A DNA stretch of 64,000 nt from Geranomyces variabilis (taxonomy: Eukaryota > Chytridiomycota > Chytridiomycetes > Spizellomycetales > Powellomycetaceae), in contig JADGJP010000035.1 in NCBI GenBank assembly GCA_027603065.1, positions 183,609 through 247,608 of the forward strand, in the 5' to 3' direction. Numbering within the stretch: the first letter of the stretch is position 1; each line of letters starts with the position of its first letter. Of this stretch, positions 1 to 64,000 are shown one piece after another. The notes below the pieces were generated by a model. The model was not told the DNA's origin. It worked only from the letters and a program-made list of their open reading frames with translations, and did no database searches. The position numbers and the translations under genes are program-made.

Positions 1-1079
1 GTGCGAACAAAGTCTGCATCGTGGGCTTTTTCTGCATACACCGCTGCCTCTTTCACCACCTTTCTCAATTTCTCCTCGTCCGTCTCCCACCCATAGTAAG
101 CTGCCACAACGGCAACGTGCATCGCCAGACCGATAGCAAAGGCGCGCAAATCCAAGCGGTCGATGCCATAGGTTTCAATCAAGCCTTTCATCACCTCCTT
201 TGCCGGGACGCTGCCCTTGAACTTCTCGGCCATGTACAGCTCAGCACAAAACTGAGAGACATCCAACGTCGGAACACCAATGCGCGCCATTTCCCAGTCT
301 ACCACGCAGGCGGAATCCAGCGATTTCGGATTGACAAGCATGTTTCCGGGCCAGAAATCGCCCATGACAAAGGTTTCGCGCGCGTAGAATGCGTCGCTCT
401 CCGCAAAGGCCTCCACGGCAGCCACCGCTTCTTCCATGCCGCTGATGCCCAGCTTGGACATGACCCCCTTGTATTGTTTGTAATAATACTCGTTGATGAG
501 CTGCTGCTTGGTCAGAGTGCCCATTTTTTCATTGAGAACGCCGTCGAGGCGCGAAAAATTTTGGCGGCCAATGTCATGCAAGGTGCGAAGAAAGCCGCCT
601 ATGGCGCGGCCCAAATCCCGCAAGCGTTGAGGATCAAACTTATCCGCAGCGAAAGCGGGATTGATGAGAAACTCCTTCAGAGTCGGACGACCTGCGCCAA
701 AGTCCGACATATAGAGTGTCTTTAACGTCGCGTCATAATGGTAGACGGTGGGAACACGTATGCGGGTGTCGTCGCGCACGACGTCGTGCAAAGGACCAGC
801 CGTGGCGAAGAGACCCAGAGCAGCCTGTTCGTCCACCATGCGGATGTCGTCCATTTCGGTTTTAGGGTCCATCTTTAGGTGCGCTTCGGCATGCTTGATG
901 ACTAAGGTCTGCGATCCGTCTTCCAAGGGGCTGGCCAGGTGTGCTCGCCAGACATAGTTGGCGTTGCCTCCCGAGAGCTGTTCGAGTCTGGTTACTGCCG
1001 GGAAATGCTGTGGATAGATCGCGCGGATCCCGTCTGGCGTGGTCAGGTCCATCGTCAACTGTAGCTGATCAGAGAACAT
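1..1079 (-). CDS. APH/choline-kinase-fold phosphotransferase (C-terminus beyond window)
   Basis: An uninterrupted reading frame of about 359 codons runs leftward off the window edge, so the protein is truncated only by the window. Near the N-terminus is a nucleotide-binding segment LSGGNANYVWRA followed by VIKHAE, whose Lys is the expected ATP-binding lysine. Around residues 235-242 is MGDFWPGNML, the aminoglycoside-phosphotransferase (APH, PF01636) catalytic loop, with the usual His before GD replaced by Met. VDWE near residue 258 is the metal-binding DxE-type motif. Enzymes of this fold phosphorylate small molecules such as methylthioribose, choline or fructosamine; the substrate cannot be told here. 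The start was taken as the first Met (1079); a second in-frame Met at 1052 is an alternative. No intron is needed. Confidence 0.8.
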   Translation of the reverse strand, partial: MFSDQLQLTMDLTTPDGIRAIYPQHFPAVTRLEQLSGGNANYVWRAHLASPLEDGSQTLVIKHAEAHLKMDPKTEMDDIRMVDEQAALGLFATAGPLHDVVRDDTRIRVPTVYHYDATLKTLYMSDFGAGRPTLKEFLINPAFAADKFDPQRLRDLGRAIGGFLRTLHDIGRQNFSRLDGVLNEKMGTLTKQQLINEYYYKQYKGVMSKLGISGMEEAVAAVEAFAESDAFYARETFVMGDFWPGNMLVNPKSLDSACVVDWEMARIGVPTLDVSQFCAELYMAEKFKGSVPAKEVMKGLIETYGIDRLDLRAFAIGLAMHVAVVAAYYGWETDEEKLRKVVKEAAVYAEKAHDADFVR

Positions 1080-1583
1080 CAACGTACTCAAATGTAAGAC
1101 GAAAGAAGAATGCAAGGGCACTAACTCACGAAACGAAGAACAGTCGATACCATATGATTAATTACATTGTTGTGGTGTGCAACTGAAGGTTGAAGCCAGC
1201 CGGAGGAAGAGCGCGAGGGCCCTCGGGCATGACTCACCGCAACTTCAGGCAGCGAACGACACAAGCTCAAGGTGGGTTTTGGAGGACTGATCTTGAATCA
1301 CTTCTCCGGCACATTTTATGTCAATGTGATCGTTCACACAGGCTGGCAGCTTCCGCGAATATAATCAAGGGAGAAGTAATGACGCGGTCAGCGGTGGGTG
1401 CTTCTATTGGGCCGGCAGGCAGCCCAATGGTCAAAGCGAAGAGAACGAACAAACGATATATGAGGCCCACGCGGTTCATAGTTAAGATTTCGGACCGGGA
1501 GAAGCGCCAGACCGTGCTCACGACGCCCGCAAAAGCAAATGCAACAGTGTTTTCCATGGATATATAATGAAGTATTGTTTGAT
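1080..1583. other. Intergenic stretch with one weak small ORF
   Basis: This 504-base gap lies between the start of the APH-fold gene and the stop of ATP7. The minus strand holds a 78-codon frame from 1558 to about 1322 beginning MENTVAFAFAGVVS, with two hydrophobic stretches. It resembles no family I know, sits directly behind the ATP7 stop codon and may simply be 3' untranslated sequence. No RNA gene or repeat was seen. Confidence 0.3.
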
Positions 1584-2550
1584 CTAGAAACCAACAATGA
1601 AGTCGCCAAACCTGCAAATACGCGAAGAAAACGATAGCGGTTAGAGACCCATCGCACGAGCAAAGACCTTGCGTAAAAGCACCCACGCTTGAGTTTCTTA
1701 CCTCTCGTAGTAACCAGGCACCTTCCATTGTCCGCGCTTGGCCATCTTTTCAACAGTCTTGTCAAGCTCGGGGTAGGCCTTGGCAACATCCTCAACCTGC
1801 CGAGCGGGCGAGTTCAAATAGTGCTTTTAGCATCGCCATGGTGCAAACGCACACTCCTAATGACGGCCCCTTACCGTCAACTGGTCGACCGGGCGCGCGG
1901 TCTCAATGTTCTTGAGAAGAACCTTGAGTTCATCCACCTCGACGTTGACCTTCTTTGCGGTCTTTTGCGCAGCCGCGACCTATAGCAAAGGGGAATCAAA
2001 GGTAAGATTCCCCGCAAATGTGTGCGAACATCGTCCTCTTGAAATAGTTTCATCGCCTCGCCGCCCGGTGCAGTTTCTCCTGCCATATTCCGCATTGGCC
2101 TTTCCTCCCGCGTCATAAGGTCTCTTACTGCCCAGTGCAGCTACCATCATCCCCTTCACTCCATGCGCATTGGCGATTGTTCCTCCACTCCCTCTGTCTA
2201 TGCCCGCTCGTCCATGTCCGCCCGGCAGAACAAATACAATCGATAAGAGTACGTACAGCCTTCTGTTGCTGTCCCTCAATGGCGCGAATCTGCTCGCTGA
2301 GGTCGTAAGTGGCGGGCTTGAAGGCCTTGAATGCCTTCTCGGCGTCGCTGACGACGGCCTTGTTCTTCAGGACCTTCTGGTAGTGAGCAAAGTCGATAGT
2401 GGCGGACTGCTCGCGAAGGTCGGTGACGGTCTTTGTGAGCTCGGTGTGGCGGCGGCGGAATGCGTTGACAGCGGCGACAGTCTCGGGCTTCAGCTTTGTG
2501 CCGAGGGCACTCCAGTCGATGCGGGCAGCCTGACGAGCGGGGGCGGCCAT
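1584..2550 (-). CDS. ATP7: Mitochondrial F1Fo ATP synthase subunit d
   Basis: Four exons, read from high to low coordinate: 2550-2257, 1979-1875, 1796-1702 and 1611-1584, giving 173 residues, against 174 in yeast Atp7. The spliced protein begins MAAPARQAARIDWSALGTKL, has the conserved FAHYQKVLKNKAVV segment, then ELKVLLKNIETARPVDQLT, and ends KRGQWKVPGYYERFGDF, matching the C-terminal signature of the family. Subunit d belongs to the peripheral stalk (stator) that keeps the F1 head from rotating in the inner mitochondrial membrane. All junctions are GT-AG and keep frame: phase 0, phase 0, then phase 2. The start codon is preceded by a purine-poor leader, and the divergent S1/P1 nuclease gene lies about 300 bases upstream. 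Confidence 0.92.
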
Positions 2551-2846
2551 TGTTGCGTGGTTGGGTAGCAAGCAGAGAAGAAGCTGGTTGCTTGCTTGCT
2601 TGTCTTGACCAGCGGTGCTCGAGCGAATTGGTTTCGCCCGTCGCCGTGGGAACAGAGTTGGGTCACACAAAGAACGTCAGACGCCCAACTATTGTCACTC
2701 ACTCACACACGCAGTCAGCTGGCGATATTGCTTGTTTATCTCCCCCGCCCCGCTGCCCGCCCGCCGATAAGCGCCATTATTTAAAAAGCATACAGAACGT
2801 TCAAGCTTTCCCGCACACGAATTCCATCTTCCTCTTCCCATTATCC

Positions 2847-4059
2847 ATGCCCGCACTGCGCACTACGCTGTCCCGTCGCATTCTTCTATTCTTCTCACTT
2901 GCCGCGCTCAGCGCGCACTCGGCCCATGCCTACGGTCGTATTGGTACGCTGAGCGCAAGCGTGCTTGGACTGTCTTCTTACGCTTCTCCTCTGCCTCTCG
3001 TTATAGCGTTTCGCTGATATGCTTTCTTCTTTCGCGCTTCCTTTCTTCCCGTGTCTTCGGTTTCTTTTCCAAAAAGGCCATTGGCTTACAGGGGAGGTCG
3101 CACAGCAGCTTCTTTCACCCAGTGCCAAAAACTGGACGCGCGCCGTCCTTCCTCAATATGGAGGCAGTTTGGCCCTCGCCGCGTTGTGGGCTGATGGTAA
3201 GCAAACAGCTCCACCGCCTGGACAGCGCTGTCAAAAGACGCAAGTTGCGCAGTGTGATATTTACACTCACGCCCACTCTCTCCGTTTCTTAAGAGGTCAA
3301 ACCAGCATGGTCGTCGCCACATCACTACGTCAACCCCTCTACAGATTGCTCGCCGCTTTCCACCGAACCTTGCAACTGCATCCTCACCGCAATCGCCAAC
3401 CACACCGCACGTTTAATCGCTCCACTTGCGAGTATAGATGCCAGGTCCGAAGCGCTAAAATTTGCGATTCACTATATTGGCGATATACACCAGCCCTTGC
3501 ATGTCAGCGGCAGGTTTAAAGGCGGCACGCAGATGACGGTTGTGTTTGACAAGCGGACGGTCAGCTTGCATGAAGTTTGGGATTACCTGATGCTAGAGGT
3601 ACGCCGTACATTATCGTCGGCTCCCGCCACCCGGCTTGCAACACTGTTCATCTCACACTTTTTCTCACGTTTCGACAGCACCGTCAGAAATCACTCGGCC
3701 TCTCGCGGACAGACTACGCGCAACACCTCCTCGCCAACCATCCCGCTCCCTCACGCTGTCTACCATCAGCCTCGGCAAACCCTATCGACAGGAATACAAA
3801 TCCGCTGCCGCTTGTCGTGTGTCCACAGTTATGGGGCTCCGAATCGGTTTTACTCAACTGTGAGACCGTCTGGAAAGGCCTGGGTGCTGCATCGCGCAAT
3901 GCTGACCTTGCCGATGAATATTACGCCCGGGTTATTGACATTGTCGAGGCTGGTGTTGTGGCCGCTGGATACCGCATTGCGGCGGTGATCGAGGCTGCGG
4001 TCGGCGCGATCGAATCTGGAAGTCATGAAACGGACGGCGTACTGGTTTTGCAGACATAA
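2847..4059 (+). CDS. Secreted S1/P1-type zinc nuclease
   Basis: Exons 2847-2943, 3077-3196, 3294-3598 and 3679-4059 encode about 300 residues. A signal peptide (basic MPALRTTLSRR, then a hydrophobic core) ends in AHA. The mature protein would start YGRIGHW. S1/P1 enzymes use three Zn ions held by the N-terminal Trp, two Asp and several His. Here the first His is present (GH), as are the Asp of LWADEV, the His of SSPHHYVN, the H/D/H of FAIHYIGDIHQPLH and the H/D of LHEVWD. The usual N-terminal Trp is Tyr. The C-terminal AGYRIAAVIEAAV matches the family's last helix. These enzymes cut single-stranded DNA and RNA and remove 3' phosphates, serving nutrition or extracellular nucleic-acid turnover. 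Frame is preserved at every intron. Confidence 0.9.
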
Positions 4060-4441
4060 AACTTCAAACGCCATGATCCCGCTTAGCTGCCTATTTATAC
4101 CCGTTGCCCGTCTGCAACGTGAAAATCTTCTCAAGTCATTAGATTCCTCTTGTTTCTAGAATTGAAAATACAAACCTACAAAACATGTTTATTCCAACTA
4201 CTTTATTGTTTACCAGCTTTGCGAACACAGTAGGGAGGGGCCGAACGGCGAGCCTCCTGGCGCGCTGTTTGAGTCGCAATGCGCGAGTGTGAGACCTTGC
4301 CAAGAAAACGGTGGCAGGGGACTGAACCGCGAAAGCGCTGATTGCCATTACACCCCGCCGCTCCAACAAGTTCTGGCTACTTTCTTGCAACAAACTTTAC
4401 TCAAGTACTCACTCCACACCCACATAACGCAAAACGCCGCA
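4060..4441. promoter_or_regulatory. Upstream region of the CipC-like gene with two AGGGG motifs
   Basis: No gene is visible in these 382 bases. AGGGG, the yeast stress-response element core, occurs at 4236-4240 and 4316-4320, which fits a stress-induced downstream family, but a 5-base motif is weak evidence. The sequence just before the ATG is pyrimidine/CA rich. Confidence 0.25.
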
Positions 4442-5017
4442 ATGGGCTTCCTCGACAAACTCATGAACCACCAGGCTAAGGACGCCCATGCCCAAGTTTA
4501 CGGCATGGACAAAATGAAAAAACCGCACCAGGCCGCCCTCACCCATGAGCGTAAGTAAGTTCTCAGTCTTGCTCGGGGGCTTTTATCTCAACCCGCCCAA
4601 GCGCACAGCGGAGATCCCCGTGCTACCTCCCTCCCGATTTTTGTCTGCGTCCCGCGCCCCCAGTCATTTCAGCCGCTGCCGGATACGAGGCCATGAAAGC
4701 GTACGAAAAGCACTGCGAAGCCAACGGCCAGCCCCAGTCGCACGAGAGGATGAAGGAGGTCCTCGCTGCTCTTGCGGCCGCTGAGATCGACAAGCATTTT
4801 GAGACCAAAGGATTGGACTGGCTTGACAAGGAGAAAGCTAAGAGGACGGCTGCGCAGCAGGCTCACCTGGTAAGAGCGATATATATATATACATATATGG
4901 GAAGCTGCAAAGGCATGGGCAGGGGACATTCTGACTGCTGTCTTCTCCTTATTTCCTTTTCTTGTACTTTAGCTCGCTGACGAGCAATTCGGCAAGGGAA
5001 ATGTCGGGCCTCAGTAA
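4442..5017 (+). CDS. CipC-like stress protein (DUF3759 family)
   Basis: Three exons (4442-4550, 4664-4869, 4973-5017) give 119 residues. The protein opens MGFLDKLMNHQAKDAHAQVY and continues HELISAAAGYEAMKAYEKH, then a lysine/alanine-rich helical part with KGLDWLDKEKAKR and a C-terminal ADEQFGKG. This order and spacing match the fungal CipC family, named for a concanamycin-induced protein of Aspergillus. Members are small, soluble and induced by drugs or other stress; the biochemical role is unknown. Splice junctions are GT-AG with phases 1 and 0. The spliced length is typical of the family. Confidence 0.85.
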
Positions 5018-5806
5018 AGACAAACGGATGAACGAAATTTGCAACTGGCTATATGTGACAAAGTGCTTTCTGCGGCATCTGTTTCCCTTCTTCCGTAACA
5101 TGTGACCCGCTTGCATGTTTTGTGTACACTGAATAATCAAATCTGTTGAATGTCAGTAGCATAAAAAGGTTGAATTTCCGACAGCTCGTTTTGCACTGCA
5201 CGATTTTGGTAGCGGACAACTGGGACATTGTAGCTTACTAAGAGATGCGCGGACGGCGTTGCGCAACTATAGAGCCAATGCGCTACCGAACAGGTTCTTT
5301 GTTTCGCCATTTCATGGATTTCACCGCGTAAGGGAAATACTTGCGAGATTCTGCTTCAGGAAGAGCGTTGGCCGCATGACTCATACCTCTCGTGCCACTG
5401 CGCGTCAACTCTTCTCAAAAACCCGACGTACAGTAAGCATCAGAACGCGTTCAAGAATGGCTACAGAAAGGACACGAGGGCTAGGGCTCGCATGAATGAG
5501 ACTTTGCACAAGGTGCGGTGGAAATGTCTGTGTTTATGGATCGGCAAGGAGCCCCCCGACATCGAGGATCACCATGAAAACATAAAACGTCTCTGTTTCA
5601 GTACTTTTTTTTTACGACATGGTCCTGTAAGCTTGTCTTCGTCGGAGAGCGGGGGATAAAGAGCAAAATTTGGTGGCACGATGACATGTATTAAAAAAAA
5701 GCTATTCTGTGAATCAGTGCGGGCCTAACGTACTTCCTAGGCTATGGAAGGGTTTTCATTGTTTCTCTCCTCCGTCTCGTTCCATCTTTCGCCGCGGCCG
5801 CTTCCT
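5018..5806. other. Non-coding region holding a diverged copy of the 7.7-kb element
   Basis: No convincing gene is present in this 789-base gap. It contains the 3' flank of the CipC gene, and at 5347-5430 a sequence clearly related to 7664-7731 (separate entry). The rest shows no tRNA, repeat array or conserved reading frame. Confidence 0.4.
5347..5430 (+). repeat. Diverged direct repeat, copy 1, with Gcn4/AP-1 palindrome
   Basis: Aligned with 7664-7731, this copy shares GATTCTG, AAGAGCGTT, GGCCGCATGACTCATA, CTCGTG, TTCTCAAAAACC and CCGAC in the same order and orientation, with short indels between them. ATGACTCAT (5376-5384) is a perfect Gcn4/AP-1 bZIP binding palindrome in both copies. The two copies lie on either side of the F-box/LRR-like gene. 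Confidence 0.65.
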
Positions 5807-7645
5807 TCACTCCAATGTCCAGCCGGCCCAACGGTCCGGTGGGATGAACCCGTCCAAAGACGTAATGTAGACAGAATCATGCTCCTCCAAAAAGTAGATA
5901 CCTATATCGTCCGCGTGCTTCTCGAGGGCCTCCTCCGCGCATACGAGGATTGCATTTTTGAGATCCGTGCGCCATGCGGGCGTATCGAACTGGGGCATGT
6001 CCAGCCCCTTCTGCATAATAGGCATCATGACGCACCAACTCGGGCCCATCGTCGAAAATGTACCAGCTGGCGCCCGCGTGATGTCAGCGAACAGCGCCAT
6101 CACTTCGTGCAGGTGGGGACGCCGTGTGCTTGAAGCGATCATCCAGTTCCACTCTCGCACAGAAGCCGGCCGCGAGGTCATGAACCGTATGATTCCCGCG
6201 GTTGTAAAATGTGTGCCGTATGGCGCACAAAGTTCTTCCAGATGCTCGAGCGGAGCGAGCGAGTCGAGAAAAACATCGGTCCAGTCATCAAACCATGTCG
6301 GGATCGCCCCGTCGTCCACGACCTCGTAGAAGTTGAGGGTTTTGAGGAGCGGGCAGCATCTTGCCAGCTCTCGAACCGCAGCATCGTCGAGGGTCTTCAT
6401 GGCATCGTAGCCGACGTCATTTTGCCAGGTCGAGGTGAAACTCAGGTGCCGCAGGTTCGGGCACGCGCGAATAGCTTGGCGGAACCCGGTGGCGGTTATG
6501 CAATCCTCGGGTGTGTCCATGTAATTGGCGCGCGTGAATGTCATCTTGACCAAGGCGGGTTTGGGTGTTTCCCCAAATGCTTTGAGATATTCGTCGCTCA
6601 CGTCCATTGCAACGATCCAGTTAAACTCGGTCATATGGGTGCCTGCAGTGTTCCAAAATTCCGTCCAAACGGGTAAACTCAGTGCCCAATAATTATCGAC
6701 GTCGACAGGGTATTCGCTAAGCTCTTCCTCGTCAAGACAAGCATCAATCAATCTAACGAGAAAAGTGAGCGGGTGCAGGTAATTGTGCACCAAAAAACCA
6801 GTGCGCCTTTATGAAACTTACTCGATGCGCGGACAGTATGCCATGATTAGCTTAAAATAGGAATCCTTGAGACATCTATAAGGCTCATGCTCAGCCCCCG
6901 CGTCGGATAAAGCAAGTTTGGGGCGATCCGCATCGGGGATAGGGCTACCCAGAATGCCCAGCCTACGAAGACCGCCGTTGGACTCTTTCCAGCGCTTAAG
7001 AGCAGTCTCGAAAATCTCAAATGAGTAGCCGCGATAATCGCGGAGGGACAGCGAGGTGCCGTCGACAAGCTCAAATGGAGACTGAGGGATGTCCGTTTCC
7101 GGGAGCTCGACAGCGCGAAAATTTCCCACAGCACATATCCGCAGGCTTTGAAGAGCGGGAAAGAACAGCGACGCGGCGTCCAGAACCCGTCCGACGCGGG
7201 GATTGTCTGAGTCGAAGCGGAGAGATGTCACGGCTGTGCCGAGCTCGCGGAAAAGAGCATGCCAGTCAGCGTCGGGGCAATAACGGTCGTCAAAGTACGG
7301 TCCCGAGACCTCAAAGGCGACCCGCGTGGTCCCACTCAGCCGTTCGGCGCGGCAGCGGCGGAGAAGGTCTTGAGCCTCGGGACCGTCTTGCAGCGACGTG
7401 GGCGAGAAGCGTCGGAGGCGAAACAGCCTGTGGAGACTGTTGTTGCCCGAGCAGAATATGCGCACGGCGCGGTTCCACTGCCGGGAGGCGACGGCCAACT
7501 CGGCTAGGGCATGGGTCCGCCTGCCGTGGTCAGCGGCGAGGAACAGGGCACGCACAATGGACGCACGGACGTCGTCGTTCAGCATTGCGCGGGATTGAAT
7601 ATCGGGCGAGGCCTCTACGCTAGTGGCATTTTGTCGGGGGTTCAA
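5807..7645 (-). CDS. F-box/LRR-like protein of unknown role
   Basis: Two exons, 7645-6822 and 6752-5807, give 589 residues; the intron is a clean GTAAGT...TTAG in phase 2. The N-terminal region has a helix LAELAVASRQWNRAVRIF that resembles the end of an F-box (Skp1-binding) motif. Beyond it come repeated leucine-rich, LRR-like segments such as FFPALQSLRICAVGN, CPNLRHLSFTSTW and CCPLLKTLNFYEV. Fungal genes of this layout often encode substrate adaptors for SCF ubiquitin ligases, but I recognise no orthologue and the F-box is degenerate. It is flanked by two related non-coding elements (5347-5430 and 7664-7731) and divergently transcribed from HEM14. Confidence 0.65.
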
Positions 7646-7663
7646 GGTTTTTCCTCTGTACCA

Positions 7664-7731
7664 GATTCTGAAGAGCGTTTGGCCGCATGACTCATAACTC
7701 GTGTCTCAGCTATTCTCAAAAACCTCCCGAC
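7664..7731 (+). promoter_or_regulatory. Diverged direct repeat, copy 2: divergent promoter with Gcn4/AP-1 site
   Basis: This copy lies in the 120-base gap between the divergent starts of the F-box/LRR-like gene (7645, minus) and HEM14 (7766, plus), so it must contain promoter sequence for one or both. ATGACTCAT at 7687-7695 is a perfect palindrome for bZIP factors of the Gcn4/AP-1 type. Copy 1 is at 5347-5430. Confidence 0.55.
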
Positions 7732-7765
7732 ATATTTCCGGGCAGCAAACTCACGCCAACGAAGC

Positions 7766-9424
7766 ATGGCAGCAGCAGCAGCAGCAGGCGCCAAGCACTA
7801 CGCGGTGCTAGGCGGCGGCATTAGCGGGCTCTCGACCGCGTGGTATCTTTCTCGTCTTGCACCGAAAGCAAAGATTACCCTCGTGGAAAAACAAGCGCGG
7901 CTAGGCGGGTGGGTGCACACGCAAATGCAGAACGGCCAGCTGTTTGAGCTGGGACCTAGGACGCTAAGGCCGGTGGGCGATGCTGGACGGGCAACGCTGG
8001 AGATGGTGTGTGGGATAGCGGGAACGAGAATGGCTAAGGATTGCGCAACGGCGACGTCGGGCTGATCTCTTTCTGCTCCAATTTTGAAGGTTCACGAGTT
8101 AGGACTTGAAAAGCAAGTCTTGACCACGGCAAAGACGTCTCCGGCCGCCATCAACCGCTACATCTACAGCAACAACCAACTGCATCACCTTCCAACCTCA
8201 CCCTTCGATCTCCTCAACCCATTCAAATCCACCTCTCCGCTCCTCCGCGGGCTACTCCTCGCCCTCCTCCGCGAGCCATTCATCAAGCCATCCACCCTGC
8301 CCGACGAATCGATCCACGCGTTTGTCTCGCGGCGGTTCAGCCCAGCGATGGCGGACAATCTCGTATCGGCGGTGCTGCATGGGATATACGCGGGCAACGC
8401 GAAAGAACTGAGCGTGCGTAGCGCGATGCCGATTCTGTGGGAAGCGGAGCGGAAGCATGGGAGTGTTGGGCGCGGGCTTATGGCCCCGCCGCCGCGGCTG
8501 CCTGCATCGCCGACGCTGCAGGGCTCGGCGGCGGTGGCGCCCGCTGAACCTGTGGATAAAGCCGCGGATGAGTTTGTTCGACGGGTGCAGGCGTCTGCGA
8601 GTATATACTCGTTTAAAGACGGGATGCAGACGCTGACGGAAGCGTTGCATCGAGATTTGGAGGGGACGGACAATGTAAAGCTGCTTAGAGGCGAGGTCAA
8701 GCAAATTTGGCTAGGTCCGACACCAGAAATCACATTTTCCGAGACCCAATTGTCGCCACTCAAAGCGGACCACATCATCAGCGCGCTTCCAGCATCCACA
8801 CTGACCAACCTCCTGCCTGCGCCGCCACACTCCGCTCTTTCCGCGCTTCTAGCCGCAATACCCACCGTCGACGTCGTCACCGCCAACCTCGCGTTTCGCG
8901 GCGGACCTGCAGCACGCGTTCTCGGCGGCATAAACGGCTTTGGATACCTCATCCCGCTGACGGAACCCACAGGTATCCTCGGCACCGTGTTTGATTCGTG
9001 CGCGATGCCGGAGCAGGATAACATTGCTTACGGTGATGCGGCTGCAACGACGCGGGTAACGGTGATGATGGGCGGACATCGCTTCCGTGAGCACTTTGGC
9101 GATGTTGAGCGAGTGGATCTGGGCGTGCTGGGCGATAAAGCCGTCGAAGCCGTGCGCTCGCATTTGGGTGTTACTGCCGAGGTGGTGGAGCGCAATGTTG
9201 CGTTGCACCGCGCATGCATTCCGCAATACACTGTTGGGCACCACCAGCGGCTGACTGAGATGCGGGAGCTACTGGTGGGCAGCGAGTACGGCGGCAAGCT
9301 TTCGCTGACGGGCGCGAGCTTCTTTGGCGTTGGCGTAAACGATTGCGTAAAAAACGCACGAGAGCTGGCACAACGAATCGCCAAAGGCGAGCATGTGACT
9401 GGGCTGGAGAAGGCGGCCGAATAA
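7766..9424 (+). CDS. HEM14: Protoporphyrinogen oxidase
   Basis: Two exons (7766-8005 and 8090-9424) give 524 residues, close to yeast Hem14 (539). After an Ala-rich start comes the FAD dinucleotide-binding motif YAVLGGGISGLSTAWYL and then LVEKQARLGGWVHT, followed by the PPOX signature ELGPRTLRPVGDAGRATLEM. The second exon has the membrane-binding and substrate segments SPLLRGLLLALLREPF and ELSVRSAMPILWEAERKHGS, and near the end GKLSLTGASFFGVGVNDCVKNA, the second FAD contact. The enzyme oxidises protoporphyrinogen IX to protoporphyrin IX, the penultimate haem step, on the inner mitochondrial membrane. The intron is phase 0 with GTGTGT as its 5' splice site. An AATAAA overlaps the stop codon and could be the polyadenylation signal. 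Confidence 0.94.
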
Positions 9425-9519
9425 ATATCATTTATTGTATAGAAAAAATCCTCGCGCACAGTATAATACATTAAGAAAGCAAAATGGGAAATGGAGGCAG
9501 CAGACATAAGTGAAACCTT

Positions 9520-12504
9520 TTAGCGCTCTGGCTTATCGTCGAAACCCGGCCGCCTGACTGCGTTACGTCGCATTGCGGGACGCCGTGGTTGGGTGATGTC
9601 CCGCAATCGCGGCTGTGAGGTCGTATCCGGCGGTGGCGGGGCCATATCCGGCGGCCACGGCGCGTGAACCGCTTGAGGTTCCGCCTTATTTGCTTCCGGC
9701 TGCTTTGCCACCTTCACCAGTTCCGGCTGTCTCGCCGGCTGCGCAAGAAATTGCACCACATCGCGCACAGTGTCCCAGCCATCACCCGTGCCAGTCACGC
9801 TCAACTCATCAGCGCCACTCTCCTCCCACCGCGCCCAAGTCATAGCATCGCCCACAGCCTTCCGCGCCCGCTCAACACTTCCCTGCGTCAGACCCAGCAA
9901 CACCACCCCATCCCGCCTCGCCGCGCCCGCAAACTGCGCAACAGTCTCCCACTGCGCCTGCCTGGCCGCTTCGCGAATCACAGCCGCGTACGAATGCGCA
10001 TTCGGCCGGTGCCCGCCCGTCCGCCGCTCAATATCGCGAAAACACGCGCGCGCGGCGTCTAACGAGCCGGAACCGGCACCGCCGCCTCCGCCGCGTTTAG
10101 CGAGTGCGCGTAGCAGTTGATTCATTGCGTAGACTGTGGGTCGGATGTCGAGTTCGGTGGCCATAAAGTCTAGCAAGGCGGCGCGGCTTGCTGCGTAGTC
10201 GCGTGTTCGTGGTGGGAGCTTGAAGCTGCCGCTATTACTGCTATCGACAGCGCCGGCGCCGCCGGGATTGTTGTCGCTTTCCGCACGATCAGCGGTGCGC
10301 GCTTCGCCCTTCTCACCACGTGCAACCCGAGACTCAAACCCACATCCATAAGCCCAAAGCAAGATATCGCAAACCGCAGCGGTATGCTTCACGCCCGCAC
10401 GGCGCATTTCATAAAATACGCGGCGTACACGACCCAGATCCCGCGTGCTAAGCATTATGGCTTCAAGGTAATTGCGGAACGCAAGTGCATCGGGTGCCAG
10501 CGCTGGCGAAACGCGCGAAGTACTGCTGCCACCACCACCACCACCACGAGCCCGCCTCGCATTCATTTCCGCCCAGAGCCGCTGCACAATCGCAAAGTCG
10601 TAGCGAAAGATATATATCAGCTGGGTATATACTTTACGGTCGGCTTGGAACCCGCGCGACTGCAGGTCTTGTAATATCGTCGTCGCGAGGTCCGGGTTGT
10701 TGGTACGCGCGCAGTGGGCGAGAAAGACGCCCATGATGTGCGCTTCGTGTCGGCGTGTTCGCGCGGATTTTCGCCCTGGTGTTGATGGTTCTGATGTGGA
10801 GCGAGCTTGCGATGACGATGGCATTTGGTCAAGAACTCGAAACGCAGCACGGCAGTCGTTGACGCGAAGGCAGCCCGCAATGATCTTCGTAAAGAAAAAC
10901 ACGTTGGGCACGAGTCCATCGTCAATCATCTCTTTCAATATCGCTTCAGCTTTTGCGGGTTGGTTTAGAGCGAGGTATCCGCTCGCCATGGAGCCGTATA
11001 TCGACGCATCGGGTATAATGTGGCGCTTCTTTATGACATTCAGCAGAATGGCCGCGTCGGCGACCCGGCCGTGCCGGTTGAGGTAGTCGATAACGATGGA
11101 GAAAAAGATCAAATCGACCTTCTCGGAGGCGACGGCCTGCTCCACAAATGCGAAAACCTCGGGATGAAAGCCTGGTTTTGCGAAAAGTTGTTGCAAGAGA
11201 ATGGAAACGGTCGCGATCGTAGGCTGGACATTCTGCCTGGCAAACTCGGCCAGCCAAGCGCCGTGCTCCGCATCTTCGCGTCGCGACGCGCTCAGAGCAG
11301 AGTTCAACATTCGTGAATCTGCCTCAACGCCAAAGAACTCCATGTCAACCAGGAGCTTGGTAGCGAACTCCGCATTCCGAAAGCGCGACGCGATGCGCAG
11401 AAAGTGGGAATAGCTCGCCGCACATAGCCGGACACTTTCCGCAACGAGCACTTCATACAAGCGGACGGCGCCCTGCAAGTCCGCATTGAGCAGACGGCCC
11501 TCAAGTACGTGTCGGATGAGTTTAGGAGAAAGAATGTGGGGATGTTTGCGAACAAGGCGGGATATGGCCCATTTCAGGCGGTCCGGATCGCCAGTATTTA
11601 CGACGGCGCGGAAGAATGTAGACTCTTGCCAGTGCGGTGAAGGGCTGGCAGTTAGACCTTCAACCGCTTCCCAGGTCTCCACAATGTCGTGGTACAGCAG
11701 TCTCGCAAAATCAGATTTCTTTGTCTCTGATGCGAACGCCAAAAAGTGATTATATGCGCATGATGAAAAAGACAGACCGCTGTCGCAAAGGATGCGGTAG
11801 AGTGGCGGAACATTGCATGGGTCTAGCTCTGCTATCGCCCACGCAACGTCATGTGGAGACACAAAGCCGTTGGCAGTGCCGCAGGGTAGCATGCTTATGA
11901 TGTGACGCGTATCTGGAGGGTCCTGCTTGAGCAGTTCACGCATGAGTGCGCTGTCTGGCGGCTCAAACAGTTGCGCTGTACTGGCGCCGCGGTCGCCAGC
12001 AGCATTGCGGTCACCGTCACGGTGACTTCTCTCACCGCGGCCACCGCCGGTCTCGCCGTCGCTGCTGCTGCTGCTGTTGTTATCGCTGCCGTTACCGTTC
12101 AATAAGGTAATACTACTGACGTCGCTACTGCGGACGTGATTGCTGTTGTTGCGTATCCCACGAGCCGTGGTACATGTGCGCTTTCTGCCGACCAGCAAGA
12201 GCACCGCGGCAGTCCTCCGTCGCGCGGTCATTCCGGCGCCGCCTGCAGCGTCCGACCACATGCAACGCCAAGCAAGACACTGTCTACCAACAATGGCAAG
12301 ACGTCCGCTGCGAGTGAGATACGGGTATCGCTGGCGGAGAGTCGGGCAGAGGGAGAAGCTGGAGTGTGCGGAGAATGTCGTGCGGAAGTTTTCAAAGGTT
12401 GCTATGGGGAGCAGACGGTTAACGGCAGCGAAGCTCATCAAGAGCAAAGCGCTGGGAGCGATGAATCTATCGTCGTCGTTTGCGTCGTCGTTGTCGTCAG
12501 CGTC

Positions 12505-12535
<31 letters not shown>

Positions 12536-12666
12536 ACGGATGCAAGAGCACAGAGAGCGCGACTGGCCGAGATAGCGGAGCAGCACGCGGCGTAACGGGA
12601 GGAAGTGGGAGAGAAAAAGAAAGATGGCGCGCGGGGGGCGAGCTCATGATGCGACACCGTCCGCAC
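9520..12666 (-). CDS. Mitochondrial pentatricopeptide-repeat (PPR) protein
   Basis: A single uninterrupted frame of up to 1048 codons. The middle and C-terminal parts are helical hairpin repeats of about 35 residues typical of PPR proteins, for example DASIYGSMASGYLALNQPAK, then AEAILKEMIDDGLVPN, and FFTKIIAGCLRVNDCRAAF followed by RVLDQM. The N-terminal portion is long. A start at residue 77 (coordinate 12438, MSFAAVNRLLPIATFENF) would put an Arg/Ser-rich, acid-free presequence first and is the more likely start; the stretch before it is Ala- and Asp-rich low complexity. PPR proteins bind organellar RNA and act in processing, stability or translation; the target is unknown. Ser/Asn/Gly-rich inserts interrupt the repeats. 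It converges with HEM14, with 95 bases between the stops. Confidence 0.85.
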
Positions 12667-12938
12667 CAGGCATCAGCGTTGAGGTTCAGGTTCTTTGTTT
12701 GAGACGAATGTCGGCGAGCGCAATCCCCGCAAAACACGGCTGGCAGCGAGCGAGAGAGACGAGGGCGAAAGAGGCCCGTGTGGCGCAGTCACCAGCAAAA
12801 CTATAGTGCGTGACTCAACGACAGGGGTAGCACGCCAGCAGCAAGGAGGTTCCCACGCTCTGACTCTCCTCCTTGCCCCTCGCCCCCCGTCTCCCTCCGT
12901 TCGTCGTTGTCCGCACCGTTTCTTCGCTAATTATTTTG
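12667..12938. promoter_or_regulatory. Divergent promoter between PPR and GPCR genes
   Basis: About 270 bases separate the outermost PPR start from the GPCR start. The GPCR side is a C/T-rich leader. No TATA box or known operator stands out. Confidence 0.35.
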
Positions 12939-14824
12939 ATGCATCCTCGTCCGTTGTCGACGATGGCTGCCTCGCTGACTCCGTCTGCGACACTGCCGCT
13001 GCAAACTCCCTTCCTGCTTCCCTTTGCACTCGTCGCTTCGGCACTGTCCACGGCCGAAAGTGTCACATCCACCGCTGTTCCCGATGTTCCCACTGTTCTC
13101 GCTGTTACCAATGCCACTGATGCTACTGAGTCGGCTGCTGCTGTCGCCCTACCCTCCGATGCCGAGCTCGTTGCAACCCGAATCAATTTGATCTTTATCA
13201 TGACAGCCACAATGTCTGTTGCCGGCGCGATCACCGTCATCCGCTCATACGTCTCGCGCAGAGAGCTACGCACACCTTCGTTGCAAATCGTCGCCGTCAT
13301 GGCTGTCTGCGACCTGGGCTTTGCGCTCAAATTCGTCGGCTCTGCGCTACTTTCACTGCTGGGAAACACCTCGGCCGTGACTACTGGCACCATCTTGTGC
13401 GGCGTCAGCGGACATCTAGGCCAGTTCTTTGCTCTGTCGACAATCTTATGGTAACGCCTATATACATTTCCCACTCCTTTTCCTTGCAGCCTTCACATAT
13501 TCGGGCATTTCACACAAACCTTCTTTCTTCCCAGGAACGGAGCTATATCCCTCAATCTCTTTATGCTGCTTCTTAATCCACGCAAGCTTAAGCCTGGCCG
13601 TTTCGTTCGCATATATCATTACATTATCTGGGGTTACTGCATCCTTTCCGCCATCGTGCTGGGCGTAACCAATCAGATCGGCTTTACCGAGGACGGCACC
13701 TGCTGGATCATCGGCAAGCAAAGCCCCTTCCGACTGCTCTTTTACGCTCCGCTGTTTGTCAGTTTCCTTTTCGCGCTCTTTGCCGTGTGCTTTGCGACGT
13801 ACCGCCTGCAAGTCAGCGGCCGCGACACCTCGGCGGCCAGCGACACCCGCAAGGTTATGAGTCGCAAGCGCGCCAGCCTCGTACGCATATACCTTGTCAC
13901 TATCGTTTATGTCTTTGTCTGGATGTGGTGCGTGTCTGCTGAACCAAACTGCATCTGCACTACCATTTGCAAAGGCTTGTCATCTGACTGAAATCTGCGC
14001 GCGCTCTATCTCATGCGCATAGGTCGATCATTTTTCGCGCTACAGCGTTTTCGTCCGACGAACCTCCTCCACTCTGGCTCACGTACATTCAAGCCTTCTT
14101 TCTCGGCTCGCAAGGATTCTTTAATGCGGCCGCTTGGTCCATCTCGGTTCTGTTTGCGCCAAAGCCGTCGAAAGAGCCCATGAAACCACAGATTGTCCTC
14201 GGGATGCCGGCGCCAATGGAGGTTGAAAACTCGATTGCGCGGTTCCAAATCATGTACCCACCCAGCAGCAACCTCCCGCATCGCGCCAAAGAATCTTGGG
14301 AGCACAATAAGGCAAATCAAGATTTGGAGCAGTCTGGCCTTTCAGTGTTTGACCAAGGGGGGCACACGCCGCCGCAGCAGGACTCGGTCTGGCGCATTGC
14401 CGTACGCGCTGCTGCAGGTTCGCCGACGTTTGACCTGCCTCGCGCTATGCCCGACGAGCAACAGGAGCAAGGCGCTACAGTTGACAATGTCACAACAGCC
14501 ACTGCCGCGCCAGGCGCGTCCATTTCGCACCACCCGACAACCCGCTCAAGCCGCACGCAACGCAGCCGACTTGGTCGAAGTCACGCGCGCACTCGATCGT
14601 CATTTTATGACTTTTACGATTTGCTTGTCTTTGAAGGGCAGCACCATGGTCACAACTACGACGCCCACAATGAAATGGAAGTGTTTTCGTCAGAGCTCCC
14701 GCCTGGCACGTCCAGCGAGGACCCTGTCAGGGCGCAGGACGACGCTTCAACGCTTGATGACGACGGCGGTTGGAAGGTTGGGCAAGACTGGTCGGCGAGA
14801 CGGCAGTGGGCTGGACATGCATAA
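12939..14824 (+). CDS. cAMP-receptor-like seven-transmembrane protein (class E GPCR type)
   Basis: Three exons (12939-13450, 13535-13927, 14023-14824) give 568 residues; a Met at 12963 is an alternative start. A hydrophobic leader and an Ala/Thr-rich extracellular part precede seven hydrophobic spans between about residues 85 and 370. Signatures of the Dictyostelium cAR/CRL family are visible: ILWNGAISLNLFMLLLNP in TM3, YHYIIWGYCILSAI in TM4, the extracellular TCWI motif after it, and FFLGSQGFFNAAAWS in TM7. A hydrophilic C-tail of about 200 residues is rich in Ser, Thr and His and could be a phosphorylation and arrestin region. Both introns split a Trp codon (TG|G). The ligand is unknown; fungal members are usually tied to nutrient or cAMP signalling by inference only. 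Confidence 0.82.
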
Positions 14825-15250
14825 CAGCTGTCCTACGCCGCAATTTTTGTATTTGCCTCTAGTTTGTTGATGGTTGGATATACCCCTTTTTCTTCTTCCT
14901 ATTTCGTTTTAGATAGAACAGACCACCCTCTTATTTTCGCGAGCCTTTTACCCCTTGGTTAGATATTATACCCCTTCCAGACTTTTCTAGTACACTTTGC
15001 AGTTATTCCTACTTACTCTCTTGATTCTAAAAGTCCCAATCTGTGTACAGTTTCTTAGATTGCGGTCCCAGCATGAGGTATGGAGTAAAACCCGGCCCGG
15101 ACTGTCGAAAAACAGAGACGTCCCGTTCATTGCCGCGCCTGCGCCACGCGTCAAAAGATGTCGTAAGCCTTCAGCGTCGATCATTCTGCCACATCCTCCT
15201 TCGAAGCCTTACTACAAGCTCTGCCAATTGCCATTCCCTCAATCCTAAAG
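14825..15250. other. Intergenic region, nothing recognised
   Basis: The left part is AT-rich and pyrimidine-rich 3' flank of the GPCR gene; the right part is the short promoter of the TIM21-like gene. No RNA gene or conserved frame was seen. Confidence 0.5.
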
Positions 15251-16369
15251 ATGGCCGTCTCACGCTTACTAGCCGCCCGTCGCATCGCAGCTCTCTCCAC
15301 TCCGCTACCGCCAGCGCTGCTTCTGCGAGCTTTCGCGCCGCTCCGCAACGTGCAATCTACTACGCGCGCATCCCCAAATACTACAGCAGCAGAAACCACC
15401 AACGAGTCCGCGACCACCTCGTCTCCGCCACCACCACCACCACCGCACTCTCCGCCGCCGCCGTTGACGGCGAGCGAGATTGCCGACTTGCATCGGCAGG
15501 AGCGCGCGCATGCACGTCGCGAGTACTGGGAAACTGTTCGCTGGGAGATTGGCGAGACATTTCGTCGAGGTAAAGTAGAAAGGAAAGGAGGAATAGCAAT
15601 ATGGCAGGCGCGCAGATGCTAGATGCACATGCTGTTGCTTACTGCTGTAAAATCCCTAACGGGCGCCTGTTGACTTTGTACCAAATTCTGTATCGTCACA
15701 TAGGCTTCCACATCCTAACCTCCCTCGGCTACTCCTCAATCCTCATCCTCGGCCTCGGCGTCCTCGGCGCCGCATTCTACAACCTCTCCCTAACAATCGA
15801 AGACGACTCGAAGTACGACGCATTGCACGACGCCGCGCTTGCGACAGTTGTTGAGAATGACGCGGTGCGGAGAGCGATCGCTGCTGGTGGGAAAGTTGTG
15901 GGAGTGAAGGGTCGGCGTGGGGACACGGGTGTGTCGCGGCGGTTGATTGTGGAGGATGGGAATGAGGTGCTTGTGATGGGGTTTGCGGTTGAGGCGGGTG
16001 GGAGTGGGAAATTGAGTGTTGGTGGTGGTGGTGGGAACGGACTGGAGGGAAGGGTGCATGCGGAGTTCGTGAAGGTGCGTGCGACTGAGAGGGGGACACT
16101 GCAATCGCTTTGCGTATTGTCGTTTCTTTGCTTTCGACGAAATACCAGTTGGACTCACTCTGTGCTGTTTTTCGTACTCTTTCTTGTAGGATAAGGCGAC
16201 GGGTGAGTGGACGCAACGGCTAGTGCAGGTGGACCTGCCGGGCAACAGACAAAAACCGATCGTCGTGGTGGACAATCGGCCTGTGTTTGTAATGCCTGAG
16301 CAAAAGCGGAACGGATGGTTTGGTTTTGGTGGTGGCTCCAGGACTGCTGTGCAGACCCGCCATGCTTGA
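15251..16369 (+). CDS. TIM21: Tim21-like subunit of the mitochondrial presequence translocase
   Basis: Three exons (15251-15569, 15704-16074, 16190-16369) give 289 residues. The N-terminus is Arg/Ala-rich without acidic residues, as in mitochondrial presequences, then a Thr/Pro linker with a run of seven prolines. A single membrane span (ILTSLGYSSILILGLGVL) is followed by an intermembrane-space domain with GGKVVGVKGRRGDTGVSRRL, VLVMGFAVEAGGS and GRVHAEFVKDKATGEW, the order seen in Tim21. Tim21 links the TOM and TIM23 complexes and respiratory supercomplexes. A glycine-rich insert lies inside the domain. A Coa1/Tim21-superfamily relative is the main alternative. Intron phases are 1 and 0; the gene converges with the SYLF gene, 200 bases between stops. 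Confidence 0.72.
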
Positions 16370-16569
16370 GGCTTAATGATGATTCAGAGACCTCAAGAGA
16401 GGAGAGAAGACGGGAAGACTCGAACGGCATTCAGGCAATATTTTGTGGCGTAAATGTACAAAGGAACACGCTTCTCGAGTAACACAGCAAGATTGTTTTC
16501 TGTTATGCTTCATGCTTTTCTTATATATCAAAACAAACAATCGCGCTGCCGCGCTCGAGGACTCTTCCG

Positions 16570-18095
16570 CTACTGCTGATTCCACTGCGCGGGGTTCATG
16601 CCCCCGTAATGCTGGCTAAACCCCCCTTGCTGTTGCCCGCCGCCCGATTGTTGTTGCTGCTGCCACTGCTGATTCGCAAGTAGTTGTTGCGAGAGAGCCG
16701 CCTGATAATCGAATCCTGGTTGTTGCGGTTGCGATTGCAGGGACTGCTGCGGCGACTGCTGCGGGTGTGCCGCGTGGAGACTTTGCGAATACCCAAACAT
16801 GTTTCCCGAGTTGCCAACCGGCATCGTGGGAGTTGGATAACCCAACGTCTGGACCCCGGCGCCCATGGCGGGAGGCGTCTGGGCGAGGGCGCTCGCCTGT
16901 TGATGAAATTTCATTTGAAGCTGTTGCTGCTGAAATTGGAGCTGCGCGAGGTGTTGCTGTTGCTGCTGTTGCTGCTGTTGAAGGAGGGCAGCTTGATCGT
17001 ACGCGCCATACTGGTTTTGCTGCGGGGAGCCGTAAGCGTTCATCTGCGGCTGCTGTTGTAGGCCGTATTGGTCTTGATGCGGAGAGCCGTATGCGTTCAT
17101 TTGCGGTTGCTGTTGCTGCTGTTGTAGTTGTTGTTGAGGGTATGATGAAGCGTTTTGCTGCGTCTGTTGGGCGGGTCGAGATTTCGTGATTGACGGTGCG
17201 ATATTGGAAATAGCGTCCAGGTTGGCAAAGTTCTTGCGCTTGGCGTCAACGCCTGACGCGCTCCCTCCTGCCGCGAGGTTCATAACAATGTACAGCGCGT
17301 TGCCCACAGACGAGCGGTCGACCGTGATCTTGTTTGTCAGGACCTATATAGCAATTTCCGACAATGTCAGTCACGACGAACATCAAGTGACATGCATTCG
17401 CTCCAACTTACATCAAACCACGTAACGCTCTCGCCATGCCACCTCCCATGCCGTTGCGGGTCCTCCCGCACAAACCATGCAACCATGTTGCTCGCGATTA
17501 ATTCTGGCGGCGTAAAACCGCCGTTGAAACGAACCCAGCCGTACACGTCAACCGCCGGATTAATCGGTTCGTTGCCGTGAATAGGACCCGGTTTAAATTG
17601 GTCAGTAACGCCGAGGCGGAGGAGAGCGCGCGAGACAAGTTTGTGGATAACGTTTTCGGTCATGAACACCAGGACGGTTTCCTGCGCGGGCTGGATTGTG
17701 CTGGATTGGGATTCTAGCTCGATTGCGCAGGGTGCGGACCATTCTGAATAGAAGCGCGAAGGCCAAGGAAAAAGAGTTAGCGGCACGGCTTTGGGGCATC
17801 CCGTTATAGGGACGGCAATTCGCGGCATGCTCCACACACCAACCTCCTGATTTCAACCGCACTACGGCAACACCCTTATTTCCGCGACATATTGCGCAAC
17901 TGCGGACAAATGGTGGTAAGTGGTCTTATGCTTGCGGGACAAGGCCTTTTGGTCTGTTGTAGCGGTTTTCACACACCCCATGGCGCTAGTGATGTAGACT
18001 GGTGGAATTGCGCCCTGGTTCTTGTCCACAAAGGTGCTGAAGGTCTTCGCGGCCAATTGGCACTCTTCGCCGGCAGTGAGGTCTCTTTGAGCCAT
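16570..18095 (-). CDS. SYLF-domain (Ysc84/Las17-binding-like) protein with Q-rich tail
   Basis: Exons from high to low: 18095-17977, 17899-17844, 17743-17412, 17343-16570; 426 residues. The N-terminal half carries a divergent SYLF domain: AAKTFSTFVDKNQGAIPPVY, then NKGVAVVRLKSGEWSAPCAI (the family hallmark is ..VVARLPDGSWSAPSAI), VLVFMTENVIHKLVS and a C-terminal VYGWVRFNGGFTPPELIASN. SYLF proteins such as yeast Ysc84 bind phosphoinositides and actin at endocytic sites. Instead of the SH3 domain common there, this protein ends in about 200 residues of Gln/Pro/Asn-rich low complexity with two QPQMNAYGSPxQxQYG repeats. The small second exon (56 nt) was placed because it alone restores the WSAP motif in frame. 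Identity is good, exact exon 1 and 2 borders less so. Confidence 0.68.
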
Positions 18096-19167
18096 GTTGA
18101 GGCAGTGGAGTTGTGACGGATTGCGGCAGGGTGGACGACCCACTCTCGTTGGCCAACGCGCTGTGAACCGATACCCCCCGGGTACCAAACTTGTTCTTCC
18201 TCTTTTGCATTTTCAACGACCCTTTGCCCCGTCCACGTTCAAAGCTGACAGAAATGTGGAAATCGTGGACGTTGCAAATTACATTGCTCAGTCCACTTTC
18301 CAGACAAGAGCGTCGTAGAACGCATAACCCAACATTGCCCTCCCAGGGAGTCCCACTCCCTTTTGACCTACGTTCCTCGACAGCATGTAAGTGACTCACA
18401 TCCTTCGGTTTCTCACCTTCATGTAACTGTATGCAAAAAACATGCGGTAAGTTTTGCCTTCTCATCTACTCCTTTGCCTTTTTCCCCACCGGCTATATCT
18501 ACTCCGCCTTTTTTACACACTGCTTGCGTCGTCGTGCATCTTCTCAATCACGTCCGCCGTTGCAAACTTGCTGAGCTCGGCAGGCGCGTGGGTTCCTCCA
18601 GCATCCGGTGAACAATGTAATACCAGACGTCGAAACACAGGTAGATTTCGACAAGAACGGCGCTTGAGGACCTTTTTTGTGACATAAAGGTAGATGGTCC
18701 CACAGCAGGCGCCAGCCGTAGCGTCTGCAAAGCGCAACTTTTTCGGCCACTTGCAGGGTTCAAAGGCGCTGTCTCAAAATTTGCGTGCAACGTGGACCAC
18801 CGCAGACGAACCTGCGGTCTGAATGGTGATGCTGGGACCGGCTCCGCTGCTGCTGGTCAACTTTATCATTATGTATAAAACATGAGGTTGCATCATCTAC
18901 TTCGTCCAGCGTCTTTGCCGGCGAGATGTTTAATGCAATCTGTTCTGCGGCTGTGGTTAGATGGCTGACGGTTTGGGGATTTTCCAGTGATGTGCGAGTG
19001 AGTCATCCTGACAGCGAGAGCCAAAAATAAGCTGCTGCTTCCTAAAAATAATACCTAAAGATTTTCCCCAGTAACTAAGATTAACATAAAAACCAAACAA
19101 AGGAATTCTACATCTTCTATTCGGGTACCCTGTCGATTCACAAAAAGGATACTACACCTTCAGCGAC
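18096..19167. other. Long intergenic region with a possible small minus-strand gene
   Basis: Between the SYLF gene start and the first 7TM-family gene lies 1.07 kb. On the minus strand, about 18871-18512, pieces of frame look protein-like: MIKLTSSSGAGPSITIQTAG starting near 18870, FEPCKWPKKLRFADATAG, GTIYLYVTKKVLKRR, and a terminal ELSKFATADVIEKMHDDASS. They are not all in one frame and plausible splice sites exist but do not give a unique model. I recognise no family. The piece nearest 18100-18500 shows nothing. Confidence 0.25.
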
Positions 19168-20297
19168 ATGTCTGATGAGGTGCCGACTGATTTGCCAACA
19201 TGCTTGGACGCTCTTGACAATTCAGAGTGGGACAACTTTTACCAAACGATGACCTTTTCCTACGATTCTGATTCAGTTTCGTTTATCAGTTGAGTTTAAA
19301 AGGTTTAAGCAGATAAGATTCATGATCCGGACAAAGTTCTGATACGGCAAACTCTGCGACAGTATCATTGTGCGTGGAATTTCTGTTTTTGTCCCTTTTG
19401 TTCGATCGGCTGATTGGACTGACCCATCGGCCAACAAAGATCACATTTTGGGCAGCTGTCGCAACATCCATTCTCTGGAACGTTATCTGCCTTCTGTCGC
19501 GGAGGGTGACGTGGATACATGAGACGCTGGATGGACACCTCACCTTCTTTTGGATACGTGGAATTCTCGCGGCTTTCAATCAGTTTTTTGTCATCCGACT
19601 GCTATATCTCCGCGTGGCCGATGCCCTATCACGCTTCGGAGGACGACCGGTTGCGATGGCCGCGCTGGCATCAACATGGGCCGTGCTTATCTCAGAGCTA
19701 TGCAAGCATTTGACCGGGACCATTATGCTGACTATATCCCGGGACGATGATCAGACACTTTATTACGACTGGATGTTGTATACAGCAACAGCCTACCGCA
19801 TTCTAATAGATTGCGTGTTCAGCTTCTACTCCTTCTGGGTGTAAGTCTTTAACCTGTTGATCCGCAACTAATATCACGACGCTAATACTGTCTGGCTTCC
19901 CCTCCCCTCCAGTATCCACCAGGCCTCCTCCGGCGTCATACCCTCTAACAAAAAACGCGGCTTACGGGAAGATGTAGCCTTCCTTATCGGATATGGCGCC
20001 CGGGTCCTCATTTTCCTCGGCGTTGACGGCGTGACGGTCACTGCGATGGTTATTTCACGCAATTACGACGATACATCCTTTGAGGCGCTTACACTGTGGG
20101 CAGTGACACAGCTGCTGGGACCGGTGAAACCATATCTGATCTGCACGGATATGTCGCGGATCCGTGCGCTTAGCGAACTTGGGCAAGTGGACGAGTCCGC
20201 GTCGGGTAAATCGAGCGGGGTAAAAGCGGGGACTACGCTGGTGGAACGAAGGCTGAACACTGCGACAATGGAGATCAATGACCCCGAGAGTCGCTGA
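19168..20297 (+). CDS. Unrecognised 7TM family, member 1
   Basis: Exons 19168-19288, 19363-19840 and 19913-20297 give 327 residues. A short N-terminal part (MSDEVPTDLPTCLDALD) precedes seven hydrophobic spans. Signature segments shared with the genes at 42813 and 44132 are FDRLIGLTHRPTKITFW (after TM1), YLRVADALSRFGG (after TM3), DVAFLIGYGARVLIFLGVD (TM6) and KPYLICTDMSRIRALSE directly after TM7, like a receptor helix 8. The 7TM layout with a conserved basic loop after TM1 and a post-TM7 motif suggests a receptor, but I cannot match it to any named GPCR class. Intron 1 (phase 1, just before TM1) is at the same place in all three paralogues; intron 2 (phase 2, before IHQASSG) is shared with member 2 only. 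Confidence 0.78.
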
Positions 20298-21182
20298 GAT
20301 ACGCTATAAATTTGTAGCAGTACGTACCCGTGTCATGTGTTGGTCACTGTCGGATTTTAGATAGAGAAAAATCGGCTTGACCTAGCCCATTTCCCAAAAT
20401 ATAATTTAAAAACCCGAGCGTATTTTCACTGAACCGTTTAATGAAGCTCACGTTAATTGCTACTTAATTGGTGAACGGGACAGATGCAAGGGAACCGATG
20501 AAGGCCCCTTCTGATGAGTCACCGTCCTTCCACCGGAACGCTCCGGTGGCGTGTCAGGGCTTAGACATGGCTTGCTCAGCAGCAAGCGCAAAACACCCGG
20601 TGTTTGGAGGGTTACCGCATGAGAGCACCTTACTGAATTTTACTCCCAACACCAACCCAATAAAAGTGAGTACCGCCAAGCGCATCTGCGTGGGGATCCG
20701 AGCAGACTACGGCGAGCGATATATTGCGGAAAAAGCGAGGCTGCGGCGAGTCGATGGATGGATGGATGGATAAATTACCGGACGGATGGATATAGTCTTA
20801 TCGCTTGGGCGGAGCAATTCGGGCGGAATGAAGATTGCATGGAAATGGCGGTCGGGATGACCAGACCGCCGAGAGTCGCATCTGCGGCGATTGTCGCCAA
20901 CTGCTGGGTGGCCTGCTACACTGGCGATGAAGGCATTTGAGATGCCGTGATCATTGGCAGTCCGCCCATCGCTTGTGGCTGGGCGCAGCGGCAAACAAAC
21001 GGTGCCTGCTTCCGTTGGGATGCATGCGGAGAAGTTTAACAAGCTGGGCGAGGAGATGGCCGAGATATTGTGCGGCGCGGGTTATGCCACAACGACGGCG
21101 GATGGAATGTCCAGTATCTGGAGTTGTGGACCGCGGCCCTAACCTCGCTCGTTTCTTCGCTCTTTTTCAGAACGACTCGAAA
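20298..21182. promoter_or_regulatory. Intergenic region; RPS2 leader with probable 5'-UTR splice acceptor
   Basis: No gene is supported in these 885 bases. A short GGAT tandem (about 20753-20770) is present. Immediately before the RPS2 start, 21140-21170 reads CTAAC, then a long pyrimidine run and CAG, a textbook branch point and 3' splice site. This suggests an intron in the RPS2 5' leader; the donor could not be fixed. Confidence 0.4.
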
Positions 21183-22180
21183 ATGGCCGACGCTGCATTG
21201 GCCGAAGGTCGTGGACGTGGTGGATTTGGCCGCGGAGACCGTGGTGGCGACAGGCGTGGACGCCGTGGCGACCGTGGCAGGGGAAGGCGCGGAGGTAAGG
21301 ACCGGATGAGTCTTGACGGAGCGACGTCGCCGGACGACTGCGACGCCGCTCTTCTTGAAACTCGGACGGTCCGCTGATCCTACGACCGTATCTCCCATCT
21401 TCTTCCAGGCCGCAAGGATGACGCCGCCAAGGAGTGGGTTCCTGTTACCAAGCTCGGACGCCTTGTAAAGGACGGAAAGATCAAGTCGATCGAGGAGATC
21501 TACCTTTTCTCCCTCCCCATCAAGGAATTCCAGATTGTGGACTTTTTCCTTCCCAAGCTCAAGGACGAGGTGATGAAGATCATGCCCGTCCAGAAGCAGA
21601 CTCGCGCTGGTCAGCGCACTCGCTTCAAGGCCTTTGTTGTCATCGGTGACTTCAACGGCCACGTCGGTCTCGGCGTCAAGTGCTCCAAGGAAGTTGCCAC
21701 CGCCATCCGCGGTGCCATCATCCTCGCCAAGCTGAGCGTTATCCCCGTGCGTCGTGGTTACTGGGGTACCATTCTCGGTGAGCCCCACACCGTTCCCGCC
21801 AAGGTTACCGGCAAGTGCGGCTCTGTCCTCGCCCGCCTTGTCCCTGCCCCCCGCGGTACCGGCATTGTCGCTGCTCCCGTGCCCAAGAAGCTCCTCCAGC
21901 TCGCCGGTGTCCAGGACTGCTACACCACTGCCAGGGGCTCCACCAGGACCCTCGGTAACTTCGTCAAGGCCACCTTCATGGCCATTGGCAACACCTACGG
22001 TTTCCTGACCCCTGACCTCTGGGCCGAGACCAAATTCTCTGCCTCGCCCTACCAGCAGGTGAGTGGCGGACTTGGTCAATGTTATCATACGACGTGCTGT
22101 GCGTATACTAAATGACTTCATTTTTGTCCCGTGCTACATAGTGGTCCGACTGGCTCGCCAAAACCGGCAAGCGCCAGTAA
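21183..22180 (+). CDS. RPS2: Cytosolic 40S ribosomal protein uS5
   Basis: Exons 21183-21294, 21409-22058 and 22142-22180 give 266 residues. The N-terminus is an Arg/Gly-rich (RGG) extension typical of eukaryotic uS5, after which come [17 protein letters not shown], the S5 double-stranded-RNA-binding core [20 protein letters not shown] and [18 protein letters not shown], and a conserved C-terminus with [18 protein letters not shown] and [17 protein letters not shown]. The last exon supplies [12 protein letters not shown]. The protein sits at the mRNA entry side of the small subunit and contributes to decoding accuracy. Codon use is strongly C-ending, as expected for a highly expressed gene. 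The tiny 39-nt last exon is in phase 0. Confidence 0.97.
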
Positions 22181-22694
22181 ATTACCCAGTGCAGGCCCTA
22201 AGCCTCATCATCAAGTTTCCCGTACAAAAGAATATGGTGTGTGTTTTGTGATTAGGGCAGGTACGCCAACTGCCGCCTTTCCATAAATAAAATCTAGAAA
22301 GCCGGCAAAAAAAGCGTCTTTGATATTTACAAGATGTTGGCAGAACGTGGTTTTTGCCCGCCGCAGGGCCGCAAGCCGCAACTGCTGTGCATCTGCGGAT
22401 TGGCGTATGGGCAAAGCCGCCAAAGCGTCATCCTACCGCCAAGATGTGGGTGTGCTCTCCCGCGGTGACTCAGCGGCAGCAACGGAGGTGGCCGCTGCGG
22501 TTGTTCGTGGCTCGCCGCTTTTTACCCCCCCGGCGCACCTACTGCCGCTCGCCCACACGCCCCGCTTAAAGTCCCGCCCGCCCGCCGCCCGCCCGCCCGC
22601 CGACCTCCTTCTCCTGTCGGCTTGCAGTGCAGGCGCTGTTTCCTACTCGTGCTGCTGCTAGTCTAGTCTGACCCGTCAAGTGTGCCGCGCATAA
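22181..22694. promoter_or_regulatory. PACC promoter region
   Basis: No gene is seen in 514 bases. A tandem CCCGCCCG-type GC-rich stretch occupies about 22570-22600. GCCAAG, matching the PacC core GCCARG, occurs at 22438-22443, about 250 bases before the PacC start. One copy of a hexamer is expected often by chance. Confidence 0.3.
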
Positions 22695-25205
22695 ATGTCA
22701 GCCAGCTACCTTGCCTCGACGCCGTCGCCGCTCTCTCCGCCCGCGCACCTCCTCGACCCGGTCTCGGCCACGCCGCCAGCGGGCTCCTACACTTCCAGCT
22801 CTGCATACTTTGACACCGCCTCAGTGCACTCCGAGACTTCCTCCGTCCGCTCCGCGCCGTATCCGCCACGCTCTTCTTCGCATGTCCTCCGCTGCCCGTG
22901 GCGCCTGGAGGACGAGTCGCTGTGTTCCAAGCCTTACACTGATCCTGAGCTGCTGTACTCGCATTTGTGTGAGGATCATGTGGGGAGAAAGACGACGGGC
23001 AATCTGTGCTTGAGCTGCAGAGTCTTGAACTGCACGCAAGCGCTTGAAGACCAGCCATTCGCCAAGCGAGACCACATCACCTCACAGTGAGTTTTTCCTG
23101 CAGACTAGGAGGGGGAGTGCGCCAACAGGCGCCGTTTGCTCACTGACTGCTCATTCGATTTTTGCTTTTAGTCTCCGATCGCATGTTCCGCTCAAGGCAA
23201 ATCCATGCTTGTCTTGCTCAAAATCCTTCAAGTGGCCTGTAAGTTTTCGAAAAAGCGCCAAAAAGCTGCGCGTGCGAGCTATACGTCTTAATCAACTGCT
23301 CAAACTTACCCTTAACAGCACGATTTGAAGAAACATTACTTGAAAACCGGGCACGGCCCAGCGCAGAGCGCATGCGGCTCCGACTCTGGCAGTCTGAACC
23401 TTTCCGCCCGTTCTGTTTCGCTCAGCAGACGCAGGTCCGTCCGCTCTGCAACGTCTTCCACGGGCCTTCGTCGTCCGCATACAGTGCACGCCACGACTGC
23501 CGCCGCAGCTGCAACACAAAGACAGCGGCGGCAAGATCAAGAGCAGCAGCAACAGCAAGAGCAGCACCAACAGCAAGAGCAACAGCAGATTCCGCAACCC
23601 AACGACTTACCGCTCGAACCTCCGTACGGCTTGTTCCGCTCCCAGTCATACGAATCCGTTTACTCGCTATCGTCCGTCAGCGACAGTCATTCGGAGTATT
23701 CAGAACACACTTTTGAAGACATTGGCTCGGTGCACACGGTCGAAAGTGGCACCTTGAACATGCGCTTGCCGGGAGACGGTTTCGCAGACCCGAACCCTGT
23801 GGACGTGCATCTCCTTTCTCGTTTCCTTGAAGAAATCTCGTTCCCGCAAAACGACGTTAATGCGCCTGTGACGCCGCAGATGGATCCAAACGGTGGTCTG
23901 ATTGACGACGGTCTTGCGAATATGAGCTATTTTGGCGACAGTGCTTCGGGCATGGCGGGAATGGCCAACGGATATGGCTGGACTGATGCGGATATTCCGA
24001 CAATCTCCATCTCGCCTGTGATTGAGGGTACCGAGGATGAGGGTGACTTGTATTTTCCGCCAATGCCGAATGGAACTGCTCCAGCCGTCTCGTCGCCATT
24101 AAATTATTCGCAGACGAACGATCAGCAGCAACAGCACTCAACGACGGCTTCAAATCAGCAAAGCGAAAACGATTTACTGGAGCAGGAGTATCTTGCTAAT
24201 ATGGCTGCGAATGAGGCAACGATCCGACCAAAATCGCGGCAAGGATCGGGTTCGTCGCTGGTCGGAAGTCCCGCGTATGGTTTTTCGGTTGAAGGGTCAC
24301 CTTCTCCGTTTGACATTCAGCCGTCACAAACGGATCAGCAACATCAACAGCAACAGCACCAACAACACCAACAGCAACAGCAACAGCAACAACAACAACA
24401 ACAACAGCAACAGCAGCAACCGGCATTTTTCGAAAACAGCAGCTTTAGCTCTTCCCACGGACACCAAACGTCTCACCAAGGATACGGCTACGAGTTCAAA
24501 CCGCGCCCACTCGAGAATTCGCAAAGCGGAGACAGTAGTTTCCAACGCCAACAGTCATTGTACATACAAGAAATCCCCCCCTTCCGAGGCGGAGGCGTCA
24601 GTGGAACATCGACCGACCCGCCGCACTCCACACCTGGCGAAACCGTCACGACCAGCGACATGGACCCATCCAACATCTACGGCACGACGACCGGGACAAC
24701 GATTGACCAGGACGCAGAACAGCAGTACCGCGATGAATTGATCCGCGCTGCGGGAGGCGACCCCAGCTGGAGCAAGACGATCGACTGGGAAAGCATGCTT
24801 GCGAACCAGGATGGTGGAAACGATAGCACGATTCGCGTTTCGGCGCCGAGTTCCCGCCCGGCGAGCATCATCCCGTTTGCGTACCTCCAGCACGCGGATA
24901 GCGGTGGCAGCGCCGGCAGTGGTGGTAGTGCTGCAGACCTGGCGGATCCGTGGTTGATGGCGTCGCAGCAGCCCGATGCGCTCTTTGATGAGTTGCCAAC
25001 ACCGCCGCTGGGCGATTCTGGAGGTGGTGGTGGCGATGGAGATGGGTATGGGTATGGTGCGGCGGACAATGAGCATGAGTCGTCGTTGTTTTTGGCTGCG
25101 TTGCAGGGATCGATTGGTGATGGTGGAGACGACGGATTTGCGTCTTTTGGGCAGCGCGCGGCGGGTAATATTTTGCATGATCCGGGAGCAGCGGCAGCTG
25201 TATAA
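22695..25205 (+). CDS. PACC: PacC/Rim101-type pH-response zinc-finger transcription factor
   Basis: Exons 22695-23086, 23172-23238 and 23319-25205 give 781 residues. Three C2H2 fingers lie at about residues 65-165: finger 1 ends [13 protein letters not shown], finger 2 contains [11 protein letters not shown] and [18 protein letters not shown], finger 3 is [36 protein letters not shown] and HVPLK are diagnostic of PacC. Finger 1 has nine residues between its cysteines rather than four. The long C-terminal part is Ser-, Gln- and acid-rich with a glutamine run near 24343-24420, where the pH-controlled processing region would be. The factor activates alkaline and represses acid genes after proteolysis in Aspergillus and yeast; processing here is inferred. 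The 67-nt second exon encodes the finger 2-3 linker. Confidence 0.9.
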
Positions 25206-25527
25206 TTGCCGACATAATAGATAGCGTCGCTGCGGGGCAGTGCTTTAACAAATGACGTTAGAAAGAGCCGTTGTTTTTGGCGTATGGAGCTTTGGGAAAG
25301 CTTTCATGGTGTCCGACTCGCCTGGACGCTTTGTTGATGATGACACTGGCAGCCTCAGCCACACGTCGCTGGGCGCCAAGGCCTACTCGTTTCCCGCGCA
25401 ACTTGCCCGCCGCGCATTCCTCATCGCAGCATCCGCATTCTTTGTTGACAGCTTAAAAAAGACTCTGCACCCCCCGCATCCCTTTCCTCTTGCGCCCAAT
25501 CCTCCAACCTTCAGTCGCTAAAGAGCA
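25206..25527. other. Intergenic region, nothing recognised
   Basis: This is the 3' flank of PACC and the pyrimidine-rich leader of the penta-EF-hand gene (CCAAT-like CCCAATCC near 25497). No RNA gene or repeat was seen. Confidence 0.45.
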
Positions 25528-26833
25528 ATGGCATACCAATATAATCAGCCGCACGGCCAGCCGCAGCAGCAGTACGGCGCTCCTCCGCCGCAATACGGAC
25601 AGCCCGCTCAATACGGTGCCCCGCCGCCAGCCCAATACGGCGGCCAGTACGGTGGCCAGCAGCAGCAATACGGCGTGCCACCTCAAGGCCAGCAGCAGCA
25701 GCAGTACGGCGCCCCTCCTCCGCCTCAAGGACAATACGGCGCGCCGCCGCCGCAGCGTCCAGGTCAAAGCCAAGGCCAATATTCCGCCCCGCCTCCTCCA
25801 TCTTCCCAAGGCCAATATGGTGCGCCTGCGTATGGCGGTGGTGTCGGCGGCGGTGGATACGGCGGCGCACCCGCAAAGCCGCCGCACGCGGATCCCCAGA
25901 TGTGGTCATGGTTTACCTCTGTGGATGCCGACCGGTCAGGCCAGATCAGCCCGCCGGAGCTGCAGCAAGCGTTGATTAACGGCGATTGGTCGCCGTTCTC
26001 GCTCGAGACTGTGCAGTTGATGATGACGTTGTTTGATGCGGATGGGTCGGGGACTATTGGGTTTGATGAGTTTGTTTCGTTGTGGAAGTATATTGGTAAG
26101 AGAGAGAGAAAGAGTAAACAAGACAGGATGCATTCATGCATGCATGCGCCCGCCCCCATTTCTCACTCTGACGCTGCTGATTCATAAAAAACATAGAGGA
26201 TTGGAAACGCATCTTTCAGCAATTCGACGCCGACCGTAGTGGCCGCATCGACCGCAACGAACTCCGGCAGGCGCTGCAGGCGTTTGGCTACAACATCACT
26301 CCCAAAGTCATCGACCTCTTGATCCGGAAATTCGCACGAAAAGGTAAGCCCTCTCTTCTTGATCCCCTTTTCCTTTTTCCCTCCTCAACGGGGGTTTTTT
26401 GGGCTATGGATCTTTTCAAACGCTGCGTTGAGGTTGGTAACCCATGTGCAAAAAATCACACACACACATATCCCTCTTCTCCTCTCCTCCTCCTCCTCTC
26501 CCTCTTTCCCATTTTTTTCCCTCTCCCCTCCCTTTTCTTTCTTTCTTCCCTTTTTTCTTGTTGTTTAACCCCCGAAAGGAGCCGTAGACATCACGTTTGA
26601 CGCGTTCATCTCGTGCTGCGTCACGATCAAGAGCTTGTCGGAAGCATTTGCTCGTTGTGATACTGACAGGGTGAGCCAAAAAAAGGAAAAAAACAATAAC
26701 CCCGTGGGGTTGTTGGTTGTCTTGGCTGTACCGCGTCCGTGCTTACTTACTCTTTTCCTTTTTCTTTCAGGACGGCTGGGTCAATATGTCGCACGAGATG
26801 TTTTTGGAGTTGGTCGTTGGCAGCCGACAGTGA
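25528..26833 (+). CDS. Penta-EF-hand calcium-binding protein (ALG-2/peflin type)
   Basis: Exons 25528-26095, 26197-26343, 26579-26670 and 26771-26833 give 289 residues. The first 120 residues are a Gln/Pro/Gly/Tyr repeat region built from QYGAPPPQ-like units, as in peflin and yeast Pef1. Then come EF-hands: DADRSGQISPPEL, DADGSGTIGFDEF and DADRSGRIDRNEL have full loops. The fourth (VDITFDAF) lacks calcium ligands, and the fifth, DTDRDGWVNMSHE, keeps several acidic ligands. Such proteins dimerise through EF5 and bridge membrane-trafficking or ESCRT partners in a calcium-dependent way. The junction of exons 3 and 4 falls inside the EF5 loop. Introns are strongly pyrimidine-rich; the one before exon 3 is 235 bases. 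Confidence 0.9.
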
Positions 26834-26902
26834 GGATGGGTGGGTTGGCGGGGAGAGGGGATAAGAGATAATGCACATATACTGTAACCAATGGCACAAA
26901 GA

Positions 26903-26944
26903 GGGAAAGAGAGAGAGAGAAAGAGAGAGAGACAAGAGAGAGTG
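26903..26944 (+). repeat. Purine (GA)-rich low-complexity tract
   Basis: Imperfect GA/GAAA repeats in the 3' flank between the penta-EF-hand gene and the convergent small mitochondrial gene. Confidence 0.7.
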
Positions 26945-27086
26945 GAACGAGACAGAAGCCGACAATCATAAACTTTTCATTTTCCCAACTATTAAAAAAA
27001 AAGAAGCATTCAAAAGTATAGATGTGCAAATGCACGGTGGGCACGCGCAAGCGAAGGGAGCGAGCTAGTTTGTTCTGTCGTCTTTT

Positions 27087-27489
27087 TTAGTGACCACCAG
27101 TCTTTTTGCCATCCCGCTTTGCGAGCACCTCTGCGCTCTTCTTTTGCAACCTCTTGATGTCGTCTTTGTTTGTGGCGTGGTGGTCGCGGTCAGCCTTGAC
27201 GGATGCCTCGGCGTTGGTCGCGGCTTCCTCCGCCCAGCCGCCGTCCTTGTTAAAGTGGTGGTCCGTAGATTTTTTTTGTTGTGGTGGAGCTTAGTAACGA
27301 GAAACACAAAGAAGAAAAGCGATTAAGAGTCAGTTTTTTTTTATTACAGGTATGGTTTGAAAATGGCGGTGTGTTGTTTTGGCGGTATGTACCAGCTTTG
27401 GACATGGACCGGATAGGGTGGGCGGTGCGGCAGGCGACGAGACGGCAGACGGAGCGCGGGGTGATGGAGGAGGATGCGATGCGGAACAT
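27087..27489 (-). CDS. Small probable mitochondrial protein, unknown function
   Basis: Two exons, 27489-27393 and 27289-27087, give 99 residues. The N-terminus (MFRIASSSITPRSVCRLVAC) is basic, Ser-rich and free of acidic residues, a likely mitochondrial presequence. The second exon encodes a charged helical segment with the motif HFNKDGGWAEEAATNAEASV, then KADRDHH and KRLQKKSAEVLAKRDGKK. The layout (presequence followed by a short charged helix) recalls the ATPase-inhibitor family IF1, but the IF1 minimal inhibitory sequence is not visible, so I do not assign it. The intron opens GTACAT and closes AAG, phase 1. The gene is divergent from profilin. Confidence 0.6.
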
Positions 27490-27799
27490 TGTGCGTGCGT
27501 TGGTTGGTTTGTGGGTATGTGAGTTTGCGGGGTTTGTGGGGGTTGTGCGAGCGCTGAAGATGAAATAAGAAAGCTTAAAAAGCAAGGGGGAAGCGGGGCG
27601 ACGAGAGGGGCGAGTTGCCTTTTATATTCTGTCGGGGGGGAGCGTGATGTCATTTGGTGAGACTCTCATAGCGAGACTTTTGTTAGTAGCGCGCGCGCGT
27701 GCAGGTGACGCGCATTGCATTGACTCTCCGACTACTCTCCCCCCCCCGGTAACCGTAACCAACACCCAACACCCGTCTTCTTATATATAGTATAGCTGA
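27490..27799. promoter_or_regulatory. Divergent promoter, small mitochondrial gene and profilin
   Basis: This 310-base region separates two start codons facing away from each other. A TATATATAG stretch lies at about 27782-27790, within 20 bases of the profilin ATG, too close for a normal TATA box unless the leader is extremely short. Pyrimidine runs precede it. Confidence 0.35.
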
Positions 27800-28386
27800 A
27801 TGAACTCGCTTTTGGAAGAGGCGCTATTGCTCACGGGCCATGTCGACAATGCCGCAATCATCCGCATCAAAGACGGCGCCGTCAAGGGCAAGTCGCCCCA
27901 ATTCTCGGTAAGAACTGCACTCGCAACTCACTCACGCCACACTCTATACTTTTATACCCTTATATTCTTGTTTTTGTTTTGTTCTTTTTTTTTTTTTTTC
28001 TTTTTGCCAACCCAACAGATGCAGTCGTTTGACTGGCTGTCAATCCAGCACGCGTTTGAAAAGCCACGCGAGGCGCGCATCTTGGAAGCCGGCGTCACGC
28101 TTTCCGACACAGGCTACCGCGTTGTGCGCGCAGACACCATGGCTGTCTATGGCAAAAACAGCACTAGCTCAGGCATCATCATATGTCGCACCCATCAGTA
28201 TTATATCCTTGGCACGTATGTCGCGGGCATGCATGCGAGTATTGCCGTTGAGGCTGTCGAAAAATTGGGTAAGCGGGGGAAATGAAAGGGCGGGGGTCGG
28301 CTCGGCGGGGCTCATGCTGAGAATGGTGTGTGTATTTTGTGTTTTTTTTCTTGCCAGCGGACTATTTACGCAAAAAGAATAAATAA
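27800..28386 (+). CDS. Profilin
   Basis: Exons 27800-27907, 28019-28268 and 28358-28386 give 128 residues, the usual profilin length. The N-terminal helix is short (NSLLEEALLLTGHVDNAAII), then IKDGAVKGKSPQF, the central GVTLSDTGYRVVRADTMAVY followed by GKNSTSSGIIICRTHQYYIL, and a C-terminal helix VEAVEKLADYLRKKNK. VVRAD..A.YGK..S.G is the actin-facing profilin signature. The canonical N-terminal W..Y pair that binds poly-proline is not obvious, as in divergent profilin-4-like forms. Profilin promotes ADP-ATP exchange on actin and feeds formins. Intron phases are 0 and 1. The stop codon is embedded in AATAAATAA, and the convergent tetraspanin gene ends only 21 bases further. Confidence 0.85.
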
Positions 28387-28407
28387 TCGTCCATGAAAAA
28401 AAAAAAA

Positions 28408-29194
28408 TCATGCCCTTGTTGTCTCTTTCAATTCTCCTAAACCCCTCCTCCATGGCCGCTGCTCATCTGAGCAACAACCCCTCGCAGCCCGCCGTTTCAA
28501 CGCCAACCCTCGCAACAAAAGCAAATCCACAAGCGCCGTCGCGACCATCAACCCCACCGCGCCATACAACGCCCTCGCCGCAATACGCGCTATTCCCGCC
28601 CGCCAGGTCACAACCAGCTCTGCGCAGCTCGTCGTCTCCATACACAGATGACTCCTCCCCGCGGCAGTCCCATTCGCAATAGCATTCCACCCGCAGCATG
28701 AGAAATCCCCTTCCACCGTTGTGCGAAACGCGGGCTCGCCTGCGATCCATAGTCGCGACGCGGTGATGTTTGCGCGTGTGTAGTTGGCTTCGGACGACGC
28801 GATGTGCGCAACGATGATGTGCGCGGCGGTACAAAAGAAGAGCGCGACGACGAGGATGTGGAGGTGTGGGATGGAAAGGCGGTATAGGCCCGAGCAACCC
28901 GTGAGAGCCGTCAACAGGAGGATTGGCGCAAGGATTGCGATGCCTGTTTTTTTTTTTGGGAAAACGGGGTTTGCGTGAATGTTTTTATTTAAGCTTCCGT
29001 GATCGCTTATGTTTCAGAAACTTTTAAAGCTTCCCCTCTTTCGTACCGACGAGGATATTTGAGGGAAACATCTCGGTTTTTTTGAATGGCGATGTGCCGA
29101 GATACGTTGAGTAGGCAAATACGGCGTACGCGAGCGCGAGGAGGATAAGGAGGGCTATCGCTGCAAACAACACCATCCGGATAGCGCGGGCCAT
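28408..29194 (-). CDS. Tetraspanin
   Basis: Two exons, 29194-29047 and 28943-28408, give 227 resid​ues. Four hydrophobic spans are visible: IRMVLFAAIALLILLALAYA (TM1), GIAILAPILLLTALTGCSGL (TM2), LHILVVALFFCTAAHIIVAH (TM3) and ALYGAVGLMVATALVDLLLL (TM4). The large loop between TM3 and TM4 holds the CCG motif in DFSCCGW plus further cysteines (LCMETTSC), the disulphide pattern that defines tetraspanins. The family organises membrane microdomains; in fungi Pls1 is needed for infection pegs. This sequence is too divergent to assign to Pls1 or another group. The intron is phase 1 and is followed by a run of A on the coding strand directly before the acceptor. Confidence 0.85.
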
Positions 29195-29417
29195 TGTATT
29201 CGGGGCGGAAGCGACAGAGTAAGAGGAAAACTTGAGGGAGAGCGAGAGCTGGATGCCCTAAGGGGCTTCTTGTAGGAGACAATTGTTGGAACGCTGTCGA
29301 AAACGCGGGCGTCGTGCGCTTACGTGATAACGCGAGCGCTTCGTTTGCTTCTTTTGCTTCCGTCCGCCCCGCCCCCATCTTCTCTCCGCACTTCCACTCT
29401 CGTCCCAGCAGCACAAA
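29195..29417. promoter_or_regulatory. Divergent promoter, tetraspanin and coiled-coil gene
   Basis: Only 223 bases separate the two divergent start codons, so the promoters must overlap. The right half is C/T-rich. No specific motif stands out. Confidence 0.35.
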
Positions 29418-31475
29418 ATGACCCTGCTGGACCACAGTCCACCCTCGCCACCGTCGATTGATCTACCAGCCTCCGGATCAGTAGCCTCCGTGTCTGCGAG
29501 TCAGGCAACACGGGCAACACCAGCACCTGCGCCGGCGCCTTCACTCGCGGCCTGCTCTTCCGCAACAGTAACTAACGAAGCGGGTCACCGGGGTTGCTGC
29601 GAGATGGAATCGATAGTAAAAACTCACTTGCACGTTCCTCTGCCATTCACACAGCCGGCCCGCCCGAACATCATGAATGTAAAGGTACGGGAGCTACAGT
29701 CCCTGGCCCGCCGCCGCACACGCGTAGAATGCTGAGCTTATAAGAAGCGCTTCCTCGCGTTCCCTCGCCCAACAGAGTAAATACGCCCGAGCACTTCTCG
29801 CCAACCCACCCGCCTTTGTCCGCGCCATGTCGCCACTGCACATCCAACCCTCCACGGGTTCCAGCTACCTACCCGCTCAGCCCAACAACAACAACCGCGA
29901 TACCGGTACCCGCCCACCTTGCCCACACAACAGCAATGCAACCAATAGCAGTAACGCCACCGCGCGAAACGCGTTCCTGCCGGATCCTGCTTTCGGCGGC
30001 GGCGGCGGCGGACTGTATTCCGCATACGAAGCTGTCCTGCTCAAGCGGGATTTGGAAGCGGTTATGGGCGAGCTGTTACGGCAGTTGAAGGTTGCGATTA
30101 GGGAGGTGGTTGGTGCGCGGGCTGCAAGGGCGGAGAAAGATGAGGCGGCTGCGAATGCGCTGAATGCGGGTAAGGAAGGCCTTTGAAAAGCTGCATCGCG
30201 TGTATGGATAACGCTGGAATGCTGAGGCGAGGTCGTTTTTTTTTTTTGCGCGCACGCAGAGAGACAGGGTACTATTGAACAGATCAAGCAGAGCGTGGCA
30301 ACGCTTCAAGACAGCTTGCGTCCGCAGCTGGAGACCATTGCAGGAAATTTCGAGAGTGTCACCAAGGTATAGAGCAGAGGTGCAGCGGCTTCACAGCATT
30401 TGAGGCTGCGCTCGTTTTGGCTTACCCACACACACACACACATACGTTTTGCAGCAACTCGCAACCACTGAATCTCGTCTTTCGGCCCTGGAGACTCTAC
30501 TCGCCACAGATCTTGATTCCCGCCATGCGCACGGTCAGGCCGATATAGAACGAACATGCGCGGCATTCGAAACGCGCGTTATTGCCGCAGTCGAGCAGTC
30601 GTTGCGGAAAGAGCATGAGCAGCGAAACGCGTTGCTCGCGCGAGAGCGCGATGCGAGGGAAGATTTTTCGGTTCGAGAGCGCGAGGCGCGCGACGGGTGG
30701 GCTGCTTCTCTGGCGCGGACGCTGGCGATGAGGGCTAGGACGCAAGCGGAAGGGAGGGGAAACCGTGACGCCAGCAATGCTCAACAAACGACAGTCTCGC
30801 CGGCAATGGAGGTAACTGTCAGAGTTAAATCTGAAAGCCCGGCTCCTGATCGCAATCATGCACGAAAACACCCACGCCCTGTGCGGACACTTCCCGCAGC
30901 ACCCATCTACGTTCTCGATTTTGAAGAGACAGAGAGGTCAGGAGTGAAATACCGCTCCGTTGTTCATCCCGTGGACTCCTGGTTGCTCATCGTCCACGCC
31001 TTTTTTCCCGCTCCATATATAGCTGGACTGACATGACGGCGCCAGCACCACCGCCATTTCTTTCCTCACATCCAATTCCGCGAGATTCCACAGACGTTAT
31101 CATGGTGCCCGACGAAGAACACGACGTTCACCCACCCTCCTTCGACCAATCGCATGCAGTCAACGCAAAGCAGTCGTCTCGCATCCCTTCGCCGCCTCCC
31201 GCACAGGTTCCCGAGCACCACCCTGCACCTAAAAAACAGCGGGCTCCACCTGCGAAGCGCAAAAATGTCAAGAAGGAAGGTGCTGCGGCGACTGCGCGTG
31301 TGCGCATCCCCCCGGATTCAGATCGGAGGCCTGTCACTCGTGTATGCCATGCTCCACCTTGCCAATCTTTCACCGCTGCGTAACGTAAGTCTTGGCCCTT
31401 CTTTTTGCTCACTTGGCGCCTTCTTTTTTTTTTTGTTGCAGGCTCGGAAACGTAAACTGCAAAGCGACGGCTAGA
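29418..31475 (+). CDS. Coiled-coil, probably nuclear protein of unknown role
   Basis: Proposed exons: 29418-29684, 29776-30169, 30260-30366, 30455-30936, 31023 to about 31325 and about 31442-31475. A further intron inside exon 1 (GTAACT at about 29567 to CACAG at about 29655) is possible and also keeps frame. The protein opens Pro/Ala/Ser-rich, has SKYARALLANPPAFVRAM, a Gly run, and then about 200 residues of heptad-like helix (GTIEQIKQSVATLQDSL, ATTESRLSALETLL, EHEQRNALLARERDAREDF). The C-terminal part is acidic/Pro-rich with basic clusters KKQRAPPAKRKNVKK and RKRKLQSDG that look like nuclear localisation signals. I recognise no family. The borders of the last two exons are uncertain, since two reading frames compete near 31320-31390. 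Confidence 0.55.
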
Positions 31476-31737
31476 AAGACTGAAGCTGTTGGCTCGAATA
31501 CAGGGTAGTTAGATATAAGGCAGTATTAATTTTCGCGCCCTATTATAAGCTCTAGTTTTTCATCGGCGTGACGGACCCGCCGCTAAACCACACTCTGCAT
31601 CTGCGAGCGTTTTTCAATGACATGTCGATTGTTTCAAAAATTATAAATACGTATATATGCACCCGCCTCCCGCTTGCGTTATGCAGGCTCTGAGAAAATG
31701 TGTGCCCCTCCCACTCCCTTTCCAAGCCGTCTTGCCC

Positions 31738-32616
31738 TCATGCAGAGGCAGTCGTCGTCTTCATCCCTTTCAACTGTTCCGCGAGCTTTTGTACCTCAGC
31801 TGGCGTCGGCGGCGGCTCGTTGCTCGGCAATGTTTCAGCCAGTGATGACGACGATGATGCCTCAGTTTGACCAGCAGCAGCAGCAGCGCCTTCGTATGAT
31901 CGCAGAATGTTGGCTTCATACGGGTGATCCGAGTCGGCAAATATCAACAAGCGGGACATTTGCGCTTTGCGAAGGTTGTTTTTGGGAAGCATGCCATATA
32001 CGGCTTTTTTCAGCGGCTATTTTGTTCAAAAAAAAAAAAAAACATTTGGTTTAGTAAAGGCCCGTGGTGATTTTTCCCTTTTGAAAGCCTGTTTCATGAA
32101 ACCGCATTTTACCGCAGTCGGGTGTTCCTCGACAAAATCGTTGTATTTAAGCTCCGTCACGCCTCCTGGGTATCCGCTGTGCCACCAGTATTTCTTCTGC
32201 GATGCCTTCTTCCCCGTCAGCGCCATGTGCCGTGCATTAACGACTACGACGTAGTCGCCTGTGTCCACTGGTAAAGAAAAAAAAAAGCCGGCACGCCGAA
32301 ATTTAGTCGCTGGGACAACACTCTGCAGCGAAACTCTACAATTTGCAACGGGACAGAACAAACAAACCTGCTGGGTTGAACGTCGGCTTGTATTTCCCGC
32401 GCAGGGCAATGCCCACCCGCTGTGCGAGCTTGCCGAGGACCTTGTCCTTTGCGTCGACGAGATGCCATACGCGGCCGTATGCGAGACCGGTCTGGAGGAC
32501 AAAACAAAGTTTTAAGTGTTTTGAAGCAGGGTCCGTTGTCGGCCTTTTTGGCCCGCAGCTAAGAGCAAAATCGCTAGCTGATTTGTTAGAAGGACTGGCC
32601 GTACCTTGTTTAACAT
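31738..32616 (-). CDS. Mitochondrial large-subunit ribosomal protein uL13m
   Basis: Exons from high to low: 32616-32605 (12 nt), 32491-32368, 32267-32113 and 32016-31738, total 189 residues. The spliced N-terminus [20 protein letters not shown] is followed by [51 protein letters not shown] and [16 protein letters not shown], a clear match to bacterial L13 and yeast Mrpl23. The Ala-, Ser- and Pro-rich C-terminal extension of about 50 residues is unlike bacterial L13. The protein is an early assembly factor of the large mitoribosomal subunit. The first coding exon holds just four codons; the donor GTACGG, acceptor CCTCCAG and family alignment support it. Confidence 0.92.
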
Positions 32617-32906
32617 TATGCACGACTGAAGGAATGTAAAATGCCGGTGAGTTGCTGGTTGCGTTCGTTTAGCCCAAACGCATTCCCGTCGAACAATTTC
32701 ACAGCCACCGCTTAAGTCAAGTGCACAGCCACGCCCACAGCAGACGGCCTTCTTTTGTGACAGCCCGGCACGTCCTGTGGCTATAATCTGAGGCCGAATA
32801 ACTCTGTTACACTCGGTCTACCCTGCTCGCCAACGACGCTAAGAGTAAACTCAGTTCAAGAGCAAAGGAACCGTCTTTATTTCACACATAGAAGTACCAC
32901 ACGCCC
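32617..32906. other. Intergenic region between uL13m and V-ATPase genes
   Basis: Both neighbours are on the minus strand, so this is the uL13m promoter and the V-ATPase 3' flank. CTATAAT lies near 32780. Nothing else was recognised. Confidence 0.4.
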
Positions 32907-35900
32907 TCACTCATCCGTATCCGCCAAAATGGTTTGGAACGAAAATGGCTGGAACTTTTGCCCGGAGCCTGCATAGAACTTGTTTTGGAACTCAACCCTG
33001 CACGTGGTAAAGCGAAAAGGACGTGGAACTGTGAGCGACGGCATCGTTATGCGGGCCGCAGATTCGTCAGACACTTACCAGTGAAGACGCAGCGCGTGTA
33101 AGAAAGCGGACAGACCCTCCATGACCAGCAAAATGCTGACGGTTAGAACGAACCACATCGCAAAGCCGATGACGAGAGCAATGGGAAGGAAGCCTCCAGA
33201 GAGGAGGAAGACATTGCCCATGATCATCGTCCACAGAACCTCAGACAGCTCTACGAATCCCCAAGCATACGGTGTTAGTCTAGTATTCAACATCGCGCAC
33301 GGAATTAAGATAGAACTCACGAGCGTGCGCCAGGGACAGTGCCCATAGACGGAGGTATGACGCCGTGTTTGAGATGGCGCCAAGACAGAACTCGATGGTG
33401 TGGATCATTTGATGAATCATGATCTCGCCAAAATCGAATCCCTTCAAAAAAACGGTGTGTCAGTGAACGTCAGGGTGAATATCGTACTAACTTTACGAGA
33501 CTCACTTCGTGTCCGTGGCCACCAGATATCTCGACGTGGCCTGCAGCGCTGGCGTCTTCAGACGGCCGGCTGTCGCCCGATCCGGCCGATCCCGCCGTCT
33601 GGTCGATATTTTCGTCTGAAAGGCCAGCGTATCCGAGCCCACCGCGCTTCTCGTGCTCCTTCTTCAGGAAGTAAGGCTTGGCAAGCAGCATCCACGGGAC
33701 GCAAATGAACGCGACAAAGAGAAGGAATGCTTGCAGACCAGCCTAAATGTCCGATATCAGGCATAAGGCTCAGCCTGCATTTCAAAAAGAGCGCCGCTTT
33801 TTTTTACCTGTCCTTTGAATAGTAAATCTTTCGTGTCAACCGACCCCGGAGACAGGAACATGTAGATCAGCGTGTTCAGCAGGCCAGGCGCCAGCGACGG
33901 GTCGGGCCAGTAAGTCGCCCACTTGTAGATGATAAGAATAACGAGGTAGCCGAAAATGCTGAGCAAAAAGATGATCTGAGGCAGGAACTCGGTGTAGATG
34001 CTGAGGCGTTTGTTGAAGTAGATGTAGTTGCAGACGTTGAGACAGATTCCGAAAGACATCTACCAGTGACCGAGAATGCACTATCAGCGACTGTGCTTCC
34101 ATTGAGACCAAACGACGTGCCACTCACATGCATGACGCCAAAAATGATGGCCATCTTCATCTTGTAAGAGTTCGTGAAAAGAAGGACATTGTCTGAACCA
34201 TGCCATGACTGATAGACACGGCAAAGGGTGAGGAAGAGAGCGAGTAGAAGGTATTTGCCTTCACCGCACGTACCGGGTCCACTCCGAAAGGATACGTGAA
34301 CTGCTTTTCGCCGTACCACTTTTCACCTCGGTGATGGAAAACCCATCCGGTGCCGAACAGATTCATCGCTTTCGAAAAGATGTCGTTGTATATCAAACCG
34401 GTGTAGATGGAGAAAATTCCCATAAGCAGAATGATGTAGCGTCCGCCAAAGAAGGTGCCCCAGATCTGACCAAAATCGATGAGCACCGCGTACTTCATCA
34501 CAGTGCTATGAGCGCAACTTTTCTTACCTCGCCCCATCGCTTCTTTTCCAGCACTTTCTCCTGAGAAACCATCCAAGTTGCGAATGCAGTCACAAAGATG
34601 CCGTGACCAAAGTCACCAAACATGACAGCAAACAGGAACGGGAAAGTGATAACCGTGAACAAGCCGGGGTTGACCTCACGGTAAGCGGCCACACCGTAGG
34701 CGTCCACAATGTCTTGAAAGCCTTGTGTAACTTTGTTGGTCCGGTGGTAAGTGGGCGGATCGAGAACGGTACGCAATTCGTTGAGAATAGGCGGAACCGT
34801 AGCGCCTGTGCGCTCCTGAATTGGGTGCGCTTTCGCCATCAGCAAGAGTTTCTTTCCTTCATGTTAGTTGCAGCGATGCCCAGCTTACCGTGACACCGCG
34901 AAGTGCATACTGAATGGCATTGATCGAGAGCGTGGGACACCAACCCTCAGCGATGAGAGCTTTGCGATTCTGATCGTAATTGAATTGGTTCATCGTGTGG
35001 TAAATCGCTTTTTCCTTCTTGACCACGGTCGACCAGGCCTCCAAATTCTCGGACACTTTCGAGAGCTCGATGCGACGTTGGTTGCGAGTGCTATCCAGGA
35101 CCTGAGCAAATGACGGTCAGACCAGGGTTGGGGAAATCAAAGAGCAGTGCAAGCGCATTATACATACATGTTTGAGATCCTCCAGGCGTCCCAGCACTTC
35201 CTGCGCGTCACTACGACGCTTTTCGGTGCTGTCGTCAACGGGGTAAACTGTCGCGCCCATGCTTTCGCAGATTTTACGAATTTTGGCGAGGAGCTGCTGA
35301 CCGTGAGCGAAGATGACAAACACGTTTTTCTGGACAGTCTCGTCCGTAAGCGGGTCGATAATGGACTCGTCAATCTCGGCGTAGTTCATGTACAAGTTTC
35401 CGCGAAGCGCTCGGAACAGAATGCGCTCAAAAGTGCCCATGCGGCTACGGGGAATCACTCCAGCAACAAATCTGTGGAGATTGTGAAAATTTAGGTGCCT
35501 GAGTGATGCTCAATGCTTTCTTCGGATGCGTGCGTACCCGAGGTTGGCAGAGCGAAGAGCCCCGTCGCCACGTTCCACAGCTTCGCTGTCGTCGGCCGGT
35601 TCCAGCGGGCCACCTGGTGCAAGCAGGTGCGACTCTTCGCGATGAGGCGCGCCAAGAATGTCATCGGTCCGCGTGTTGGCCTGCGGATGTGCAATGAATT
35701 AATGCACGATCAGGCCACCCGTCGCGAGGCGATAGATACCTCATCAAAAAAAATCGCAGTTTCTCGCAGGACGTGACGCAGTTCTGTAAGCTCGAGATAT
35801 CGCTTGTTCATAGTCTCAAGACTGGTGTTCATCTGCTGAACGCGTCCGTCGTGCTCATTCAGACGCTCCTCCAACTCATCAATCTCTTGCTGCGTTCTGG

Positions 35901-36405
35901 AACGACCATAGTAGAGGCTGCTGTCCATTGAGCGAATTGGAACATCCGCCTTGTGAATCTGACCCTCCAGGAAGCCTTCGAAGAGCGCAGATTTTAGTAT
36001 CTCCGACCGATTCCACTTCTAACTGCGACAGGCAGCTTACGGAGCTTGCGTTCCATCTCGTCGAGGCGGCGGATTTCATTGACGAAAGCCCGCTGAAAAG
36101 CGTTCACGTTGGGATTCAACTACACCGAGCACAACCGATTTGAGTACCGCCGACGTCCGGTGAAAAGTTGCGTTCTTCCACCCCCCCCCCCCGAAAAGCA
36201 CGTACGTCACGAAACTCAACATGGCCCAGCTCTCCCAATTCTGCAACGGTAGGCTGAGCAATTTCGAGAGGGATGTACAGCTGTAAATATAACAAGCGAG
36301 TCGGTGTTTAGAATGGAACTCCCATGGCGAACCGAGCGTCTGTTTGTGAGATGCCCTTGCCTGCACGAGCGACATCTCCTCTGAGCGGAATAAGTTTCCG
36401 GCCAT
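32907..36405 (-). CDS. VPH1: V-type H+-ATPase subunit a (Vo sector)
   Basis: Fifteen exons (high to low): 36405-36361, 36280-36206, 36119-36041, 35975-35740, 35680-35538, 35471-35168, 35101-34889, 34851-34528, 34465-34274, 34208-34128, 34059-33808, 33742-33506, 33441-33321, 33250-33079, 32997-32907; 854 residues. The cytosolic half begins [20 protein letters not shown] and has [19 protein letters not shown]. The membrane half contains [56 protein letters not shown] and [20 protein letters not shown], with the essential Arg of [14 protein letters not shown] that drives proton transfer to the c-ring. The subunit acidifies vacuole or Golgi. Intron 1 is GC-AG (CAG|GCAAGG). Intron 3 has a TACTAA branch point. 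Every junction keeps frame. Confidence 0.95.
36180..36192 (+). repeat. Homopolymeric C tract in VPH1 intron 2
   Basis: About a dozen consecutive C bases lie inside the intron between VPH1 exons 2 and 3. It is likely length-variable and prone to sequencing error, but does not affect the coding frame. Confidence 0.8.
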
Positions 36406-36700
36406 TGCGGCGAGCGGGACCAAAGACCGGTGTTTATGCGCGGCGGTGTACGAAGCGAAGACTCCTTGGGTGAGGTCGAAAGGGAGAGCAGAGAATGACT
36501 CTGCTAATTACGCCGTCGCTCAAGATGGCATACGCGGGGACTGACGGTGAAGGGCGAGGAATGAGCCTCCCCCTCCTTCCTTTTAAAGGCATATCAAGCT
36601 GCTTACGTGCACGGCGTCTTCCCGCATTGACTTGACTGCTCCCCTCTGACAATCCCAGCCTGCCTTCACCGGTCCCCGCGCATGCTCCCCGGAGAAAGGA
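36406..36700. promoter_or_regulatory. Divergent promoter, VPH1 and DNA polymerase kappa
   Basis: The 295 bases between divergent start codons contain no gene. No TATA box or specific operator is evident. Confidence 0.35.
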
Positions 36701-38888
36701 ATGCAAGGCGAGGAGGGCCATCTTCTCCCAGGCGCGGACAGTGACGACGATGACGATTTTGATCTCGACAATACGGACGAGTGGGACGCCAACGACTGGC
36801 AGGCCTTGGAGGAACTGTCGACCGACGCAACGCAGGGCTTGCAATGTCCGCCTCAAAGCGCCGACTTGCAGGAAGCCACTGTCACGGCGTCAGATTCCAT
36901 GAAGTCCCGCCTTCTCATCAATCCGAACAAGGCGGGAACTCAGAACGCTGACAGAGCAAAGATACAAGAAACTATCTACGAAGCGTCAAAAGGGTCGCCG
37001 TTTTTCTTATCCGAGCAGCGCAAGGACGCAGAAGCGACTGTCAAGATTGCGAAATATGTAGCGCAAGCCAAAGAAATCCGCGCAATGGACCTGCGCGTTG
37101 AGCGCTCCGTTGTGCAGCAGGCGCTAAGTACTCTCCAGCGTGAGTCGGAGGCAGCCGAACCACGAACTATCGTTTGTGTGGACATGGATGCTTTTTATGC
37201 CTCAGTAGAGGAACTTGACAATCCGGAACTGAAATCCAAGCCCATGGCCGTTGGCGGGATTGGGATGCTGTGCACAGCAAATTACGAGGCGCGCAAGTAT
37301 GGTGTCCGCAGCGCCATGCCCGGTTACATTGCCCGAAAGCTCTGCCCGCAGCTGTTAATTGTCCCGCTTCACTTTGAGCGCTACGGAGCCATCAGCGCTG
37401 TCGTGCGCGAGGTGTTTGCGATCTATGATCCAAATTTCAGCGCTTTCTCTCTCGACGAAGGCTTGCTGGACATCACAAAGTACCTTGCCGAACACCCGGC
37501 GCAAAATCCCGAAGAGGTTGTCGCCGAGCTCAGGGAGGAGATCTTCAAGCGAACTGGCCTGACAGCAAGCGCTGGGATCGCAGGAAACAAAGTTGGTGGC
37601 TGCCAGCAAGTGGCCATTTTCACAATCGTTTCTGATGCGTGTCATTGTTGCCCTTAGATGCTGGCCAAAATATGCTCCGACTTCAACAAGCCAAACGGAC
37701 AGATGTATCTTCCGTCTGACCCGCTCAGAGTTCGCGAGTTCATTGATGTTTTGCCGGTTCGAAAAGTGCCCGGCGTCGGGAAGGTGCAAGAGCGGGTGTT
37801 CGGCGCATTGGGCATTGAAACGTGCAGAGATTTGGTAAGCACGATGGTTTAAGTAGTTCACAAAATCCACACATCCGCTGATTGTACCGAATTTCCATCA
37901 GAGAGAAAATCTTCCTCTAATCTACAAAATGTTTTCCAAAATTCACTTCCGCTTTTGCCTCCGCGTGTCTCTTGGAATTGGCTCCACCGAACTGGACTCT
38001 AACCATCAACGCAAAAGCGTCGGCTGCGAGCGCACCTTTCGCGCGCTTCCGGCTTCTGGAAAAGCACCCTCGCCTATGCATGCCAAACTGAAGGAGATTT
38101 CCACTCACCTGTGGGATGATATACAAAAACAGGGCGTGAGGGGCAAACGGGTTACTCTGAAATTGAAGACCACTGCTTTCCGGCTTACGACAAGAGCAAA
38201 GACGCTTGAGACTTTTGTGAGATCTGAGGAGGAACTGTACCGCGTAGCCGAAGCAATTCTTGATACCGAGATCGCCGCCAACCCGACAATCACCCTTCGT
38301 TTGATGGGAATTTCGCTGAGCGCGCTTTCCAGCCTTGCATCCTCAGGCGATCCCGCGTCCCCTGGGATCTCGCGATACCTAATACGCCCAAAGTCTCAGC
38401 CAAGAGACGGCGATACGTCGAATGATGACGAGGATGATGAGGCTCAAGCGGGTGCCGAAAGTGGCGTGCGGCACCGCAGGTCAGTAGAAACCACTTCCAA
38501 TTGCCCTATCTGTGGGAAGATTCTGGAAGGTGACCAGCGAGCCATGGATGAGCATGTCGGCAGATGTCTGGACGACGCGGAGCCACCTTCAATAGCGGAC
38601 GCCACCAGTGCGGGGAGGGAAAGAAAGTCAGCAGACGTCACGACCGCAAATGCCGCAAAGAATGAAGGAATTCTGCGCTGGGTGGTAAGCCCTTGTTGTT
38701 ACGTCTCCGGTGGGTACAAAATTACTGATTTGTGTTTACAGAACCGCGCGGGATCGTCACCACCAAGAAAAAGAGTGAAAACCGAGCAAGAGTTCTTAAC
38801 GTGCCCGATTTGTAACACAAAGCTGCCGCGGCAAGATGATGTAAACGCGCACATCGACGTATGCCTTCTGCGGAGTGGCAGGAAGTAA
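36701..38888 (+). CDS. Translesion DNA polymerase kappa (Y family, DinB)
   Basis: Exons 36701-37591, 37658-37834, 37902-38684 and 38742-38888 give 665 residues. After an acidic N-terminus and the helical clasp that Pol kappa adds before the palm (NPNKAGTQNADRAKIQETIY), the catalytic motif IVCVDMDAFYASVEE sits near residue 160 and the second acidic motif SLDEGLLDIT near 250; the usual form is SLDEAYLDIT. GLTASAGIAGNKMLAKICSD and VLPVRKVPGVGKVQERV (helix-hairpin-helix) follow. The C-terminus has two C2HC UBZ-type fingers, CPICGKILEGD...HVGRCLD at about 557 and CPICNTKLPRQDDVNAH at about 637, which bind ubiquitinated PCNA. The enzyme bypasses minor-groove guanine lesions. All introns are phase 0. 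Confidence 0.93.
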
Positions 38889-38974
38889 ATTGTTAAAAGT
38901 TCCCTTTTTTTGGAAGACGCAGAGCATTGTTGCAGGGTCGACAGCTCTATTTATCAGGCACATATTTGTAGTCT

Positions 38975-39001
38975 CACACATATATACATATATATATATC
39001 T
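38975..39001 (+). repeat. AT dinucleotide-rich tract
   Basis: An imperfect (TA)n/(CATA)n run in the convergent 3' flanks of the Pol kappa and nucleotide-sugar transporter genes. Confidence 0.7.
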
Positions 39002-39086
39002 GTACTTTCACAGCGTTGAGATCTCAAAGTTTTTGCGCATGCTCCTCGTAAAGAAGGATAGAATCAATTTACACAATGTCAAATGT

Positions 39087-40464
39087 TCAGGCCGTTTTTG
39101 TTTTGGTACGCTGGCTTGCAAGGGTGTACGCGACGGTGCCGACGAAGACGGCGGCGGCGCCAAACCAGTGACCCACCGTGAAATCGCTTTCAAACAACCA
39201 CAAACTGATGACGAGGCTCACAAACTTACGCACGCTAAGGATCTGCGCACTAGGAATCAGGCCCGCTGCGTAGCAGTTCAGCGCGAAACACCAGGTTACC
39301 CACCAAATTGAGGGTGACGGCCGAAGACATTGAACTCAATCGATGCACGCCCGAGATACAAATATCTAGAGACAGGATCAGTCATCGTAACCACACGAAA
39401 TGCGTCGCTCAAACCAATGAAGACCTACATTGCGTCGCAACATTACATGCGAGGTACAACCACATGCTTGGAATCTCTGCCCCACTCCACGGCGTGGGTT
39501 TCAAGATCTCGCCGCTTCCCGGGAACCATTCTCCAGCCGGCTCCAAGGCGTCGCCAATTGCCACGGGCGGCGAAGCGTTATAGTCACGCACTTGCTCAGT
39601 CAAATCGTTGTAAAACAGCAAGAACGCCGGCAAACCAAGCAGATGGGTGTAAAAGAGCCCTTCGCGCCAAGCCGGCCCAAATTTTGCGTATGTGATTTGC
39701 TGCAATTGCCCCAAGAAGCAAGAGAGAACAAGCGCCAGAAATAGGAGTCCCAGGCCGAAGATCCAGTCAGAGGAAAGGAAGGAGCTGGACGCAGATGACT
39801 CGGCATCGGCGTCGGGTTTGACTTCGACAGCAGCGGATGCAGAGCTGTATGTCGCTGCAATGACGCCGAGTGTGACCAGGGAGACTCCTGCGACCTGCGC
39901 TCCGGAGAATCTGCAAAGGGACACCCTCAGGTTGTGCAAGGATATGAGCATGGGCGGGATGAGACTTACTTCTTGCCAAAAAACAGCCATCCGATTGCCA
40001 TGCTAACAAACAAGGACCCTGATCGAAAAATAATGTGCAACGGCATGGATATCTTCGCCGCAAATGCAAAATTATTGAGCACGGATACGGTCCAGAACAA
40101 CAGGACCATTGCCAGCCAATAAGGCAACGGAATGGCGCGCTTCTTAAGTCGCAAAGGGAAGGTCCATCCTGTTTTCCAGTCCAAGTGTTCCGGCAGTCCC
40201 GCGGCAGCAACCACCAAAAACTGGACAAGTGTTATCAAATGCCCACTGTTTGGCCGATTACTAGTACGAGAAAAGCCATCAGAAGCTCGCAGGTACTTAA
40301 TTCAAGTCTAAACTCCGTGTAGCGTACCTGACAAGCAGCTCAAGCGTGTAAACATTGGAGCAGCAACCGCCGAAGATGAGCGCGCCGATGACTATCCACT
40401 CCCGAAAAAACACCTGCACGGCGGCCGGCACCGATACAGATTGATTCGCGGTCACCTTGGACAT
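39087..40464 (-). CDS. UDP-N-acetylglucosamine-type nucleotide-sugar transporter (SLC35B4/Yea4)
   Basis: Exons high to low: 40464-40328, 40260-39970, 39910-39429, 39365-39304 and 39242-39087; 375 residues. About ten hydrophobic spans. Family signatures are IFGGCCSNVYTLELL, NSGHLITLVQFLVVA, FWTVSVLNNFAFAAKISMPL, HIIFRSGSLFVSMAIGW and the C-terminal VRKFVSLVISLWLFES plus GHWFGAAAVFVGTVAYTLAS. This order matches Yea4 and SLC35B4, which exchange cytosolic UDP-GlcNAc (and in some species UDP-xylose) for lumenal UMP in ER or Golgi. Yeast Yea4 supports chitin synthesis. The C-terminus SQRTKTKTA is Lys-rich but lacks a clear KKxx ER signal. The short 62-nt exon is bounded by CTCTAG and TTG|GTGGGT. 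Confidence 0.88.
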
Positions 40465-40772
40465 TCTTTATCTGTTCTATTGTCTATTTGGTCTTTTACT
40501 GACTGAAGTCGGAGGGACGCCTTTTGGAATGCGCCATGGGCCTTTCAATTGAAGGCGGCATTCCGCGACACGACGCACCACTCTTCCTCTCGCCCGTCCT
40601 CACATCTCTCGCTTTCGTCCATTACCAGCCCCTCCCGCTGCTCTCAGCCAAACACACCTGCCTGGCGCTCTTCGGTAGCCTTTAAATCCTTTGCTGCTGC
40701 TCGGCGCAATCTATTCTCCGCTCACCGACCTGCCGTCGTATACCTGCCACATTCCCCCTACCACCTGCCACG
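40465..40772. promoter_or_regulatory. Divergent promoter, nucleotide-sugar transporter and YIP1
   Basis: These 308 bases separate two secretory-pathway genes that start facing away from each other, so co-regulation is possible. The YIP1 side is C/T-rich. No known motif was recognised. Confidence 0.35.
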
Positions 40773-41923
40773 ATGCAACAAGGAAACGTGCTCTTCCAAC
40801 AACCACAACCAGGCGTCCCAGTTGATTCTTCCTACTACAATCCGTCTACATCGCTAGAGTTTCAGCAGTTTTCATATGCCGACAAGGGCGCCGGCGCCGC
40901 TGGCGTTTACTCGCAGCCGCAAGCATTCGGCGCGGCGGGCGGTGCCGCAGGTGGTGTGGGGACGATGAGTGGGGGGATGAGCTACGGTCAAGGCGGTGTG
41001 GGAGCGTACCAGCATACGGGAGAAGTGACGTGGGCGTCAGTAGCGGCGGCGTTTACAACGGGAGGTTTCGCGGACGAACCACCGTTGCTCGAAGGTATGT
41101 CTGCACGGCATGGAGAGGCAAAACTTCAGAGCTGCGTCGCCGAAGGGCGTAAATGTCGAGATGATTTTCATCTTCAGGGCTCTTAGGCGTAAGCCGTGTA
41201 GTCGCACGCTTTGAGGTCGCCAGATCCTTGGCTAAGACTCAGATTGCTGTTTTCTAACTTTTTGACTTTCGCCACCCTTCTTTTTGTATAATAGAGCTTG
41301 GAATAAATTTTGGTCACATAAAAACGAAGGGATGGACGGTGCTCAATCCGCTGGGCGCAGTAGATAAGCATATCATGGACGATACGGACCTTGCCGGTCC
41401 GATTTTGTTTTGCCTGCTCTTTGGCGGCTTTCTGCTCTTGGTAGGCTTGCTTACTTCTCATTGGTTGGAATGCTTCTCTAATTTAATGCGTCTCTCTCGT
41501 CTTTTTCAGTCTGGCAAGATCCATTTCGGTTACGTTTATGGTGTCGCGATGATGGGCTGTGTATCCGTCTACGCGATTTTGAACCTCATGTCCGAGTCGG
41601 GCATCGATGGATATCGGACGGCATCAGTATTGGGTTACTGCCTCTTACCAATGGTACTCCTAAGCTCGGTTGCAACGCTTTTGAAATTGAGGTACGTCTT
41701 GGCTGTGGTGAACCGGTTTCCCGGATCTCCCTAACCATCTCTACCTCTTTTCCTCAGTGGCCACATTGTCGGCCTTGTGCTATCGGTTCTTTCGGTTCTG
41801 TGGTGCACATACTCTGCCAGCGCGATGTTTACCGCGGTTCTGTCCATGCGGGATCAAAGGCTACTGGTCGCATATCCCGTCGGGCTTTTGTACAGCGCCT
41901 TCGCCCTCCTCGCCGTTTTCTAA
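40773..41923 (+). CDS. YIP1: Yip1 (YIPF5) Golgi/ER membrane protein
   Basis: Exons 40773-41094, 41295-41440, 41510-41691 and 41758-41923 give 271 residues. A Gly/Gln/Pro-rich cytosolic N-terminus ends in FADEPPLLEELGINFGHIKT, the diagnostic DEPPLLEELGI(N/D) motif of Yip1. KGWTVLNPLGAVDKHIMDDT then leads into five hydrophobic spans, including DLAGPILFCLLFGGFLLL and SGKIHFGYVYGVAMMGCVSV. Yip1 works with Yif1 and Yos1 at ER exit sites and binds prenylated Rab GTPases. The first intron splits the DEPPLLE|ELG motif (phase 1). The gene ends 108 bases from the convergent REX1-B-like gene. Confidence 0.95.
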
Positions 41924-42031
41924 GTACGAGTAATTTGGCTCAAACTCACGTACATAGCCACTACGCACGCGCACCCATTTGAGAGATTAGGCCAAGAAAC
42001 TAGATACATTGCAGACGATTGATTCTACATC

Positions 42032-42580
42032 TCACAGCTCTGCCATCTCTGCCCGGATGTCTTCCCATTTATCAAGAACGGCTTGCCCGACGCCCACCAA
42101 TTGGGCCTTCAGCGCGGCAACCTCTTCCGTAAAATCTCTTGTCCCAAAAACAGTCTCGGTCTGTCCAACCTGATACTGAACCGTGGTCTCCAACTTTTTT
42201 TTCTCTAGCGCTTGTAAATCTGCGACCATGTCAGCAAGGTCGGGCCTCACAATTGGCTCCTCGCGCAGTCGCCGTGCAATCACATTCGCTTCACGCGAAA
42301 GGTCGGCAAAGAGGATCGTCGTGTCGGTTATCAAGGACTCGAATGTTTCGTCGTCGGATGAAGACAAAGGTGGGCGCGCAATATACGCAGCAAAGCCAGC
42401 ATCAAAAGCCTTGTAGGCGTCGATGCGGGCCTGCTGCAGGGATGCGAGGGCGTGCAGGAGAGAGAGGACGGTTGGCGTGGTCTGCAGTCCTACGCTGTCT
42501 GGAATTGCGGAGTTGGGGATAAGGATTGTCGCGGGGTCCGCGCCGAGCATTCGGGCGTTATGCTCGTGAGCGCAGAGCAT
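42032..42580 (-). CDS. REX1-B-like (DNA repair REX1-B domain) protein
   Basis: A single exon of 182 codons. The helical core VLSLLHALASLQQARIDAYK, then AFDAGFAAYIA, LFADLSREANVIARRL, and DLADMVADLQALEKKKLETT resembles the small REX1-B family (PF14966), whose founder protects Chlamydomonas from UV damage and whose members are otherwise uncharacterised. The C-terminal helix is polar and predicted coiled. A Met at 42550 is an alternative start. The assignment rests on remembered motif order and is moderate. It is transcribed divergently from the second 7TM-family gene. Confidence 0.55.
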   Translation of the reverse strand: MLCAHEHNARMLGADPATILIPNSAIPDSVGLQTTPTVLSLLHALASLQQARIDAYKAFDAGFAAYIARPPLSSSDDETFESLITDTTILFADLSREANVIARRLREEPIVRPDLADMVADLQALEKKKLETTVQYQVGQTETVFGTRDFTEEVAALKAQLVGVGQAVLDKWEDIRAEMAEL

Positions 42581-42812
42581 GTTAGCTGCAGATCTTGGAA
42601 ACGCAGCGGCCTCTGTATCAGGGGGAAGAAAAATGCGCTGCAGATGGTGGAAAGCCGCGGCCTTTGTATGAGGAGGAAGAAAGATGCGGATGTCTGTGAG
42701 AACTCAGAAGCAGACGCGGCGGTGGCGGGCCAGTTCATCCTAAGCTCCGCGTCCTCTCGTTTGCAGCTGTCGAAGATTTCCTTCGGCCGCCCTCAGATAC
42801 CACACTGCCCAA

Positions 42813-44000
42813 ATGGATGGCCAAGAGGACGCAGCACCCACCGATCTTCCGTCGTGTATTGAGGCTCTTGCATTCGTAAATGCCTCGATTGATGCGCTGG
42901 GCACCACAGATGATCAAGCGTGGGCATTCGCATACACCAATGACGCTGTGGATTACATTCGTAAACAAGTCTTTGCCATCTATCCATCAAATTAACATGA
43001 CTTATCCAATGATTTGCTCTTCTGCCATAGTTGCTTGCGTTGTGACTCTCGTCTTTATCGTGCTTCTCTTCGATCGAATTATCGATATCCAGCACCGGCC
43101 CACAAAAATTGCATTTTGGGTGGCCGTAGCGTCACAGATTGCTTACGATTTGATCAATATATTCAGTATGGCCAACTTACGATTACCGTACTGGGTACGC
43201 AATATACATATCTAATGCAAAGTAATTTTTTTCAGAAGACGAAGTATCATACTTCTATGACGGCGTGGGTCTTTGGATCTACTACTACGGCCGCTCGCTG
43301 TTCGCCGCCGTCAACGAATTTGCCATCATCTTTCTTCTTTACCTCCGAATTCAAGATGCGGTCCGACGCATCTCAGGAAGACACTGGATGAACGTTTGCT
43401 TATCGTTGACAATATTCGTGCTGCCGATTGAGCTACTTAGACAACTTTATGGCGTTGTCAAGCTGCACATAACTGGCACCGGCGACGATCTGGATCCCCC
43501 GGGGTTGATTTGGACCACCACCGCGTACCGAGTAGCGCTGGATCTTGCGTTTACTCTCTATAGCATCCGAATGTAGGAGCCATGGAAACAGAAAGAAGCA
43601 TCGAGTGTCCATCACTCACGCACTCCCACCTTTCCGTAACAGCATTCATCACGCATCGAGTGGCGACAAAAGCAACCGTGCTCAACAAATATCCGATCAC
43701 GCGTTTCTCGTTGGCTACCTTTTCCGAGTGTTGCTCTTTCTTGCTGTCGACGGCCTGTTCATAGCGGTAACGCAGATGGACATTTCGTACGATGATCCAA
43801 GCTTTAGCAGCTTAACGCTATGGGGATTAGCAAGAGTTTTACTAGTTATCAAGCCATTTTTGATTTGCACGGATATGGCGAAAGTGCGAGCGCTTTCGGC
43901 GGGTGGGGAGGCGGCCGCGGGCTCTTCACCAGGGGCGACGAAAGCTATGTCTGATAAGAGCGCATCAGCTGTTTACAAACCCACTGTCTTTGTTGCATAA
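42813..44000 (+). CDS. Unrecognised 7TM family, member 2
   Basis: Exons 42813-42960, 43031-43165, 43236-43572 and 43643-44000 give 325 residues, almost the length of member 1. An extracellular-looking N-terminus with DLPSCIEALAFVNASI (one N-glycosylation sequon) leads to seven spans. Shared motifs are LLFDRIIDIQHRPTKIAFW, IYYYGRSLFAAVNEFAIIFL, YLRIQDAVRRISG, AFLVGYLFRVLLFLAVDG and KPFLICTDMAKVRALS. It has one intron that the others lack (43166-43235), whose donor GTATGG was chosen because it alone keeps frame. The other two introns match member 1 in position and phase. It is 131 bases upstream of member 3, head to tail. Confidence 0.76.
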
Positions 44001-44131
44001 AACGTTTAATAAAAAACCCCGCCGTCCACGGTCCAGCCAGAGGTTGCGGAGGATGGCTGGGTTGTTGAGCTGTCGAAAGACGTGACGTGCATTCTTTTGA
44101 ACTCAGCCGGACGGACTCGCACAAACCCAAA

Positions 44132-45173
44132 ATGGACGACCCGACCGACCTTCCTTCTTGCATCGCAGCCGTCATAGACGCCAATGCAACACTAACGAAT
44201 TCCGCAAGCGATCTTGATGATCAGGCAGCGAACTATGGATATAACTCGGACTCCATAAATTGGATACGTAAGGCTGACAGTCCAAAACTCATGTCGCTGT
44301 CTCCCTTTCAGCTCATCCAACGCGACCAGTTTCTAGCTTGGTCCAAACTCTGTTCCTTGTGCTTCTCATTGATAGAATCGTTTCCCTCGGCCATCGACCG
44401 ACAAAAATTGTGTTTTGGATAGCTGTCGTGTCCAGCCTTCTTTTCGAGATATTGAACGTTGTCGGCAACGTTGTCCCATGGTTCTTCACACTCGGCGGGA
44501 ACATTGTTTACTACTATGGACGAGCTGTCTTCGCACCCACGAATCAATGGGCGGTCTGCCACATGTTGTATCTTCGAGTGTCCGATGCGCTTACTCGACG
44601 CTTCGGCCGTAAGATTGCGATGATAGCGTTTGGCCTAACAGCTGCCGTTTTCCCCATCGAACTGGCCAAGCAAGGATATGGAGCAATCTTATGGTCGGTA
44701 ACGCTTAACGAAGATCAGCCTCTATATTTGAAATCGTTGAATTATCTGTCTGCTAGTAAGTTGGCGTTATGCGATTCCAAATGCATGCCATTTTTCTCAA
44801 TATCGTGCCTCTAGTCTATCGAGCGGCGCTGGATTTGACTCTTAGCGGCTATTCTTTTTGGGTCATACACACCGCAGCAAGCGGCGACCGTTCAAGTCAC
44901 CACCGCGGCCGGCTGATGCGGGAGGATACAGCATTTTTTGTGGGCTACGCGGCGCGGGTTTTATTGTTTCTTGGAGTGGACATTCTGTTTGTGATATCAA
45001 CGTCCTTCTCATCTGGTCAAGATGATACGAGCTTCGAAAGCATGTCGCTGTGGGCGTGCGCGCAGCTTATGTCTCCGATCAGGCCGTACCTGATTTGCAC
45101 CGACATGGCTCGCATTCGCGCTTTGTCGGCCGAGTCGCCGGACGAGGTCACCTCGGATGCGAAGGTCAAATGA
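44132..45173 (+). CDS. Unrecognised 7TM family, member 3
   Basis: Exons 44132-44267, 44330-44755 and 44815-45173 give 306 residues. The N-terminus is MDDPTDLPSCIAAVIDANAT with a sequon. Motifs are LLIDRIVSLGHRPTKIVFW, IVYYYGRAVFAPTNQWAVCH, MLYLRVSDALTRRFGR, AFFVGYAARVLLFLGVDILF and IRPYLICTDMARIRALSAE. The first acceptor was set at 44329 so that the junction gives SINWILSSLVQTLFL, aligning with members 1 and 2; an upstream CAG at 44311 would add six residues. A phase-1 intron lies just before IYRAALD, while the phase-2 intron found at the TM5 end of members 1 and 2 is absent. Its stop codon is 14 bases from the stop of the convergent IRC3 gene. Confidence 0.76.
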
Positions 45174-45187
45174 GAGTCGCAATATAT

Positions 45188-47813
45188 TTACACTGTTGCA
45201 CCAAACCGTATGCGGGTGTTCCATTGCACACGATTATCAGTTTTCTCCGCCCGTTCCTCCTTCTTCTTCAACCGGCGCATGTCCGCTTCCTCTCGCCTGC
45301 CCTTGGCGCCGTGCAGTCTTTTAGTCAGCAGATCCGCCGCCTCCCCTTTGGTCAAGTCCGCAGCGTTGCCGTCAAACTTGATCTTCAAGTCCTGCAGGGC
45401 GTGAAGTTGTGCCGCGGACGGCGGCATCTTGCGCCACGGTGCGGTACGTAGAAGGACACCTGGTCGGCCGAGAAGTTCGCTACGCTGACTCACATATGTG
45501 TCGGCTGAGCGTATGGCCCACGCTAATGTGTCTTGCGTCACGATGTGGTGCTTGGTGTGGAAGTACTTGAATCTGCTGGGTGTTCCAGCTTGAGTGGAGG
45601 GGGCAAGGGTTTTGTGACGCCGATGGTGATGGACGTGGAATGATCCATCTGAAAATGAGCGGTGTCAGAAATTGAGAAGTATATGGCAATGAATGCAGTC
45701 TCGGCAAGAGTGCGAGTGGTAGTATAGAAAACAGAGGAAACTTACCTCTTTCCGCCGTAGCTGTGAGCCACGAATTTTTGGGCAATTTGAGCAGGCATTC
45801 CGACGAACCAACGCGAACCCATGCAAAACGCGACATCTGCTTCAATTTCTGAGTTTCATCGTGCAAGTCGTTTAGGGGATTTGGCGGTTCGACCCGGTAA
45901 GGGCTGTCGAAAGCCTGTAGCTGAAACCCGTAGCGGGCAGGCTCGCCTTCTGCGGTGGGTTGTACATCCTCCGCAGCTACTGCCTCGACGTCCGCCCATG
46001 ATTTACACATGTGCAGCGGCCGGTCTGAATCATGAATTCCCTCCAGCTTTTTCATCACCTCCGAAACTGGCCGGTTCTCGAAATCAAACTCGCGGGCTAG
46101 ACCAAGCAACGCTGGCGGCGACGCCAGCGCCGTGTCTGTGTCGACGCTGTCGCACACATCAATGAACCAGCAGGCGCTCTTGCCCGGATACGGACGCAAT
46201 CCGCGGCCAAGCATTTGCTGCAACAGGACAAGAGATCGCGTGGGTCGTGCCAGCACGATCCCATCGATGGCGGGAATGTCCACGCCCTCAGCCACGATCC
46301 CGCAGTTGATCAACACGGGGAAGTCCCCGCGGCCAAATGCATCAAGTGTCTCTTTTCGTTCTTGCGATGGTGTGCCACCGTGTACTCCGCGAGCCGCGAC
46401 CCCATGCCTTTTGAAGACCTCACACAAGCTTTGAATGTGATCGACGCTTGCGGCAAATATCAGTGTGGTTTTGATCTTCTTTTCCTGGCTCATTCCCCAC
46501 CAAGCATGAAAGATTTGCAAGTTGCGCGCTGGATTGTCGACTCTTTGACTTAAAGGTCCGGCCGCAAAGTCGCCTGCGCGTTCTGGAAGCCCATTGAGGT
46601 TCGTATCCGAAACAATGCGGTGGAACTTCATGTCGCATAGCCTTTTAACAAAAGGTATCGCATTTCAATCACACACGCATGCGCCACGCGCAGCAGCAAC
46701 GCAACGTCCCACTCACCACTTATCCTCGATCATTTGAGACGTTGTGCGATGGTAGACCAGCTCATCAAAGGCGTTTGTTAGAGCCAAGCCATCGTGTCTT
46801 CGAATTGTGGCGGAGCAACCCCACACTAGAAGATGGGTGTCCTTCTTATCCGCTCCAAAATGACGAAGAATGCGCGCGTACGTCTCGGCGGCGGCATGGT
46901 GCGCCTTGCGTTCAAGCCATTTGTCAGTTAGGCCAATTATCGGTCTCCGAAAGTGGGAGCAAAGTTACCTCGTCTGTCAAGATAGAATAATGGAACATAA
47001 GTATCATCGCGCGTGTGTCAAGCCGAAACACATTCATGCATGCAGTACCGATTATAATGGCTTTAAACTTCGAGGGATGGAATCGAGGTTCAAGCAACCG
47101 CTCCGACGCCTTTCTTCCAAGTGTGTTGACCGAAGCAATGATGACATTCGACGTGTCCCTTGCTTTCTTTCGCCCTTCTTCCACGTCATAAGTCTATACC
47201 AAAAAACCCCCATTTGGTCAATGGCTAGTACTTTCTCCGCAACTCCGTGAGAATATTTACGTATTCGCTTGCGGGAAGGCAACGCTTGAATGTCGCCAAG
47301 GCTTGCTGGATTAGCTCGGTCTTGTGAGCCAGCACCAAGATTTTGTTCGCTTCTGGAGTCGGCGACGGAATCCGTGGGATAAGGTTGGCAAAGATGGTCT
47401 GCAAGCGACTTCGAGGTGAGAAGCAGCACCCGTGCGAGCACTATGCATGACACGCTCCGAATGCAATTACCGTCTTGCCGCTGGCCACTGGCAGGCTAAT
47501 AATCTACATGACACAGATCAGCATCGCAAACTGGTATCATCCTTTTTCGTCGCCAAGCTACGCTATGCGAACCTACCTGTCGCTTTATGCCTCTTTCAAG
47601 GGCGTCTATGCTGCAAGTCAAGCATTCTTCCTGGTAGGCTCGCAGTTCTGATGGACTGTGAAGCAGGCGGCGAGACGCCGAAAGGCGATGAGGCGCAGGA
47701 CAGATACTTGCTTTGCGCGCGGCAACGAGCGAGAGTGTTGGAGCCCTCAACATCGTCAGCAATCCGGCTGCCAGAGTGCGTTGAGTTCTGGGCTGCCGCC
47801 ATGTGGTTCTCAT
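45188..47813 (-). CDS. IRC3: Mitochondrial DEAD/H-box helicase, Irc3-like
   Basis: Eight exons high to low: 47813-47577, 47503-47471, 47398-47261, 47193-47049, 46973-46969, 46904-46717, 46641-45746 and 45648-45188; 700 residues (680 if Met at 47753 starts). A basic N-terminus rich in Ala, Ser and Arg looks like a mitochondrial presequence. The motifs are RAYQEECL (Q-like), LPVASGKT (Walker A), DEAHH (motif II), GCSAT (III), LIFAASVDHI, GVHGGTPSQER, NCGIVAEGVDIPAIDGIVLA (V) and QQMLGRGLRPYPGK (VI). Yeast Irc3 maintains mitochondrial DNA by unwinding branched DNA. Asp and Glu of DEAHH come from a 5-base micro-exon (46969-46973). The C-terminal 150 residues are Lys/Arg-rich. Confidence 0.88.
46969..46973 (-). 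other. Five-nucleotide micro-exon of the Irc3-like gene
   Basis: The minus strand reads TTGACAG|ACGAG|GTAACT. The previous exon ends AAAGCCATTATAATCG with one spare G, so G+AC gives Asp and GAG gives Glu. The next exon starts GCGCACCATGCC (Ala-His-His-Ala) after CTAAC...CGCAAG. Together they make the invariant DEAHHA. Skipping it would remove the catalytic DE and shift the frame. Confidence 0.85.
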
Positions 47814-48369
47814 GTGTCATACTACAGTGTACGAGAGCCTTTCTTTGACGCGCACTGCGACCAAGGCAACATGACCGGCTATTTGTGCGTACGCCGAAGT
47901 TTTAAAAAGGTGGTGACCGAACGCCCCAAAAGATTGTTTCGTGGAGTTAAGCTGAGTTCACAGCCTATCTGAAGCGGATGAGTATACATGCCCGATAACC
48001 GGCACCACTCTGATGGCATCGGATTGGAGTATCGCCACCTGCGACGTTAGATAGCCTCTTTCGTCACTGCTTCCCTCTACCGGCTCCGGATCTGGTCCTC
48101 GCTCAATCTTGCCATCCACAAACCATCGATCTGCAGCAACCGCAACGGCATGTCGTTAATCGACGAGCGATGTTCCTGCATCAGCCCGTCTTTATCAAAT
48201 GTCCAGTGTAAAGCACAATTTGATGGACATGGAGGGCGGAATTTTCGCACGAATGTGCCGGCAGACGGGGCAGGCTGAAGAGTTGAGAGTGTTGGCTTGC
48301 ACATAGAACACATGGTGGAGGAGTCTCTAAATACAGAATATGGAATAAGCGCGCCCACGATTTTTTCTA
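47814..48369. other. Region between IRC3 and UBC7, possible UBC7 3' UTR
   Basis: The minus strand has a stop-free frame from the UBC7 3' end to 48077 with a Met at 48302 (MCSMCKPTLSTLQPAPSAGT, ending RLSEDQIRSR), 75 residues. It has no recognisable domain and could be 3' untranslated sequence. The rest is probably the IRC3 promoter. No RNA gene was seen. Confidence 0.3.
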
Positions 48370-49139
48370 TCAGGAGAACGCGTCCTCCTCGCTTCGCCGG
48401 ACTATCCGCTGCACCCGCTTCTTGAAAGCCGCCGGATCCTCCCGGAACTCTTTCTGGAGAAACAAAACGGAAATTGAACACAATGTAGGTCAGTCAGTAC
48501 ACATAAATTGCCGGGCCCTGCCGTAAATGCGAGTTTTGAAAAACCACGTACTGCCGCCTTTGCGTTTGCCGGAGACTCATCGTTCGGGCCAGACAGCATG
48601 CTAATCACAGACAGCACGATCGTCTCGACAGTATGGACGGGCAACCAGCGCTCCGCAGCGCTCTCGTAGCCCCATTGGTCTTCGCCCGGCTCGTGCAGAA
48701 TGGAGATACACACCCGGCCGTCTTCGTAGACATTCGGATGCCACATATCTGTCACAAAGCGCATGGTCGGCGGAGCCTGTGGATAGCTAGGCGGGAACGA
48801 CAAGCGCGCTTTGAAAAATCCGCCCTCGTAAAGCGTGCCTTCCGGACCGACTTTGGGAAGGGGGAAAAGGGGTTAAAAATCTCCGCCAAAAGATACACGC
48901 ACAGCGCTCCATTCGCACGACGAATGCATGCACGCACACACACACCTATCATCACGTCCCACTCGTAGATGTTGTCATCGTGCAGGCCAGCTGAAAACCC
49001 CTGGACAGGGTGTATCGAGAGCTCTTTTCTCCAGAGCGGCGAATTAGCGGCTTACTCTCATTGGTGCGCTTGCGGCGGAAGTAGGCTATTCACCTTTTAA
49101 TTGCCTACGCAAAAGCAGCGCCGATTGAGGTTCTGACAT
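48370..49139 (-). CDS. UBC7: Ubiquitin-conjugating enzyme E2 of the Ubc7/UBE2G class
   Basis: Four exons high to low: 49139-49094, 49023-48946, 48850-48552 and 48453-48370; 168 residues, against about 170 in human UBE2G1. The N-terminus MSEPQSALLLRRQLKELSIH matches that family, followed by PVQGFSAGLHDDNIYEWDVM, the HPN-type triad WHPNVYEDGRVCISILHEPG with the catalytic Cys near residue 87, and the acidic insert loop EDQWGYESAAERWLPVHTVE that sets Ubc7 and Cdc34 apart. The C-terminus is EFREDPAAFKKRVQRIVRRS. Ubc7 works with Hrd1 and Doa10 in ER-associated degradation; it needs a Cue1-like membrane anchor that is not in this window. Intron 2 starts GTGTGTGTG. Confidence 0.94.
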
Positions 49140-49519
49140 CGCTAGACGTTTGGCCCTGGTTGGAGAATGAAGCGGAAAGGTGCAAGTTGACAAAGAGGAT
49201 GATGCAAGTTGACAAAGGATGGGAAATGCGACTGCAGGTTAAGGGCACTCTTCGAAAGTCCTGAGAAATAAATGCGACGCGTAGCAAAAACGATCGCAAC
49301 TATTGGATGACGACCGGGCATCTCTGGCTCCTCCTTGTTTCTTCCCATTTAGACTATATCTCCAAGTGTCGCTCCTGGCGAGAAGTCGTGTCCGCGAAAT
49401 TGGAAAGAACAAGCATGGTACCCTCTGAGCTTTAGATGGGAATCAAGAGACTGCGAAATGTGTGCACCGCAAAACATTGGACAGCGCGCGCGGAAGGTTT
49501 CCCCATATGTAGTAATAGT
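49140..49519. promoter_or_regulatory. UBC7 upstream region and ALG14 3' flank
   Basis: No gene was found in these 380 bases. An imperfect repeat of GTTGACAAAG(G)ATG occurs at 49186-49201 and 49208-49220. Nothing else stands out. Confidence 0.35.
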
Positions 49520-50255
49520 TCACACCACTCGTCCAATAAATTCGACCCCTTTCAACCCTTCGAATGGCCATTGTACCAAAAAGCGATCCACAAACCACCA
49601 CGACAACTTCCCAGTAAGCGACAGCGTCCGAACTCGAGCCCAGCTCTCCACATAAATCAAGCGTGGTCCGAACGATGCACCCATAACTATCCGCGGCAGG
49701 AACGCTAGCAGTAGAACAGGAAGCGCTGTCCCTGGTCCATTCGATAGTATGAGACTCGGACGTATCCGGCGCAGCAGGCCGAGACTAGCCACGCTTGCAC
49801 GCAGAAAGGATAGTGGTGTAGTTAGGTAGGACTGGTGCACCTGCCTGGCTCGCGGAATCATTTCGATGAAGTACTAATGAAATCATGAAGGTTATTACGC
49901 GGGCATTTAACACAGAAAGAGGCAAAGACCATCGAGTTTCCTGTACATCAATTCCTTGCTCCGCGCCGCGGCTTGTCTCAAAGGCGATGGCTTTGCCTTT
50001 ACTCCCCAGGTCCGATTCTGCGACCACGTAGTGCCTGCGTGTAAACCGAGGCGGAAGGGTCTTCATCATCCTGAGCATCTCGGTCGTGTGTCCGCCGGAA
50101 CCCAGGATAACGCATAACGAACAGGTTTCCTGAGGGCTGTGTTTTCGCAGCGGTGTTTGACGCAGGGTCCGCTTGAAACATGGGAGGACCGAATAGCACC
50201 GAGCAGCGAACAGACACAAGAGGGCAATTAACAAGAGGATGCTGGTATGCGCCAT
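49520..50255 (-). CDS. ALG14: Alg14, membrane anchor of UDP-GlcNAc transferase
   Basis: Two exons, 50255-49947 and 49873-49520, give 220 residues. A hydrophobic N-terminal span (ILLLIALLCLFAARCYSVL) anchors the protein in the ER. CSLCVILGSGGHTTEMLRMM is the glycine-rich GT-B loop, then RRHYVVAESDLGSKGKAIAF, YFIEMIPRARQVHQSYLTT, RIRPSLILSNGPGTALPVLL and the C-terminal YVESWARVRTLSLTGKLSWW followed by FVDRFLVQWP. Alg14 recruits the catalytic Alg13 to the ER face and together they add the second GlcNAc to the dolichol-linked oligosaccharide. The phase-0 intron (GTACAG...TTCATTAG) restores the conserved FIEMIPRAR. It is divergent from the CECR5-like gene. Confidence 0.95.
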
Positions 50256-50382
50256 TGCCTCGTCGTTTGTCTTTTGGTCACGGTTGGCCTAGGGGTTGAA
50301 AGCGGCATGCAGAGAAATGTGTCGTGGCCCGGCATGCCGCGAAGTGCGTGCGAGTTGGAAAACCTTCGCCATCGTACGGAAC

Positions 50383-51662
50383 ATGCCTCGCTTTGTTTCC
50401 GCCGCCACTGCTGCTGCGAGCAGGCAGGCGCACTCCTTTCTGATAGCCAACACACCTGCATCTCGCTTTGTGGCTTTCTCCGCCGGTCGTCGCGGTAAGG
50501 CCACGCTGTCCGGCAGCAATGTCAAAACTCCGGCATTCGCATTTGACATGGACGGCGTGTTGATACGAGGTGGCAAGGCCCTTCCCAACGCCCGCCGAGC
50601 GCTCGAAAGACTGCGCGGCGACAACCCGAAAAATCAAGAGATTCCCTTTATTGTCTTGACCAACTCGGGAGGAGAGTCGGAAGCGAGTAAAGCGGAGAAG
50701 TTGAGCCGCAAGCTTGGATTGAAGGTATGTCGATCCTCTCTGCGGCGAGTCGGAATTTGGGGAGGAAGTAAGGGAGATTTTATGCTGTGCGGATCATTCA
50801 TATGCTCTTCCGTTGGCAGATTGACGAGTCCCAGTTCATAATATCGTCTACGCCTATGCGGACGCTAGTCCCTAAACATGGCAAAGACCTTGTTCACGTC
50901 GTGGGCCCACATGCATGCAAAGCGCTTGCACAGAAGTACGGGTTCCAAAACGTGATCACCAGTCGTGAGATCCGAGATTGGAATCGGCATGCATGGCCGT
51001 TCCACGTTCGTGGGGACGAACATCCGCACGAGCCCGCACCACACGATCTCGCCAACACACATATCGGCGCGATCCTTATAATGCACGATCCGCCAGACTG
51101 GGGTCTTGATATCCAGCTCATTATGGACTTATTACTCTCTCACCGCGGCAACGTGACAACGCGCCGGAATCCGTCATCGGTAGCCAAGTCATTATCATCG
51201 TCATCATCAGCAGACTCCAATTTACCACCTATTCCGTTGTACAGCAGCAATGCCGACTTCCTCTGGGCCAACGAACACCCTCACCCGCGACTCGGACAGG
51301 GCGGATTTCTGGCTGCATTGCGCGGGGTCTGGGCACAGATGATTGATGACCCCGCCGCGCAGCTGCCCATTACTACGCAGTTTGGCAAACCGTCAGCGCC
51401 AACATATGATTACGCGAAACGTGTACTCGGAGACGGCGTAGTTGGCGGTGTTGACGCAGTTGGAGACGTCTACATGATTGGCGATAACCCCGAAAGCGAC
51501 ATTAGAGGGGCCAATGCCAATGGCTGGGTTGGCGTGCTCGTTGAAACGGGTGTGTATCAGCATGGCGATGTGCTCGAAGGCGGGAGGAAACCCGCGGCGG
51601 TGGTCAAGGACGTCGAGGCGGCCGTGGACTGGGTGCTCAGAAAGGAAGGCGTCCTAAATTAG
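50383..51662 (+). CDS. HAD-superfamily IIA hydrolase, CECR5/HDHD5-like, mitochondrial
   Basis: Exons 50383-50724 and 50820-51662 give 394 residues; an upstream in-frame Met at 50296 is possible. The N-terminus MPRFVSAATAAASRQAHSFL is a likely presequence. HAD motif I is FAFDMDGVLIRGGKALPNAR (nucleophile and acid/base Asp), motif II FIVLTNSGGESEASKA, the motif III Lys probably in QFGKPSAPTYDYA, and motif IV VYMIGDNPESDIRGANANGW. The class IIA cap between motifs II and III contains GAILIMHDPPDWGLDIQL and a Ser-rich insert. The family includes human CECR5/HDHD5 and yeast Ykr070w, of unknown substrate. The single intron is phase 0. Confidence 0.9.
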
Positions 51663-52016
51663 GCGTTAGTTCGGAAGCTTTCTCACCGCATCGTATTTGT
51701 CACATATAGATCTTCTGCTACTAGAAGCCCGCCCCTGGGTTCATGCGAAAATATTCATATTGAAAGCAATATTGATTCAGTGAAATGGTAGTGTCCCCAA
51801 AAAGATAATCCCACTCGAAAAGAAAAGCTCTTATGTACAGCAGGTGTGCGCGCGTGGAAGAAGAAACAATCAAGAAAACCGAGTCCGAGAGAGAAAATGG
51901 AGGCGGAGGTGGTGCAGAACCGGGCGCGAAACGGGTCGGACGGTCAGCCAGAATAGGGTTGCCGTTGTGAGAGGGGGGTATCCGAGTGATATTCCTTGTC
52001 ATTTCGTTGGCTTTCG
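51663..52016. other. Convergent 3' flanks of CECR5-like and adenylate cyclase genes
   Basis: No gene is supported in 354 bases. GA-rich patches (around 51860-51905) are the only compositional feature. Confidence 0.4.
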
Positions 52017-55000
52017 TTACTTTTCGTCCAGCACAACGACGGGGCTCCAGTTGCCGGGGACGCCTTCCTCCTCGAGCCGCATGCACTCCTCAAGATGCAT
52101 GGTCGCAGGCACGTCCCACGGCACATCGACAAGGTACGACTCAAACAGCAACTTTGCCTGCTCGAATTCGCCCTGGCAGTAGTAATCAAACGCCTTTTCA
52201 TACAGCAGCATTCGCCGCGAGACAGCCGGATCGCACTCTTCAACGCTGTCGACTAGCTCAAAGCACTTTTTCGCGACCGTTTTGCCCTTGACGGCGACAT
52301 AGTCGAGCGGGCGGAGGACAAAATACTCGTGGACTTGGTCGCGCACGGCGTCAGAGACGATGATGGATGTGTGGTAGCGTTTGTTGAGCTCTTCGAGCCG
52401 GGACGCCAGGTTGACTGTGTCGCCAAGGCAGGTGTAGTTGAGCCGCGTTGGCGAGCCGAGGTTGCCTACTAGGGCGGGTCCGGTGTTGAGTCCGATGCGC
52501 GCCCTGATCTCTGGGTAACCCTTTTCGAGCCAGTCTGACACAGCGGAAAAGAGGAGAAAAGAAGGACATGGAAAATGAGCACGATGATTACACAGGTGCG
52601 AGAGAGAGATCACCGCCGTGCTTCGTTTTACCCGCTCGCATTTGTCGCAGCCTTTCCTGAGACTTAAGCGCGGCGTCGCAGGCTACAATCGCGTGCTCAT
52701 CAAGGTATAGCGGGGCGTTCCAAAACGCCATTACCGCCTTAATGTTTTAAGCACGGATTAGTATCGAATCTCTTTCAACGCTGTCGAAAAAAACAAACAG
52801 GAAAAAACTGAAGTTTTCGCCCTTACATCGCCAATGAACTTGTCTACAATTCCCTGACTTTCTAATATGATGCTCGACATTTCGCTCAAGTACTCACTAT
52901 AATATGAAGGTAAGTAGCACGTTAGAGCTAGCAAAATCACGACAAATCTCATTAACTGTACTCCCGGCCGAGTTGTTTATACCTCATTACCAGAACCAGC
53001 TGCTGCGGGCTCATACTCTCCGCGATTGTCGTAAAGTTGGCGATATCCGAAAAAAATATGCTCAAGCTCATCTCGTCGACGCCAAGCACAGCCTCCCGCT
53101 TCATCTTGACCAGCAGCGCAACCACATCCAGCGGGACGTATTTGCTAAAACTCTTCAAGCCGGACGTCATGGCGTCCATGGCCGTGTTGAGCAGCTGAAT
53201 TTCTTTTAGCACAAACGGCGGCTGCTTGCGTTTGCGCGACGAGGCGGTCGACGAGCGGCGGCGCGTTGTGCGCACGTTGGAGACTGACCGCGGTGGTAGG
53301 AAAAAAGATCTTCGGACAGCCGTGTCTGAGCTCTGATTACGGCCGTCGTCGCTATTGCCAGTGCCCAGCGCACCCGAGAACGAGCTTGACTTCCACCGCG
53401 TTTTCAGACTCGCAAACGACCATCTTCGTCCACCGAGATGCAGATCCTCGCCACTGCTGTCCTCACCACCACTACAGTCGCCATCCGTCTCCGCCTCCGT
53501 GTCGGCCAAATCCTCATCAAAGTTCAGATCCGCAATCCGCATCATTTTCTCCGCGGCGCGTTTCAGCGGCCGGCCAATCGCGCGCGTGATGAGAAAACTG
53601 CCCAGCGCTGACGCGACGAGGACCAGCGCGGCAGTGAGCGGGATAGTCAGCGTGTAGATTTCGCCAAGCTTGATGTGGAAATACACGCCAGGCACGCGGC
53701 CGACAATCGCCCATTGTAGGCCTTCGCGGGGGTTGAAGCGCGACGCGACGGTTAGTGCCGAATCGGTCCATACGCGGAGTGGCGCAGAGAGGATTTTGAC
53801 GGGTCCGTCGTTTAGTGCGGCGTCGGTGGGGAGATTGGCGAGTGAGCCGACAGCTGCGGCGAGGTTTCCGAAACATGGGTCGGCGGTTAACGATGAATAC
53901 GGCCGCGGTGGGCTGTCTGGCGACTGAGGCTGCCCGCGCGCTTGCGGTACAGTGCCAGTGAGACCGGGACATGTTGACGCAATAATACTGTCCGTCTGCA
54001 GATCTGCAATGAGAAACTGGATCGAGTCTGTCGAGGTATCTTGAGTAGCTAGCAGCAGGTCAGCGTGCGTGACGTCCAGAGCGCGCAAAAGCGCAGAAAG
54101 CGACTGGCTGAGGAAATCCGACAGCGATCCGAGATGGATATCAACTGCAGCCAGTGCAATCAAAGGCGAAGCAGTGGTGCTCGCATGGATCGGCAACACA
54201 TTGGTAAAACCGTACCCATCGCCCGAACCCAGATTATACGAGCTGGTCCAGCTAGCACCAGAGTCCGCCACCGCTTGCTTGTAATACGGCCGCTGCGTCG
54301 CGTCGTAAATGTCTGTATTGTCTGCATTCTCACCGAGCAGCTGACCGACGCACGACATGAGTCCCAGATCCGGGCATGTCGTCGCAATGCTGTTGTTGAG
54401 ATTATATGTGTAGCGAGGCGCCGGCGCTGTCCCGTTTGCGACGCGCAGGACAAACTCCGAGTCGCCACCCGCTGGCACGGTTGTGTACGCGCCATGCTCG
54501 TCAAAGCTCTCGAATCCGGGGAATTCAGTAGCTAGTAGCCCACAGAATGCGCCTTTAGCGTCGACCATGTAAAACTGATCGCCGCTCCACATCGAGTCGT
54601 GGCGCGCAGTTGACCAGAAGAATGCCGGACACTGGAGGCTGTCGGGACGCAAGCCGTAAACAGTCACCGCAGTCGCCGTGTCGCCATTTCTGTCTTCTGC
54701 TCTTGCGAGAGCGTTGCCGATCGAAAGCGCTATAGATTTCAGCGCGATGTTTCCAAGCGTGTCAAGCGCGGTCGCCGCAGTGTCCCTTCCCGACACATAG
54801 CTCACAATCGTTATGATCACAATCGCAAGGGTTATGATAATGACGTTTGTTACCGCCATGGCATTGCGCAGCGACAGCCAGCGCGGCGGTAACCGCACGG
54901 CTTTCATCCACGGCGAGCGAATCGGGGCGTCTGACGACCGGCGTGATTCCCCACTTGTACTCGCTATTGATGCTCTTATTCGGCCAGGTCGCCAAGTACT

Positions 55001-57178
55001 GCCCGCCGACACGGTCGCGGCGCTGCCGTTCATTGCCGCCGCTGGATCTTCGCCAGTGTTGAGATACAGTTTGCGGGTGCGGATAGATCCACTGGATTTC
55101 CGCGCCGGATGGGTGGGCAACTCCTCGATATCGTCCGAGGATCCCTCGATGTAGGACGGCAAAGGGTTTGTGCTGTCGTCGTCTTCTTCACGTCCAGAAG
55201 TTCGTCGAGGTACCATTGGGTGCTCGGCAACGATCGTGACCGAGAAATCATTGGACGGTTCTGGCTCATCCGGCCGTGATTTAAAAATGCTCATGTTGGA
55301 AATATGCGTCTGCTTGGTGGTCGTGTAGGTTGCTCCTGACGCCTTTGCATGCTTTCGCGCCAAAGAAGAGTACGATTCCAAAACTTCAGACCGTTCAGGC
55401 TCGCTGCCGATTCGCTTGGTCCCGGTGCCGGTGCCGCTGCTGCCGCCGCCGCTGGTGGGCCGCATGCTAGCATTTGATCCCAGACTCGTCGTTGTTTTTG
55501 GCACTTCGTCATCTGAGCCTGTTCCCGTACCATTCCCAGCGCCAGAACCCTTCGGGCCGCTCCGTCGCTTCTGAGACTGCTCCAGAAAGATGCGCATTCC
55601 ACGCGCCTCCTCGGCAGTCAGCATGTCGGCCTCGCCGCCGCGATGCTGGCCGTTTCCCCCACTATGCTTGCGCGTCTGACCCATGAATGCAGAAAACGCT
55701 TTCCGCTGTCCCTCCGAATAGTTGCTACCGCTGCTGACATTGTTTTGACTAGTAGGAATGTTTTCATCACTGCTGTCTCCATCACGGCCCGTATCGGCGC
55801 TAAACGACACGCGGTGTTCGAAATCAATATCGCCATCGCTTGTTTTGCGTGGACCGGCCGTGGCGCTTTTCGGGCGCTGCGGGCGCTCGGAGCTGGTGCT
55901 GCGTTTGATCCTGAGGACATCTGGCGCGCTTGTCTTGCGCGTGGCCGGGTGATAGCGGTGATTGATATCGTAGAATGGCGGTGATGGTGAGCCGGCGTTG
56001 CTGCCAGAGCCCGAACTGTCCTCTTCGGATTCCGGTATGAGATTGCGAGACGCCGCAAAACTGCCGCTGATGCAGCCAATGCTGCTCCGTCTGTGCTCGT
56101 GCAGATGCGCGAGATGCTGCGCGGCTTCATCGCCCCCACCACCGCGGGACAACGATGATAATGACGACGAGGGAATCGTGTTTAGCGCAGGCTCGCTGCG
56201 CAACGCGCCGAGAGTGTCGGCGGGTCCACCACCACCACCACCACCGATACCACCGATACCGCCAAGACCACCCCCGTATGACGAGTTTGGCGATGACGGT
56301 CTGCGCAGGACAGAGCGTAACGGCTTTTTCACCGGCTTTGGTATCTGGTCTGGCGAGGATTTTGTCGATGGCGGTCCCGTCGCCGCCATGGGTGAAGTCG
56401 TAGTAGCATCGCCGCTGTCAGATCCGAAGGAACCCTGCGAAGAGGAAAACGCTTGCGCAAAGGGCGTGCCAGCGGCGGTAGTTTGCGCTAACGATGCCGG
56501 CAACGGCAGTGCCAGCGGTGGTGGCGGCGCCGCACCTGCAGAGACCGCCGCCGACAAACCGGGGATTTTGGTGACGGGCACAGGCGCGGGAGCCGGCGGA
56601 GACGGTGGGTCGCTTGATGATGCTGGCGGGGATATAGCCGGGTATTGCCGTGGATGCATACGAAAATGTGGGCCGTTGGGCAGCGCTGAATGCGCAGTAT
56701 AGTTACTCAGAGATGGTCCTACTTTTCCTCCTCTTGCTCCAACTGCTGCTGTCACGGTTGCGGCTGCTGTTAGCTCGGGTGGTGTTGTTGGCGTTGGGAA
56801 TTGAGCACTGGGAATCAAGCTTCGCCAAGGCCCGAGCTGCGATACAATGTCAGACACATCGGTGTCCTTTGAAGTAACGCTGCTGGTGCCCGTGCCAACC
56901 GTGCCGATTGATGTTGCGCTCCCACGTCGTATGCTAAGCAGATCCATCGCAGCAGCGCCAATATTTCCTTTCCACGTGCGCGGGATGTCGCCCGCCGAGG
57001 AGGTGCGGCGCATTGCATTTCGGGTCTCGTCACGAAACAGCGTTGCTTCAAGCGACTTGTCGCTGACGCCAAGTGCTGCTGATGTTGCTGCGGCGGCGTC
57101 GCCGGCGGCTCCTGCTGATTGCTGCTGCTCGTGGGCGCCAAAAGGTATCGGCATGACCGGAGGCTCAACCTCAGTCAT
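52017..57178 (-). CDS. Two-span class III adenylate cyclase with extracellular sensor
   Basis: Four exons high to low: 57178-52983, 52896-52827, 52737-52632 and 52534-52017; 1629 residues. Residues 1 to about 770 are Ser/Pro/Gly-rich and probably disordered. TM1 (VTNVIIITLAIVIITIVSYV, near 780), an extracellular sensor of about 390 residues with Cache-like features, and TM2 (LTIPLTAALVLVASALGSFL, near 1180) follow. A HAMP-like RPLKRAAEKMMRIADLNFDE leads to the cyclase domain: FFSDIANFTTIAESMSPQQL (metal Asp), DKFIGDAVMAFWNAPLYLDE (substrate Lys, second Asp) and RLNYTCLGDTVNLASRLEEL (Thr, transition-state Asn and Arg). The C-terminal part looks like a TPR-like helical tail. The layout differs from the LRR-bearing cyclases of Dikarya. 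It makes cAMP; the ligand is unknown. Confidence 0.9.
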
Positions 57179-58236
57179 TGATCCTGCCCAGCGACGAAAA
57201 GCGTTTCCAAGATTAGCGGCTGTAGATTCCCGCAGGGCAATGTGGTGGTGGTGGTGAGATGTAGTTTGCGAGCAGTAGCAGCAGCACAGCAGCAGCAGCA
57301 GCCAAGAAAAGCTACAGCGGTTTGGCGGCTAATTGGTGGGTGTAAATATATGCGAAACGCTGTTTTCCGCAAGCAGCAACGTCGGATTGAATCGTTTGCG
57401 TTTTTCGCTTCCCTCCCTTTTTCTCCTTCCAGTCAACAATGTGTATGCTGCTTCAAGAGCGTATCCAGCGCGCCTTGGAAAGCGGGGTTGTGACGACAAA
57501 CAAAAATATAGACGATGTGGAATGGGGGCAAAAAAATGTCGCGCTGCTTGCGAGGCCGAGGGTATTAGGTTTGAACGGAGAACGATTCGCGCGGGGGGGT
57601 ATATGGCGGGATCCAGGGTTTTCCCTCTTTTGTCAGGTGGGTCCTGTCAGTCCGAGTGCGGGAAGCAGCGACGGTCGCAAAAGAAAAAAAAAGAGGGAGC
57701 AAGATTGAGAAGCGGGGGAAATTATGAAGACGGCAAAGGGGGACAGGCGTTTCCCGATATGGGCCGGGCCATCGGCTGGCGGAAACAATGGTAAACGAGC
57801 GAGCGCGGGGCACCCAAAAAAATTAGAAGGGAAGGGTGGGCAGGAGGAAGCAGAAACTGGGAGTGGGCCTCGAAGAGCGGCAAACCGGGCAACTAAAAAA
57901 GCTGAGAGTGTGTCCGGGAGGGGGCAAAGCCCTTTATTGGGAGATCTCAACCAACGCTCGGAGCGGAGGAGTATATTTGCTCTTTTGGGCCTGGCCTTGG
58001 CGATAGTGCATGGGGGCCATTAATAGCAACACGAGAAGGAAAATAAGCCACGGGCACTAATATATTACGCCCAGCTCCTTCCCCCAGACTGTCGCATTTG
58101 TCGCGTGTATAAGTGCCTAACCAGGCAGCCGGGCAGGCCCACTTTTCGATAGGTCGCTAACAACGCTGCACGGGCGGGCAATGCAGAGAAAATGGACCGA
58201 AAACCGTGGGTAAAGCGGGAATCGGGGGGCCGCCCT

Positions 58237-58254
58237 TATATATATATATATATA
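58237..58254 (+). repeat. (TA)n microsatellite
   Basis: About nine TA units. It could act as a TATA-like region but is about 930 bases from the GT2 start. Confidence 0.85.
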
Positions 58255-58789
58255 GGGGGGATTTGTCTGTCCTCACGCGTGTGTGGGTCGCTGTCGAAAC
58301 CCACGGCGCGGAGCCTGTCGGAAAGCGAGCGAGCGGACTTTTCTGCTGACGCGCTGCTACGTCAGCAGCCTGCTGCGCAGTGAGCGGGGTATGCTAGATC
58401 TAGTGTGTGCTAGATGAGGGATGGTGATAACGGGGGGGGTGATAAGCCAGGGGGCGTGGGCCACTTATATTTGGATGGTTTGACGGCTGTACCACGGTGG
58501 GGACCTCCTGTGTTTCAAGACAAGACGCGTCGGGGCGGCTCTCCTGCGCGTTTTGCGTTTGCGGCGGCTGTGTTTGAACGGAACGAGGCTGTTCGCTCTT
58601 GCGGCAACACACAGCCAGCCAAGTTGAGCCAACCAGCCAAGAACCTTTTTTTTGCGGCAAGTCTGGCAAGAGCAAGAAAAAAGATGCGCTAAGGAGGGAG
58701 AAGAGGGAGAAACAGAGAAGAAGGAGAAAGAGAAACAGAAACTAAACTGAAGACAAGGCCGCCCATCTTGCAAAAAACGTTTCGTCTGC

Positions 58790-58790
<1 letters not shown>

Positions 58791-58836
<46 letters not shown>
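58791..58836 (+). repeat. (TCTG)n microsatellite, about 11.5 units
   Basis: A perfect tetranucleotide array in the probable GT2 promoter or 5' leader. Confidence 0.95.
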
Positions 58837-58975
58837 CAAGCAAGTGCTCTGGCCCCCCCCCGCCGCGCCCCCCGCCCGTGCCGTTGCCCGCGCCCGTGCG
58901 CCTCAAGCCGTCTCCTCTCTGCTCTCTCTCTCCCAATAAACAAGGAGCGAGTGCCCTCCGTCCTCCTCCTCCTAC

Positions 58976-59060
58976 TTCCTTCCTTCCTTCCTTTTCCCTT
59001 CCTCCCTTTCCTTCCATCTTTTGCTTGCTAGCTAGCTACCCTGCTTGCTTGCTTGCTTGC
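58976..59060 (+). repeat. TTCC and GCTT/TTGC tetranucleotide runs
   Basis: TTCC units at about 58976-58993, GCTAGCTAGC near 59029 and GCTT units at 59043-59060, all on the leader side of the GT2 gene. Confidence 0.85.
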
Positions 59061-59182
59061 TGTGCGTCCCAGGACTCTGCCTAAAGTCGCCGTCCTTGTC
59101 CTTGTCCCCGCTTGCCTGCCGCCACCCGCTCGCTCGCTCGCTTCCTCCTCCCCCTTAAACAACGCCCTCGTCGTCCTCGGTC

Positions 59183-61306
59183 ATGGCTAGCAGCGCACAG
59201 TCCCAGGAATGGGGCACTCCGCCGCCGCAGCACCCAAACTACGGTCGCTCGCCCGCTCCTCCGCCGCCGCAAATGTCGTCCATGCGCAACCCAAACTACT
59301 CGCACGACGGAATCGAATACGCCCAACCTCCGCCGCAAATGCAGTACCGCGCCGCCCCGCCGCAAATGCAGCAGCAGTATGCCGGACAGCAAGGCTCGTC
59401 TTCGTCGGCGGCTGCTGCTGGCTACCACGGCCACCCGCAGCACATGAACCCTAGAATGGTCCCGCCTCCTCAGGCCGCCTACCAGAACCAGTGGGATGAC
59501 TCGGCCAGCGAAAGCGACGGCACCGTCGTCGAAGACACCCCAGAGTCCAGGTAAGCAAAAAACGATAGAGAAAATCCGAGAGAGAAACACCGGCCTGAAA
59601 GGCACGCCACCGGCAATGCACTGCGTGGTAGGCCAGAGCTGGCTGGCGGTCGCATTGCGCACCGCCTTTTTATATCCTTGTTTCCTTTCCCTCCGCCGTT
59701 TTTCCCACGCTTTTATTTTTTTCCTCGCTCCTCTTTTCCCACGCTTACCGTTTATTCTCTGTTGTTTTCCCCCATGTGCGTCTTTTTTTCCCCAGGGCCG
59801 GCCCAGCTTACCGTGGCGGCGCAAACAAGAACATGGCCGGCTCGGGTCCCAACCCCAACGTGCCCGGCATGTCGTACGCGCTCCTCGAGGAGTCTGCGGA
59901 GCGGACAAACAAGGGAAACACCAAGCTGGTCATGGCGTTCCTGTCTGAAGCATGGATCCTCCATATGGTCGTCATCCTCGGTGTCAACTACCTTTTCACC
60001 TTTTACGTCTGGGACTTTTCATACACGGACACGGAGCTGTGGAACGTCACTTGCTACTGGAAGCTCGGTATGTGTTGTTTTCAACGCTCTGGAGATTTTA
60101 TTTACCTGGCTTGTTCCTTGTTACTTATGCTCTCTCTTTTCTTTGTCATTCGCTTCCTGCTTCTCAGGATGGTTGCTGCCCATTCCGTACACGCTTATTT
60201 GCTTCTTTGGTCTGGCCCTTCCTTTCCGCACCCCAAAGTTCATCTACGACAGCGACATGCCTAAGCGTCGCGTCGACAACCTGTACATTCTCACGGTCAC
60301 CAAGGGTGACAACCGTGACGCTGTTTACCGCTCGTGGAACGCCCACAAGCACTTGGAACGCCTGCACCCTTGCGTGCGCGTGCACGTGTTGACCGATGAG
60401 CCGTACTTTTTCGAAAACATCAACTGCTACACGTGCCCGAAAAACTTTACCACCGCCAACTCAAAGTACAAGGCCCGCGCCCTCGAGTGGTACCGCCAGA
60501 CCATGCGATACACCGAGCACGACTGGGTGCTGCATTTGGACGAAGAGTCGGTCATTGACGACGAATCAGTCAAGCGCGTCCTCGAGTTTATCTGGTACGA
60601 GCGCGAGTGCACCTGGGGCCAAGGTGTCATCATGTACAACCAATACAACTACTGGAACAACTGGATCTTCACGGTCGCCGACGCCATTCGTGTCGGAGAC
60701 GATCTGTCGCGTTTCCACCTGCAATACACCTACTTCCGCCGCCCGATCTTTGGTGCCCACGGTTCCTTCCTACTCTCCAACGGCGTTGTCGAAAACTCGA
60801 TCACTTGGGATCTCGGCTCGCTCACCGAAGATTTCCAGTTTGCCGTCCACGCCTGGGAAATGGGCTACAAGTGCGGCAAGGTGCCCGGCATCATTCGCGA
60901 GCAGTCGCCGCTTGACTTGATTGGTTTCCTCAAGCAGCGCCGTCGCTGGTACGTCGGCATTCGTCGTCTCCCTGCGTTCCTGCCCAAGCTGTGGGCGTTC
61001 TTCTGGACGCTCGGCATTGTCTGCTTGTACTGCACCATCGCCTCGATCCCGCTCGGCTTTGTCTACCACGACCTGACGCCACGATGGTTCGGTCTGCTCA
61101 AGGACTTTTCCTTCTGCGTGTTTGTCTACCTCTACATCATTGGCATCTTTGTGCAGGACCTCGACAAGAAGGTCAACCCGCTGCTCATGATTGTGCGGAT
61201 TCCGATCACGTTCATCCTGCAGTTCGTCGCGGGAATCATGGAGGCCCTTGCCGTCATGTACGGCATCATTTTCCCCCCGGCTGATTTCGATGTCATCAAG
61301 AAGTAG
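59183..61306 (+). CDS. Egghead-like family 2 glycosyltransferase (GT2)
   Basis: Exons 59183-59550, 59796-60067 and 60168-61306 give 592 residues. The first 165 residues are Pro/Gln/Tyr-rich and cytosolic. Two hydrophobic spans (LHMVVILGVNYLFTFYVW and LLPIPYTLICFFGLALPF) precede the catalytic domain: VDNLYILTVTKGDNRDAVYR, WVLHLDEESVIDDESVKRVL with the DxE-type metal motif, HGSFLLSNGVVENSITWDLG, SLTEDFQFAVHAWEMGYKCG and the processive-type QRRRWYVGI. Three or four spans follow. This arrangement is most like animal egghead beta-1,4-mannosyltransferase and its bacterial and fungal relatives, rather than chitin or cellulose synthase. Donor and acceptor are unknown. Intron phases are 2 and 1. Confidence 0.78.
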
Positions 61307-62407
61307 GCCCGCCCGCATCTTCAAGGGAAAACGCCAAAGAAGAGCAGTAGAAAACAGAGCGGCAACTTTGACGACGACCACGACGGGGTGAAAAAAGAAC
61401 AAAGACCATTTTCACGGACCAGGGTCGTGTGTGTGTGTTTGCGGGTTTAGACTTGCTTGCGGAGCAAACAAATCCCTCCCGCTCCCCACTCTTTTGGCGT
61501 GCGCTTTGTGTTTTTTGTCCTCTCCCTACCATCTCCCTCCCTCTCTCTTTCTTTATCTCTCTCTCTCTCTCTCTCTCCCTGCTCACAACATATAGACATG
61601 GTTTGGCGTACAGTTAGTGGACACTTTTGTGTGGACTCTTTTTTTGCCCTTCCTTTTTTTACTCTCTCGCTATCGCTGTTCTTTTTTTTACATAGTTCCA
61701 TTTTTTCAACTCGAGTCTTTAATAACAAAAACGAAAATTAAAATAAATGTTACGAATTCGGGGTGGGGACAGGAGGAGCATCGGACTACGTGAGGGATAG
61801 CGCTCGGTTCCCGGCGGGAGGGGCAACGCGCAGGCACGAGTCGCCTGACCTTTGGATCTGTCCTGTCTCTCGTACTGTACTGTCTGCGCCCCCAAACCCC
61901 GGACAACTCTTCCGGCCACTTATATAGGGCCTGCTCAGGGTTGTGAGAGGGTGTGACGGTTTGCTGCACAAGAGATGAAACTTTTGATTTTTTAACGTTG
62001 CCCGCACACACACACACCGCTGTGTCTTGGGTACCATGGAAGCCTAAGAAATTGGTGAGCCAAAACACACTGTGGTTAGGAACGAGGGATGTGGGGCAGG
62101 TGAAGGTGGCAGCTGCTTTGGAAAAAGCACATACTTGCTGTATGTCCAGTAAAACCCGCCGCGAGAGAAATCAATGGGTGCGCGAATGATATGTAAAAAA
62201 AAAATCGTAAAAGTACAGCGGCGGAGAGAAGAAGGGGGAAGGTGTGGGGGGCGCAAAAACAGGGGGGGGTTCTATATAACAGGTTTGTGATATGATACAA
62301 AGCAGAGGGGATTCTTCAAAGGGTTCTGCCGCAAGGGGTATATAAAGGCCGGAGAAAACAAAAGACACAAGGGTACAACCAACCAAAGTAAAGGGGATAT
62401 AGCTGTC
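61307..62407. other. Convergent 3' flanks, 1.1 kb, pyrimidine-rich
   Basis: No gene was recognised. A CT dinucleotide run lies at about 61543-61578. Frames over it are low complexity and were rejected. AT-rich stretches near 61720-61745 may hold the GT2 polyadenylation site. Confidence 0.45.
61543..61578 (+). repeat. CT-rich microsatellite
   Basis: CTCTCT repeats, imperfect at the left end, in the GT2 3' flank. Confidence 0.85.
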
Positions 62408-63793
62408 TCAGATGGTTGCGGCGGGAGCGACGTCTGGCAAGGGAGGATTTGCGGAACGCAGGGTTGGCGAAGATGGCTGAGGCATGGCTGGAGTCGGCGG
62501 CGTATTGCGAGAGGGTGAAGACGATGGCGACGACGGCCGCGACAGTGGCGCGCTGCTGGTGGTGGTGGTGGTGGTGGTGGTGGTGTACGGAGGTGGACTG
62601 GCGGTGGGTGCGCGGGACAGCGGCTCGACTCTGATTTCATCAACGTTCGCCGCCGCCGTGGAGTCAGACGACGCGGTGGGCGGCGGAACGATGTTGGCAA
62701 CGGAGGTGACGGATATAGGCGAGAAGGAAGTCGGCGAGGGAGCAGTGGATGCCGAAAACGACGATGATGATGACGCCGTCCACCAACGCCTCAGACCCGT
62801 GCCAGCTCCGGCAGCAGGAGGAGTAGCAGCAGCAACAGCACCACCATTCACGCTCCCCGCTGCCGCCGTCCGCGCAGTCCAGAAGCTCCTCACACTTGCA
62901 GACCGGCGCGCCAGCACCGCCGCCGCCGTCGTCGTCGCGCCTGCACCATCGCCAGTCATATAAGGCGGCAGCGGCTCTTCCCAATCGTATACGGGCGGAG
63001 TGCGCAGCGCGCGGCCATTCATCACCACGTCGTTGACTTCATCTGACGGCAGCGTGCCCAGCAGGCCCAGCGAGTGGATTTTTTTCAGGCGCAGAACTTT
63101 GGCGCGATAGGCTAGCCAGGTGCCGAAGAGCAGACACAGCCATACAATGCCCGAGACGACAACCCAGGTGCGTGTGCCGTTTGTGAACTTTACGGCATAT
63201 AGCTAAAGGGGGACAGAGAAGGAGGCGGGAGATTGAGGTTGTGTGAGAAACAGAGAAGAGGACACTGACAAGCCGCGACTTTACGAAACAGGCGGACATA
63301 GCCATGGCTGCGTGCGAGCGTTTGGTCGCCTCAACCTTACCAGAATCAAGCCAAAGGAAGGCAGCCAAGTGACCAACGGCAGGATATACGTTCTCCGCAG
63401 GCGAGAGCGATACACAGCAAACAACTGCTTGCCTCGCGCCTCATCAAACTGCGGTGACGACGTTGGCCCTCCAGACGAGTGAGTCGGTCCTCCCTCCCGA
63501 GCGGTCTGCATCTCCAACACAGTATGCGGGACACCGCGCGCTATCTCGGCGTCCTCAAGCGCGCTAAACACGCTCTGCATATAGGACGAGTCGGCGGCGA
63601 GTGCCGACGCGGAAGAAGAGGGTTGATGGTGGTGCGCTGCAGGCGGCGCGCGAGGCAGCTTGACTGGTATCGCCGTCACGACCGACAAGGGCGGCGGCAG
63701 CGGCGGCGAAAGACTCCTTCTGCTGTTGCTCTCATCAAGCGGCGATGACGGACGCCCTTGCTCCGGCGACGGTAGGTGCGGTATTGTCGACAT
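62408..63793 (-). CDS. Two-span membrane protein with PY motifs, unknown role
   Basis: Two exons, 63793-63341 and 63202-62408, give 415 residues. The N-terminal 130 residues are Pro/Ser-rich. TYILPLVTWLPSFGLILLYA and TWVVVSGIVWLCLLFGTWLA form two spans joined by KFTNGTR, a loop with a glycosylation sequon. The long C-terminal part is cytosolic if the N-terminus is too. Shortly after TM2 it has TPPVYDW and EPLPPYMTGD; PPVY matches PPxY, the binding motif of Rsp5/Nedd4-type ubiquitin ligases. The remainder is Ser/Thr/Pro-rich with a run of Thr. No known family was recognised. The intron (GTAAGG...CCTTTAG, phase 0) falls between the two spans. Confidence 0.68.
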
Positions 63794-63929
63794 TGTCTGT
63801 ATGTTTCTGGAGAAAAGTCGGATGACAGTTTGACAAACGCAACTGGGCGCGGGGTATGATAAATCGCCCACGCGGTGGCTGTGCGAGGAAGGCCGACCGC
63901 GAGCAACGGAAAGCAAAAAAAGAATATTG

Positions 63930-64000
63930 TAGCACCACCTAGTTTCGATCTAGGGACCTCAGGGTTATGAGCCCTGCGCGCTTCCTCTGCGCTATGGTGC
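63930..64000 (-). tRNA. Initiator tRNA-Met (CAT), first base beyond window
   Basis: Read on the minus strand the sequence folds as a cloverleaf: acceptor arm (one base outside)GCACCA with TGGTGCT, D arm GCGC/GCGC, anticodon arm CAGGG-CTCATAA-CCCTG, T arm CCTAG-ATCGAAA-CTAGG, discriminator A. The anticodon is CAT. Three consecutive G-C pairs in the anticodon stem and a T-loop with A at both 54 and 60 (ATCGAAA) are hallmarks of eukaryotic initiator rather than elongator tRNA-Met. No intron is present. Confidence 0.93.

Follow-up and report, generated by a model that had tools for sequence, protein, structure and literature searches.

Class D1 receptors, represented by Ste2 of Saccharomyces cerevisiae (PF02116), are marked by an H4 whose intracellular end is shifted by about 20 Å and by obligate homodimerization through the N terminus, ECL1 and H1. 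In Ste2 the inner end of H7, which has a kink at Pro290, a residue conserved to 99%, obstructs the site for the G protein; on activation this end swings out by 20 Å and H6 moves inward (PMC8942848). A survey of 1,357 species (Liu 2025) reports class 1 (STE2) receptors from Ascomycota alone and concludes that the class arose late (PMC12842992). A 2026 review agrees on that distribution and notes that no fungal GPCR other than Ste2 has been solved structurally (PMC13308352). Chytridiomycota were listed as being without reliable homologues of Ste2, Ste3 or Git3 in an earlier study (Krishnan 2012; PMC3251606).

Three further groups of seven-helix proteins invite comparison. Dicty_CAR receptors (PF05462) also occur in the genome studied here. 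Basidiomycete DUF6534 proteins (PF20152) are, like the family below, unrecognised seven-helix fungal proteins, proposed as GPCRs (PMC12842992). Insect chemoreceptor-like proteins (GRLs) likewise have seven helices and are reported from chytrids (PMC7746228).

We analysed a window of 64,000 bases (contig C29, positions 183609-247608) from the chytrid Geranomyces variabilis (order Spizellomycetales), in an assembly of 23.8 Mb and 91 contigs.

Three genes in the window belong to a family of nine

The preliminary description of the window proposed three related genes, here A, B and C, and these are present on the forward strand where it placed them. Hand splicing at GT-AG introns of 59-74 bases yields proteins of the proposed lengths: 327 aa for A, 325 aa for B and 306 aa for C. 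The exons, taken from the spliced frames, are as follows.

19168..19288, + strand: gene A exon 1, N terminus with the DLPTC motif and start of TM1
19363..19840, + strand: gene A exon 2, TM1 to TM5, bearing DRLIGLTHRPTKITFW
19913..20297, + strand: gene A exon 3, IL3, TM6, TM7 and C-tail, bearing GYGARVLIFLGVD and KPYLICTDMSRIRALS
42813..42960, + strand: gene B exon 1 (HDU88_005383; spliced protein identical to P0001)
43031..43165, + strand: gene B exon 2, TM1, IL1 and TM2, with DRIIDIQHRPTKIAFW
43236..43572, + strand: gene B exon 3, EL1 to TM5
43643..44000, + strand: gene B exon 4, IL3, TM6, TM7 and C-tail, with KPFLICTDMAKVRALS
44132..44267, + strand: gene C exon 1, with the DLPSC motif
44330..44755, + strand: gene C exon 2, TM1 to the start of TM5, with DRIVSLGHRPTKIVFW
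44815..45173, + strand: gene C exon 3, TM5 to C-tail, with RPYLICTDMARIRALS

The splice of gene B reproduces, letter for letter, the deposited protein P0001 (hypothetical protein HDU88_005383, Geranomyces variabilis), and 131 bases separate its end from the start of gene C. All four motifs proposed for the three proteins are found in each: DLP[ST]C, DRxxxxxHRPTKIxFW, GxxxRVLxFLxVD and [KR]PxLICTDMxxxRALS. Their likeness is far above chance, with identities of 40% (A-B), 46% (A-C) and 44% (B-C).

The genes and their motifs are as first described; the size of the family is not, since six-frame and splice-aware searches raise the count from three genes to nine. A six-frame genome search with gene C matched gene A at E 1.6e-34 and gave exon-wise matches at A, B and on contigs C78, C31, C45, C21, C28 and C18. 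Splice-aware alignment recovered a reading frame at each of the six additional loci, the first exon on C18, which completes the nine, being hand-built and the N termini of the C21 and C28 models being uncertain. The splices of gene B and of the C45 and C78 members are matched by deposited proteins (P0001, P0008 and P0009, respectively). The nine paralogues are 28-64% identical, and genome searches with the divergent members on C18 and C21 gained no extra gene.

Two other matches are left out of all counts. A 30-aa piece on the reverse strand of C41 (64571-64717; open frame of 86 aa) resembles the TM7 end of the family (60% identity, E 5.8e-5) and probably represents a gene remnant or a copy that has diverged strongly; as a tenth gene it would need implausible introns. 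The other is a match at C45:226408 (E 0.029).

Gene structure also recurs across the family. Numbered by gene B, a phase 1 intron at residue 50 is found in eight of nine members, one at residue 191 in seven and one at residue 95 in five (four in the same column, one a column off), and a phase 2 intron at residue 207 in six. This agreement is not fully independent because the splices were built by homology.

A collection of about 5.8 billion proteins, searched twice by profile, yielded 12 and 13 hits; every one comes from G. variabilis or G. michiganensis and is annotated as hypothetical. These searches scored the 7,996 candidates that shared most exact five-residue words, and the genes on C21, C28 and C18 have no counterpart among the results, being either missed or unannotated there. 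For both reasons absence outside Geranomyces is weak evidence. A further search with a typed consensus of residues 255-300 scored three candidates and returned P0001 alone; it missed the known member P0004 and is therefore silent on other chytrids.

In a maximum-likelihood tree of 21 sequences, in which support is good for 10 of the 18 inner branches and five sequences sit on long branches, genes B and C fall in separate clades, so the tandem pair is old and does not reflect a recent duplication. Six of the nine genes have strain orthologues in this tree. The G. michiganensis protein P0006 lies beside B and P0017 with the C31/C78 group, which indicates that the expansion is in part older than the split between the two species. 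P0011, a fragment, was omitted from later alignments and from the tree, and P0013 from the 21-sequence alignment and the tree. The latter (HDU87_003483, from another G. variabilis strain) is a single 602-aa protein spanning the orthologues of B and C, apparently a gene-model fusion; the tandem order is therefore conserved between strains.

No named family is matched by sequence

The preliminary description held the family to be unrecognised and named two outcomes that would speak against it: a strong match to a described family and predicted structures lacking a seven-helix bundle. On the first, profile searches of Pfam and NCBIfam and searches of PDB sequences found no strong match to any described family. 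The Pfam scan of 12 family members gave chance-level rows only (best G3P_acyltransf, E 0.015, in one of 12), as did the scan of NCBIfam, a library built for prokaryotes (best TIGR00949, E 0.071, in one of 12). Two family alignments used as queries gave no match among PDB sequences, and we found no literature on this family in open-licence PubMed Central. The family is real, and it is unnamed in the libraries searched.

Class D1 receptors and the Dicty_CAR and DUF6534 proteins left no trace in these scans. PF02116 produced no row in a scan of three proteins and none at E up to 1 in the 12 members; the 12 members likewise gave no row for PF05462 and PF20152, which sets the family apart from the Dicty_CAR and DUF6534 proteins. 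An alignment of 12 members (eight of the 12 proteins then known and four spliced paralogues) compared by hhalign with one yeast Ste2 sequence gave a probability of 0.1%. Across the genome, a PF02116 search uncalibrated by any positive control genome had no match above cut-off; its sole weak row (contig C14, E 0.101) falls within an open frame of 1,688 aa. STE3, Git3 and DUF6534 (PF20152) were likewise searched for across the genome without a match; these results do not show absence because no control genome was positive, and the named controls that did score in other searches are prokaryotes.

The predicted fold is nearest to Ste2

The second outcome concerned structure. We compared predicted structures of two paralogues, monomers of moderate confidence (pTM 0.67), and a seven-helix bundle is predicted in both, in keeping with the receptor-like layout first proposed. 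All 50 Foldseek rows listed for the two models are GPCRs by title, and no insect-receptor chain is among the listed fold rows. The Foldseek E-values are weak (best 2.7e-3), with Ste2 at ranks 15 and 28 for one model and 3 and 42 for the other. Ordered by Z, in a comparison limited to Foldseek's top 1000 chains, the three listed Ste2 entries take ranks 1-3 for both models and lead the next row by 2.9 Z units in one and 3.3 in the other. The earlier statement that the family can be tied to no named GPCR class therefore holds by sequence but not by fold, where Ste2 of class D is nearest in both models. Other fungal classes could not compete in this search because Ste2 is the sole solved fungal GPCR.

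Further features are shared with Ste2. The N terminus is short, with no long ectodomain, and TM7 contains a conserved motif with a proline, present here in 20 of 21 sequences; one model breaks TM7 three residues before this proline and the other leaves TM7 unbroken. The class A marks DRY (at the TM3 end) and NPxxY (in TM7) are absent, as in Ste2, and the alignment has instead YxR near the TM3 end and TDxxRxRxLS after TM7. There are also differences. The Ste2 motif LPLSSMWA is absent, its place being taken by [KR]PxLICTDMxRxRxLS ([KR]PxLICTDM in most rows). EL1 has about 11 residues, whereas EC1 of Ste2 contains two short helices at 108-120 (PMC9220813). The C-tail is shorter than that of Ste2, charges are conserved inside TM4-TM7, and similarity in sequence is undetectable by PF02116 scan or hhalign.

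Topology and conservation

Loop charges predict which end of the protein is outside. The three outer-side loops carry a net charge of zero or below in all nine paralogues, and IL1 and IL2 are positive in all nine; the charge of IL3 lies between -1 and +2, and that of the segment following TM7 between 0 and +2. This pattern places the N terminus outside and the C terminus inside. Mean identity among the nine paralogues is 58% for IL1, 42% for IL2, 30% for IL3 and 67% just after TM7; it is 33% for the N terminus, 35% for EL1, 25% for EL2, 29% for EL3 and 20% for the C-tail. The contrast between inside and outside is modest: when the conservation profile is shifted circularly, 19 of 293 shifts do as well.

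The N termini had been singled out as the most divergent part. They are variable, and between strain orthologues they change faster than the extracellular loops, but among paralogues the C-tail, EL2 and EL3 are lower still. Nine orthologue pairs were compared, with 134 of 670 extracellular, 63 of 513 cytoplasmic and 172 of 1433 membrane sites differing, and the six within-species pairs, one per paralogue, were used for what follows. In these, the N terminus differs at 29 of 195 sites, the extracellular loops at 21 of 244, the cytoplasmic side at 21 of 355 and the membrane part at 71 of 976. The N terminus is faster than the cytoplasmic side (p 0.0009, or p 0.04 without the C45 pair; sites are not independent), which fits receptors with differing ligands and a shared transducer and lends that idea weak support. 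The extracellular loops do not differ from the cytoplasmic side (21/244 versus 21/355, p 0.25; without the C45 pair 11/204 versus 17/297, p 1.0). With N terminus and loops pooled, 50 of 439 sites differ against 21 of 355 (p 0.008, and p 0.29 without the C45 pair). A faster-evolving extracellular side overall was accordingly rejected: the contrast is carried by the N terminus and the C45 pair, the loops alone having none.

A charged core and a conserved end of TM7

Within the predicted membrane helices, all 21 sequences share E160 (TM4), D197 (TM5), R235 and D243 (TM6) and D284 (at the TM7 end), and positions 193 (R or K) and 277 (K or R) always carry a positive charge. Judged by helix position, R193 and D243 are about equally deep towards the outside, and K277 and R235 lie towards the inside. 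From these sequence positions we naturally infer that salt bridges may link TM5 and TM6, the proposed pairs being R193-D243 and D197-R235. The core has no visible counterpart in the Ste2 sequence, which is evidence against close kinship with Ste2.

Conservation is strongest in the stretch KPxLICTDMARIRALS, which covers the inner end of TM7 and continues beyond it. The lysine position of this stretch is K in 19 of 21 sequences and R in two (gene C and its orthologue P0004). Histidine is invariant in one column of the 12-member alignment, H71, which is in a loop.

Other genes of the window and genome

About 4 kb upstream of gene A lies a cAMP-receptor-like GPCR gene (about 12939-14900, + strand, ends estimated), with a Dicty_CAR match (PF05462) at 13437-13931, + strand (E 7.5e-8; 34.9 bits, cut-off 21). 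A large gene at about 52272-57178, - strand, has a nucleotidyl cyclase catalytic domain (PF00211, C29:235880-236149, E 2.3e-8); the 1408-aa open frame beside this domain has no Pfam match and is membrane-anchored and sensor-like by appearance. A Y-family DNA polymerase exon (PF00817, E 1.1e-43) is found at 36701-37657, + strand. The 23.8 Mb genome also has about 22 glutamate-type (7tm_3) GPCR loci above cut-off by our grouping, and seven G-alpha loci above the Pfam cut-off.

Discussion

Homology, gene structure, the predicted seven-helix bundle, the N-out/C-in charge pattern and Ste2 as the nearest solved fold in two paralogues are the computed results. The most likely reading is a new chytrid GPCR family with a class-D-like fold. 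On balance we regard A, B and C as members of a Geranomyces family of nine GPCR-fold receptors of the plasma membrane, with a helix arrangement nearest to that of class D Ste2, and for this family we infer the ligand and signalling steps below. We make no claim that the family belongs to Ste2/PF02116, since it failed the tests by profile and by motif.

Other readings account for part of this evidence. The family might be a GPCR class of its own, or a remote branch of an unsolved fungal class (Ste3, Git3, cAMP-receptor-like, Pth11 or DUF6534), with the Ste2 match reflecting PDB sampling. That Ste2 is the sole solved fungal GPCR (PMC13308352), the want of sequence similarity to it by Pfam and hhalign, the conserved TM4-TM7 charges unlike its sequence, and the cAMP-receptor-like and glutamate-type GPCRs of this genome all speak for such an origin. 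We nevertheless consider it rather unlikely: even with E values as high as 1 admitted, the 12 members scanned gave no row for a Pfam model of those classes, and the Z gap of about 3 over the listed rows of other GPCR classes recurs in two paralogues.

Improbable, in our judgement, is a seven-helix protein that works without G proteins, be it a transporter, membrane enzyme or light sensor, whose conserved charges do chemistry. Conserved membrane charges would suit such proteins too, but Ste2 scores about 3 Z units above them, and the single invariant histidine, H71 in its loop, contrasts with the zinc ligands of adiponectin-type receptors. A retinal Schiff base is impossible at the TM7 position where gene C and P0004 have arginine, which excludes it for gene C only. 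Least credible by far is a GRL channel family with inverted topology. GRLs do have seven helices, and one candidate in each of two Spizellomyces species is reported (PMC7746228); the same paper gives GRLs an intracellular N terminus, opposite to the outside position that loop charges predict in nine of nine Geranomyces paralogues.

If the family consists of class-D-like receptors, each member would bind its own extracellular ligand, a peptide or small molecule, through the acidic N terminus and extracellular loops. Ligand at the acidic outer face could then change the TM5-TM6-TM7 charge network, and the charged TM4-TM7 core (E160, R193, D197, R235, D243 and K277) would couple the pocket to the cytoplasmic side. 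TM6 and TM7 may then move, and the conserved cytoplasmic end of TM7 (KPxLICTDMARIRALS), with IL1 and IL2, would open a G-alpha site as H7 does in Ste2. The genome has seven G-alpha genes above the Pfam cut-off, and the product of one of them would be the coupling partner. The role is likely to be chemosensing, by zoospores or between mating cells; to choose between the two would be a guess.

The nine genes are concrete candidates for zoospore sensing in swimming fungal spores, and they suggest that known-domain counts may miss whole receptor families in early-diverging fungi. With a chytrid family whose nearest solved fold is Ste2, the origin of class D receptors becomes testable. We regard it as possible, and put it forward tentatively, that the family is true class D. 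Ste2-type receptors would then predate the split between chytrids and Dikarya, and would in this lineage have diverged past the reach of Pfam and grown into at least nine Geranomyces chemoreceptors with a charged membrane core that Ste2 lacks. If so, the ascomycete pheromone receptor would descend from an older sensory family and be one of its specialised survivors.
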